DNA from: Loxodes magnus
Taxonomy: Eukaryota; Ciliophora; Karyorelictea; Loxodida; Loxodidae
DNA: 64,000 nucleotides
NCBI GenBank assembly: GCA_946699065.1
Contig: CAMPDV010000194.1
Coordinates: forward strand, 1-64,000
Direction of reading: 5' to 3'
In this document: one piece after another, positions 1-64,000 of the stretch
How positions within the stretch are numbered: the stretch's first letter is position 1
Layout: every line of letters starts with the position of its first letter
Made by a program: the position numbers and the translations under genes
Notes under the pieces: model-generated
What the model was told of the DNA's origin: nothing
The model's database searches: none
The model's input: only the letters and a program-made list of their open reading frames with translations

Positions 1-472
1 AAATTAAATAATAAAAGAAAATAAGATTTTTCTATAAAGAAACGAAGGATTGTAAACTAATAGTTTGTTGAAAGTAATTATTTCGATGTTGTTAAAGTAG
101 CGATATAATATGTTATGATGGTATCAGATTTATAAACGATTAGCTAATTATTTACTATAACTAAGTAATTTTCTTTTGCTTCTCTATTATTTACTTCTTC
201 AATTCTTCTTATTTCTATACTATTTACTTTCTCCTCATCTACTTTTCCTCTTACTATTCCAATATGTTTACCCATTCATATTTAGAAGGCAATACTTTAT
301 AGTTCAGCATATAGACTTACTAGCAAATAAAGCAAGTAGTTTTGTCTAACAATATATACTAAGTTTTTAGGCATAAATTACAAAAAGTATGTCCACAAGG
401 TAATATAGTTGGAATAGCATTACTTAAGTTATATTCTTGCTAGCACTATAAGCATAGTTACATCACTTTCAT
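1..472 (-). CDS. RING-finger protein with coiled-coil tail (partial, runs off left edge)
   Basis: Read on the minus strand from the ATG at 470-472 with TAA/TAG as Gln. Residues 1-60 hold a RING-HC pattern: a CxxC pair (C-L-Q-C), then P-C-G-H-T-F-C-N-L-C (C-x-H-x3-C-x2-C), then a final pair C-F-I-C. All eight zinc ligands are present with normal spacing. After it comes a Gln/Lys/Glu-rich stretch (about residues 85-125) that looks like a coiled coil, as in TRIM-type or other RING E3 ligases. RING domains recruit ubiquitin-loaded E2 enzymes, so an E3 ubiquitin ligase role is inferred; no substrate can be guessed. No in-frame TGA is met before base 1, so the C-terminus lies outside the window. 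The motif is strong, the exact start less so. Confidence 0.8.
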
Positions 473-781
473 TTTACTATAAAATTAGAAAATAAAGCAA
501 CTTAAAGCTAAACTATAACAGTATAGATAAGAAAATAGATTAGTACTATATAATTCTCTAGTTTATTAATACCTAAGTGAATTTAGATAGTTATTATAGT
601 AATAAGTATACAAGGCCATAAGTCATTTGTATAAATTAGTCAATACTACTATATCATAATATAGCCTATTTTTAACAAGGTAAAATAAAATCTATCTTCA
701 TAGTAAAATGTAGATAAGCATTTAAATTAATATCCAAATAAGAATAAGTTTTCAATAAAGCCAATAAGAAGCTTTAAGTAT

Positions 782-1675
782 TAAAGATGACAAAAATATC
801 TTTAAGAAATGCTTTCAATAAGCTTAACTAAAATAAAGAAATTAATACTTTAAGGATAGAAGAATAAATCAATATGACATTCTATTTTTATAGAAAATAA
901 AAGGGAAGAAAGCGTTCTAATAGGTTTATATCAGCTCCAAAAAGAAAGAGCTTGTAAAATCCAAGAAAGGCTAAATTAGTAAAAATGCGTTAGTAAATCT
1001 AGCAACTAAACAAAATCTGCATCTTTGAGAAAAGATCGGAAAATAGATAAAGTGCTTTATTTATTCCTAAGTTTATTATTTAACCATGGAAAAATAAACA
1101 AGTAACAATATTCTTATAAAGTAGTGCTGAACCTACAGAAAGATACTAAAATAAAAAAGATGATTGGAAGCTTATGGAGAAAATTAGAACAATTGGAGGA
1201 TAAGAAGCGAGACTTAAGATCTAAAAATAGATTAAAGGCCTTCTGAAAAATATAACAAAAACTTGAGTAATCAAAGTTAGATTTTATAATAGACGTAGAA
1301 TTAAAAAGATAACATAACAGAATAAATAATAATAAAATATGGAAATTAGGAATTGAATCGAAAAAGAGGAGAAAAATATAATATGATTATATCAAAGGAG
1401 AAAAGAAACTTATAGCTAAGGCCAAAAAGATTAGCCAAGTCATCTAATACTGTAAGTAAAGAAATTTTACTAAAAAAGATGTATGCATTTCATAAAATAT
1501 AATTAATAAGATCGTAAGAATAAAAGAAAATAGCTAGAAAAAAGAAGAAATAATAGAAACTAAATAAAGAGAAAGTAACCGATACTGTGAAACAATAGAA
1601 AACAGTTACAGAAAAAAGAAAGACTAATTCTGATAGATGAAAAAATTCTAAAAGATTGAACGTAAGGTGATGTGA
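782..1675 (+). CDS. Possible gene, unknown product, Lys/Gln-rich
   Basis: The purine-rich + strand between the RING gene and the LINE remnant reads as a continuous basic protein in one frame, with segments such as W-Q-K-Y-L-Q-E-M-L and L-W-R-K-L-E-Q-L-E that look helical. UGA codons fall where Trp is plausible. Candidate stops are the in-frame TGA codons at 1631-1633 and 1673-1675. I see no recognisable domain and no convincing start; the first in-frame ATG is at 809. A second frame is almost as plausible over 1140-1690, so the frame itself is uncertain. It converges on the minus-strand LINE remnant that begins just beyond it. Confidence 0.3.
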
Positions 1676-1699
1676 AAGTAGAGATTCTTTGATCTTTTA

Positions 1700-2940
1700 T
1701 TTTTAGATTCTAATTTATTACTTCTTTTCTTACTTTTCTAACTCATTTACTTCTCATGAAAAGCTTCCATCTATCTACGCTTTATTAGATCTTTTTACAA
1801 GCTCAATTTATTTTTTCTTATCTTACTAATTTTCATTTCTAATTATTTTCTTCTTGATCAAGCTTTTATACACTCATAAAAATATCCCTTTCCTGCTCTA
1901 AAGTCTTTTCCTATTTCTTTTTTTCATTTGATTTTCTTTTCTATATATTCTCTTTTCCTTTTTTCTAATATATCTTTGATATAATCTTTTATTATCAAGT
2001 CAGTTTTAGCTCTTTTTTACTCTTCTTAGATTCTAATGAATTTCTCGAATTTGGCCGTACCTCATATTATATCAAATAGCTCCATTCCTTATCTCTCTAC
2101 TCCCATTGCTCTTAGATTTCAAATACATTATTATCTTCCTTCTTTTTATTCTGAGCAGTTTTCTATGATATGCCTTTCATTTTCTCTTGCATTAATACAA
2201 AAAGGGCATTGACTTATTATAACTAGGTGTCTTTCTTTTAAGCAATCCTAGCCTCCATTACATCTCGTTCTTATTCGTAATAGGTAAAATATTTCTTCTT
2301 TTCTATTTTTATTGTATCTCAGGTAGTTGGATGGTCCTTTTACATAATCATCAAATAATATTTTTCAATATTGTAATGTTGCTATCATTTACTTCATCCT
2401 TTCTCTATCTTCTACATATACTCTATATTCTCTTATTACCCGATTAATGTTTTTCTTCCCTTTTTAATTGTTATTACCATCATCTATAAATATTTCTTTG
2501 TTTTCAATAATTCTAGTTTTATTGCTGTGCGATATTTTTCAAATATAAAAATTCTCTCTTTACTTAGATCGAACATTAATCTGTCTACTGTTTTTCCTTA
2601 GTTTCCTATTAATTTGCCTCTTAATCTCATAATAATTTAGATAACTAAGATAAATAATATTTTAGTATTATCGAAGATAATTCATTCCAACAGACTCCAT
2701 AATTTTTAAATAGTTTTTAATAAAATTCTATTTATATTTGGTTATTAATATCAAATCTTAGAAAATAATCTCGCTGATTTAAATATTTGTTTGTATTACT
2801 TTGTTTAACCCACATTTATCCAAAATTAATAAAATTCAATTTTTCTTATTCCCTCTTTGCGTTCTTTCTGATATAATTTTCTAATTTCTATTGTTTTTTA
2901 TTCCCCTTTAAGTATTAATTTTAAGTTCTTAAAATTTAGT
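1700..2940 (-). pseudogene. LINE-type reverse transcriptase, C-terminal remnant
   Basis: One minus-strand frame (TAA/TAG = Gln, TGA = Trp) gives a protein resembling the C-terminus of non-LTR retrotransposon ORF2. It contains a conserved-looking block ending L-R-I-R-T-R-C-N-G-G (around 2230-2290). Next is a zinc-finger-like module C-P-F-C-I-N-A-R-E-N-E-R-H-I-I-E-N-C (about 2110-2210), the CxxC...H...C signature that follows the RT in many LINEs. A Lys/Glu-rich tail follows. The catalytic RT motifs are not visible upstream, so the copy is probably 5'-truncated or decayed. Same general module as the LINE at 38.55-39.86 kb (L-R-T followed by a CxC...H...C finger) but far from identical. Boundaries are approximate and the stop was not identified. 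Confidence 0.6.
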
Positions 2941-3082
2941 AAAATGAGTAGAGATGATTATGTGAATTGCAAAAATTGCATATTTTCTTTCCTGATTTTT
3001 TATTTTCGATCTTAATTTCCTCTTTAATTTTGAGATTATTTATATTTTTCATCAAATGCTATTTTATTATATGTATATGTAA

Positions 3083-3412
3083 ATAAATAGGGAGGAGCAA
3101 TCCTACAACTGAAACTGACTTAGACTCTACCAGGAAGTACCCCATAGGTGAAGAACCAGCCAAGAGAAGAGAAGACAAGATCGAAGAGGTATCAAGTAGC
3201 ATTAATGATGAAAGATGCCAGATACTAAAGTCTCTTAGGGTAGCATTCCGATCTCGGCCCTATAGAAGACTAATTCATAAGGGAATGCTAGTACTGTGGA
3301 AGACTTCATCAAGAATTTTTTAACTTTAAAAGTACTTATTAAAGAGCTGCGCACCATTGAGGTGCTAAGCGCTCTATAATCTCATTTATTATTTATTATT
3401 CATTTATTTATA
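3083..3412 (+). repeat. SINE-like element, family A, copy 1
   Basis: A GC-richer island of about 320 bp that recurs at 36079, 55519 and 56071 (fragment at 25470). Conserved blocks are a start AATAGGGAGGAG, a GGTAC...GTACC-type hairpin region near 3125-3145, a block around GATGCCAGATACTAAAG (3214-3230) and a final stem-loop tail at 3344-3374. In the tail GCACC pairs with GGTGC around a 5-nt loop and AGAGC pairs with GCTCT outside. A TTTATT-rich run follows. No protein is expected. The structure fits a non-autonomous retroposon. Confidence 0.75.
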
Positions 3413-3421
3413 TAATATAAA

Positions 3422-4195
3422 ATGGACTTCTATATTGAATAAAGAAAAAGTATAGACAACCTTTAATCTAGCAATGAAAGGATTTGAAAAAATTATACAT
3501 ATAAAATAATTATCTCTAAAATTAAGTCAGTGAACTAAAATAAAAATTTAGGCACCTACTATTAAACTCTGTCAAGATTCAGCAATATAATTATTAATTA
3601 AAAAGGAAATCAGCAATAAACCTGAATCTTCGGAAGTGAATATGGGATTGTCATAGATAGAAAAGAAGTTCAATGAGACTGCAAGAAAAAACGTAATCAG
3701 AATATTTCAAAAATTAACACAATGGAAAATTCTATGGACATCGAAATGGAATAAACACCAATTTATAAGCAGAGAACAATACCATGATTTTGGTTTTCCA
3801 AGATAAAAGGATGTTTAGTCAAATAATGATGGTAATTTACGTAAAAACAAAAGATAGAAGAAATGAAATTCTGAAATAAACTGAATTAATTTAGTGTAAC
3901 CAATAAGGACTAATTAATCGAAGAAAATTATACTAAGGATTAGAACTGCATGAAGTATTAACAGTAGCAAGTAATATTAAAATAAAGAACATATAAAATG
4001 AGCATAAGGGTATATCATACTACAAGAGGAAGAAGAAGATTGAGCAATAGTAAAAGAAGATAAAGAAAACTATGTGCAACTTTTTATGAAACAGCAAGAG
4101 TTCAAAAAGAATAATTACAATTAAACTTAGAAGTGGTTAGCTAATAATGGCAGAGCTACTTAAGGGTTTCGTTTTAGATTACTAGTAAAAATAAA
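3422..4195 (+). CDS. Possible gag-like gene, frame uncertain
   Basis: Begins at an ATG right after the family A element. The first frame contains N-S-M-D-I-E-M-E-Q-T-P-I-Y followed by a decayed-looking cysteine motif (about 3720-3820). This resembles the M-D-I-E plus zinc-knuckle order of the gag-like protein at 41.6-42.4 kb. Farther on a different frame reads better, with acidic and Gln-rich segments (about 4000-4150, Q-E-E-E-E-D-W-A-I-V-K). The change of frame could mean a broken gene or a small intron. All three frames are open under this code, so the call is tentative; the relationship to gag-like proteins is inferred from a short motif only. Confidence 0.3.
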
Positions 4196-5772
4196 AAAAA
4201 AATTAATTTGATTATTATTTTAGCTTCATAAATAAAGGTAGAAATATAAATTAAGCATTTATCTATTTTTTTTTAACTTAAATATAAATAGTATTATGAT
4301 ATACATTTAAGATCAGTTAAATAAGCTTTAAGTTTATTTTATGCAAATATTTTAACTAAATTCATTAAATAAACTAAAGAATAATTAATTTTTTCTTTGT
4401 TATGTTTATTGTGGTAAAAGAATTATCCATTTCTGGTCTGCGAAATATAACTTTTTACATTTAAAAACTTTTTATTCATAATATTTTTTAAATAAAGCAA
4501 TATTAATAGATATTATCCAGCTTTATCTTCCTCTTTTTTCTCTCTTAAAAAAGATTGCGATTTATATTCAGTTTCTATTTCTTAAAATACAATTTTTATG
4601 AATCTAAGCTAAGAAAGTTTAACTTTTTAATCTATTTTTTCTCTAATTTTTTATCAACCTATTAATGTGCGCTTTATAACTATTTTTTATTATCGTCTGC
4701 TAGCTATTTAGCTTTTATTTTTAGTAAAAGAAATACTAAAAAAGAGTATTAGTTATCAGTCTAATTTATTATTGTTTTTGCTTTATCGATAGTATGAAAT
4801 ATAAAATACATTCTAGTTTTTCTACATTCCTTACAAATACATTTTTATCCCTTTATCTATATAAATTGGTTTTTTATTATTTTTTAAAATCTTTTATTTG
4901 TGACTCAATAAATCTTAATTCCCTTTACACTTATAACTGTAGGATTCTTATTTAAACTTATTGAAAAAGAAGTGCACTCTATAGATTTTGTTTTGGTTCC
5001 TTTTTTTAACTTTATTCTTCAATTTTTCCAGAATAGAAACACAACAATTAAGCACCAGATATAACTTAAGTTGTAATTAAGTCTTTTTATACTTCTATAT
5101 GATATTAAGCTACTCCTTTTAAGCCAAACTTAAAAAGAAAATTTAAATTTTATGGTTTGTATCTATAATAGAAAAGAAAGATGCATTAAAAGTAATTGTT
5201 TTGAAACATCAAAATAACAACCACTTTTCTAAGAAAGTGTTTGAGAAGTTAATATCTCGAAAAAAAATTGACGTATTTAAAGCAATCCAGTCTGATATGA
5301 TGAAGGAAAGTAATTTCATAATAATTAAATCTTTTACTATCTAAAATAGTCTCACTTATGTAATTATTAAAAGTGAATATTGCATGATCAGCTTTATGAA
5401 GGAATATATTAAATGAAATATTTTAGTTTATGAAGTTTATGTTTGAAGGAAATTTTTGTTTAAGAAACTATTTAATTTATAAAAACGTTCCCTTTAATCT
5501 CTTCAATTCTCTACTCTCATCTTCTTTCCATTATTGTGTACTCTCAACTTAGAAACTTATAGCTAGCAAAACTTTCTTTCTTGCATTCATCTTCATTAAA
5601 AGTTCATAATTTCTTTTAAGGAAATTTATTAATAACTTATAAAAGGTTTAGATAAATAAGGTTGAAGTCTAATAAGACTCATTTATAAGTAGGACCAATT
5701 ATGTAAAGTTGCTTCCCCATTTTTTAATACTTTATATTTTGTTGAAAGAGGAAAATAAAGAAATTTTTTAAA
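4196..5772. other. No recognised gene
   Basis: A/T-rich sequence with long homopolymer-like T runs. An ATG at about 5298 begins a plausible short hydrophobic reading, but I could not separate it from chance. No repeat tail, tRNA or known motif was seen. Confidence 0.4.
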
Positions 5773-7574
5773 ATGGATATATATGAAAAAAATACCTTTG
5801 AGATTTTATTTGAAATTAAGTCTTATAAAACTAAGAAGAGCTAATCTTTTATCTTTATACAATAGTACGCTAAACTTTATAGCAGCAATATTTTCTAATT
5901 TTTTCATTTTGTGCCTTTTATTATAAAACATAATCAATTAATTTAGTATTTTTCTTTATTTATCTATTGTACTATGACTTTTATAATTTTTTAATTTAAG
6001 TCTTCAATCTACAAGTAACAAATCTCTTTTTCTTAGTTGAGTTTATTATTGCCTAATTTATTTTAATTAATCTTGAAGATAAATTCAATGTACTTTAGCT
6101 TTCTGAAACAATTAATATCATTTTAGTTTTTATTCGTATTAGCTTAATTAATAGCTTTAATTTCTTAACCATTTGAAAATAAATCTACACTGTTCTTCTG
6201 TTTTACTCATCCTATTTAAGGATTGCATTCTTAAGCCATATTTATGACTAAGAATCTCAGATTTATAAATTCTAAATATTTGATTTTCATATTTTTTCAT
6301 ATACTTTTTGATTATGATTTCTATAAATTGAATTTATGTAAAATCTAAAGCAGCAACCTAAACTAAGCTTAGTAGAGTAAAAAATCAATGAAGCATGTGG
6401 TTAATTCTTAATATCTCTTTATATTTATATTTTTGGATTATATCTAACTTTCTGCATTCAATGGAAAGAGTACAACTAATTTCATTTTTTTGGGTTAAAT
6501 ATGAAAACTAAGTAGGCACGCTACTTGACTTTAGAAATCCTCTGCTTATATCATTTTATATTATTTTTTCTCTTCTCTTTTAATTTTTTTAGCAGGTAGA
6601 AAACACAGGTTTTATCATGTGGTTATCTAAAGAAAAATTAAGCCTTAAATTTAAGATTCTATTTCCATAGATTTCTTAATTTTTGAAAGTTAGATAAGGA
6701 AAAATCTCAAAGAAATTGTTCAGTTCTAACTTAAGATAAAACTAACTAGAGAACCAGAACTAAAAGGAGGTAAATTTTGAAATAAAAACCAATAAACAAG
6801 GATAATTAAAAAAATCCATTTGAGGTTCTTTAGACTCTTGTAGGTATAAAATAGAAGAAAATGCTTAATTTCAAAATAATTAATAGCTTAGTAGAGGATA
6901 ACAGATAGAAAGAAAAACAGATCTTGGTTGTATATAATTATGAGTGTTAGGTTGAAAGCACTTTATTAGTTAAATCCAGAGTTGCGCTAAAAAAGAAATT
7001 AAAGTCCCATTTTATTAAAGTTTTATCTTAAAGCATTAAGTGCAAAGTAATTAAATAATAACTAACTCCTTTCTCTAGCTTTTATTATATAAAAGCCTTT
7101 GTTTTCATTTAAAAAAGTCACAAGCAAGCTTTTATATTTTCGCTACACTGATATTAATTAAATGATAAAATATTCGAATATATTAAATTTAAGTTTAGTA
7201 AACTTAGGTAAATCCAAAGCTAATAATTAATTAAAGAGTAAAGCAATTTATTATAAAGGGGTATTAAACTAAAAACATTCAGATAGTAGATATTCAGACT
7301 TGAAAACGATTACTAAAATTTATCTTCTGAAATATATCATAAATCAAGCAGAAGGTTTATTTCAGAGGATTATATTTAAATTAATAGTATGAAAAAGAAA
7401 TAGATACCTATTTCGTTTAATATGGTAAATAGAACTTCTCAATAAATTTATTTGAAATGATAACTTACTAAATCAATAATAGCTTTGAATCAGTTTATTT
7501 GCAACTTACTTAAAATTGAACTATTAATTCTACCTTTAACCTTTTAAATGCTAATTGTTAGTCTTAAACTTTGA
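5773..7574 (+). CDS. Unknown protein gene, ends 37 bp before the giant surface-protein gene
   Basis: The 3' half (about 6600-7574) reads convincingly in one frame: charged, helical protein with Gln encoded by TAA/TAG, for example L-E-N-D-Y-Q-N-L-S-S-E-I and a segment V-E-D-N-R-Q-K-E-K-Q. It stops at TGA 7572-7574. The 5' half starts well at ATG 5773 (M-D-I-Y-E-K-N-T-F-E-I-L-F-E) but in another frame, so at least one small intron or frameshift lies between about 5900 and 6600; I did not place it. No domain was recognised. Only 36 bases separate its stop from the next ATG, typical of compact ciliate gene spacing. Confidence 0.5.
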
Positions 7575-7610
7575 GCTATTTAAACTAAAGTCAATTTAAC
7601 TAACTTATAA

Positions 7611-10600
7611 ATGTATAAGTCTATTATACTCATCAGCTTTTATACAATTGCCAATCTTCTCTCTTATCAGATAGTAGCGACTTATGATTTGAATAGTTGC
7701 TATTAGAGCAAAAAAGATACTTGGTAGCTTGACTACGGAGAATGCAAGTTTTAAATCAAAATTCCTGGCTAACCTCATGGGGATTTGATAGAACTTACTT
7801 TTAATCAAGCATACGAAATAGTTTCTAGAGGTGTGTCAAAAGTTTATGGAACAGTGTAAATAGAATGCCTAGAATCTATTTACTTTGGATAGATAGGATA
7901 GCAAAGCTAATGAAATCAATCTCAGAAAGATAGTTCTTAGGATCCGATTTTTCACTGCAATATCTTAGATTCTTAATGCTTCAGTTAGTAATACCTATGA
8001 GATGGAGCTGATTGTATGTATGATTTTGAATCTCTATAAAAAACCCTAAGCTTCGATTAAGTTTTTGATTATTACAAAGACAATACAGATCTTAGCTTCA
8101 GTGAGTTTGATATAGTTTTTAAAGACTCCATTCCCTAAACTCGATGCCATTCATTTTGTAGCGCTTGCTTTATAACTTCTAAAGAGACAGAAACGTATTT
8201 TAATAAAATATGGGAATGCTGGGTGTGTAAATAAGGGTATTATCAAGCTTATAGTACCTGCTTTAAAGAATGTCCTGTAGGAATGACAGGAAAAAATACT
8301 TCCGAATATAATTCTGAGTGTGTTCTGGACGAAGATGAGACTACGGCACAGAATCCTTAAAAAGTTTATGTAACAAACGAGAAAATACCGAATTTATGCG
8401 CTTAATAAAGAGAACCTTCTGATGATTGTTATCAACCAACTGGTTCAATAGATAAGCCTTATCTATCACTTTAAGCAGCACTTTAAGAAGGATGCAATAA
8501 ACAATATAATGAAGTTCTACTAACAAGTGGAGTTCATGAATTAGATAAAACAAACAATGGAAATGATTATAGGAGTAGAAGTTATTTAGGAGCGGAATAA
8601 AATTAAAATCCCTTAACTATTTATTATCATAATGCAACTAGCGTTAATAACGTAAAAAAATAGTTTAAAAATATCTACATAAGAACTTACTTTTGTAAGG
8701 GTAAATCAAACCTAGAATCAAATTACATCAAATGTGAGTTAAATTCTGACAGGAGGGCAGAAATTTAAATAATTGATAAAACAGTTGAATTTAGTATTTA
8801 TGAAGGGAATTATTTAGAATTAGACTCAATAATTCTTAATGCCAAGTATTCTCATTACGAGTTAAATTCAAATCAAGTTCAACAATCAATAATGAAGTGC
8901 CAATAAGAATATCCTGAACTTAATTATTAGCAAACCCAAAAGCAGTATTTCACTCCTTTTTATGAAATAAGCAACTGTGAAATAAATGATGAGTATGGGT
9001 TCAAATGAAATTTAGGAAATTTTACTTTCAAATATGCTGAGTATTGAGAATTTTAGAATTCCTTTTTATATGCTTAAAATGCTGAAATTAGAATAGTTAA
9101 TACAACCTTTAAACATTTTATGCGCAGCTTTAAAAGTCTTATTTATAGTAAAAATAGTAACTTAGAATTAATTAATTCTGACTTTATTAATATCGATACT
9201 TTCGATACAGTCATTTTAATAGATAACTAAGAAAAAAATAAATATCAGAACTTTTATTATAAAGGAGGGGTCGTAGCTGGTCTGCATTTATTCCATTATT
9301 TCTACAGACAAGATTGAGATGAAAATGATGATAGAGATGATTCGTTTTTTGAATCGCAATAAGGATTTATAAAGGCTGAGTTAGTGAACGAGTTTATAGT
9401 GTAAAGTGTAGTATTTGAAAACAATAAAATAGCATAGCATTTTATAGATCCATATATCTATAAATACGATAATTTGCCTTTAATTCAAGTTTAAAATGCA
9501 AAGCAAATAGTTTTCTAAGACTGTGTCTTTAAGAATAATCTCGCCTGAAATGGAAACTTACTTTTGTTTATAAATTAGGCTGATAAGGAAGATACAGGCA
9601 TTGACAATTTACTCGTTTCAAATTGCTAGTTTTTGAATAATTTTGGAGGATATAAAAATTAAGAAATAGGTACAGTCATCACATTAAAGGTAGAATAAAT
9701 GAATTAAATTCCTAATATTTCTATTTCGAATTCCTATTTTAAAGAAAATACTGTTATCATGTAGTAATTCCAATTTTCAGATTGAAGTTTAAATTCCCTA
9801 CTCTTAGTCTATGTAGATGCTAAGAATGATTATGGTAATTAAAATGAGTTTTTGATAGATTAGTATAATAAAATTTAGATTTTGAATAGTAAATTTGAAT
9901 CAAATTTATGCTCGTCTTTAATTACAGTCAGCAGTCACTGCTAGATACTAATTGACTAAGTAAGCTTTGTTGGGAATAGTTACTTCTAATAGGAAAAGTT
10001 TATCAAAGTATCAGGAATAGTGACAGGAAACTGACATGATTATATGGATGCCTTCACAGATTTTCTTGTGCAAAACGAATTTTATCCTACTAACTACATT
10101 AAGGATGGTAAAGAGCTAAGTATTGAAATGACTAACAACTGAATCAAAAAGCATGGATATAACTAAGTATTCTACGGTGTTCTTTATGTCCGTACATTCG
10201 ATAAACCTTTTAATTTTAATGATTAAAATGAATGACAATAAAAGCTTTAAGAAATATGAGCTTAGAATACAGAAATCTAAATAGTTATATAGGATTGTGA
10301 GTTTATAAATAATTGAGTAAAAGTAAAGAACAAGCAAGGATCTCTTTTAAACTTGAGATAGTTTGATAAGATAGAGATAGAAAATACTGTATTCTAGTAG
10401 AATGAAAACAAAGGCTAGGGCTGTGTAATTCTCTATTAATAGTTTTGTAATAAACTAATTATCAATAATTCCCTTATCGAGAATAATAGAAATCAGAACT
10501 TGGATTTAATTTATGCTTCATGTGATAATATTCATCTCGATAAAAACATCTTTAGAGCTAACAGCATTCTTAGTCTAGAATAAAAAGGTATTATTCACCT

Positions 10601-13600
10601 AAATTTATAGCAATCGTAATAAAATACGAAAGATGTTTCCATTACTAATTCTTTATTCACTCTTAACGAAATTTAGAAAGGAGGATAAATACTGATCACT
10701 CAAGATGACTATGAAGTAAATTTTATAATTGACTTGATAATAGACAACTGTACATTCAGTGATAATATAAACAAAATCATACATATAGAAAAAATAGCAC
10801 TTGTAAACACAAGCTATATAACGAAGCCTAAGTGAAATATTATAACCAGAGAAAATATTAGAAAACTATCAAGAGGCTTTATTAAAGATACACTGTTCAT
10901 TTAAAACAACTTCAGTGATAATCTATTCTACTCAGCTCATAAAGGAATATTATTCTTAGAGAACGTGACATTTTTAAGTAATCTAAATAACTAGATTTAA
11001 GAGGATGTTTATTTAGTCCTAATATAAGAAGGTCAAATCTTCACCTTCACCTATTTTTTATAATGCTCATTTACTGAAAATTAGATTGTCACTTAAAATG
11101 ACGCAGGAAGTTTGATTTATGCTAGCTAGTTAAAATACTTTTATAGTGGCATTCCACTCATTTATTTTAAAAACTGCTAAGTAATGAACAATTAAGCATC
11201 TTTTCTAAAAACAGACTCCGTGAGCCTGATTGAAAGCGAGGTCTCAATCTATCTTTCAAACACATGTAACTAAGGATGTGTAATAAGCGATAAAAACTCT
11301 TCGATTGTACTGCGAGATATCATAGTAAGAAGTAATAAAGCTAATTATAGTGCTGCATTCCATCTTGATACTTCTTAACTCATTTATATCGACAAATTAA
11401 ACTGTAGTGAGAATTTCGCTCTTTACCAAAGTTCGTGCTTATTTGGTGCGAACATTTAAGAAAAGCTTACAATTAAGAATTCAATTTTTCATCATAATGG
11501 AGACTCGAGAACCATAAGAGGAGGAGTTTTGACTTTTAGTCAGATTTAATTAGTTGACATCTTTGATTCCTTTTTTGAAGAGAATAGAGCCTAGTTTGGA
11601 GGAGTTATAACCATTTTAAACGAAGTAAACATAAATTTAAATAACTGCATCTTTTAACATAACAAGGGTATTTTATAAGGGGGAGCTATAGCACTTCTAA
11701 GAAAAGGTACTCTCATAGCTTAAAACAGCGCTTTCTTGAACAACATTGGAATTAATCAAGGAGGGGCTATCTTTTTAGCACTTGGATCTAGTTTTTAAGG
11801 AAATCAAATAGATTTCTTTTAAAATAAAGCACTACAAGGAGGAGCAATATATGCAGATTCTTAGACTAATATCCTTATAAAAGCAAGTCACTTTTCTTAG
11901 AATCAAGCAAATGATTAAGGAAGTACGATCTTCAGTATTAAAAGCGATTCAAGCAAGATAAATATAATTGATTAGACAACTTTTGAGGACAATTTATCGA
12001 ATATTGGAGTTATAGTACTTCTTTGAGCAAATTTTAGTTTCCTTAATTCTTCCTTTTAGAATAATAAAGCTCAGTCATCAACTCCTGGTATAACATGCTA
12101 TTTCTCTAGTTTATAAATAAGTGCTTGCTCTTTTTCTAATCAAAAGGGCTAATATGGAAGTTTTATACAAGCTAACTAATAATCTGAGCTTTATGTATTT
12201 AGTAGCTAGTTTATTGGAGGATTAGCAGATCAAGGGGGAGCTATTTATCTAGATTAATCTAGCTTAGTTATGATATTAAGCCTATTCAACAGGAATCAAG
12301 CTTTTAGTGGAGGATGTTTGCAAGTATAAGGCTCTGAGGCAGAAATTCATGAAACTTAGTTTATTAACTGCTCTTCATAAATAGGCGGAGCAGTTTCAGT
12401 TTCAAACTCGGTATTAAAATGCATGAATTGTTTCTTTGGAAATTATAAGAATCAAGCCATTTACTCAGATAACAGATGCTAACTAACATTTTAACTATGC
12501 TAATTTTTTTTAAACATTCTGGAAGACTCGGAAAAGAAAGGAGGTGCAATAGAGGTATATAATGCTGAGTATATGTTTGTATCTTGATGCAACTTTTAGT
12601 TTAACTAAGCAAAGATCGGAGGGGCAGTTTATATCAGTTAAGAGTTAGAGGATAAAAGCTTAATATACATCTATAACTCAAACTTTAGCTTAAATCATGC
12701 AGAAAATGCAGGAGCTGTTTATTTTGAAAACTAGTATATATATTTCGCGAATAATTAGTTTTAATTCAACTGAGCTAAATTCTAAGGAGGAGCTGTTTAA
12801 TTCAAATGTGCTGATAAAGAGAAAATTCCTGTGTTTGATTTAAATTATTTCATCTATAACAGAGTTTTGAATGAGAAGGGATAAGGTGGAGCTATATCAT
12901 ACGATAATTTTGAGCCAGTATTGATTCCTAACTATAACGAAATAGAAATTTGCTAATTCTTTGTGTATAATTCAGCTAAATATGGCCCAGATTTTGCTTC
13001 AAGAGCTTTCAAGATGCAATTTACTACCAATCATAGTGTAGGCTTTTTTAGCTCAACTTTTGACTGTAATTTTCTATTCTAGCCGCAAAGATAAGTCTAG
13101 AGTGCTGCTTTTTAAATTGAAATAGAGTTAGCGTCAGGTCAGAAAGTGGATAAATAGTTATATATCTTTTTGAAGGATAAATTAAGTTAACTAGTAACAA
13201 ATGATTAAACATCTGAACTAACCATTTAACCTGAAGGAGATCAATAGGTTTCTATTATAAGCAGCAAATATGTAGCTGTTAATGGAACTTTCACTGTTGA
13301 TTAACTAATAGTCACTTCTACTCCTGGAACTTATAGTCAACTTAATTTAATTACTAATGCTATTGTGAAAAATGATGCTATCCCTGATGTAAGCTCTTCG
13401 CTAGTTATTGACATAAGAATAAGAAATTGTATATTAGGAGAAGTTTAGGAATCGTCAGGAAAATGTAAAATTTGTGAAGCAAACAAATATTCCTTAGACC
13501 TTGATGGAAATGTATGTAAAGAATGCCCTTTTGGGGCTATATGCTATGGAGGTGCAGATATGCTCCCTTTATAAGGATATTGACGAACTAAATATACTTC

Positions 13601-15917
13601 AGCTAATTTTATAGAATGCTTTAGAAAAGAATCATGTCTTGGTACTTAAATATCAAACATAAGTTACCTTTCGGATGAGCTATAAAGGAAATAAATCAAC
13701 TGGAAAGGAGAGTGTCAAGAAGGCTACATAGGAAATCTATGTAATTCTTGCTTAGTTGGATATGAAAGAAAAAGTAAAAATAAATGCTCAAGATGTCCTG
13801 ATGAAATTGATAATGCCTTAATTCTTATAGGTTTGTGCTCTTTAACTCTATTAATATTCTGATTCTTAATAAAATCAGCTATTTAAAGCGCGAAAAAGTT
13901 AGAGAAATATCATTCAATCTATTTCAAGATTTTTATAAACTATATTTAACTAGCTGTTCTAACTTCTAGCTTTGATTTAAATTGGCCCAAAGAGCTTCTG
14001 ATAATATTTGCCTTTTAAGAAAATGTGGAAAGCATGACTAATTCGATTTTTAGTTTCGATTGCTTTATGTAATCAGATAAGAGAAATAACGAAGATATAT
14101 ACTACATAAAACTCCTGTTTATGGTTTTTTTGCCTTGCATTACCTTAGCAGCTTCATCTTTGTTTTGATTGATCGTTAGTTTTGCTAAAAGAACTTTGAC
14201 TCCCATGAGAAACGAATACATCACCACTATCACAGTTCTTTTCTTCACGATTAATTCTCCCATATAAAAGAGTTTGTTTGGTCTATTCTCTTGTATCGAT
14301 ATAGATGAAGAGTCATTTATTTCCTAAGACACGAATATTTAATGTTGGACTGAGGAATATAAAAAATATGCTTATTGTATGGGAATACCTGGGATTATTA
14401 TATGAGGTTTAATGGTTCCACTTACAATACTCCTCTATATACGAAAGCAAAAATTAATGCTTCATACTTTTTCTCTAAAGAGCAAGTTTGGATTCTTATA
14501 CATTGGGTACAAAAAGGAAACTTGATACTGGGAGTTTGTCATATTGTATAGAAAGCTTTCAATTTCACTAGTTTCAGCTTTTTTATTTATAAATGAAGTG
14601 CAACTGTAAGCACTGTCAGTTATGCTAATCTTAGGAATAAGTTTTAATTTATAGTTAAGATATTGGCCTTTTATTAGCAATTCCTTAAATAACTGTGAGA
14701 AATTAAGTGTTCTAGTGTCCACCTTAACTATCTACTGCGGACTTCTCTCATAAAACGATGCTTTTGGTGAGTTAAAGGTTCTAAAATACGGCTTTATTTT
14801 AGTGATTTTGTATTCTAATTTTCATTTCTTTCTATACTGATTATCTCAGATGTTTCTAGTATTTTCCGAAATGATAATGATGGTTTCACACAAGTTCTAC
14901 CGACTTTTATGTCCTTGTGCAAATATAAAGGTAAGATTGCTTGACTTTATCTAAGAACTAGATCAAAGTAAGTTAAGCAAATAAAATAGAATCCTTATAA
15001 AGAACCTAGACAGGCATCAAGTAGTAATGTTCAAGGAAATATATCAGGATAAAGAAAAGCTAACGCTGGCTCTTCAAATAGGAGGCAAAAGCAGGATGGA
15101 GATTTTTTAATTTCTACTAGAGTGGAAGAGCGGAAAGGTATAAATGAGGAGTTTCGATCAAGTGATGGACTTTTATGAATAAAACCTAAAATAGGAAGTG
15201 GAAGATGTCATTTTAAAGTAAGAGCAAGAAAGTTCTGACCTTTAGTTTTAATAATCATAAAGAGAACCTAAATTGGATCAAAGGAAAGATGTTTAGATGA
15301 TTTAGGAGTTGAATGAAGAAGAAGATGAAGGAGTTTAAAAAGGCAAAGGCTTACATTTAACGCATTTAATGCACCTGCTTAACATCTAAAATAGGTAAAG
15401 AAACTTTAAAATCCTTTTGTAAGAAATGAGACACCAATTTTTTAAAGTAAATATATTAAAACAATCTAAAGAAGAAAATATAAAGAAAGAAGAAGTTCAA
15501 GCTTGTAAAAAATTAAATGACTTTTCATTTTTTGAAGAGCAAACTGTATCAGAAGTTAAAAACTAAAAATCTTAAGATAATGCTTTTGAGAGTACAATCG
15601 AGAGAAAAGATAATGAATTGACACAATGACAATAAATGTTGGCAAGCTAATAATCAGAATAGCATTCTTTGCTAATTCCTTAAAATATAGTCGAAAAAGA
15701 AACTGAAGATCTTAAATTTCCCCCAATAAAGAAATAAAAAAATCAATCTTCAAAGTCCAAAGCTTAGTAAAAGAGTTCTTATGAAAGCTTTTAACATTTA
15801 AAAAGTGAATAAAAGATAAGGAAGTAGAAAAAGGAAAAAGCTCTCAGCGATATTCAAGAAATTTAATCTGACTTACCTGAGGAATCGAAAGAATTTACTT
15901 AGAGTCAATTAAGCTGA
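7611..15917 (+). CDS. Giant cell-surface protein: signal peptide, Cys-rich module, beta-helix repeats, about 7 transmembrane helices
   Basis: An uninterrupted frame of 2,768 residues from ATG 7611 to TGA 15915-15917, with another in-frame TGA at 15927. Residues 1-23 are a signal peptide. A furin-like Cys-rich module lies near residues 180-240. Residues about 1300-1760 carry roughly a dozen G-G-A-[IV] repeats spaced 20-100 residues apart, resembling the repeats of polymorphic membrane proteins and related right-handed beta-helices. Near residues 2040-2060 is an EGF-like C-x-E-G-Y-I-G-N-L-C-N-S-C module. Residues 2068-2425 contain about seven hydrophobic helices, then a Lys/Glu/Gln-rich cytoplasmic tail. 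This order matches a large ciliate family usually annotated only as putative transmembrane proteins; function unknown, probably surface contact or adhesion (inference). Trp is encoded by both TGG and TGA, for example TGA at 13860 inside a membrane helix. Confidence 0.9.
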
Positions 15918-16126
15918 ATACATTTTTGATTCTGCACTATATTTAATTCAATAATTTAATTAAAAAATAATTACATAATAAAGCATCTTGTAACTGATTT
16001 TAATTTTAGATAGTTAAGCTTTAAGGCAATCTACTTGATTATTATTATAGCTTCTATTTTTCTCTTAAAATAATAACTTTCTATTATTAATCTCAATTAT
16101 TATCTTGCTTATCTCAATTAAGTAAT

Positions 16127-19100
16127 ATGAACATTTTAATTTTGAAAATTATGCTTTTCATTATTATTACATTTCAATAAACGGAAGCCTTTCTTTAAAC
16201 TCAGTTAATACAAATCAGTTTATTTATATTTCTTATTAAAACTTTGATATGATGAATCTAGATTTGTTTTGATATTTTATCTAAAGTTCTTGCTCAAAAT
16301 TAAATTCAGAATTTTCGTTAGACAAGGTCACATTTAGATAGACTAAGCTAATAACAAATCAATTTGTTCCTATTTTCTAATTTCTAAATTTTATTTATTG
16401 ATCCAATTCTATTAATGGCTTTTGAATCCTTTTCAGGAACATTTTACACTTGCCAAGTATGTAAAGTTGATTCTGTTTCTTAGATCTATTTTAAAACACT
16501 AAGCTTTAAATCGTTTTACTTTCTTCTATTAAGACTTATTAAAATCATTATAATGTGAGTTTCCTTTCTTTTAAATTGAGTATCTATGTTAGAATATTAA
16601 ATTTATCTATTTCATTAGCAAAGCATAGTGCTTACTTATATAAATTGAGTAAGCCATTATCAATTAAATTAATATGCATAGAAGATTGGATACTTATATA
16701 AGTAGTTAGTATGAGAACTGGATATTGAACTAACCTAGTGATAAGAATAGATTACTTAGATTTATCTACGTTTATTATCCAGATATTTGTATTCTGCTTG
16801 TACAAGAATTTTATTTTATCGCTCATGAATAAGAATGAGAGTAAAAAGCACTTATTTCTCTTACAATTTAGTCCTTTATTTTTCCTGCCTCATAAATAAA
16901 GTTCAATAACTAAAGTTTCTTTCAATTCTAAATGCTGGGACTAAATTTATTCTCCTAGCTTTGTAGTAATAATTATTAATTAAATTTCCGTCAGATTAAA
17001 CCAATAAAACTAAGATAGTTACACTATTAGCTGCTTTAAACTAAAAATAAGAAAAGGAAGTGTAAGTTTAATAGATTACTTTGAGGATCTTATTTTAAAG
17101 ACAAATAAGCGTTAGATTAAGTTTATAATACTCTACTGAATAGGTCAATTTAAATATTAAGATACTAGCTCATTTATTATAGTACTGACATTAATTTTAT
17201 AGCTTCAATAAGGATGATGCTAGATAAGCTTAGTATTATAATGTTCAAATGAATAATTATCTTTGTGTTGGTAGTTTAATGACTAAGTAACTTTTAAGTT
17301 TAATATAACTTTCCTTACCTAATTGTTTTCCTGTGAATTAAGATGCATATAATAAATAAGAATTTCTGGCTATGATTTAGTTATCAGCATAATGCTAGTA
17401 TTATTAATAATTTATTAACCCTCCTTTCTTATTAGCTTTTGAGCTATTTTTATTTCTATTTATGTAACTTTAAGAGTATATATTTAGAGATTAGAGATAT
17501 TAAATAGGTAATCAAGAGAGTTATAATACATAATAAATACCTGCTTTCTTATAACTTGCGTATTATGATGTTTTAGCAAGACTCTTGAATCTAATTATGT
17601 TTATTGATTGCCAAATCTTATTAAAAAGAATCTAAGATATATTAATATAAAACATATCTCTTGCCTTTTTAGTTTAGACTTGTAATGATTTATACATCAA
17701 GTGTTTACTATTATACTTCTAAGCAACTTTTATTTAATTTTACCTATAAAAGATATTAATTGTCTTAGACTTAACTTCTACTTATTCTAGACCTTCCTTA
17801 CTTCTATATCTTTTTAGTTTAGCTTTCTATTTCAGGATGTAATCCTCAGACATCACAAGGAAATTGCCTTTATATTTATTTAACTTTCTAAATTAAAAAT
17901 TTAGTAGATGTGTAAAACTTAATGACTCTTACTGCTTCCAACTTTCATATCCCTCCTAACTATTTCAAGCTTCAATTGAGAAAGTAAGTAATTATAGAAA
18001 TTGAAAAATTAGGTATGCCAATATGATCAACTTTCGCTTATAAGTGGCAATTATAGTCTAATCCATAGAAATTAAGAGTCTGATCTATTCTTATAATATA
18101 ATTGTAGTAAAAAATAAGACAAAGCTATGATATTAGTCAGATAATAGATTAATTTTAAGGATGATTGCTAGAATTAACTATAACCAGAGTATAAGGAAAT
18201 GCTAAACTATAAATCAAAAGCAAAATGATACTTCATAAATAAGCCCGAATATTTAGTATCTGTCAATTTTCTTGCCTTGCTCCTAAATGTGATGTGTATT
18301 ATAGATACTAAATTTAAGCTTTTTCTTTTTTAGTCTGTTTGATAATGATTACACTATCTAGTTGCAAAACTAGGAAAATAGATTAAAAATTAAGAATTAT
18401 ATTTTTAAATAAAGCAACTCCCAACAAAATTTTTAAGCATAGTTTCTTTATTAATCTCTTAGTCCTAAAGTCCTTATTTGTGTAGAATGTAAAGTATATT
18501 AATGTCTAAAGACGTTAAGTCTAATTGCATCATATCTCTGTTTGTTTTATATTTAACATGTATTAAGCAAACGAAAAAATTCTTTAGTTTCTTATAGCAA
18601 AAAATTCAAAAAACCTTAGATAGTTTATCCTACTAGCCAAAGTATTTCAAAGTCTTCCATGAAATTAAAGAAAGATTGATTAAGAGTTTATTAATCTTAA
18701 ACTTTAAGCTTATAGGACTTTTTCATTCTAATATTTAAGAAAGGTATATTTAATTAATTTTACTGATGCATGGATAAACCAATCCATTCTAATTAATTTT
18801 CAACATTTAAATTTAGGGATTTTTTCATCCGTTGGTTTTCAATCTTCTGATTAAAGTGCTTTCTTTCTAATCTCTTTTTATAAGCAAATCTAGCAATTCT
18901 TCTTACACTTGCAGACATTATCTAACTAAAGGTAAAAAGACGCCATATACTTTTTAAAATATAGAATAAAAGCTTATTTAGTCTATCGAAGTCTTCATTT
19001 ATATAAAAATTAATATATTCTCTATAACTCTTCTAGTTAACACTACTAATTACTTATATTCGAAAACTCTAGAATAAAGAAATGAATGCTTATTATAGTT

Positions 19101-20611
19101 TTCTATACTTTCTTATTTGGAATTTCGTTTTTCAAACTAATTTTGTATTCTATAGAGTCTAATTATAAAGCTTGAGTTTAATATCCTTATTATTTATCCT
19201 TTTGGTATTTTTACTTTACTTCTTATTAATTCTAAGTTGTTTAAATAAAGTGTTAAGACATATAGGAATAGATTTGGCTATGTTCTCTGAAACTATAAAT
19301 CATTATTTAATAATTACTCAGTATTTAAAGATAGCTAGTACTTGTCTTTATTATTATATAAAGAATGCTTAACTTGATTCACCTCAATTTATTGATTCTT
19401 AGATTGATTTTATCTTTTTGAACAGAAGTTACAGTTGGATGTATAAAAGAGAAGATGGAGATATTATTTATCAACCAATAGATATCTTAAATTTGCCTCG
19501 AATTCATATGCTTTTATTTCCCTTTCATCTATCTATGCTATAATTTTATCTTAGATAGACTGAATAAGTTCTCTCTTCTCATTATAAAATTAGAATTGTT
19601 TATAGTTAGAGAAATCTGTACTATACTACAAAGCTGCTTTAACACTATAGCAAAGATTTAATGTAAAAGTATATTGCCATCATCAAAGTAAATTACGCTG
19701 GATCTTTTTTTTAACTTGTAAAGGTAACTAAAGCTTAACCTTAGTTATTTATGGTCGCGTGCCTTATAAATTTCTTAATGCTAAAAGTTAATTTTTCCTT
19801 AGATAGATATAATATATCTCTATAATTTAATACTAAGCATTGTTCCTTATATAGTACCTTGCAAATCAATGATTGTTAAGTCTTATAATTTATTTATTTT
19901 AGTTAATTAAGCTTTAGTTAAAAGATGTGAAAATGACTAAAATACCTTAGAATAAAGCTAATTTTTATAGTTTATTTGTCTGATCTATTTCATAAGGCAT
20001 TATCATTATGAATTACTTTGCTATTCCTTATATAATTCTTGCTCCACTGTTCAAATCAAATAAGCAACAAATATTCCTTTTTACAGTCTTCAGTTGAATT
20101 ATTCCAATTTTTAGTACTAGCACCTATTTACAATCCACTTAAATCAATAAAGGCTTAAATAATTGATCCATCTTCTATAACTCAAAAGTACTAAAAAAGT
20201 GTTAAAATAAGCTTCTCTATCATAACAAAATCAAATAAGAATCAGCTGCTCAATCCTACTCTTAATTTTTATAAGTAGATGCTAGAGATTTGACTAATAC
20301 TTAACTATAATCGCTAAAAACAGTCAAGCATTTTGCTCCTATTTAAAGGCTAAAGAAATAAGCAAGCAAATTTTAAAATACTAGTAGACTTTAATTAATA
20401 AAACAACCTTTTTAAGTTTAGCATTTTCAAGTTTATTCTCAACGCAAAAATCTAGGAATATTGCAATTTTTATTTTAGTGATGTGCAGGATTTAAGTTTA
20501 GCATTTTTTAAAATTTTATGCAGCTTTGAAAAAATAAAATATCTTGACTAAAGATAAAGTAGGTTCGTTTCCATTAAACTATTGTTTGAAATTGAAATTA
20601 AATTAGATTGA
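16127..20611 (+). CDS. Large multi-pass membrane protein, unknown function
   Basis: ATG 16127 begins a typical signal peptide (hydrophobic core then T-E-A-F). The frame stays open to TGA 20609-20611, 1,494 residues. From about 16930 onward this frame is clearly the coding one: long hydrophobic helices alternate with charged loops, for instance around 17420-17600, 17760-17860, 19080-19250 and 19740-19800. Before 16930 the other two frames look almost as good, so the N-terminal third may contain small introns or a different start. It follows the giant surface protein on the same strand by 210 bp and ends 264 bp before tRNA-Leu. No known transporter or enzyme motif was seen. Its layout (long luminal part, then membrane helices) resembles its neighbour, so a diverged relative is possible. 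Confidence 0.6.
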
Positions 20612-20874
20612 AATAGAAAGCCTAATTTGAACTATAATCTTCTTATATTATATTTGCATCTAAAAGAAATGTATATCGTATAAATGAGCTATAGATACAA
20701 TAACCATGCTTAGATTCAATTAATCAAGCTTAAATTTAGCAGATTGATTGGTTGATAAATCATCATATAAAAGTATAAATTTTGACAATTTTTGTGAAGC
20801 TTTATTCCGCTTTTGAACTTTTTCAACTTTATATGAAATTTTGGTATAAATAGAAGATAAGTTAATTAAATTAA

Positions 20875-20958
20875 GCATGTGTGGCCGAGCGGTCCAAGGC
20901 GCTAGACTCAAGTTCTAGTGGGAGAAATCCCGCGTGAGTTCAAATCTCACCGCATGCA
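20875..20958 (+). tRNA. tRNA-Leu (CAA)
   Basis: An 84-nt cloverleaf. The acceptor GCATGTG pairs with CGCATGC (one G-T pair) with discriminator A. It has a D-arm, anticodon loop CTCAAGT with anticodon CAA, a long variable arm (GGGAGAAATCCC, a class II feature expected for Leu) and T-arm GTGAG/CTCAC with loop TTCAAAT. It decodes UUG. No intron is present. A T-rich run follows downstream as expected for RNA polymerase III termination. Confidence 0.95.
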
Positions 20959-22223
20959 TTTTACCATATTTATCAAATTTTTATCTTCAAAAAGCTATTT
21001 AAATGTATTCCTTTTAAGGAGCAATATCAAATAATAACTTGCACCTATTTTATTTTAAATCTCTTTTTTATCTTCTTAAGATATTTTCAAATGCATATTG
21101 TAAAATGTTAGGAAAAGCCTTTAAGCTGGATATGATATTTATAGTTTCCTACTGTTTTATTAAAAATTTTCATCAGCATTAATAATAAAGCGAGATCCAT
21201 TCCTCTTACTGCTTAGTAGACTTTTTTAACTTAAATTTTTAAGAAATTAATACTTTAGTATATTAGCATAGCATCCCTTATTAATCTAACAACTTTAATA
21301 TTTAAAAATTTTGAAATTAGCAATAACTATTTTTAAGCTTTGGCCTTTAAATTATCCTTGAAGATATAAATTTTTATTCGAATAACTGGTTTATAATTAA
21401 ATGCATTACAATAAAAAATCATAAAACAGCTACAACTTGATATTTCTCCTGAAGAATGGATATAAATAATATTTTATAGTGACGCTTAATCTTGAGAAAG
21501 AGCTTAAAGATTGGTAGTTATAAAAATGTAGATAATTAGTTTGCTTTTCATTTACTTTATCTCTTAGCTTTTATATTCATTTCCATGAATATAAAATTTA
21601 ATTTTATCTATAAGGTTTAGTTCAATAACCCTATGAGAGAACTTTTCTATTCTAATTTAAAATAAAATTGTTAGTCAGAATTCATAATAGAAGCTTTGCT
21701 TTGTATCTTATAACTTACTTTGCTTCAAGGCTAAAAATCATTTTATCTTGTAGATATTTATTATATGCTAAATATAAATTACAGGGAAAGCTGATATTTT
21801 CCCTCATATTTAATCTAATTTAATCTAAATTATATTAAGTTTCATTTTCATTTGCTATCAAACCCATATGCTGTAATAGATAATGAACTATTTAAACTCA
21901 TTTATGAAATTAAACCCCATGTGTTTACCGAGAATAAAGCATTCCTAATAATTATTTTTTATTTTCCTTTTAATGATACTTATGAACTATGTTCTCTTAA
22001 ATTAAAAGGGTAGCTATTGTATTTATTTATTATATATTATGTTTTACTTTTTATTCTTATAATTTAAATCGTTCAATTAAGAGAATCTTAATTGAAATGT
22101 TTTGAAAATTTTGATCTGACTTTGCTATTAAAAAATTGGGAAACGTGTTTGGAAATTAAGTTTTTGAGCAATTAAATTTAGTTTGAGTTAATAGGCTAGT
22201 TGGCTTTTCTTCTGAGTGTTTTA
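20959..22223. other. No recognised gene
   Basis: A/T-rich spacer between tRNA-Leu and the kelch gene. Several ATGs occur, but no frame gave a convincing protein and no repeat element was seen. Confidence 0.4.
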
Positions 22224-23775
22224 TCAAACCCTTATGTTTTTCCACTTTGTGCTGGCTTATTTCCATTTTCCCTGTTTAATTTCATAGAACCATAGTTCTC
22301 CTTTGTTTTTAAAGAAAAATATGTAATCTCATTATACAATAGGCTTGGAATATATATATTGGGGTTCATCCATTTTTTCTCCATGATCTATTATCTATTT
22401 GAAGTCATAAGCTTAAGTTCTTCTTAAGCCCCCACCACTACATCAGATATAGCAACTTTATTCTTTTTTTGAATAAGCAGCACTTGATGAGCTTTTACCT
22501 GCAAGTTAAGTTTATAAGAGTCTTCAATTCTAGTCAATGTTTGAATAAGTGTAAATAGAATCTAAGGCGTCACTTTTATCATAGTTAAACCCACCAAAAA
22601 CATAAAAATCTTCTTTTACTAAGCAAAGACCGAATGTTCTCAGTGTTATTGGAAAGTCTTAAAAGCAAGGGGTAAACTTTAGCGTTTTTATATTAAAAAC
22701 TTCATGAGATCTGGAAGTTTATCCTCCTATTAAGTAAATTGAGGCTTTATCATCAAATATAGTTCTATGATGATTTCTGAAAAAAAGAGTTTCTAACTCT
22801 TTATTTTTGTATTAATCCTTTTCTATCTGAAGAATAGTGAATCGCTTTGAAGAATCACTCCCTCCAGATATGATTAATAGATTATCTTTTATCTGTTCAA
22901 CATAATAATTATCCCTTTTAGCGATGGAAATTTCTTTAACTGTAGAATTTGCTAATTAGCCATTTCTAAAGTTGAAGGATGATAAAGTATTTGATGAATA
23001 TAAAATAGTTGAATACTCTTTAAACTATTAATGGCAGAAGTTTGGACAAATTTCGTACTTGTTTATCATCAAAGCAACCTTGCTAAATAGCATTCCAAGC
23101 TAATTTGTATTCTGGCCTTTTTTGCTCGCTTTTCTAAGACACAATAACTTGACAATCAGTTCTTACTTGGTATGAAAATCCATATTATTAAACAATTTAA
23201 AAATGCTTAATTTAAAGTTTAGCTGCTCTTAAATTGGCGCCAAACCATCTTGAAATAAACCAAAGTCTTTCTTAATTAATGAGTTAGGAGTTAGGAAATA
23301 AAGAGCACATAAGTTAAAAAATCATTGCTATAGTCTAAAGATTTTAATAATCATCATTTAAAGGTTGAAACTAGGAATGATGAAAATACTATTTAGCAAT
23401 ATTTTCATTTACAATCTTCAAGCTCTGTTTGAATAACTAGAGGTTGAAATAAGATAAGAAATAGCTCCACTAAAGTTTATTAGAATGAAAAAGAAGCAGA
23501 AGCATTATATTTCTCGGTTATATTAGAGTTACCTCATTTTAAATAAAGTTTAAGAATCAAAAGTTTTAGTTTATAGTAGCCTAAGTAAATAAACTAGAAT
23601 GTATGCATTTTATTTAAAAGGCTAAACGTTTATTATTTTTAGTTTATGGTCTTTAGAAAAAGTAAAAATCTTTTCATCTGATATCTATGAATCATCAAGA
23701 ATAAAGACTTGGATTATTCTAATAAACTGGAGATCTAACTTGTGAAATTTTGATTTTACAAGATTTATTTTTCAT
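22224..23775 (-). CDS. Kelch-repeat protein, one candidate 34-nt intron
   Basis: Minus strand from ATG 23773-23775 to TGA 22224-22226. The C-terminal half shows kelch-type blades: I-Y-L-I-G-G followed later by D-F-Y-V-F-G-G-F-N and a preceding L-L-I-I-S-G-G-S-D. These are the hydrophobic-GG plus downstream aromatic pattern of a beta-propeller. The N-terminal 239 residues are helical with no recognised domain. The two parts are in different frames. A GT-AG interval at 23025-23058 (34 nt) joins them exactly at codon boundaries: 717 nt of exon 1 and 801 nt of exon 2, both multiples of three. Kelch propellers are protein-interaction modules; partner unknown. The nearest functional neighbour is the other kelch gene at 29.5 kb. 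Confidence 0.7.
23025..23058 (-). other. Candidate spliceosomal intron (34 nt)
   Basis: Begins GTACGAAA and ends TTAATAG on the minus strand. Removing it restores one continuous frame across the kelch gene. Not confirmed by transcript data. Confidence 0.55.
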
Positions 23776-25469
23776 TTTTGCTTGTTGCTTTATTTTATTT
23801 CTTAGAGGATGTGTACTTTATCCTTTCTATCTTTTGGCTTATTATTCTAAGTTTAATGTGGTATAAATATGAAATCTAGATTTAATAAAAATTAAAAAAA
23901 TCAAATACATTTTTATGAATATTTAAAGGAAAAAATTAGTTAGATTTTTCCATTTTTAACAGTAAACGAAAAAACAAAAAATTTGAGGTTTTTAATTTGA
24001 ATATAATTAAATAATGGAAAAATGAGAGAGTCATAACTTAAAAAACTCAGTCTGATAATTATAGCTAGATTTTAATTCGCCAAATAAATTAAAAAAATTA
24101 AAAAATTTCTTATTTATTAGGTTGAATCTTTTAAATTGTCTACGCTTTAATTCCAATAAAATTCCAGTCATAAATAACAGTAATAAACCATATATAGACT
24201 TATTCAAATTCCTTTGATTCTTTGATAATACTGATTATGAAATATTTTAGCATGCTTTTATTTTCAAAAGTTAGAAATTAAGATAGCTTATTAAAAAAGA
24301 GAATAAACTAACTTTTTAAAATTCAAAGCTTTATTTTTATTTTCTTCAATAAAACTCTAATAATTTAAATAAATCTAATACCTATTTTCGGTTATAAACT
24401 GCTAATATCCTAGGTACAAATTTAGGTTCTATTTTTAAGACTTTCGTTTATATTTTTATATTTTAGTCTTAATAAACTTTTATAAGATAGAAGCGTAAAA
24501 ACTTGTTCACAATGTTTATTATATTTGCTATTTAAAAGTTTTATCATATAATTATATCTGAACTGATATTATATTTTTAGAAAGGTGATTTTAGTTATAA
24601 AATAAAAATTGACTCCTATCTTTTTTTAGTTTATGTTAAAAAAAGTGAAATAATTTCTTAAATAAAGAGCTTTAGTTTTAAAACTTTTCTAGATTAATGA
24701 ACTTTATTACTAAGTTTATTATAATAATGCTTTGAAATACCTCTATGTTGATGCTTATATAGAAGGAGTTTTTATCTATCATTTAAATAAACCATTAATA
24801 TGATGAAAAGGAAGCAATCCAATTATTCTCTTTCATTTCTTTTGTAGAAAATAAGCTTAAAAAGTGTTATTTTCATAATAAATCTAAAATAATTATTTTA
24901 TCTTGCTTGTGAACATTCATAATTAACCATTTCTCAATTAAGCTTCTTAAAATTACTAATAGGCGTAATTTTTTATTTCAAAATTAAGTGTTTTTGCTTG
25001 TTGTTATATGAAGATCTATTTATTATATAAAACATACTAGAGAAAGGATTTATTATAGATAATATTTTAGTTTGATAATAATAATCAAAATTATAAATTA
25101 ATTAATGTGACACTATCTTAAATTGATTAGTCGCGAGTCACTATACTAATTATAGAAAAAGCTTATGTCCCTTTCCCGCTTTACTATATTTGTTTTACTT
25201 TCTTCTGCTTACTCTAGTGCATCTTCCATTAAATCCATCATCTCTTATCTTGATTATTTTGAGTCTATTTCCATTATAATATATTAAATATGAAAAGCAA
25301 AAATAGAAACGAAAGACAGAATCCTACTCTTAATAACTATATCTTATATACATGATAAAAAGCTTAGATATGCCTTTAACTTAACACATATAAATTCCCT
25401 ATAAAGTACTTTTTTCTAAGATTTTCTCTTCTAAATATTATTTTAACATTTCTAACTTGATCTTTGTGT
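23776..25469. other. No recognised gene
   Basis: Very A/T-rich intergenic sequence upstream of the kelch gene. I see no motif-bearing reading frame, tRNA or repeat tail. Confidence 0.4.
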
Positions 25470-25545
25470 TATGAAAGATGCCAATTACTAAGGTCTCTTA
25501 AGGAGCATTCCTATCACAGTCTTATAGAAGACTCATTTTAAGGAT
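25470..25545 (+). repeat. SINE-like family A fragment
   Basis: Contains the internal family A block (ATGAAAGATGCCA...ACTAAGGTCTCTTA, then ATAGAAGACTC) but lacks both the 5' start and the 3' stem-loop tail. It is an internal remnant of an old copy. Confidence 0.6.
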
Positions 25546-25677
25546 TATTTCATTTTAAAATATCAAAATAAATAGAAAATGCTTAAACTTAATTAAAACT
25601 GTAGAAGACTCTTTGCATTCGAAGTTTTGCAATTTTTTAAACTTTTTTATGCTTGATGCATACTTAAAAGCAAGCTA

Positions 25678-26980
25678 ATGATTTTCTTTATTCCTGAATC
25701 TTATTAGCTAAATGCTTTTTTTCTTTTAATATCTAAATTTATTTTTCATTAATTTAGCACTTTTTCCTCTAATTACTCCTATTTAAATTAGCCAGTTGAA
25801 AAGATACCCTAACTTCTGTCAACTTTTGCATGACTTCTTAATATCATTTCTAATAAATGGATATCTTAGTCCTAGAGAGGAATTTTTATTTCCTTTCCTA
25901 TTTATGATATTTTCTTTCTTCCTTCTTTTATAAACTAAAATGAGAATAAGCTAAAGATAAGAAATAATCACAAAGTTTCTAATTATTAGGACAATTTGTA
26001 AGTCTTAGAACGAAAGTAATTAAACTGGAAAATTCTATATTAGAAATCCTTTTTTGATTAGCAAGCATGAAGTTTGTCCAAATTTCTGATAACTCTAGCT
26101 ACTCGTAATTCAACTATATTATCAGACTAGAGTACTTTATTTTCATTCAACTTTTTGAAATGTCAATTAGTAATCTCAGCAGTTTGCGAAATAAAGAGTA
26201 TAAACTTCTACAATACTTACGTAAAATAAATAAGAGAAAGGATCTGAAATAGATCTGGAGGGAAAGATTAACTATACTTTAAAAAGCTTCCAATTTGTAA
26301 TAAGTTTAGGAACTTAATACTAAATGTAATAGAAGCAATCATAGAACTATATTTGATGATAAAATCTTAGCTAGTTAATAAGTGCAAAAATTACCAGATC
26401 TAAAGGCTTATAGTAATAAAACTTGAAAACTACTCCTTATTTAGTAGCTTTTAAAAATTTACCTTTAGCAAAATCAACTAAGAATCAAGGTTTCTTCATC
26501 AAATTTAAAACTTAATTTGCAACTAAATTTCAGGATTATATAGTTATGTCTTATATCCAAATATAGATATCTACGAATTACTTGCTTAACTAACTAACAA
26601 TAAATTGAAGACTGAACAAAGGTAGAGCTTAATTTATTTTTAGTCTAAATCACAACAATTTTAAATTTCATATTAAACTAAGTAATAAAGCTCTGCTTAT
26701 AAATGGAATTCTGATAAAATGTCTTAATCAAGCATCTTTTTGTATTAAGTCTAAAATTAATTTTAAGTATAAAAGGAAATCAAAAAGTTGCTTTTAATCA
26801 TTATGAATTGTCAAGTTTTTTAAGACTTTAAATCAAAAAATCTTAGACTGAAATATAAATTCAGCATAATAGATAAGGCTTAAATAAAGTTTATTTAAAT
26901 ACCTAAATATTAGCTAAAATTTTGTTAGTGTATTAAAATAAACTTTAGGGAGTTTAAACTAAAAAAGCTTAATTAAGTTA
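25678..26980 (+). CDS. Unknown protein gene upstream of tRNA-Lys
   Basis: One + frame from an ATG at 25678 reads as a mixed soluble protein, with well-balanced segments such as Y-P-N-I-D-I-Y-E-L-L-A-Q-L (about 26550-26590) followed by a Gln/Ser-rich stretch and a Lys-rich end. TGA is used as Trp near 26250. No in-frame TGA is reached before the tRNA, so the 3' end is not resolved; a small intron or frame change near 26900 is likely. A competing frame starts at ATG 26160 and stops at TGA 26712-26714 but is less convincing. No domain recognised. Confidence 0.4.
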
Positions 26981-27040
26981 TAATTATTAAAGCTAAGAAG
27001 GATTTCTATTATTAAAGTAACTTTAGTTTTATAAAATTAA

Positions 27041-27109
27041 GCCCGGCTAGCTCAGTCGGTAGTCAGACTCTTAATCTGGTGGTCGTGGGTTCGAGACTCA
27101 CGTTGGGCG
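27041..27109 (+). tRNA. tRNA-Lys (CTT)
   Basis: The acceptor GCCCGGC pairs with GTTGGGC, discriminator G. Anticodon loop CTCTTAA gives anticodon CTT, and the T-arm is GTGGG/CTCAC with loop TTCGAGA. The D-arm has the usual AGCTCAGTCGGT. It decodes AAG. Intronless, followed at once by a T run (27110-27114). Confidence 0.95.
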
Positions 27110-27147
27110 TTTTTAATTTTATATATTTAGTAGGAGTAACAAAATAG

Positions 27148-27219
27148 TTCCGCATCCGGGGCTTGAACCCGGGTCTTTCGGGTGAGAGCCGAATATCCTA
27201 ACCACTAGACTAATGCGGA
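27148..27219 (-). tRNA. tRNA-Glu (CTC)
   Basis: On the minus strand the acceptor TCCGCAT pairs with ATGCGGA, discriminator A. Anticodon stem TTCGG/CCGAA with loop CTCTCAC gives anticodon CTC; the T-arm is CCGGG with loop TTCAAGC. It decodes GAG and lies convergent to tRNA-Lys, 38 bp away. It reads a standard Glu codon, so it says nothing about stop reassignment. Confidence 0.95.
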
Positions 27220-28524
27220 TTTAATTTAACAGCAACAAAAATTATTTAATAGGCTAAATATTGAAGTAACCTATCATATCTAGCTTTAATCTACAGAACT
27301 AACAAAAATATAAAAAATCAGAAATACAATTTCAAAGTAAATCGATTATAATTAAAGGTGGGAGATTTAATAAAAATATAAAAAGGCTTATATATTATAT
27401 TCTCTATACTTCTTACTGATATATGATACACTAAATAAACTTAGGATTTATACTGTAAACTGTAAATAATTATTTCAAGCATTTTATCATAGTTTCTCTA
27501 TATATAAATTAAATCCTAAGCTTTATAAATCATTTTTAATTTGTAGCATTAATACTTCAAACCTCATTTAGAAACAACCAGATACTTTTTAAGGTTAATA
27601 ACTTTATTAAGTAAACTGCTTTTTTATTTAAGCATAGCTCAAAAATTTATTATTCTTTACTTTTTTGATTATGAAACTAAAGGTTTATTGATATATAATA
27701 GTTTATATAATTATTAAACTCAACTTAATTATTAGACAAATAAGAGTAAGATAAGCACTTTATGATAGATTTATAAGTATATAATAGGAAATGAATTTGT
27801 TATAGTTATTCTTTTAATTCTTAATCTAATGTTTATTATTCATTTATACATGCTTAAATACCCACTTACTATTTTAAGTATTATTGATACAGCATTTCTT
27901 TAGAATTATAGAGATTCTTCATTTAAATTGCTTTTAATATAAAAGTATATATCCATATAGATTATAAAGGATTGTTATATTACAATTAAATTGAAGATGA
28001 GAGCTTATTGGAATCGTTTAGGGGATTAAATAAGACTTATTCTTGATTAAAGGAAAACAAATATAGTGAAGTCTAAAATAATATTTCGCTGAATTTAATT
28101 TAGAAAGCAATTCCTTTTTTTGCTTTTTTTAGAAACTTTTTCTTTTATATTGATCAAACAATAAATCTATCAACTTTGATAAACTTCTAGGGTTATATTA
28201 TCTCTTAAGTTATCAAATATTGCATATAATTTAGTTTTAGTATTCTCTAGGTAAATAATATTTAAATATCATTAAAATTAGTAATAAGTTTCCTATGCTA
28301 GCTTTCATTATCAAATATTTTAGTTTTATTTATAAAGAAGAATAAAAGCTAGACTTAGTAAGAAGCATTCATGTTAGATGTATTTTTCTCGGGTTTTAAT
28401 AAATCTGATGCATTTATATATTAGTAACTATTTCATTTCTCTCACTTATTATTTTTAGTTTACTTTAGCTATTACATTGTATCTTTATATTTCTATATAA
28501 ACTGACCAATAAAAGTTTTTGCTT
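27220..28524. other. No recognised gene
   Basis: A/T-rich spacer with many TATATA runs. No supported gene or repeat was seen. Confidence 0.4.
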
Positions 28525-28805
28525 AAAGTACTGTAACACCTCATGGTGCACAGCACTGTTAAAAATGTCAATTATTAAAATATCTTAATAACAAATAGTT
28601 CCCATATAGGTCTTTCGTCTAATTTCGGGCTAGGTTGTATCTCTTAATCACCAAAGCACAAGACGCCATCAAGTGATTACAGGCTTATTTCCAATCCTAA
28701 AATGAAGTAACTAGTCTGGTCCAATATTTAGAACCTTAAGTTCTCAGTCAGATTCATCATTGGGAACTTTTTCTCGTCCCCTCTTGAGTCAAGATCTGCC
28801 TTAAT
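28525..28805 (-). repeat. SINE-like element, family C, copy 1 (minus orientation)
   Basis: Read on the minus strand it has the core shared with families B and D, ending in the conserved GCTTTGG-type block (about 28625-28690). At its 3' end (28530-28565) is a degenerate version of the common stem-loop tail, GCACC...GGTG. The closest relative is at 37345-37620. GC content is clearly above its surroundings. Confidence 0.6.
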
Positions 28806-29458
28806 AAAATTTAAAAATAAACCAAAATATTAGAATCTAAAGCAGATTGAATTAAATAGTTTATTAGCTATCTCACAGAATATTCTTTTAAACCTTCAAA
28901 AAGAATTTCTAATAGTTATAAGATGTAGCATTAAAGAGAATGAGCTTTCGCTTATCAAGCATAAATTATGATTTGAGGATAATTTCTTTTAAGTAAGTTG
29001 GGGTAGGTATATGTAAAATAATTTAGTAGGTGAAAGAGATGCATTATTAAAGGTATATATAAGTTTGAAAAGGAAAATATGATTGAAGCTTTTCTTTCTA
29101 TATGCTATTAATTAATTGCATGTTCAGTTAAATAAATTAATAAGCTTAGAGCAAGAAAGATTTATTCACATGATAGAGCATTCCCTAAATATATGAGTTG
29201 CAACTGTTCGGTGACAATATTATATACTTAATGCTTTTCAAAAAGGCTAATAGTTTATACAAGCAAATTTCTTTTTATATGATATATAGCAAGAATTAGA
29301 GTAATTGGATTGCTAGTACTTCATTCAAAATTAACCTTAGCAAATAAAATAACTCTATACTTAATTAAAATTTAGTGAACTCTATTTCAAAAGCTATTTT
29401 ACCTTTTCTAAAACAAATATTTTTTTATTAAACAATGCTATAAATAAAAATCCAAAAA

Positions 29459-32115
29459 ATGAAGACTGAAAACACTAAAAATATAGTGAATATCTTGATA
29501 ATGAGAAAAATTCTAAGAAAAATAGAAAAAATTAATGATGTTAGAGTGTTTGCTAAATTTGGAATAGGAGTTATCAAATTTGAAATTTTTCCTAATTTAA
29601 TTAAGAAACTTGGAATGAAATTAATATCCACTGCTAGATTTAATTCTAATACTCTAGTTACTTTTTCTTTATTCGATAAGAAATTTTCTGAGCAAAAGAT
29701 AAGCATTGAAAGAACTTATTCTGAGTATACCTAAATAGAGCAAATTAAAGAATAAAGTATATTATTGACTGGTGGATTTAAGTCTGATGCTTAAAGATTT
29801 ACGATTTATTAGTAAGAGTCAGTAGAAAACTTCAAAATGCAATTTTTTAGATTTTATCATAGAACTATTTTCGATAAAAAGAGAACTGAGTTCATTATTT
29901 CAGGAACAACTGATTTAAACTGATTATAGTTTAACTTGCCGGAATGTGAAATTTTTCAGTTTGATTCTAAAACTTTTAGAACCATAAAATCAATCTTAGT
30001 TCCTGTTGGTCTTTTTGGATGTGATTAAGTAGAAGGAAAAGTATATGTTTTTGGTGGATCTGGTAGAAAATAAAAATAGCAAAAAGGTATAATTTAAGTA
30101 TATGATAGTAATTGCAATGAGTGACTGTAAAATGAATAAAGCCTAACATAACATTCAAAAAGTTCAGCTATTTTTATTCCCTTTTGCTAGTATTTTCTTG
30201 TATATGCGAATAATTCTAATTTAGAAACTTAAGTTTTTGATTTTAAATCAATAAAGATAAAAGGAGAATAATATCCTTGCTAGCACAACTTTTTTGATCC
30301 TATTTAACCAGTTTTAAGTGGAAATATAATATTCTAATATAACTATGAAAGTGAACTTTATAGCTATAACTTGAGATCTGAAAGTTGGAAGAGAAATTAA
30401 AATAATTGTTTTAACATTTAATTCCAAAGATAGTTATCCTTTTAAATTTAATTTCCTTAATCTAAGTTGGTATATAACTTCGATACCATTTTATCAATAT
30501 TAAGCAAAATATATTAATCATGTCATATGCATCGATATATACCAAAAATTTAGAGATTATTAAACCAATAAATGATTTTCTTATTTATCGGTATGATCAA
30601 AATCCACTCCTTTGTTATTATTTACATTTTTTATATCTAAATTCTCTCTAAATTTTCGACCAAATTTCATCAATTTGCTTTAGAATACCTTTAAATAAAG
30701 AAAGAATAGTATAATACTATTATTTTATATGGAGATATAAGTATATAGATCCTTATAAAACTAGCATTATATAGATATGTACTTTTTATGCTTTATAAAA
30801 CCTGGAAAATTACTTAGGAAACAAGAATATTAATGTATATTAAATGTTCTATTTTAAACGATATTAATTACACTATAACTATGAAGAGCTTTATAACTTT
30901 TAATATGATATTTGTAAGATCTCAATATGCTTAAAGGAAAATACCTCTTATTTATAATCTTCTAGTATAAAAATATTTGTATTATAACCTTCAGATTAAG
31001 ATGATTCATTTCAAATTTGTAGTCAAATATCTAAACATTTTCTAGAAAAAAAAGTATCAGTAGAGTGTTGCTTTATTGCAGTTTTCGAATTGATAGTAAT
31101 TTTAAACTTGACAGTCTATGCTTTTTAGTAATAAATACTAATCAAATAAGCAAAAAAATTTTGGTTTTATAACTATTCTGAAAGGAGGATATTTGGTAGA
31201 TTTAGAATAGGAGTAATACAAAGTGTAGATTTAAAGTATTGAAAGTCTTATAATAGTGATATCTCTAAGATATAAATTAATAGTTTATTTAATATCATAT
31301 TCTTCTTTTTAAGGATAAATCCTATTCATACCATACATGAATAATAAAGTATATTTCCATCATTTTAGGAAATCCAAGATAAAATTAAATTTAGGTTTTA
31401 CATGAAAGTATATTATCCTCAAATAGTGTCCTAATGCTAATACACTAATTGATTAAAGGGTAGATTATTCTTCTAATTCAGTATTTAAAAAATCATACTC
31501 TTTTAGTTATTATACTCAGATTATTTTAATTTATGCTTTGAACTTATTTATAAATTACAGAATGATTTTACCTTTCTAAATATATACTTTAAAGGTAAAT
31601 TATATTTGCATTATATTCAAACTTAATTCAACTTAAGAAGGTAGAAGCTTCTTTTTTTAATAACTTAAATGGTAATAAAGTTAGCTTTGATTGTAATAAT
31701 TAAGGACTTCAATACATCAATAATTTCTACCGTTTGTTTAATCTGTAAATCTCTGACAAAATCATATTCTTAATTAATATAAAATTCATTTAATAAAATT
31801 ACTTATAATGCTTGGAAATTTACCCAACCAGGAATGGAGAAATTTATAAGAAGAAAGCAAGCTATATGAAGAGACGACCATTCCGAAAACTTGACAGTGA
31901 AAGGAGGAGAAAACCACCTAGAGATCAAGTTCCTATTGGTTGGATAGGGAAGTAGGAAGCTCTTAAGTAGACGATCCTTCTTTAACACTTTAATTTAATT
32001 TAATGCTTGGAATTAACTTTTCAACATACTTATATCAGAAATTTTATTTAAAGAAATGAGAGAACCAGGATATAGTGTTGCTAATGAACATTTTAAGCCT
32101 TAATTTTTGTATTGA
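29459..32115 (+). CDS. Kelch-repeat protein with long C-terminal domain; one candidate 35-nt intron; carries a 195-bp insertion
   Basis: Exon 1 (29459-30469, 337 codons) starts at an ATG with a Lys-rich N-terminus and contains kelch signatures: S-I-L-L-T-G-G-F, V-Y-V-F-G-G-S-G and an intervening aromatic spacing. Exon 2 (30505-32115, 537 codons including stop) continues in the new frame with a helical, Tyr/Leu/Ile-rich region. It contains a Cys-rich hydrophobic stretch near 31050-31120 and no recognised domain. It ends M-R-E-P-G-Y-S-V-A-N-E-H-F then TGA at 32113-32115. The 35-nt interval 30470-30504 is GT-AG and fits both codon boundaries. Near the end the frame is split by a 195-bp insertion (31818-32012) that keeps the frame; without it the protein reads smoothly N-K-I-T-Y-N-A-W-N-Q-L-F. 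Similar to the kelch gene at 22.2-23.8 kb only in having propeller blades. Confidence 0.65.
30470..30504 (+). other. Candidate spliceosomal intron (35 nt)
   Basis: Starts GTATATAA and ends ATTAAG. It reconciles the kelch frame with the downstream frame and leaves both exons multiples of three. Confidence 0.55.
31818..32012. mobile_element. 195-bp insertion with 12-bp target-site duplication inside the kelch gene
   Basis: The 12-mer TAATGCTTGGAA occurs at 31806-31817 and again at 32001-32012. The DNA between is far richer in G+C than the gene around it and ends in a TTTAATTTAATT run. On the + strand it has no start-like gene, and its translation does not fit the host protein. Host sequence joins perfectly across it. 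Length including one repeat copy is 195 nt, 65 codons, so the frame is kept. It lacks the common A/B/C/D tail, so it represents another short element family, or an eliminated germline sequence. Confidence 0.7.
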
Positions 32116-32376
32116 TTAAATTTTTAATTTTAGAATATTTTAGACTTTTAGATTGAAAATATTGATTTTTATTTTATAGCTGTAACTCAACTTTTTTATA
32201 TAAGAATTACAGAATCATTAATATGAAAAAATCTGATTTTTAGTATTAAAATAGTAGTAATTTTAATTCTATTTATAGAATATAATTAGTTACTTATACT
32301 TTTATTACTTTCTAAAAGAATACTTTCCAGTTAAATTATTGATTAATTTAAATTCAATTAAAACAAAAATTATTTT

Positions 32377-32847
32377 TCATACTAAACTTCCTAGTTGTTT
32401 GCACAACATACTCACACAGTCTACAACGCTTGAAACCACTTCTTTCTTTATTTCAACATTCTTATGACTAATTATGAATTTAGCTTCTCCCATCATCTGA
32501 TATTATTTATATTTATACTTTAGCATTTTGTAGGAATAAGGCTTTAGCTCCTTCTTTAGTTTTATCCAATATCTACGACTTGAATGATAATACTTCTATG
32601 ATATTTTAACAAAAAGCATGGCTTAACTTCTATTCCACTCACTGGTTACTAATGGTTTAAGCACATACAACCATCTTCGTTTTATCTATTTATCTGTTTT
32701 TACGATTTCTCCTTAGTGTATATTCTTATTGAGATGTCTAGCTATTTTAGTCCATCTATAGTAGAAGTTGCGAAGTTTCATTTTGTCGATGACAAACTAA
32801 TCTTCTTCATACGACCACTCATCTACAAGCTGTTTTAAGTTTTTCAT
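32377..32847 (-). CDS. Myb/SANT-like DNA-binding protein
   Basis: Minus strand from ATG 32845-32847 to TGA 32377-32379, 156 residues as drawn. The first half has the Myb helix-turn-helix pattern: W-S-Y-E-E-D-Q-F-V, then W-T-K-I-A-R-H-L, then K-R-R-W-L-Y-V-L-K-P and another W about 10 residues later. These are the regularly spaced Trp residues and E-E-D of a Myb repeat, with a second, weaker repeat possible downstream. It probably binds DNA as a transcription or chromatin factor (family knowledge). The same frame stays plausible upstream to about 33600, so the true N-terminus may be longer by up to 250 residues. Convergent with the kelch gene. Confidence 0.65.
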
Positions 32848-34466
32848 TTGCTGTTCTTACGATTATTTAAATTAAATTCAACCTTGAATTTAAACTAAAA
32901 GCTTTAGTTTAATTAAACCTTCAATTAAATAGTTAAATTTAAAATGTGTAAGTATCCAACTATTCTGGTAAAATAGCTATCAAGCCTTATATATTAATAG
33001 TTTAAATCTGGTTTAAATTATAAATTCCTAGTAAGCTAAATGGACTAAATTGCTTATTTAGTTTTATCTTATACTAACTTCAGATGCCAAGAAGTATTCA
33101 TCACTAATAGCTTAATTGAGTAATCTTAATCTAATCATTTGTTTATATTTTCTAGTTCATACTCTTATCTATAATCCTAATATCGATATTCCTCAATTTT
33201 TATCCTAATTACCTTTTAAAGTACTTCATTCTTAATAATAGTAAGCAGCTAAATAATCCTCCTATTATCTTCATATAAGCATAAAAGACTTTCTGTAATA
33301 TGATATTTATTAAACTCTGAAATGAATAGTCCTAATATTAGCCTAATTAGTCTATAAACTTAGCCAATTTAATAATTATCATCTCTTATATTTCTTCATA
33401 TAGTTACAATAACTTTACTTTTTAATATCTTATCTACAAATATTTCATTTTATTTCTCTAAGAAGCTTAATTAATTAAATTTGAATAGCTTTATAAAATT
33501 ATTTTCTCTTAACTTTTTCTTTAGCAAGTTAATAGCTTTGCTCTCTTTTTAATTTTGGGTAATAACTTCTCATATTATAAGCTTTATTTATAAGCCTCTA
33601 TAATCTTAATATTTGCTATCAATCTAACACCTTTTTTAAATTTTGAGACCTCACAATTACTAGTTTATGGATAAGGATTATTTTATTAGATAAAAGACTG
33701 AAGATGCTAAATTAAATAACTAACTAAATCTTTAAATTCAGAATCCTTTAAAACAAAAAGGGATATTTTCCCTAACTTCATAGCTAGTTTTATATAATTT
33801 TAATTTTAGAGCAATGATAATTAATCAGCTAGAATTATAAGCTTTAATTATGAGTATATATATAGAAATAACGCTACGATTTTCTCTTTTTTAGATAATA
33901 AAATGTATATTTAATGTTTAGGAAGATATTATAAACTCGCTTTATGAAATATCCAGTTCGCTGCTTAGTATTCTTAGAGAAATATTTAAGGGCTTTAAGT
34001 ATTTTTTGGATAACTATTTGCTTGATCTCTTATTATGAAATATACCGTTTTCAACTCAAAATTTGAGTGAATCTTTTGCAATAAATTATTTTTACAATCG
34101 ACATAGAACTTAATAGAGTTAAAAGGTATAATTTTTAAAGCATGAATAAATAGCCATAAAGATTATCAAATAACAAAAGCATTCTTTTTTAATTAGATTC
34201 ACTAGAAACCTTTTTTATAAGTTCCGAAATAAAAGGTCCCAGAGTAGCTTTCATGTTATATAAACTGAGATTTACTTAGTAAATAAAAATTTAAAATATA
34301 AGCATAGCTAAATAGAAATCAAGTTAGATAAGTAAAAGCTAAGCTTAGAAGCATATCTATTTTGCCTTCGTTATAAAATAAGATATTTATCTTCATTTTT
34401 ATTTATTTCTAAAAGAGGATTTTTAAGAGAAAACTTACCTTTTTTTATAATTTTTTTTAAAGAGAT
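32848..34466. other. Possible N-terminal extension of the Myb-like gene, otherwise no recognised gene
   Basis: On the minus strand, 32848-33600 reads in frame with the Myb-like gene as a Lys/Gln-rich helical protein with TGA in Trp-like positions, but no motif confirms it. Nothing was recognised between 33650 and 34466. Confidence 0.3.
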
Positions 34467-35723
34467 ATGAGTATATTAAAACAACTTGGACTATCTAAGT
34501 TAATATAAATATAAGTAATAATTGAAGGAACTATTATGGATTATAAAAAATAGATACTAAAGCAAAATTTACAATCAGGCTTTTAAAGCTTCAGTTTCTT
34601 TAAAATTTGATTGTTATTAATCGCCTTTCCTAAATACATTGATGATGGTCTAATTTTCCTTTTTTCAAACTTTTTATCTTAATTTTTGAATTTAATTTAT
34701 GAAAAGCTAGTAAATATATCATAAATCTTAGATTAAATTACAGAGGCTTAATAGTTTGAATTTAATTAGATAAGCATTAAAGTTTCGAAATAGGAATTGA
34801 AGATACCACATCTGATTTCCTTATTAAATACATTCCTACCATATATATTAATTTATGGATCTATCCCTAAGATACCTTAATCATATCATAGATGAAATAT
34901 TAAGTTAATATTGAACTTTTTTTATTTTCGCTTAAATTTCTCTCTATCTCATCTTCAAAACTTTGTTTAGTCATCTCTTATATTAATGATGCTTTCATTC
35001 ATTTTTCTTTTTATAATAAGATAAACTAAAGATATATCAAAAATAAATATTAAGAGCTATTATGTTTAATTGTGGTTCTTTTAGCAAGTAATTACTTAAT
35101 CAGTTTATTATTTCTTTGTACAGTGAACTCCTTTATACCAGAAGATTTATTTTATACTAGGTAGCTAAAAGTATACTAATGAAATTAATTATAAAGCTTT
35201 AATATTCCTTTTAAGTAATTGATCTATCTAAATACAGTTATATAAACTCCCCATTATACACTCTAGTAATATTATTATCTTTTAATTATCTCTAACTAAA
35301 TCCTTATTATAATTTAAAAGCTATTAAACTAGGATTTTAAGTAGCATCAATTCAAACTAATTCTTATTTTTTCTTAGTTTATACAGAAATGCTAGAAGTT
35401 TACTATTTCCCTCTATAAATAATATCCATAGTATAAAATGCTTTATATTGCTGAAAATAATTATTTTTTGTCTTAATTATGAAAAAATAAATAATTATGT
35501 TTCTATATTTATAAGACATAATGCATAATTTTCTTATTTAAAGTAAATTAAAACTATCTAACTGTTTCTTTTAAGCTTAATTATTCTCACCATTTTTTTG
35601 TGCTGGTCTTATAGAAAATTGATTTTGACTATTTCGCATTAAAATTTTAATTTAAACAATTGTTAAAGTTTTTCACTTTTTTATCACTTTATTTCTAGTT
35701 TTGCTAAATTTGGAATCGACTGA
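34467..35723 (+). CDS. Multi-pass membrane protein, unknown function
   Basis: A single frame of 418 residues from ATG 34467 to TGA 35721-35723, with another in-frame TGA at 35733, the paired-stop pattern seen in other genes here. A charged, Gln-rich N-terminus (about 45 residues) is followed by six to seven hydrophobic segments, for example near 34600-34700, 34800-34860, 34980-35020, 35060-35130 and 35570-35620. Trp is encoded by TGA at several membrane-interface positions. No transporter or receptor motif is recognisable. It has its own + strand context between the Myb gene and the first repeat cluster, with no sign of an operon. Confidence 0.65.
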
Positions 35724-36078
35724 GAGAGACTGTGAAATTAATTTAATTTTTAATTATTTAATTAACCTCCTTTTTAGTAGTTATATTTCAATGAAGATAA
35801 AATATATGATTAAACAAAATGCTTTCACTAATATATTGACTTAGTAGGAATTTAATAATACTTAGTATAAAAAAGAAACAAAATGTTAATTTCAATGCTT
35901 ATTCAAAATTTTCGCTTGAGATATTATCATTTATAAACTAAAGTTTTAGATAATCTACTTTGAATCTAGAAACTTACTTTGTTTATGCTTAATATAAACA
36001 AATTTGTTTCTAATAAAAGCTAGTTGCTAGTAAACTTTTCTATATATACTATTATTTTATTATATATTAATTATTATT

Positions 36079-36415
36079 TAAATAGGGAAGAGTTATAATT
36101 CAGCTGAGTATAGCTTAAACTCTGGTACCAGTAAGTACACTTCAGGAGGGGTGAACTGAGCAAGAGTTTTGGTAGGAGTCAAGAAGAAAGAACTGGAGTA
36201 TCAAGTAATACTAGATGAAAGATACCAGACGATTAGGCCTCTTGGGAATTCACTCCGACCATATCCTATTAGAAGACAGGATTTTCAAGGATGTGATAGC
36301 TTTGGGATAACTTCCAATGAAAAATTTGTACAACTTTAAAAAGTTAATTTAAAGAACTGGCGCCAAAAAGGCGCTACGCACTCTATTATCTGATTTATTT
36401 AAATATTTATTTAAT
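36079..36415 (+). repeat. SINE-like element, family A, copy 2
   Basis: Same block order as copy 1, including CTCTGGTACCAGTAAGTAC near 36120 and the AAGATACCAGACGATTAGG block. Its tail at 36354-36384 has GCGCC pairing with GGCGC, where copy 1 has GCACC with GGTGC: a paired, compensatory change. A TTTATTTAAA run follows. Confidence 0.75.
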
Positions 36416-36867
36416 AAACAAAAAAATCTTAAAGCCAAAGGAGAAATAAATAATAAACCTTCTTTTTTTATTAATACTTATTCATAATTAAATATAGAAC
36501 TGATGAGAGTCAAACATTCTTCGAAATCCAGGTTCTCTGTCTAATCGTATGAACACTTTATCTGGAGAATAAGTATTTAATTTTCTCAGTCAGAACAGAT
36601 AATAAGGATGATCTGAGTTTAATCCATACTCGGTGTGTACTAAATTACAATGTATCACTAAACTAGGCAGTTCATGGGATTGAGAGTGAAGATCAATCCT
36701 GAAGCAGAGCGACTATGATTACATGAATACGGTAAATGGAAGCTAGGATAGGTCCTTAATGTTCTGCTTTTATTTAAATTATAACATAATTGTATAAAAA
36801 TTGGAAATCTCAACGAAAAATTAAGCATAATAAAAATACTATTTTATTATATAATAAAAAAATTTTA

Positions 36868-37230
36868 AATAGGGTGGAAAGCCCTTTCCTTTGAATGCTG
36901 CTTGGAAGTCCAGCAATGAAATTAAAAAATGAGCACGGTCGGAGGATAAATAGGAGGAAGAGAAACCAATAACAAGAGAAGGAAGATTCAACAAGCTGGA
37001 GAACTCTGAAGGCCAGGAGGAAACTTTCTTCATCATAGATCGGGGAAATGTACCCGTAATCGCATATTGCATCCTATGCTTTGGAAGGAAAAATTACAGG
37101 GACGTACTGCAGGAAGAGAAAACAAGGATAGAGAGACCAATAAATTTTTTTTCGACATAAATAAAATTAATTAAAAGAGCTGCGCACCGATGAGAGTGCT
37201 ACACGCTTTATAATCCAATTTATTTATTTT
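36868..37230 (+). repeat. SINE-like element, family B, copy 1
   Basis: About 360 bp, nearly identical to 46599-46969, which implies recent movement. It starts AATAGGGTGG. The core near 37040-37090 has ATCGGGGAAATGTACCCGT, then a GCTTTGG block. The shared stem-loop tail is at 37177-37210, followed by TTTATTTATT. Flanked on the left by family A copy 2, about 450 bp away, and on the right by a minus-oriented family C element. No coding potential expected. Confidence 0.8.
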
Positions 37231-37344
37231 AATATTTTTAATATTTTATATTTTTAGCATTGTCTTAAGTGGTTGAAAAAATTTTCAACGAATTATAATT
37301 AGTAATAATTTAATTAAAAAAATTAAAATTACTTTAAAAAATTT

Positions 37345-37620
37345 GATTTTAGTGTGCGTAGCCCAGTAAAAAAAGCCAATTATTAAAGTCTCACAAGATT
37401 GGATTATTCCCATAAAAATCCCCTTCTAATTTCGGGCAAGGTTATATCTCTAAGTCTCCAAAGCACAGGATACCTTCAAACGATTACGGGTCAATTTACC
37501 AACCTATGATGAGGTTTCTACTCCAGTCATGTATTTAAATCAGTGTTCCTTTATCAGTTTCTTCATTGAAAAATTTTTCTCTGACTCCTTTAAGATTAAG
37601 GTCCAGACTATTTAAATTAA
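37345..37620 (-). repeat. SINE-like element, family C, copy 2 (minus orientation)
   Basis: Read on the minus strand it has a GACCCGTAATCG...GCTTTGG core (about 37440-37500) closely matching the family B core, and a degenerate tail near 37350-37380. It is tail-to-tail with family B copy 1 (37210/37345). It resembles 28525-28805 over most of its length. Confidence 0.6.
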
Positions 37621-38553
37621 ATTATTAGTAATTTTTAAAAACTTTGAATTAAACAAAATCTCAAATTTATTTTAATCTTTTCTTCATTTAACCTTAAACT
37701 GCTGTTATGAAATATTGAAAATAAATAGAATATAATTTATAATATTTGACCTATATAAAAATAGTTTCCTAAAATAAAAAATATTAAATAAAATAATTAA
37801 AAAATAATGAATTCAAGATATATATAAAATAGGATTTAGTTAATAAAAGAAAATTAAAAAATAAACTATTCTATGCATATTATAAAACGGAAAATCAATA
37901 ATTAAACTCTAATTACAAATTAAATTATTTAAATTTAAAATTTAATAATAATAAATATGCTTTTACAATATTTTCATATTGGTATTAAGTAAGTTTTGCA
38001 TGTTTCTTGAGAAAGTATCTTGCTTTACATCCTCATTGTAATATCTAAGGCTTTTATAGTTCAATATTTCTTATAAAAATTCGTCTTTTCGCTCAATAAC
38101 TAAATTTTTTCTTCGAGGTAGTTTATTTTGAAAATATTCTATTCTAAAGTATATCTGTTCTAACTATTTTTGGTTGGAAAATTTTGATTAAGATAACTTT
38201 AATTATAAATCATAAATTTGAGTAAATCATATCTTTGAAATCTTTTAGTTCTTCAATCAAAAATTTTAGAGATTTACATTGTTCAATATATTCGAATGCA
38301 TCCGATTCTCCACAATACAAAATTCTTAATACTTATTTTTGAAATGTCTTTTCTTAAAATCATAATGAAAATTATAGCTGAAAGTTTTTAGTTTTTATAT
38401 TGAAATTATTTCTATTGTTTTGTTCTTGTTAAGTGTAATAAATAAATTTAAACTAAAAGAGTTTTTTGACGTCTTTAATTGTAAGAATTGCTTCTTTCAA
38501 TTATAGACGTTAGTAAATGTTTTTAAATTGCTTTTAATCATGTTTACATCTCA
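37621..38553. other. No recognised gene; probably 3' flank of the LINE
   Basis: A/T-rich. Anything immediately below 38551 on the minus strand would be the 3' untranslated part of the LINE remnant, but I found no shared stem-loop tail there. Confidence 0.35.
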
Positions 38554-39860
38554 TCATTTTTCTTTAATTAGTTCTTCTTTCTATTCATCTTTAGCTTCTT
38601 CCTTTTTTGCTTTCTCCATTTCTAGAATCTCAAGTCTCCTTGTCATTAGCTTCTTGTGGAATATTTTGATCTATAAGTCTAAGTACTCCAATTTAGACCT
38701 TGAAAATGAGTTTAGATATTCTTGATCGTATAGTATAAGGCGCCTTAAGTCATAATTTCCGATCTTTTCCGATAATCAATTCATTATATTAGAATAGTAC
38801 ACACATTTAAAGATATGCTCGAAAGTTTCATACTCTCCACACATACAATAGGGATTATCAATGGGGTAATGACTATCTTAAAGATCCTTACGAAAATTAT
38901 AAGTTTAGGTTCTAAGTCTATATATACAGATAATTTCTTGTCTATATTATTTGTTTAATTTCGTATAAGTAATTTGTGGAAACTGTTAAAGATTACCAAA
39001 TTATTCAGTATATACTTTAGCTGTTTTCATTCTCATTAATTTTTTAGTAGCTACTTTGTGGAAATATTGTTGTATTTTTTCTCTTATATGGTTAGTAAAA
39101 GTTTTAAGATTGGTATTATTCTATTAATTCTGCAGATCGATATTATAAAGGTCTGATAATTGCTACACTTAATCGTAGTATTGAAATCCTTTTTTCCATA
39201 TATTAATGAAAAGAGAGCCTATTGTTATCTTGGAAAATCAATACTTTCTTATTTCATTTTATAGTAGAATCTGAAGAATTTTATAGCCATAATGTGCTTA
39301 AAGGGTAATCAATTCAGGTCTATATAACATGATTCATTAAATGTTGAAGTTGGTACTTAAAAAGCTTTTCTTGAAATTAATCTCATGCTTGATTCTATTC
39401 TGCTCAGAACTCCATCTACTCCTTTTTGAATACTTCATGGTACTAAGTCTCCTCCATATTCTGCTTTAGGAAATGTAAAAAGTCTACATAAAGTTTTAAA
39501 ATGTCAAGGAGTTACATTCTTATATCTCATCAATTAAAAAACATCTTTCTTCATTGCAGCTATATATTTGAATGCAACTTCTTTGCAATGGGGATTCAAA
39601 TTTTTCTTCTGATGTAGAATAACTCCTAAATATGTTACTTGTTCTTTTCAAGCAATTGGTTAATTTCCTAATCATAAATTAAAAATTTATTATTTCTGAT
39701 TCTTCTTTAGAAATTAGATGCATTCAGATTTGGTAACATTGATCTTTAAATATGTTCATGCAAAAACTTTATTGCTTCATTTATTAAATTCTACATCTCC
39801 TTTGTAGATTTGGAAAGAAGAATAAGATCATCTGCCTATCCTCTAATTTTTTAACATTAT
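38554..39860 (-). pseudogene. 5'-truncated LINE (non-LTR retrotransposon) reverse transcriptase
   Basis: On the minus strand the sequence opens at the RT catalytic motif, here Q-A-D-D-L-I-L (39821-39838; usual form Y/F-A-D-D). It continues through the thumb region V-T-Y-L-G-V-I-L-H and M-R-Y-K-N-V-T-P-W-H-F-K-T. Then come R-L-R-T-Q-T-Y-N and a zinc-finger-like C-M-C-G-E-Y-E-T-F-E-H-I-F-K-C (about 38800-38860), and a Lys/Glu-rich end. It closes with two adjacent TGA codons (38554-38556 and 38551-38553). At least two single-base frame changes are needed (near 39755 and 39240), and everything upstream of the catalytic motif is missing. It is therefore a dead, 5'-truncated copy of the kind target-primed reverse transcription leaves. 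Jockey/I-like by its C-terminal finger. Confidence 0.8.
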
Positions 39861-39869
39861 TATATAAAT

Positions 39870-40230
39870 TTTGTACGATTCTAAAATTTTCCTGTAATGT
39901 AAAGCTCAGAGCAAAAACAAAAATACATGCTTCAAGAATTCACGCTTTACAAACTCTTATATCTACTCTTTTTTAGATAATTTAAATTAAGCAAAATTAC
40001 AAAAATATTTTTAAATTCAAATTTCATTGAAAATTTTTTCCATTTTACTTCTCAAGATTCTTAATATTTTAAATGTTTACTAATAATTTTAATCCTTTTT
40101 TTACTTTTTTAATCCCGATTTCCCTACTTTTAGTTCGTTATGAAAATTGTTCTCTAGTTCTAATCACCGAGCAAAAAAAATAAATTTTTTATTTTCATGA
40201 AATTTATGCTTTAATTTTGCAAAAATTATG
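39870..40230 (+). repeat. Dispersed motif with TCAGAGCAAAAA core
   Basis: Degenerate units of roughly 50-70 bp combining a C-C-T-G-T-A-rich lead, TCAGAGCAAAAA or GAGCAAAAAAA, and then a T-rich run plus TTCATGAAATTTATGC. Copies are at 39890-39950, 40130-40220, 58450-58530, 58950-59010, 62920-62975, 63080-63130 and 63390-63470. They lie at the outer ends of the repeated WD40 units. Function unknown. Confidence 0.5.
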
Positions 40231-40322
40231 CAAAAGTAATACTTACTATCAGAAAAAAAATTGTTCTAATCGTAATAAAATAATATATATAAAAATAAAA
40301 ATAATGGGAGGATATTATTAAA

Positions 40323-41165
40323 ATGGTACCTAAGAAATAATAGATCTCTATTAATGAATATTTTTAAAAATAAGAATAGCATCCTAATTTAATCGAATAA
40401 TCATCTTAATAAGACTAAGAACAATAACCTTAGTATTCTTTGTATAATCAGAGCAACAAATGATATATAATATATAATACGAGCTAAAACAGCAAAGAAT
40501 AAGAGTAGAAAATTAGAAAAAATATTAGATAAATTGATTGAATAACTAGATCAATATTTCTAGCTATATGAGAAACTCTTGACAAGCTTTAAGAGTCAAT
40601 AGTAGCTAAATTTGAAGATATTGGCAAATAATTCGATGAAATTCCTCAATTATTTTAATTCAAATTATCTAAATTCTAATATGAAATTAAAGAACTTTAA
40701 GTAAAGTAAGAATAATAGCAGCAGCAGTATAAAAATCACAAGATTAGTAATCAAGCATTCTAATGGAAATCGAACCTGAATAATAATAATAAGATACAAA
40801 TAAAATAAATTACTATCGTTGAAAGATCGGGTTCTATATATGTCAGGAAAACCACTGTTGAAGATAGTGCTGAAAGAAAAATGGAATTTAAATAAATATG
40901 AAATAAATATTAGACTAACTTTACTGCATTTGACCAACAGAACAGGTTAAATATATAGAAAATAAATTTTACAACTCAAGATTTCAAAAATAAAATAGCA
41001 AGTGAAATAGAAATAAGAAGGACGAATGATTTTTTGGTGGAAAATAAGGATGGCGGGCTTACGAAGTCCTACGCCATCCTTTAGTTTGGGAAGAACGGAA
41101 TCAAGTTAGTTGTGAAATTCTCTTCTAAGAAAAAAAGCTTAATTTTACCTTTTTTATTAAAAAAT
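40323..41165 (+). CDS. Gag-like or unknown protein carried by an inserted segment
   Basis: A good frame from ATG 40323 using TAA, TAG and TGA as sense codons. Q-rich N-terminus, helical middle with TGA-encoded Trp, Gln-rich linker (40700-40730), then a compact, well-balanced C-terminal part (about 40810-41110) that includes R-R-T-N-D-F-L-V-E-N-K-D-G-G-L-T-K-S-Y. No in-frame TGA closes it within the segment; translation would run into flanking DNA, so the true end is unknown. The segment is bounded by near-identical repeats (40315-40330 and 41154-41171) and has an empty-looking counterpart near 63572-63600. No zinc knuckle is visible. The gag label is by association with the neighbouring element. 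Confidence 0.45.
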
Positions 41166-41472
41166 GGTTCCAAAAATAATAAAATTAAAATCTCCAAAAA
41201 ATTAATAGAAAAAATAACTTAAAATTAGAAAGATATGTAAAAATCTTAATTTAAAATTCCGTACTAAAAATTAAATGAAATACCGAATACATTTTTTAGA
41301 AAACATATAAAAAATTTAAACTTAAAAAGTAAAAATATGATCAAAAGATAACATTGCCAGTCCGTCTAAAAAAATTTTCTTTTATTTTACAACTCTAATA
41401 AAATAAATTTGAACATACTTAAAATCATTACTTAACTTAAATTTTTACAAAACCTAACAAATAAAAAATCAA

Positions 41473-42431
41473 AATTTTTAAGATTAAATTACTAAATTAA
41501 ATTAAAAAGTTTAAATTGGAGTTTAGTGAACTTGGAGGACTTTCAGCCTCGTTTTCACAGGACCAGTTTGATAACCTGGCTGGAACCAGCTCCCTTCAGG
41601 ACTCTTTCTTCAGTCGCCTTAGATTGTATACCACTTCGGTTTGTAGATTTGACCTCCTGACGGATAAAATTAGTTACAGAATTCTCGTCTAATTTTATCC
41701 TAATATTAGTACTATTATTTTTCTTATTATTTTCTATTCTAGTACTATTATTTAATTAATTTCAATTTCTAACATGTCTATATTTATGTCCAGTTTTTTT
41801 GCATACAAAACATCTTGGTTTATTCCTAATTCATTTCTTGTCTGGACTCCTCGGTAAATTAATAGCTCCTTCTATGTCCATTGGATCTTGAATTGTCTAC
41901 TGTTGCTACTTGCCGTTCTCTTCAAGCACAGTTTTTCTCTGTTGTAGCAATCCCATTTCCCTGAAGAAAATGTTTTGCTCTCGATCGTAGACTTCCCAGA
42001 AGCTTTCTTTCCATTCCTTGAGCTCAGTAACTTGATTTTTTAGAGCTCTATTCTCTAATCGTAGCTTCTTTACTTCCTCCTTCAGGTCAGAGAATGCGAC
42101 TAAAATTTATGCCTGTTCTTCCTGGAATTGTGGCATTGCAAACTCTCGCACGGCTGCTGCTTCTTGCGTCTCCAGCACCTTTCTATGTCCTTCCTCCTCA
42201 GTTGGTGTCATCGAGGTAGCCTTTTGGCGCTTTTATCCCATCTTTTAAGTTGATCTGGAAGTTCCTAGTTGAGTCTATTATTCTTGAAGGTTTTGAGAAG
42301 AAGATTATTTCTAGGAAGAAGACGTGTTAGTTAGAGATGAGGGTTCTTACTTTCTCTCCCCTTTTTAGGAGGCGGTATAAAAGCCTTTCTTGAACCCTTC
42401 TATCATTTTTTTTTAATTTTTAAGATTAAAT
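41473..42431 (-). mobile_element. Gag-only retroposon-like element with perfect 17-bp direct repeats
   Basis: The 17-mer AATTTTTAAGATTAAAT stands at 41473-41489 and 42415-42431, enclosing 925 bp. The interior is much richer in G+C than its flanks and is almost filled by one minus-strand gene. The 3' end, read on the minus strand, is a run of TTTAATTTAATTT-like sequence touching the direct repeat, as in elements inserted by target-primed reverse transcription. Two other copies of the surrounding unit (about 52070-52140 on the opposite strand and about 63895-63925) lack it. No RT is encoded, so movement would need an enzyme supplied elsewhere. Confidence 0.7.
41555..42406 (-). CDS. Gag-like coiled-coil protein with zinc-knuckle-type motif
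   Basis: Minus strand from ATG 42404-42406 to TGA 41555-41557 (second in-frame TGA at 41543-41545), 283 residues. Order: Ser/Gln-rich N-terminus, then a strong heptad coiled coil (about residues 95-160, with L-K-E-E-V-K-K-L-R-L-E-N-R-A-L). Next is a Gln-rich linker with P-M-D-I-E-G, then C-F-V-C-K-K-T-G-H-K-Y-R-H-V (about residue 205). The last has C-x2-C-x4-H spacing, but the expected fourth Cys is Val. A His one residue earlier could serve as the fourth ligand. A basic C-terminus follows. This is the layout of a nucleic-acid-binding, self-assembling gag or LINE ORF1-type protein. TGA encodes Trp at two sites. Fills its element almost completely. Confidence 0.65.
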
Positions 42432-42738
42432 AAAAAACTTAAGTACTTTTATTATATATCTTAAATACTTAAAAAATATATTTAACATAACAATTCTTAA
42501 ATTACATGCACACTTTGACAAATTTCAAAACCTATTTTGTTTAATCAACCTTTATTCTAATTTAAAATAATATAAATCTTTTTAATTACTAAAAAAATAT
42601 ATACATATGTACATTTTAAAAACTTTATAACCCACCAAACTTAACTCACAAAGAAAATTCATTTAAATTACTTTGTCTAAATTATTATTCTCTTTAAAAT
42701 CGAAAATTAAATTAAGTCCAAATAAAGTTTCACAACTC

Positions 42739-43809
42739 TCAACTCGAGATTCTCCACTTTCGCACAGTCTTGTCATTTCCTCCAGATACCAGCCATCTAT
42801 TGTCACTACTCAATGCTATAGAGTTTATTTAATCAGTATGCCCTTATAAAGTCTAAATACACTCACCAGTATTAAAATTTCATATCTTGATTGTTTTATC
42901 GTAAGAACCAGAAAATATAACACTTGAATCAGTACTTAACTGAATACTTGATACATAATTTGTATGACCTTGAAGAGTACGAATACACTAACCAGTTGAG
43001 AATTTCCATATCTTAATTGATTTGTCGTAAGAACCAGATATTATATACCTATTATCCTAAGACATTATTACCGAATAAACTCAGTCTGAATGCCCAGAAA
43101 GAGTTCGAGTAAGTTGACCAGTCTGGAAATCCCAAATCTTTATCGTTTTATCATGAGATGATGATATAATTCATTTCTAGTCAAGGGATATAACTACCGA
43201 GTAAATAGGAGAAGTATGTCCAGTCAAAGTTCTTTGGAGAGAACCAGTTTACAAGTTTCAAATCTTTATCGAGGAGTCAACAGATGCTGATATGATATAG
43301 TTAGAGTCTTGAGAGATTACTACCGATCTAACTGTAGAAGTATGTCCTGTTAAAGTTCTTATAAGGGTACCAGTTTATGAATTTCAGATTTTTATCTTGT
43401 TATCGTAAGACGCTGATATGATTCATTTCTAGTCAAGGGAGACAGCTACCGATTAAATTGAAGAAGTATGTCCCGTCAAAGTTCTTAGGAGAGTACCAGT
43501 CTGGAAATTCCAGACCTTTATCGAATTATCAGGATAGTACGAACAAGATACAATTCAAGTCAGGTCATTTGATATGGCTACCGAGTAAACATATGAGGAG
43601 TGACCACTGAGTATTTAATCTAAAAATATTAAAGAAATACCTTTACTTTTATCATAGCTGATCTTATTTATAAATTTTTAGAAACATAAGTTGGGCAAAA
43701 TTTCATATTTGAATACAAGGAGAGGTATTCTTCCAAGAGAATGGTTTCGTTTTCTTAAATTTTTTCTTAAAAGCAAACTTTTAGTAAATTATATTTCTTT
43801 TTTCTCCAT
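42739..43809 (-). CDS. Seven-repeat WD40 protein, copy 1
   Basis: Minus strand, ATG 43807-43809 to TGA 42739-42741, 357 codons if unspliced. A basic N-terminal stretch of about 65 residues is followed by seven WD40 blades of about 42 residues, each with G-H near the start and [IV]-K-[IV]-W near the end, covering the rest of the protein. A propeller of this kind is a protein-interaction scaffold. A 21-nt GT-AG interval at 43620-43640 just before blade 1 is conserved in all three copies and is probably an intron; its removal keeps the frame. Strongly similar to copy 2 (50731-51798), of which it is the mirror arm. The frame appears intact. Confidence 0.85.
43620..43640 (-). other. Candidate 21-nt intron in WD40 copy 1
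   Basis: Starts GTATTTC and ends TTTTTAG on the minus strand, at the same codon position (phase 1, Lys-Asp junction) as in the other two copies. It is a multiple of three, so the frame cannot prove splicing. Confidence 0.45.
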
Positions 43810-44381
43810 TTTTTATTTTTATAACTTACTTTGCGAATTATTTAATTAAAGTAACTCATTTTAATAATTTCCCTTACTTAATTTAAATACAGTTAAGCAA
43901 TTAAATTATTTATAAATATACTTATAGGTACTCTATTATTAATATATTTAATTTAAAATTCTATTTTTACCTTAAATCTAGACAAGTATAAAACTAACCT
44001 AAATAGTCGGTTACACAAACTTATACATTTTTAGTTATTTTATATTTTTTGAATTTAAATTAAAGGGTAAATGATTATTTCAAAGTTATATACGAAAAAT
44101 ATATCCTTATTGTGATAACTTTACTATGCATTTATTACTTATAGCTAATTTTAGTTTTAAATATAAGACTCTTAATGGGAAATCATTTTTTTCTTTATAG
44201 ACACTTGTAAATGATAAATAAAATAAACCACTATAATTACTTTAAAAAATGCTTTTATTTCCGATAAAATCATAAAAACCTACTTATTTCAACCATTTAT
44301 TAATTCATATATCTATTATCATAATATTTCTAATACTTAAGACGGATTAATAAATAAGAATTATTATATAAAGAAAAAAAA

Positions 44382-45180
44382 ATGGATTAATCTCTTCGAC
44401 TCTCAAAGAATTAACTTAAAAACCTAAAGAGAAAAACGGTAAAAGAAATTTAGAAAAAACAATAGCAACGAGAGGAGTCAAGTTCGTCATCAGAAGGTAA
44501 AGTGATGGTAGGACCTATAGAGATAAGATAACCTAAGAACGAAGCTGATCAAAAACTTTAAATTTAATTAGATCAAATGTAAAAATTAATTTCAAAGTAT
44601 GAAGAAATGGCTTATAACTAAGGAGAAAAATAAGGGAATTAATGAAAAGCATAGAGGATTAAAACAACGAATTATCAATACTCAGAAGACAGCTCATTCA
44701 AAGCAATTTGATAACGGAAGAACAACTCTGAACTTAGTCACAATAAAACTTTAAATATGACACGAAAATGGAAATAGAAAAAATACCAATATACTCAAAA
44801 GTAGAATAAAATCCAGGAAAAGAAATGATCGATATGAACTTTATTTAAAGACTAGAAAAAAATAGAAAATAAACTATCGATAAAAAGAACGAAATAAAAA
44901 CGAGAAAATAAACTGTGCTGATATTGCAAATCAAATAATCATTTATTAAGAAACTGCTGATAATGAAAGAGAATAAACAGATAAGAGCAGAAAAGAACAT
45001 GAAGACAACTTAACAAATTATGGATAACGCAAACTGGGATTTATAAATAAAAACTCTTCACAAGACCACTTGGAAGTTTATAGTGGTAACCTCCCACTTT
45101 CAAAAAAGGTCGTGGAACACACCCACGTTTAAAAAAATGTCCGCAGGAACTGGTCGAAATTCCAGGAAATGCAAAACCTT
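44382..45180 (+). pseudogene. CCHC zinc-knuckle gag-like gene, frameshifted copy 1
   Basis: ATG 44382 opens a basic, Gln/Ser-rich N-terminus. The middle (about 44650-44900) reads well only in a second frame, with E-L-S-I-L-R-R-Q-L-I-Q-S-N-L. The zinc knuckle C-W-Y-C-K-S-N-N-H-L-L-R-N-C (44916-44957, perfect C-x2-C-x4-H-x4-C) is back in the first frame. Two frame changes are needed, which could be mutations or tiny introns. It shares this order with the gag-like protein at 41.6-42.4 kb and aligns with the more decayed copy at 52587. The 3' end (45080-45180) is a conserved, GC-richer block also found at 53240-53340. Confidence 0.6.
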
Positions 45181-45280
45181 AATAACTTTAAGTATATTAT
45201 TATTATTATTACAAGACGGTTTAATAAACTTATCAAGATTTTAAATCTATAGCTCCATAAACTTTAATTTAATAATTACA

Positions 45281-46595
45281 ATGAATAATTTCTATCTAGA
45301 AATTAGTGAATATCCTTATTTTCACGATAATTAAATTAAATATTATATTTGCTTACTTATTTTCTTATAATTATCGTTAATCATTTTCAAAATAAGGGCT
45401 AGAAAAATAAAGTACATATATAGCTTCTTCCTGTGTAGAAAGCTACTTCTTAATCTTAGAAGATCTTAGTATTTTTTATACTTCCAATAATGTACTGCTT
45501 AGCAAGTCTGATAAACATGCTATCTAATTAAGAAACTACACTATTAGATTATATATTGAATTTTTGCTTTAAGAAACACATTCAGTATATAGACCATACA
45601 AAATTGATTAAAAAATCCTCAGATTACTTAACCTAAACTTAAATCACTACATTAATACAATTTTTTCATAACTGTAAATGCTCCTCATGATCCTTAATAA
45701 CTATCTTCCGAAGTTAAAAATCAGATATTTGTACCATATTTGAATCTTTTTCCTTTATTTTACAGTAATTTCTGAACCTTCAAAGCCACATATTGTAAGT
45801 AGTAGTTTAGTTTTTTAAAGATAAGCTGTATAATAATGACCTTTACAAATAAATAGCTGGACTTATAGGAGTATAGTACATTTAAATGACAACTTCTCCT
45901 AACTCAGGCTTTGAAAGTTAAGCATCTGTATATAATTAAATTGATCTATTTTTATTTAGAATTAAAGTATTAATATTTTATCTTTTTAAACCTTTCTGAG
46001 TTATCCTATATTTATCTTAAATCAAAGTGATTAATAGATTATAGCCTTTTTTGCTAATTAATTTAGTAATGTTTTTCAAAAAAAAAATTGAAAGAAAAAT
46101 TCTTTTTTGCTTTAACTGTACTAGTGAATATTCTAGGTTACGTTCACTAGCTATTAGCATAATATACCTATAATTTTATTTCAGGTAAGCAACCTTATCA
46201 GAAATTTTTTAAAGTGAAACTAGATAAAATTTAATTATCATTGCAACATACAAAAAAAAGAACTTACAAAATTATAAATTTCTAATTATTAGAATTTATT
46301 TAGGAATCTCTAGTTCAGGGTTAATTTATTTTGCTTTTCGGAATCATTCGAATGATTCTTATTTCAAATCTTGAAGAAAAAGATCTTTATTATGAAAGTA
46401 TCTGCATGTTTTGGATTAAGTTAATTAGATTCAATAACTTCAGAATAGTTTCCCTAGTTTATATAGAGAATAGCCTTTATGTTTGCAAGGACTTGCCTAA
46501 TTAGGATTCATTTTAAGAGTATTATCAAAGCTCATTGTTTCATTGTATCTCCCTAAATTATTCAATAAAAATCCTTTAGTATTATATATATATAA
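45281..46595 (+). CDS. Unknown protein gene, apparently interrupted at its 3' end by a family B element
   Basis: ATG 45281 starts a single frame (M-N-N-F-Y-L-E-I-S-E-Y-P-Y-F) with one likely membrane helix near residues 25-40, then soluble helical sequence. A loop N-A-P-H-D-P-Q-Q-L-S-S-E-V lies near 45680. The frame remains good, with no TGA stop, right up to 46595, where family B copy 2 begins at 46599. The gene therefore seems to lose its end to the insertion, or to continue beyond it (see 47010-47804). Another frame also looks open here, but this one gives the better protein. No domain recognised. Confidence 0.45.
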
Positions 46596-46598
46596 TTT

Positions 46599-46969
46599 AA
46601 ATAGGGTGGAAAGCCATTTTTTCGGATGCTGCTTGGAGAACCAGCAAGGAAACTAAAAAATGAGCGCAGACGGAGGATAAATAGGAGGAAGAGAAACCAA
46701 TAACAAGAGAAGAAGATTCAACAAGCTGGAGAACTCTGAAGGCCAGGAGGAAACTTTCTTCATCATAGATCGGGGAAATGTACCCGTAATCGCATATTGC
46801 ATCCTATGCTTTGAAAGGAAAAATTACAGGGACGTACTGCAGGAAGAGAAAACAAGGATAGAGAGACCAATATAAAAAATTTTCGACATTAAATAAAATT
46901 AATTTAAAGAGCTGCGCACCAACGAGAGGGCTAAGGCGCTCTATAATCGAATTTATTTATTTATTTATG
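46599..46969 (+). repeat. SINE-like element, family B, copy 2
   Basis: Almost the same sequence as 36868-37230 along its full length, including the GTACCCGTAATCG core and GGGACGTACTGCAGGAAGAG block. The stem-loop tail at 46908-46942 is less well paired. A regular TTTA tandem run closes it (46951-46969). No clear target-site duplication was found. Confidence 0.8.
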
Positions 46970-47009
46970 AGTAGAAAAATAATTAGGATCTTTTTTTCAT
47001 CTTCGCATA

Positions 47010-47804
47010 ATTATATTCCTTTTTATATTTAATCTCTTACTAATTTTAGATCAGCAGAAAATGTAATTAAGCTGCTTTCCGAGGAATAAATTAGAATAAA
47101 ATAGGCACAATCAAAGTTAGTATTCTAAGTATTAATGATTCTTTGAAATTTTGTATTCAATCTATTTACATCATTTCACATAAATTATCCAAAAGTTGAT
47201 CTTCGTTTTTGATAGAATAAATGGTGAGAATCTACAAGAGTTATTGGATAATTTTCTGTTAAAGAATGAGAAAAAAGAGAAATTTGCTAGCAGTTAAACG
47301 AAAAATTGATCTCATTCTTAAAATTGAAGCAAGTTTAATAGTGGTTAATAAAGAAATTTTAGAACCAAAACTATAGATTGCTCTTGCTTAATGATTTTGA
47401 ATAATTTACTAAGAAAAGAAGAGACTGACTATTTTGTGATCTTTTGAAAATTATTAAATCGCATAGAGAATAGTCGCATTATTTTTTGGAGTGGGTTTTA
47501 TTTGTATTGAAGCATTGAATATGGGTAAAGAATTTATTAAATGCAAAAGATAAATTCTATGAAAGAATCCATAAAAACAATAAATTAAAGATTCTATGTT
47601 TTGAAGTTTGAGCCTTAGATTTTTGTGAAAAAATCAACCTTAAGAGTCACAGAATTTTAATCGATTGTTGTTAAAGAAGAGCCATAAAATCAAGTTTAGA
47701 ACATGCTTTTCCTACCTGAAAATTAAGTTTCTGGATCTATTAATCTATTTAGTGAAGTATCATGAAAATATGCGGACAGAAGAAGCCTTTAATGGTAATT
47801 CTGA
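47010..47804 (+). CDS. Unknown protein gene, possibly continuing the gene cut by the family B element
   Basis: From about 47190 one frame gives a convincing protein: F-V-F-D-R-I-N-G-E-N-L-Q-E-L-L-D-N-F followed by charged sequence. Toward the end comes V-V-K-E-E-P-Q-N-Q-V-Q-N-M-L-F-L-P-E-N-Q. In-frame TGA codons at 47763-47765 and 47802-47804 are the candidate stops. The region 47010-47190 reads well in more than one frame, so the start is unresolved and a small intron is possible. It converges on the minus-strand gene at 47897. No recognised domain. Confidence 0.4.
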
Positions 47805-47896
47805 TACTAATTTAAAGTAGTATATTTTATCTTTATCAACAGTTAATCTTGCCAACACATTCTTAATATAAGCTTAATCTGAAGAACTTAATAATC

Positions 47897-48405
47897 TCAA
47901 AAGTTACACCATATCAAAAGGCTACGAATATCATTAGCGTCTTTCATAAATTCAATATATCCATTTAAATTAATTTTCTTTTCATTCACAAGATTTTCAA
48001 ATTCCTTTTAAATCTCTTCAAGCATGTTATACGATTATTGTAGTCTTGAGTCAAATATCTTTATTTGAGCTTGACTAAATAATTCTTTTCTTTATTTAAC
48101 TAAATTAATGAGCTCATCTTTTCTTGGATCTTTTCTCATTGATCAAATTTTTCTTTATATTCTGCCAAAGATCTTATTAACTGTAAGAGTCATAATATTT
48201 TTCTGAATGATATCAGATAAAAGTTTAAATACCATAGTTTTATATGATTCAACTTAATTTAATAGATTTAAGGAACTTTAAAGGAGTGCTTCGAGTAGTA
48301 GTTGCTTGATAGAACTTAGTCTTGTAATAAGATTATAATTCTTCATCAAATCAACTTCAGATTTAATTAAACTCTTTGACTTTTACTTAAGAACTCTGTT
48401 GTAAA
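47897..48405 (-). CDS. Coiled-coil protein, unknown function (5' end unresolved)
   Basis: The minus-strand frame ends at TGA 47897-47899 and is strongly helical throughout: L-L-S-D-I-I-Q-K-N-I-M-T-L-T-V-N-K, then D-E-L-I-N-L-V-K-Q-R-K-E-L-F-S-Q, then L-E-E-I-Q-K-E-F-E-N-L-V-N-E-K-K and I-E-F-M-K-D-A-N-D-I-R. Heptad-like spacing suggests a coiled-coil structural or motor-associated protein; no specific family is recognised. An internal ATG exists near 48345, but the frame stays good upstream to about 48405 without an ATG, so the real start may lie beyond a small intron. Confidence 0.5.
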
Positions 48406-50349
48406 AATATTTATTATTTTAACAGTTTAAAAAAGAGAAACTAAGCTTAAAAAAATTTAGATTAAAATTAATAAAATTTATAATGTTGTTTCTTTACAAA
48501 CGATACAATATTTAATTCTTAATTTTTTATTTCTTAAATTAAGTTTAATATTTGATAATATAAAATTAATGTTTTTTATTATACTCTAGATAATAAAAAA
48601 CTATTTTTAATTTAACTAATAAGTATAAAAAATAAAGTTAAAAAGTTTTGTTAAGTCTTAGTAGTCAACCATCTGAACTATTCTATCAGCTTGTCTCTAT
48701 TAGTTTGTCATGAATCTCTACTAGGCTTAGTTAGGCATTGTAGTACTTCATTAGTGCACCATCCTTTAATATTCTAATAGTTTTCATTTTGCATGTAGCG
48801 TTCCTAATTATTTTTCCTAGGATTAAGATTTGAATTAAAGAATTTTTTCTATAAATTTTTCCGCTTTATGTTGGATATATCCTAAATAGTTTTCTAAAAA
48901 TATCTTATTTATTTTTATTTTTATTTCGCTTAGTTAGTAACAGTATTTTTATTGACGTTATTTATTGCACACGTAACATTTTATTCTTCTTTTATACTAT
49001 TCCTGTAACACTTATTTAATTTAAATTTACTAGTTATTTTAAATTAATGTTTACTGTTTATTTTATTTAGACTTCATTTTCTATTTCCATAGGATCTGAT
49101 TAATTCTGTAAAATCGAAAATGGCTTAACCTGAATTTATTATTAAATTTAAAGAATTCTTAAAACCAGTATGTTTTCTATTTTTTATGATGATTAATATT
49201 GTTTCTCAAGTAAAGACGTTATTAATTTTTCTATTTATTCTATTTTATCAATGAAGTATCTATTTTTGAAAATAAACTATTCAAATGTCTTAGATAATAT
49301 TTTTATTTGAGTTTGTTTCGGAAGTTTTTTTAATTCTAGATTTCCAAGTTGCTAATGTCTGTCATGTCAATCATACTTCTCACTTTCACTAATTGTAACT
49401 AATTCGCTTTTTTATTTTTATAGAGAATCTTTCTGTTTAAGTGTTTTGTTCAAAGTTCTGTTATTTCTTAGAAGCCATTTTATTTAATATTATAATAAAA
49501 GGTTTATGAATTACAATGAATGAAGTAAGTAAGATTCTATGATTTTATAGGAAATTTTTCTAATTAATTAAAAAGTAAATATGTAGTGAGTTTAAGTTCA
49601 AATATTTTTCAGAAAAAGCAAACACTTCTATTGATTAATATTAAGCTGAAATATAATAACTTATTGTTTTTTAGTTTTAAGCAAATAAAAGCATAGTTAT
49701 TACATTACTTATTGAATATAAACTAGTTATTTAGTTTGTTTATTTATTTACTTTTATAACTACATCAAATATTTTTTTCATCTCTATTTAGGTAACAATT
49801 CTTGAATAAAATGAATCATAATGCGAAATACCTTATTAGTCATAATTAAACATATTAAAGCTTATTAAAATAATAATTTAAAAATTGAAAGCTAAAATTA
49901 GTGATAATGTAAGCATTTCCATTCTAGTTAGTCTTAAATATTTACTTCCTACAGCTTAAGTTAATTTATTAATCTCTATAATAAATTTTTATTTATAATA
50001 AGTATTAAATAAATGTAACAAATGATTTTAGTTAACTATTTTAAGAGTAACCTTTATAAATATAGCATTTTATTAAAATAGTAGTAAGAAAAGGGATAAT
50101 TAAGCTATTTTATCTTATAAATTAGAAAGTTAAATAATTATTTTAGAATAATTTGATGTTTTCTATTTATATATTTTACATAAATTAGCTATTAAGAAAC
50201 TAATTTTTATTTTCTTTTTTTTTAATAATAAAAGCTTAAATAACTAATTTATTTGATTAATTGTAATTGAAAAATAATAATTTAGAACAGAAGCTTATAA
50301 AGTAATTATAATATAATTTATCATTTATAAAAGAGTTAATAAAGAAATT
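48406..50349. other. No recognised gene
   Basis: A/T-rich spacer, rich in short T runs. No element tail, tRNA or convincing coding frame was seen. Confidence 0.4.
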
Positions 50350-50730
50350 AATGTCTTCCCATTAAGAGTCTTATATTTAAAACTCAAATTAGCTATAAGT
50401 AATAAATGCATAGTAAAGTTATCACAATAAGGATATATTTTTCGTACATAACTTTGATATAATCATTTACCCTTTAATTTAAATTCAAAAAATATAAAAT
50501 AATTAAAATTGTAAAAGCTTGTACAGCCGACTATTTTAAAATCAGTTTTATACTTGTCTAGATTTAAGGTAAAAATAGAATTTTAAATTAAATATATTAA
50601 TAATAGAGTACTTATAAGTATATTTTATAAATAATTTAATTGCTTAACTGTATTTAAATTAAGTAAGGGAAATTATTAAAATGAGTTACTTTAATTAAAT
50701 AATTCGCAAAGTAAGTTATAAAAATAAAAA

Positions 50731-51798
50731 ATGGAGAAAAAAGAAATACAATTTACTAAAAGTTTGCTTTTAAGAAAAAATTTAAGAAAACGAAACCATT
50801 CTCTTGGAAGAATACCTCTCCTTGTATTCAAATATGAAATTTTGCCCAACTTATGTTTCTAAAAATTTATAAATAAGATCAGCTATGATAAAAGTAAAGG
50901 TATTTTTTTAATATTTTTAGATTAAATACTCAGTGGTCACTCCTCATATGTTTACTCGGTAGCCATATCAAATGACCTGACTTGAATTGTATCTTGTTCG
51001 TACTATCCTGATAATTCGATAAAGGTCTGGAATTTCCAGACTGGTAATCTCCTAAGAACTTTGACGGGACATACTTCAACCTACTCAGTAGTAATCTCCC
51101 CGGAATCTAACTATATTGTATCAGCATCTTGAGATAGCACGATAAAAATCTGAAATTCATAAACTGGTACCCTACTAAGAACTTTAACAGGACATACTTC
51201 TACAGTTAGATCGGTAGTAATCTCTCAAGACTCTAACTATATCATATCAGCATCTGCTGACTCCTCGATAAAGATTTGAAACCTGTAAACTGGTTCTCTC
51301 CAAAGAACTTTGACTGGACATACTTCTCCTATTTACTCGGCAGTTATATCCCTTGACTAGAAATGAATTGTATCAGCGTCTCAAGATAAAACGATAAAGA
51401 TTTGGGATTTCCAAACTGGTCAACTTATTCGAACTCTTTCTGGGCATTCAGACTGTGTTTATTCGGTAATAGTGTCTTAGGATAATAGGTATATAATATC
51501 TGGTTCTTACGACAAATCAATTAAGATATGGAAATTCTCAACTGGTTAGTGTATTCGTACTCTTCAAGGTCATACAAATTATGTATCAAGTATTCAGTTA
51601 AGTACTGATTCAAGTGCTATATTTTCTGGTTCTGATGACAGAACAATCAAGATATGAAATTTTAATACTGGTGAGTGTATTTAGACTTTATAAGGGCATT
51701 TTTCAAATATATCTTCTATATCACTGAGTCGTGACAATAGATGGCTGGTATCGGCAGGATACGACAAGACTGTGCGAAAGTGGAGAATCTCGAGTTGA
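50731..51798 (+). CDS. Seven-repeat WD40 protein, copy 2
   Basis: ATG 50731 to TGA 51796-51798 (second in-frame TGA at 51805-51807), 355 residues if unspliced. After a basic N-terminus come seven blades with G-H...[IV]-K-[IV]-W-[ND] signatures between about 50928 and 51790. This is the clearest evidence for the code. The Trp closing a blade is TGG at 51028 but TGA at 51151, and the Gln two residues later is CAG at 51037 but TAA at 51160. CAA and TAG also alternate after T-G (TAG at 51547). A 21-nt GT-AG interval at 50900-50920 is probably an intron. One codon shorter than copy 1, frame intact. Followed on the same strand by the decayed zinc-knuckle gene at 52587. Confidence 0.88.
50900..50920 (+). 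other. Candidate 21-nt intron in WD40 copy 2
   Basis: Starts GTATTTTTTT and ends ATTTTTAG, splitting a codon after its first base just before blade 1, as in copies 1 and 3. Confidence 0.45.
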
Positions 51799-52586
51799 GA
51801 GTTGTGAAACTTTATTTGGACTTAATTTAATTTTCGATTTTAAAGAGAATTATTATTATTCAAAGTAATTTAAATGAATTTTCTTTGTGAGTTAAGTTTG
51901 GTGGGTTATAAAGTTTTTAAAATGTATATATGTATATATTTTTTTAGTAATTAAAAAGATTTATATTCTTAATTTAAAATAAAGGTTGATTAAACAATAT
52001 AGGCTTTGAAATTTGTCAAAGTGTGTATGTCAATTTAAGAACGGGCATGTTAAATATATTTTTAAGAATTTAAGATATCTAAGTAAAATTACTTAAGTCT
52101 TTTTTAATTTTTTATCAGAGTTGTCAATAAAAGAAATTTTTTCGAGATGGACTGACAAAGTTATCATTTGATCATATTTTTTACTTTTTAAGTTTATAGT
52201 TTTTATACTTTTTAAAAAAATTAATTCAGTATTACATTTAATTTTTAGTATGTTGTTTTAAATCAGAAAGTAGTATAGTTAAAATAATCTATTATGTTTT
52301 CATCATATTTTTCCTATAAAATTCTTTATTACTTCAAAGTAATTTAAAATACAGCTAAGTTTTTTTAATATGAACAAAATCGAGTAAAGAATACAATTTA
52401 AATCTTATTTTATATATAGATATTTCCTTGCTAGGATATGATTTTTCTATACTAAATAGATTAAAATGAATAGTGAATAATAGGCATTTAATTATAGGAT
52501 AAATATACTAATCAAGTAACGAGTTAAGTAAGGATTATATATAGGCATAAAAAAACTATCCTTAAATATTTACTAAGAAGGAAAAA

Positions 52587-53345
52587 ATGGAACAATCAAT
52601 TCACCTTTCCAAAAACCAAATTAGAAACGCAAAAAGGAAAGTGGAAAAGAAATTGTAGAAAAAATAATAGCTAGAAGACAATTCAAGTTTTTCATCAGAA
52701 AGAAAAATTATTGTCGGAACAAACTAGAAGAATCCAATTAAGATTGAGGAAGAATCAGAACTATATTTAAAACTCAATTAAATGAAAAGAACAATCAAAG
52801 GATATTAAAAAAAATATACAATCAAGGAGAAAAAATAAGAGAATAAATAATTTCATAGACGATTTAAATAATGAATTATTAATAATAAGGCGTCAGTTAA
52901 TCTGGGGTAATTTAGTCAAGGAATAGCAATTATACGAATATTTTTAAACTAATTCTAAGTAAAACAAAGGTATGATTATTGAAAAAGATTTAATTAAGCA
53001 AATGCTCAAGAATATCAGAACGATAAAAGATTTACTGAAAAGAATTAGTTCACTTGGAAAAAAAAGTATTTTACAAGAAATTTTAGAAAAAGCAAATTAG
53101 ATATTGCTGGTACTGCAAATCAAAATGAAATTTATTAAAGAAATTTATGAATGGAAGAAGATTTTAATTAGAGATCAATAAACTATGGATTACTTAAAAT
53201 AGAATCTACAAGAGGAAAATATTCCCTGGAAGTGTAGAAAATTCTTTGTGGCTACTTTCTACGTAAAAAACTTGGTCATGGTATCCATTTACTTAAAAAA
53301 ATGGCAGTAAGAACCTGGTTGAAATCCCAGGGAAGAGCAAAACAT
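52587..53345 (+). pseudogene. Decayed CCHC zinc-knuckle gag-like gene, copy 2
   Basis: Homologous to 44382-45180 in the same orientation. The N-terminus M-E-Q-S-I-H-L-S-K-N-Q matches copy 1, the middle has N-N-E-L-L-I-I-R-R-Q-L-I, and the knuckle region (about 53100-53145) reads C-W-Y-C-K-S-K-W-N with the His and last Cys lost. Several frame changes are needed. The 3' block (53230-53340) is conserved with copy 1. Non-functional as a zinc-binding protein. Confidence 0.6.
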
Positions 53346-55518
53346 TAATAATTTCTAGTTTACATATACATATACATAAATATTTACTATGTTAAGTTTT
53401 TAAAGAGCTATAAGAAAAATTGTAAAAGTAAGAAAATTAACATACTCTACTATAATAAATTAGTTCTTATAGTAAAAGCTTAATCAGGTAGAAAATTAAT
53501 AAAGAAGATATGAATATATTGAGAATTATCATTATACTAGAAAATAAAACTAGAACAAATCTAAATTTAATATTTAAATATCATAGCTATATTTATTTAT
53601 AAGATATTTTGCTATATTTTAATTAAAGAAACATATAAAATTTAATTAAAAATAAAAAGAGATCTATTAAATTATTTTACTTTTGTTGAATATAACAAAC
53701 TTGATATATAAGTGAGAATTGATAAAAGCTATTTTACTAGGATAAAAAAAATTGTCGAATTGTTATTTGCTATTTTTAATTTATGGCAATTTAAAGCATT
53801 TTTCTAACTTCGATATTATTATTAAATCTCATATCTAAAATTTAGCAAGACTTTTTGCTTACTATGACTAATAGTAATTATTTCATCTTTTAAATTAAGC
53901 TTTTATTTTAGATGCTAAAATATCTTTAACTTTTGATTTATTTTAAATCTTATCTAAAGCATACGATTATAGCACCTTATAACTTATATTTATCTATCAT
54001 ATTTAAGTTTACCAAATATTTACATTTTTGCTCATAACCATATTTTCCTATGGTAAATAATGTTTATAACAGGAAAGTTTCATATATTATCGAATAAATA
54101 TTCTATTCTCTAGAATATATTTGCTATGTTTAAATTACTTACTCTAAATTTATAACTTTCATTACATTTTGAGAGCTTAAAATTGATATTTTTACTATAA
54201 ATTTATAATTATTTTTTAATTTAAAGCAAAAGCTGATACTTTACTAAATGAGAGCATATATAATTTAATTGGTTAAATATTTTTTAGTATAAGAAAAGAT
54301 AGTTTTTGGCTTATAAGGATGTAAATAATAAAAGTTAGTTTTCTATTAAGTTTATTCTGCACATTGGCAGAATAAAAAAATGGATATTTTACGATTAAGA
54401 TTTAAAGCATTAAAGGAGTTAAAAATCATAAATATAAATTTCATATGTATACTGAAAAATTTAAAATTGAAATATTATAAAGAAACAAAAACTTTTATGA
54501 ATGAGCAAGATCAATAAATAGATTATAATCTTTATAAAAATGTTAAAAAAATAATAAAGCAGATAACATTTTAACCTAATTAACTATGAATAAAAAAATT
54601 GTACTTTATAAAATTAAATTAAAAATTGGAATTAAAAAATAATTAAAAAAAGTAATTAAATTCTTAATAGCATTAGAAAAATTAAAATACTCTTCAAAAA
54701 ATATTAAAAAAAATTGATTTTAATTTCTATCCAAATTAAACTAATAAAAAGACTATAAAAACAAAAGAATTCTTATCTTTATTATGAAATGACATTTCTC
54801 TAGGGAATTGCATCTTAATCTTAAAGAAGAACATCTTCTTTGAGAAATTTCTTTTTAATATTTTTCTTTAAATAACTTATTATTAAATGTTTTAGATTTG
54901 ATTCTTTTTCAGTTTTGTAACAAATTTTAGTCAAATATTTTTGAATATTTAATTTAACTTGAGAATTCAATAAATTTACTTAAGTTTCAAAAGTATCTAC
55001 AAATAATGAAGATTCAGATCAAGACTTTCAAGAAAAGCTTTTTACGTTTTCTTTTAGTGCTTCTATCACATAAAAAAATCGAAATTATCGAAACTATTCC
55101 TAGTTTTTTAATTACAATCCCTAACTTTAAATAGATACCTACCTAGAGATATATTCTTGAAGAGAACGCATCCACAATATTACAAGTGGAACTTGAATTT
55201 TATAATATGATTTTACATAGAAGCTTATATTTGCGTAAAATGCCTTGTATTAAATCCTTGCTAAATTATTAAGAGACACATTAAAACAGCACGATTAATG
55301 GTTATATCTTTTAAGCTTTCCAATCTAAAAACTATATCTTTTTTTAATTATACGAATTTATTTTTCCATTTGAGCTAAGATTTAGAAATTACAACAAAGT
55401 AAAGAATAGTAAGAATTTTAAGAGGTTACATTTATTTTAAATTTGACCTATTTTTATTATTTTTCAGTCTTAATTATTTTTATTATTGTAAATTAGACAA
55501 ATTATTATATAAATAAAT
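53346..55518. other. No recognised gene
   Basis: A/T-rich sequence up to the family A pair. I tested obvious ATGs only loosely; nothing could be supported. Confidence 0.35.
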
Positions 55519-55766
55519 AAATAGCGAGGAGCATTCCTCGAACTGAAACGACTTAAACTCTGGTACTAGGAAGTACCCCATAGGTGAAGAACTTAACAAG
55601 AGAAGAGAAATCAAGACAAGATTGAAGAGGGATCAAGTAACATTATTAAAGAAAGATGCCAGATACTAAGGTCTCTTAGTGTAGCATTCTGATCATGGCC
55701 TTATAGAAGACAAAACTCGCAAGGGAATGCTAGCTCTATGGAAGACTTCAACAAGGAATTTTTTTT
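55519..55766 (+). repeat. SINE-like element, family A, copy 3, tail missing
   Basis: Has the family A start, the CTCTGGTACTAGGAAGTACC hairpin and the GATGCCAGATACTAAGG block, but breaks off near 55766 where copies 1, 2 and 4 continue to the stem-loop tail. A WD40-coding fragment takes its place. Confidence 0.7.
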
Positions 55767-55769
55767 AAC

Positions 55770-55868
55770 AAAGTCTGGGATTTCCAGACATGTAGCTGTT
55801 TGAGAACTTTAACTGGTCATTCGCACTCAGTTATCCCTGTCGCAATCTCTCTTGACTAGAAATAAGGC
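55770..55868 (+). pseudogene. Orphan WD40 fragment (about one blade)
   Basis: The + strand reads K-V-W-D-F-Q-T, then L-R-T-L-T-G-H-S-H-S-V, then V-A-I-S-L-D-Q-K-Q. That is the end of one blade and the start of the next, very close to the WD40 genes at 42.7 and 50.7 kb. It has no start, stop or neighbours of its own and is fused directly to the broken family A copy. Confidence 0.75.
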
Positions 55869-56070
55869 ATTTAGCATTAAAAATATTATTTTAATGAAAT
55901 TCTATAATTTTCAAAATTTTTTATTCTTTAAATTTTTTAAATTTTTTATTAAACTTTATCAGTTTTCTTATTTATATGCAACTGATTAAGAAATAATTAA
56001 ATTTTTTTTAGAGTTTTTTAAAATAACTTATTTTGCTTTCTTTAACTTTTATAATAATATAATTTATTTT

Positions 56071-56400
56071 AAATAGAGAAGATAAATCCTTCCACTATGA
56101 TTGATAGAAACTCTGGTACTAGGAAGTACCCCGTGTGAAGACCTGTACAAGAATCTTGAAAGGAGCCAAGGATGTCAAGACCGAGGAATCAAGTAACGAT
56201 ATGTTGAACGATACCTGAGATTAAAGTCTCTTTAGGGAAGCACTCCAACACTGGCCCTATAGGAGACAAGAATTCCCAAGGGATGCTAGCACAGGGAACA
56301 ATGTAATGTAATACGTTTTTAAACTTTAAAGAACTTTATCTAAAGAACTGCGCGCTATCGTAGTGCTAGGCGCTCTATAATCTAATTTTTTTAATTTATA
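56071..56400 (+). repeat. SINE-like element, family A, copy 4
   Basis: Complete copy 300 bp after copy 3, same orientation. Its tail at 56345-56376 has GCGCT pairing with AGTGC, a third pairing variant beside copies 1 and 2. A T-rich run follows. Confidence 0.75.
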
Positions 56401-57995
56401 GATATCCTAATTTTGTTTAAGCATTTTTATAATACAATGATAATAGCTCTCATATCAGATCTTTAATCAGAAAATTAAAAAAAATAATCTAATAGTTTAT
56501 ATTTTAATCACCTTTTACTTACTATCTTACTAAAATTCGATTTTTTTAATATATAAAGATTATAACTATCGATTAAGAAATAGAGCAAAAAACTTCTAAA
56601 ATAGCAGTAAATTAAATTAACTAATTTTATGACTTCAATATTTTAAAGTTCAAATCTTACTAACATCTTAAAATTTAAGTTTTATATACAATAAATACAT
56701 AAAAATTAGTCTATAAAGGAAAATAAAATATTTCTCTTTAGTTTAAAGAAGTAAAATTATTTATTTTCCAAATAAGAAAAAGTTTTAAATTTAGAAATTA
56801 GAAACTTTAAAATATAATAATTTTTCTATTTTTCACTGTAATTCTAATATTTATTGGAATTTAAAATGCTTTAAGTATATTTAAAAAAGAATTGGATACT
56901 GTAAGGAAGATATAAGAAAAGTAAATTGCCTATGTTTTAATATATTAATCTCTAAAAGGGGTAAGTTTTATCCAAAATTAAAAATATTATCCCAAAAATT
57001 GATATTTTTTTACATTTTATCACATAGTATAAGAATTTAAGTTTTTACTCTTTTATATATTTTATTTTATTTACAATATATTAAATCATACCAAAATATG
57101 ATTGATTATCTTCATAAGTCTGAAATAATAAATTAATTGTAAATTAGTTTCAAATAAATAATAAAAATTAGAGCATAATATAAAGATAAGCTCAAGAAAT
57201 ATAATTAATAATACAAAATAAAATATCGTTTTTATTATTAAATTAAAGATATATAATTAAAAAAGCCTAAATAATAAAAAAAGTCATTATGTAGGAAAGT
57301 ATTTCATTAGATTATTTTAATTTAGCACCTTATAAAATTTTTTTCATTTAAAGAAATAAAATGAAAAAAGAGTTGAATTTTTATAATTTTTTATATGAAA
57401 AATAAAAAACATTTTAGTATAAAGAAATGCTTTCTTTTAAGCTAAGATTTTAAGATTTTTGGTAATAAAATTATTATATTTAATAAATTCTGTAAATTTT
57501 TAGATTTTTTTGTTTTTATTCTATGAATTTTTTAAATCTTTAATTCTTTAGATATTTTGTTAAGTTTCATCAATTTTCTATCTTATACTGTATTTAGAAA
57601 AAGAATTAATCTTTTAAAAGTTTTGTAAAATAAAATATTTTACTTCCTTTAATCTTTAAACGGCAAAAATATCCCAGATTTGCTCAAGTATTTTTTTAAT
57701 TTTAATAGCTCGTTATTCAAATTTTTAATAGCAAAATAACTTCTCTTGAAATATATTTTGGTTTGTATTAACTAACTTCTAAAATTCAAATTCTGAGCTT
57801 TTTAGGATATTATATATTCATAATTTCATAATTTTTTCTTAGCCAAACATTATTTTAATTTTTATAATATAAATTTACAAAAATTAAAACAGAACTATTT
57901 TATAACTTTTTAAAATAATTTTATAGTAGTAAAATTTTATATCCATACTCGAATAATTAATAGTTTAAAAATCAAAGCGATAATATGTGCCTCTG
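56401..57995. other. No recognised gene
   Basis: One of the most A/T-rich stretches of the window. No supportable coding frame or repeat tail. Confidence 0.4.
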
Positions 57996-58046
57996 ACTTT
58001 CTCTCCAGTTCTGAGGAGGTGGTAAAAAAACCCTTCTTGAAACTAG
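57996..58046 (-). pseudogene. Fragment of the gag-like gene N-terminus
   Basis: The short GC-richer island matches the first codons of the gag-like gene (42350-42400): both have the TTTCTCTCC...AGGAGG[CT]GGTA...CCTTTCTTGAA order. The rest of the gene is absent. It lies downstream of WD40 copy 3 in the same relative place as the full gene downstream of WD40 copy 1. Confidence 0.55.
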
Positions 58047-59594
58047 TTATTTTATATTATTATTATAATTAAAAAAAATTTAAACTTGGTTAATACTTTT
58101 TTATTTGCATTTTTGTTATTAGTTAAGTTAAATATAATATTTAGATTCTTGTTTAATTACATTTTTACATTCTTTATAGATTAGACTAAAATTTATTATT
58201 AAAGATGCAATATACCTCTTTTTTTCTATTTGATTGCTCATATGTTTATTAAGAAATTTCTAAATTATTTTTAGATTATTTTTTAACTTTTTGCTATACT
58301 TATTTTAAAAGGTAGTTTTAAGTACCCTTAAAGGGCTTCTTTTACTAAATTTGTTTTGTCCTAAAATTGTCATTAACTTTTTATCTTTACTTTTTAAAAG
58401 TCATTTCTAAAATTTTTTTAAGATCTTTTAAAACTTTATCCCTTTTTTTTATTTGTCTTATCCCGAAAATCTTCTGTAATTTAAAGTTCAGAGCAAAAAC
58501 ATAAAGGTTTTTTTTTCACGATTTCATGCTTTACTTTTTATCTCTCCTTTTTTCTTGTAATCCTTTTTAATTAAAATTAATTCTTATAAAATTAAAAATT
58601 TTTATCAACAAGTTTTTCATTTATTTGAAAAAAAATAAAAATTTTAAAATTTGTATTCAAAATCAAAAAATATTATTTTTAATAAAAATATAAGCAATAA
58701 CCTTTATTTTAACTATTTCAAAGCAAAATTTCTTTCTTTTTGCAAAAAAATTTTTTGCAAAATTTTTCAATTAAAAAAAGATTCATTAAATTAAATTTTT
58801 TTTTCATTTTTACAAAATACCATTTTGACAAAAAAATTTCCAAATTCTAATTTAAAGAAATTTTTTTAATTAATATTTTTTTTCTAAAAATATTTTATTT
58901 TTCGAATTTTATTCCCATTTAACTTTTTTCATCCCGAAATAAAAAAATCTAACCAGTCCCAAAAATCTTAGTAGTATAAATCGCTGAGCGAAAAGACAAA
59001 TTATTATTAAAAAAAATAGACATAAAAAGTTTTAAAATTAGATAAAAAATTATGAAAAATAAATCATTAAAACTAAAATGAAACACTGAATAGAATTCTT
59101 ATAATAATAATTAAATTATAAATTAACTTTACCAGTACAAAAAAAGTTTAGCAACTTCAAAAAAAATTGAAATTGAAATAAAGCTTATAATTTTTTTTTG
59201 TCTTAAATTTTTATAGAACTTAAGTTAAAAAATAAATCAATTAAAAATAGATTTTGATACAATAAAAAATTTAATTAATTTTATAAAGATATCAATAAAT
59301 ACTAAAAAATATAGTTAATGTGTCCATTTTAAAATTGACATACATTCTTTGATAAATTTTCAAAATCAATGAATATTATTTGCTCTATCAACCTTTATTT
59401 TTATTTAAGAATATGGAATGTTTTAATAACTAAAATAATATATACATAAATACATTTACCTTTAGTAAAAGCTTTATAACCTCATAAATTTTATAAACTC
59501 CCATAGAACATTCATTTAAATGACTTTATCTAACTAAATAATTATTTTCTTTAACCGTAAAACTAAATTAAATCTTAAAAAAGTTCCTCAATTC
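58047..59594. repeat. Diverged flank of the repeated WD40 unit
   Basis: Contains the TCAGAGCAAAAA-type motif at 58490 and 58990. Around 59320-59420 it carries the stretch (TTGACATACATTCTTTGA, CAACCTTTATTT) that precedes the 3' end of WD40 copies 1 and 2. No gene recognised. Confidence 0.5.
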
Positions 59595-61113
59595 TCAACT
59601 CTCTATTCTCCACTTTCGCGCCGTCTTGTCACCAGCTCCCGATACTACCATCTATTATCACTACTCAATGCTATAGACCATATTGAATCAGTATGTCCTT
59701 ATAAAGTCTATATACACTCACCCTTATCAAATTTTCATATCTTGATTGTACTGTCCCATAAAACAGAAAATATAACACTTGAATCAGTACTTAACTAAAT
59801 ACTAATTACACCCCTTGTATGACCTTGAAGAGTACGAATACACAAACCAGTTGAGAAATCCCATATCTTAATTTACTTATCAATTGTGCCCGATATTATG
59901 TACCTATTATCCTAAGACACTATTACTGAATAAGCACAGTATGAATGCCCAGAAAGAGTTCGATCAAGCTGACCGATCTGGAAATCCCAGATCTTTATCG
60001 TTTTATCATCAGATGCTGATACAATATAGTTAGAATCTGGGGAGATTTCTACCGATCTAATGTAATGAGTATGTCCCTTTAAATTTCTTTGAAGGTTACC
60101 AGTCTAGAAATCCCAGATCTTTATCATATTATCTGCAGGTGCTGATATGATTCATTTCTAGTCAGGGTAGATAACTACCGAGTCAATGAATCAGTATGTC
60201 CTGTCAAAGTTCTTAGAAGAGAGCCAGTCTTGAATTCCAAAATGTTTATCGAATTTTCAGGATTGTACAAACCAGATATAATTCAATTCAGGTTATTTGA
60301 TATGGCAACCGATAAAACAGCTGAGGCATGACCAGTGATTACTAAGTCTAAAACCATTAAAAAAATACCTTTATTTTGGTTTTATTTTAGTTAAAACCTT
60401 GTTAAAATTTAAGTATTATTTGCTTATATATCAGAATTATTTAAACTTTACTCTCTTGACTCATTTATAGTCAAATTCTTTACTTATTATTAGTCTTCGA
60501 TCACTACTTAACTATTATTGCTCTCCTAAGAAACTTTATTTAATATTCGTGTAAGATTCAACTCAATAATGTCTAACTTATTATATAACTACTTTGCTTA
60601 ACTAACTTAACTCTAACTGATCCTTCCATTTAAATTTTCTAGATTCACTTAAATCTCATTAACTATCTACCCTTTCAAATTCTTACGAAAATTTAATTGT
60701 CCTATATTATGTTCTTTATCTGCTAGCCTTCTTAAGCTATAATCTCACATTATTCTTTTGTTGCTTTTATTAAACTTGAAAGATTCTTATATGCACTGTC
60801 TACCTATTTTAAATATACTAATCTTATTAGATTGACTACTAACTTACAATATTCGTCATATTTTATTAATTCAATTATATCTCTTAATTTTTTTAACTTA
60901 CTGTTCTTTTCGTTTCATTCTACATCTATTTAGATAATTCCTGAATAAACTCATTCGTTATCGTAAACTAATCCCTCTAATTCTATTATAATTGTCCAAT
61001 TTGTCCAACATCTTTTACTAAATCTATTTTAAAGCCTCTTATATGCTTAATATTTGCAGCTTACTTTTAATTGAATTTCTCTTCATTTCCTCTCAATCTT
61101 CTTTAATATTCAT
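59595..61113 (-). CDS. Coiled-coil plus WD40 protein, copy 3, with three candidate small introns and two frameshifts
   Basis: Minus strand from ATG 61111-61113 (M-N-I-K-E-D-W-E-E-M-K). A long coiled-coil N-terminus of about 230 residues (for example [14 protein letters not shown] and I-V-N-E-I-Q-V-N-L-E-N-L) joins a WD40 domain with about seven blades ending at TGA 59595-59597. Candidate introns at 60941-60968 (28 nt), 60667-60686 (20 nt) and 60348-60368 (21 nt) are all GT-AG and put the exons in register. The WD40 part then needs two single-base corrections (first to second blade, and last blade near 59645). Summed exons are 1,450 nt, two short of a multiple of three, as expected. Either a recent pseudogene or assembly errors. 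The coiled-coil N-terminus is absent from copies 1 and 2, so this may resemble the parental gene. Confidence 0.6.
60348..60368 (-). other. Candidate 21-nt intron in WD40 copy 3
   Basis: Starts GTATTTTTTT and ends GGTTTTAG, at the same phase and place as in WD40 copies 1 and 2; ends conserved, middle variable. Confidence 0.5.
60667..60686 (-). other. Candidate 20-nt intron in WD40 copy 3
   Basis: Starts GTAAGAAT and ends GGGTAG. It lies at a codon boundary and changes frame in the direction needed to join two coiled-coil segments. Confidence 0.5.
60941..60968 (-). other. Candidate 28-nt intron in WD40 copy 3
   Basis: Starts GTTTACGA and ends TTATTCAG. Its removal joins the first 48 codons to the next exon in phase; 145 plus 254 nt equals 133 codons. 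Confidence 0.5.
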
Positions 61114-62189
61114 GGACAACAAAAAAGAGACTTATACTAACAAGATGATAAATATAATAACTAAAAAGAATTTAACTATTTTCCATCTTGATTCTAGTTA
61201 TTCAATTCTTTGAACTCTTTGCCTTAGTCAATTTATTTTAAATAATCTCCTTCATAGTTATTTTGCTAACTATTTTCCATTTTTTTATTACTTTAATTCA
61301 TTTAATTTTATATATACATATTAAGTGACAATTTTCTCACATAAATAAATCAATTGCTTAAAATTAAGGATATTGAAAATACCAAAATTATAAGAGTTTA
61401 TAATTATATTAGCATTATTCATATATGAAAATTAAAGGAAAAATATAAGAAAAACTTTAAAAAAGTTAATCATGTAATTTATTAGCGTTGCATCGCATTT
61501 ATTTGGTTTGCCACTATTCTAAAAGTTTAAGTTTTTAATTTGTCTTAAGTATTATTCCATTTCCAATCTTCTTCTTAGAATATATCTCTTGTAGTACTCC
61601 GTTCACCCTTTTAATTAAAGGTATCTTCTTCAATCGAATTTGATTCCAAACATATTCAAATTTCTTATTTATTGAGTATATGCGATGTCCTTCAAGAGTT
61701 CATTTCTTATGTGCATCTTCTTTCTGTATAATAAACCTTCTGGAGTACAGTATAGATTACTTATGGATTTTCATAACTTAAAGCTTTCAAGTTTTTATTT
61801 TATTAGAATTTCCTGCAATACCAGCATTACTTTCTATTCTTTACTATCGGAATTTTTGTTGATTGTATTTTGCACTAGAAAATTCTGATTTTTATCTTGT
61901 TTGAGAATTAAAAAAATGTAAATAAACAATTAATATAATAATTAAAAAGCAATAAGAATAAGCAAAAATTATTTTTTACTTAATTATTTTTTTTAAATTA
62001 ATAATGATCATATTACTTGAAAAAATAGCATTAGTTTAAACATAAACATTTTCACTAATTTTTAAAAAATTCTAGCAAATCAGCATAATTATAGTCACTT
62101 TATTAATATACTCTTAATTTGTAAAAAATAAGAAAAATGCTACAATAATATTTTACTATTTATATAATATTTTTTTAAAAACGCCATAG
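61114..62189. other. No recognised gene
   Basis: Upstream flank of WD40 copy 3, A/T-rich. No supported feature. Confidence 0.4.
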
Positions 62190-62690
62190 TTGTTCGAAGG
62201 TAAACAACAAGGTCATCTTCATCAGAGGTTGGGAAGTTAAGTACCCATAATCGACTTTATGTCTTCCTCTGCTTTGGTTTGACCTCGAGACATAAGATTC
62301 TTAGACCTTCGACACTGGCTTGGCTTCGTTTATTTTTAAATCTGGAACTAAAAAGAAATAATATTGCGAGCTTCATCAGAGGTGGGGAATTTAAGTACCC
62401 ATAATTGACACATGTCGTCCTCTGCTTTGGTGATGCAATGAGACACAATCCTGCCATGTCCTTGGACCTCCAGCAAGTATTAAAGATTACGAGTATTCTA
62501 AAATTATATCAGTATTGAACATTTTTATCAGTACTGAATAATTATACCAGTATTGAACAAGGTTTATCAGTATTTGATAATTTTATCAGTAACAAACATT
62601 CTTGTCAGTATGAAACATTTTTTTTAAAGAGCTGCGCACCAACGAGAGTGCTACGCGCTCTATAATCAAATTTATTTATTTATTTTATTT
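62190..62690 (+). repeat. SINE-like composite element, family D: two cores, tandem repeats, shared tail
   Basis: Two tandem copies of the B/C-type core, each with CTTCATCAGAGGT then AAGTACCCATAAT and ending CCTCTGCTTTGG (62210-62275 and 62370-62432). After them come about six imperfect copies of a 17-20 bp unit TATCAGTATTGAACA (62497-62615). The common stem-loop tail follows (62629-62660) and then a TTTATT run. Two cores may reflect a dimeric element, as known for some SINEs. Confidence 0.7.
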
Positions 62691-62899
62691 ATTCCAGATA
62701 TTTAGATCAATACTTTATTTTTAATCTTAAAACTTATTCTAAAAATAATAGAACATTAATGCTATACCTCGTTTTCTTCTATTTTGAAAAGTTAATATTT
62801 CAGAAAAAGATATTTTGAAATTCGTTTGATATTAGTTTTTATTTTGAAACATTTTACTAAACCTTTAAATTATTATTTTTTAGCTTTCTTATATAAATC

Positions 62900-64000
62900 T
62901 CTAAATTTTTTAAAACTTTTTTCCGTCCCAAAATTTCCTTTAGTGTAAAACTCAGAGCAAAAAGTCTTTTACATTTTTTCCATACTGAGAATAATTTTAT
63001 TATTCTCTGCTTCTTGAAAACCATTTTTCGAAAAATTTGCCTTTTTAAAACTCAATCTTTTAGTTTAAAAAAAAATTTAGTCTGTCCTGAAAATTTCCTG
63101 TCTTGTAAAACTTAAGGCAAAAAAATTTAATCACAAAGTATTTTTAATTTCTCCCAAAATTTTTCGAATTTTTCTTAATAAAAAATTTTCTTTAACTCAA
63201 AACAAAACCACAAATTTTATTTTTAAATCAAAAAAATTTCATTTCCACAAAAGTCCATTAAAAAAGAATTTCCAAATTCAAATTTGATTGAAAAATATTA
63301 TTTTATTCTAGTTTTATTTCTCACGACATTTATATTTTACGTTTTTTCTTGAAATTTTATTCCTATTTTACTTTTTTAATCCCGATTTCCCTACTTTTAG
63401 TCAGTCGGAAAAATGTCCTAAACGCTTAGCGAAAAAAACAAATTTTTTATTTTCATGAAATTTATGCCTTGATTTAATGAAGGTTTTATAGAAAAAAATA
63501 ATTACTTTTCAGAAAAAATATTTTTCAATTCTTAATAAAATAATATACATAAAAATAAAAATTATAAGATGATATTATCAAAAAAATGTTTTCAAAAATA
63601 ATAAAATAAATTTTCAAAAAAATTAATAAAAGAAAAAGCGTAACTTAAAATTAATAGCTTTCTACAATATTTTTTTAAAATAACATACTAAAAATCAAAT
63701 AAAACACTAAATAAAAAAAATTTAAACGCAATAAAAGATAAAATTGTCTAAAATAAAAATATGATTAAAAATTAACTTTGCAAGTCCTTCTTAAAATAAT
63801 ATTTTTATTTTGCAAGTCCGATAAAAAAATTTTAACAGACTTAAAATTATTGCTTAGTTTTAAATTTTTACAAAACTTAAAGAATAAATCAAACAAATTT
63901 TTTTGTTCAAATAAAAGAAACTTATTTTTATTATATATATTTAAATAATTAAAAATATATTTAACATAACCATTCTTAAATTGACATACACACTTTCACA
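62900..64000 (+). repeat. Start of another copy of the repeated WD40 unit, without the two gag-like insertions
   Basis: 63370-63572 matches 40111-40315, 63585-63895 matches 41171-41473, and 63920-64000 matches 42431-42510. So the unit is the same as at 40.1-42.5 kb minus both inserted segments. The TCAGAGCAAAAA-type motif occurs at 62950, 63100 and 63420. By analogy a WD40 gene on the minus strand should have its 3' end just past the right edge. Confidence 0.65.

What the first reader, a model, noticed from the sequence alone, without database searches (positions are those of the whole stretch)
41473..42431. Gag-only element caught with a perfect target duplication and two empty sites
A 17-bp direct repeat encloses 925 bp filled by one gene (coiled coil plus zinc-knuckle-like motif). 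Copies of the same flanking DNA at about 52070-52140 (inverted) and 63895-63925 lack it. So it inserted after the flanks were duplicated. An autonomous-looking gag gene without RT, with its own 3' A/T tail, is unusual: it may be a non-autonomous retroposon that supplies its own RNA-binding protein.
Basis: partly seen in the sequence, partly recalled or inferred. Interest (0 to 1): 0.85.

Follow-up and report, generated by a model that had tools for sequence, protein, structure and literature searches.

The report
Gag-only retroposon family in a ciliate
The insert is one copy of a young, high-copy jumping element in what is very probably the ciliate Loxodes magnus: it carries a gene for an RNA-binding-type protein, readable only in that organism's unusual genetic code, and no copying enzyme of its own.

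Summary
A 925-bp insert (41490-42414, minus strand) lies between perfect 17-bp repeats. Joined flanks match through the junction at 37 of 40 scored places (150 candidates), so the insertion followed duplication of the flanks. The 705.7-Mb genome fits the Loxodes magnus macronuclear assembly, whose code (table 27) reads TAA/TAG as Q and TGA as W or stop; three tubulins carry TAA at glutamine positions. In the standard code no sense frame exceeds 85 aa in 53 copies. Under table 27, 39 of 51 keep a 210-aa frame with coiled coil and CCHC knuckle; the window copy is frameshifted. Target duplications differ between copies (50 copies, 40 sites, median 17 bp; mispaired control median 9, maximum 14). 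The first ~95 bp resemble resident LINE leaders; the Gag does not convincingly resemble their ORF1. Two further Gag families share motifs; one pair from family C (71 codons) shows strong constraint (pN/pS 0.17; about 1 in shifted frames). In A none is measurable. Best reading: a non-autonomous, probably LINE-mobilised retroposon carrying a Gag. That Gag packages its own RNA is inferred.

The parts
41473..41489 (.). target-site duplication, left copy
   Evidence: exact 17-mer, two copies in window
42415..42431 (.). target-site duplication, right copy
41490..42414 (-). family A Gag-only retroposon, full length (5' end at 42414)
   Evidence: 40 scored genome matches of 833 candidates, the other 39 at 96-98% identity; 53 distinct copies
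42318..42411 (-). 5' head homologous to the 5' leader of resident LINEs (approximate limits, taken from copy L014)
   Evidence: local alignment score 72/70/59 against LINE heads in L085/L091/L078; maxima of 200 mononucleotide shuffles 24/27/25
41610..42241 (-). Gag reading frame under table 27, 210 codons plus TGA; frameshifted near 41773 in this copy
   Evidence: tblastn code 27: 42241-41771 (94%) and 41774-41610 (98%) to L014 Gag
41909..42106 (-). coiled-coil stretch, 66 aa open even under the standard code
   Evidence: weak leucine-zipper matches below Pfam cut-off; coiled coil judged by eye, no dedicated predictor run
41768..41815 (-). zinc knuckle (approximate limits); CFVCKQTGHKYRQC in 36 of 53 copies, here CFVCKKTGHKYRHV after the 1-nt loss
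   Evidence: CCHC pattern in frame in 36 of 51 copies
41490..41520 (-). 3' A/T tail of the element, variable between copies after CTTTTTAATTT
63774..64000 (+). paralogous empty site, continuing past the window end
   Evidence: 81% to joined flanks, query 1-278 of 280
51964..52111 (-). right-flank paralogue without insert; left flank mostly missing
   Evidence: query 131-278 only

Best explanation
Family A is a non-autonomous non-LTR retroposon. Shown: many near-identical copies inserted at unrelated sites with target duplications of varying length and sequence, complete 5' ends in most of a sample chosen for near-full matches, two apparently 5'-truncated copies, an A/T 3' tail, no RT or endonuclease gene, a 5' leader homologous to resident endonuclease-RT LINEs, and a reading frame (table 27) for a coiled-coil/CCHC Gag. 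Inferred: RNA polymerase II transcribes it from the LINE-like leader; its Gag multimerises through the coiled coil and binds RNA through the knuckle, preferentially its own; the LINE endonuclease and RT then insert it in trans by target-primed reverse transcription.
For: Copies: 40 scored of 833 candidates; 53 distinct. Duplications: (50 of 53 copies usable; 41 of 50 have 15 bp or more; none of 244 mispaired controls exceeds 14); 40 distinct sites. Youth: 0.11-2.78% from the family majority, counted at columns where at least 90% agree; pairwise median 2.5% (51 copies, a sample biased to close relatives). Code: and the Loxodes paper (PMC11441545, passages). ORF. LINE leader. LINE with Exo_endo_phos_2 and RVT_1. 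Related Gag families. Selection on the family C frame.
Against: No purifying selection is measurable inside family A: shared variants N36:S14 against singletons N105:S37, and in two of three subfamily pairs a shifted frame gave a lower pN/pS than the coding frame. Nine of the 50 duplications (11-14 bp) lie within the range of the mispaired control. No similarity of A's 3' end to the three LINE loci was found, whereas an ordinary SINE-like family does share a LINE 3' end. Seven of the 39 in-frame copies carry one or two further internal TGA, which could be stops. No RNA, protein or mobilisation data. The CCHC match to Pfam is below cut-off (14.2 against 20.8 bits).
Confidence: 0.62

Rival explanations
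1. A SINE-like passenger: the LINE machinery mobilises family A because of its leader and tail, and the Gag frame is a relic that no longer matters for spread.
For: No selection visible within family A; 12 of 51 copies have lost the frame and 7 of the other 39 have extra internal TGA; with only TGA as stop, frames stay open easily.
Against: The Gag motifs recur in two other families, and the family C frame is constrained.
Confidence: 0.27
2. A half-LINE: an internal-deletion derivative of a resident LINE that kept its leader and ORF1, like mammalian HAL1.
For: Shared 5' leader with LINEs. The LINE ORF1 in L078 and an upstream frame in L079 also hold a CCHC knuckle. With composition correction off, the whole-element translation aligned to a K/E-rich stretch of the L080 ORF1 region at 20% identity (33.9 bits, E 5e-4), a score reached by 6 of 500 shuffles.
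Against: With composition correction that L080 hit disappears, and against the ORF1 regions of all three LINE loci the best Gag A hit is 24.3 bits while shuffled sequences reach 27.3. No shared 3' end found. Only three LINE loci were examined.
Confidence: 0.15
3. Processed pseudogenes of a host zinc-knuckle gene, copied by the LINE machinery.
For: Target duplications and A/T tail would look the same.
Against: LINE-like leader; several diverged high-copy families with the same architecture. A source gene was not searched for.
Confidence: 0.06
4. A DNA transposon or LTR-type element.
For: It has a defined length and a direct repeat at each end.
Against: Duplications vary from 11 to 21 bp, apparent 5' truncation occurs, the A/T tail varies.
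Confidence: 0.01

Closest known systems
HAL1 (half-L1) of mammals
   Same: LINE-dependent, encodes only an RNA-binding ORF1-type protein, no RT (PMC5753468, passages: non-autonomous L1 derivative, encodes only ORF1p, arose several times)
   Different: HAL1 keeps the ORF1 of its own LINE; here only the leader clearly resembles the LINE, and the Gag is not convincingly the ORF1 of any of the three LINE loci compared
HeT-A of Drosophila
   Same: Gag-coding element without RT that depends on partner elements (PMC5537684, passages)
   Different: HeT-A adds to telomere ends; family A inserts at sites with target duplications
SINEs with a LINE-shared 3' end
   Same: short, high-copy, dependent on LINE machinery (recalled)
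   Different: SINEs are non-coding; family A shares a 5' head, not a detected 3' end. A SINE-like family of the ordinary kind is present in the same window

Membership tests
LINE-mobilised non-autonomous non-LTR retroposon | variable-length target-site duplications at different sites | tested here: met
   50 of 53 copies usable, 11-21 bp, 40 sites; 41 of 50 above the control maximum of 14
LINE-mobilised non-autonomous non-LTR retroposon | A/T-rich 3' tail and 5'-truncated copies | tested here: met
   variable tail; 2 of 53 copies apparently 5'-truncated, L074 and L065, in a sample chosen for near-full matches
LINE-mobilised non-autonomous non-LTR retroposon | no RT or endonuclease of its own | tested here: met
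   LINE ORF2 hits the window only outside the insert at E 1e-4; Gag has no RT match
LINE-mobilised non-autonomous non-LTR retroposon | sequence shared with a resident LINE | tested here: met
   5' head only
LINE-mobilised non-autonomous non-LTR retroposon | dependence on LINE RT in trans | not testable with these tools
   needs an experiment
HAL1-type half-LINE | encoded protein is the ORF1 of the partner LINE | tested here: not met
   no hit above shuffled sequences in the ORF1 regions of three LINE loci; one composition-driven hit reached by 6 of 500 shuffles; other LINE families not examined
HAL1-type half-LINE | 3' end shared with the partner LINE | tested here: not met
   blastn of a full copy against L078, L079, L080 finds the 5' head and otherwise weak A/T matches
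HeT-A-type element | Gag-only coding, no RT | tested here: met
HeT-A-type element | confined to chromosome ends | tested here: not met
   window copy lies 41 kb into a contig of 501,901 bp and copies sit between target duplications
SINE | RNA polymerase III promoter or descent from a small RNA | tested here: inconclusive
   one Rfam match, far below its gathering score (22.2 against 70 bits, E 0.27); promoter boxes not modelled
SINE | non-coding | tested here: inconclusive
   frame kept under table 27 in 39 of 51 copies, no selection measurable in A

The most novel reading that the evidence does not exclude
Loxodes carries a class of protein-coding SINE-like elements, in at least three families that by first-look counts rival its LINEs (833-903, 2,507 and 7,942 candidates against 3,403 for RVT_1), in which a LINE leader (family A) or almost no leader (family B) precedes a Gag that does not come from the resident LINE ORF1 and is kept by selection because it acts on the RNA that encodes it. 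This would be a third way of life between LINE and SINE: own packaging protein, borrowed enzyme.
Probability: 0.4. Interest if true: 0.75.

Novelty: new variant of a known kind. Interest (0 to 1): 0.6.

Why it matters
Gag-only retroposons are known from a few animal cases. High-copy, diverged Gag-only families in a living ciliate that does not extensively edit its genome give many replicate copies to ask whether a retroposon gains by making its own RNA-binding protein. In cultured human cells, a polymerase II transcript needed ORF1p as well as ORF2p (PMC2666806, abstract), which gives a concrete reason for such a protein. The case also warns repeat annotators: read in the standard code, these genes look like dead sequence.

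Tried and rejected
First conclusion, later withdrawn: the 53 copies show the same standard-code stop pattern, which I took to mean a non-coding master; the RVT_1 and tubulin searches showed that the organism reads these codons as sense. First guess of organism (an arbuscular mycorrhizal fungus) was wrong. A relative of the 66-aa stretch sought in viral contigs was not found. Pfam found nothing over its cut-offs in the Gag. RNA folding of the 5' head and 3' end of A and a piece of B gave nothing beyond chance (z -0.30, -1.46, -0.04). The gene downstream of ORF2 in two of the three LINE loci was first taken for a third LINE ORF; one search showed that the one in L078 is a family (B) of its own, whose copies begin at one 5' end. 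An allelic empty site for the young copy L064 was not found (2 of 2 matches are its own flanks); the same search for L026 did not complete. A diverged B-like copy in the window gave no selection signal (dN/dS 1.13, interval 0.73-2.04), as expected of a dead copy, with part of that alignment out of register; the script then stopped with an error and the rest was rerun. A first frame count failed and was redone. A first filter for family B copies was too strict (3 of 14 kept) and was redone.

Structure prediction was asked five times and never answered. The 5'-end DNA search did not complete.

Full report
What is there. The 17-mer flanks the insert exactly as described and occurs nowhere else in the window. 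Joined flanks give a continuous match at 63.77-64.05 kb and, in all, at 37 of 40 scored places (of 150 first-look candidates); the remaining three are the two own flanks and the 52-kb paralogue, which has only the right flank. The flanking unit is therefore a repeated unit, and the insert came later.

Which organism and which code. The window lies in an assembly of 705,730,643 bases in 7,843 contigs. The Loxodes magnus macronuclear assembly is given as 706 Mbp, with about 2,700 RVT_1 copies and NCBI table 27, in which UGA is the only stop and also encodes W (PMC11441545, passages read). The identification is inferred from these matches; no tool named the species. Independent support for the code: the 150 scored RVT_1 hits (of 3,403 candidates) each list 15 or more in-frame stops, in a largely repeated pattern. 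The 150 scored tubulin hits (of 258 candidates) list in-frame stops in every row, mostly TAA, with TAG and TGA in many. In three tubulins read through, TAA stands at glutamine positions (the positions are recalled). TAG=Q and TGA=W rest on the paper, not on residues that I checked one by one.

The family. One search scored 40 copies of 833 candidates, the other 39 at 96-98% identity; one search scored 150 of 903 with a 66-aa piece. From 77 loci I kept 53 copies that differ in body or right flank; the rows dropped were the same place fetched twice or an identical duplicate elsewhere. Three could not be read at both ends (L041, L074, L065). In the other 50, the best repeat between left and right flank, one mismatch allowed, is 11-21 bp, median 17; 41 of 50 reach 15 bp or more and 9 lie at 11-14, while 244 mispaired flanks gave median 9 and maximum 14. 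These are 40 distinct sites; ten copies are duplicates of another copy's site. Divergence from the family majority, counted at columns where at least 90% agree, is 0.11-2.78%. The sample was chosen by similarity, so it leans to young and full-length copies.

The gene. Under the standard code the longest sense frame is 85 aa or less in 53 of 53 copies. Under table 27 the frame MGQKRQ...GD-TGA (210 aa; 216 in a subfamily with six more codons; usually one internal TGA as W) is kept, judged by length and final TGA, in 39 of 51 copies, 7 of them with one or two further internal TGA; the CCHC pattern is in frame in 36 of 51. The window copy has lost one nucleotide in the knuckle. The stop leaves about 118 bases of 3' sequence, longer than the median 41 bp given for Loxodes 3'-UTRs, so the exact end of the protein is not settled. 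The frame is also open upstream to the 5'-most ATG, so the protein may be about 55 residues longer.

Relation to LINEs. L078 holds a LINE with an ORF1 ending in a CCHC knuckle and an ORF2 with Exo_endo_phos_2 and RVT_1. The first ~95 bases of family A align to the LINE leaders in L085 and L091 (scores 72 and 70, maxima of 200 shuffles 24 and 27) and ~61 bases to L078 (59 against 25). Gag A against the ORF1 regions of the three LINE loci gives nothing above shuffled sequences (24.3 against 27.3 bits). One earlier hit to the L080 ORF1 region (E 5e-4 with composition correction off) vanishes with the correction and is reached by 6 of 500 shuffles without it. I found no shared 3' end. One family A copy, L039, sits in the TTTA tail behind a LINE-type 3' hairpin.

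Other Gag families. Family B (2,507 candidates, 40 scored, 97-98% apart from the query itself) and family C (7,942 candidates, 150 scored, 80-88% apart from the query's own locus) share with A the order coiled coil, DPM-x-IE, knuckle, G-[KQ]-[IL]-Y-[KR]-x-K tail. B's knuckle is one residue shorter. Among 603 sequences, A against C gives E 0.001 and A against B 0.48, with no shuffled sequence listed; B against C gives 0.031, with one shuffle at 0.54. In family C, L015 against L080 gives pS 0.637 and pN 0.109 over 71 codons, ratio 0.17 (bootstrap 0.08-0.28); the shifted frames give 1.06 and 1.10. Six further comparisons (two queries against C-like copies in the window, L082 and L008, so not independent) give 0.27-0.68 in frame and 0.8-2.35 in shifted frames; their synonymous differences are near or at saturation, in L082 even above 1, so only the direction counts. 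All were aligned as proteins, which favours low values, hence the shifted frames as control. LINE ORF2 gives 0.10-0.59. For family A itself five subfamily pairs give 0.37-1.15, and in two of the three pairs re-tested a shifted frame gave a lower ratio, so nothing can be claimed for A.

Mechanism. Shown: retroposition signature, no own enzyme, LINE-like leader, shared Gag architecture, constraint in a related family. Inferred: transcription by polymerase II, packaging of its own RNA by Gag, LINE enzymes in trans. In human cells a polymerase II transcript needed ORF1p as well as ORF2p (PMC2666806, abstract), which would reward an element that brings its own such protein.

Novelty. The kind is known: HAL1 (PMC5753468, passages) and HeT-A (PMC5537684, passages). 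The variant is new as far as I could see: a LINE leader joined to a Gag that is not convincingly the ORF1 of the LINEs compared, several families, a ciliate, table 27. The main text of the Loxodes genome paper holds no occurrence of 'gag', 'zinc' or 'non-autonomous'; its supplement was not read. Nine paper searches listed no title on such elements in ciliates; several listed only part of their hits (8 of 239, 10 of 18, 8 of 49), and the library is open-access only.

Noticed in passing
window 36829-37229 (+) and 46564-46962 (+): A SINE-like family of about 400 bp, 90% alike in the window, 86-87% in fetched loci; its last ~60 bp (hairpin GCTGCGCACC..GTGCTACGCGC and TTTA tail) are 87% identical to the 3' end of the LINE in L078.
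   Followed up: partly
window 49478-48706 (-), 40814-40978 (+), 61800-61609 (-): Older, diverged members of Gag families B and C.
   Followed up: partly
window 2630-2448 (-), 39671-39255 (-), 58041-57992 (-): A fragment of LINE ORF2, a weak second one (23% identity, E 9e-5), and a LINE 5' leader fragment.
   Followed up: no
G000 contigs C5131 and C20: RT domains repeat in tandem about every 2,504-2,532 bp, as if LINE pieces form arrays.
   Followed up: no
G000 contigs C441 and C64: Tubulin genes in large numbers, on C441 partly in a regular tandem array of 3,342 bp.
   Followed up: no
L085, L091, L078, L080: A family B Gag element is followed directly by a LINE leader (L085, L091); in L078 and L080 a Gag gene lies about 100 bp behind a LINE 3' end. 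Insertion into A/T tails is one explanation.
   Followed up: partly
family A, 51 copies: C-to-T and G-to-A changes are the most frequent class (1.45% each), as by cytosine deamination.
   Followed up: no
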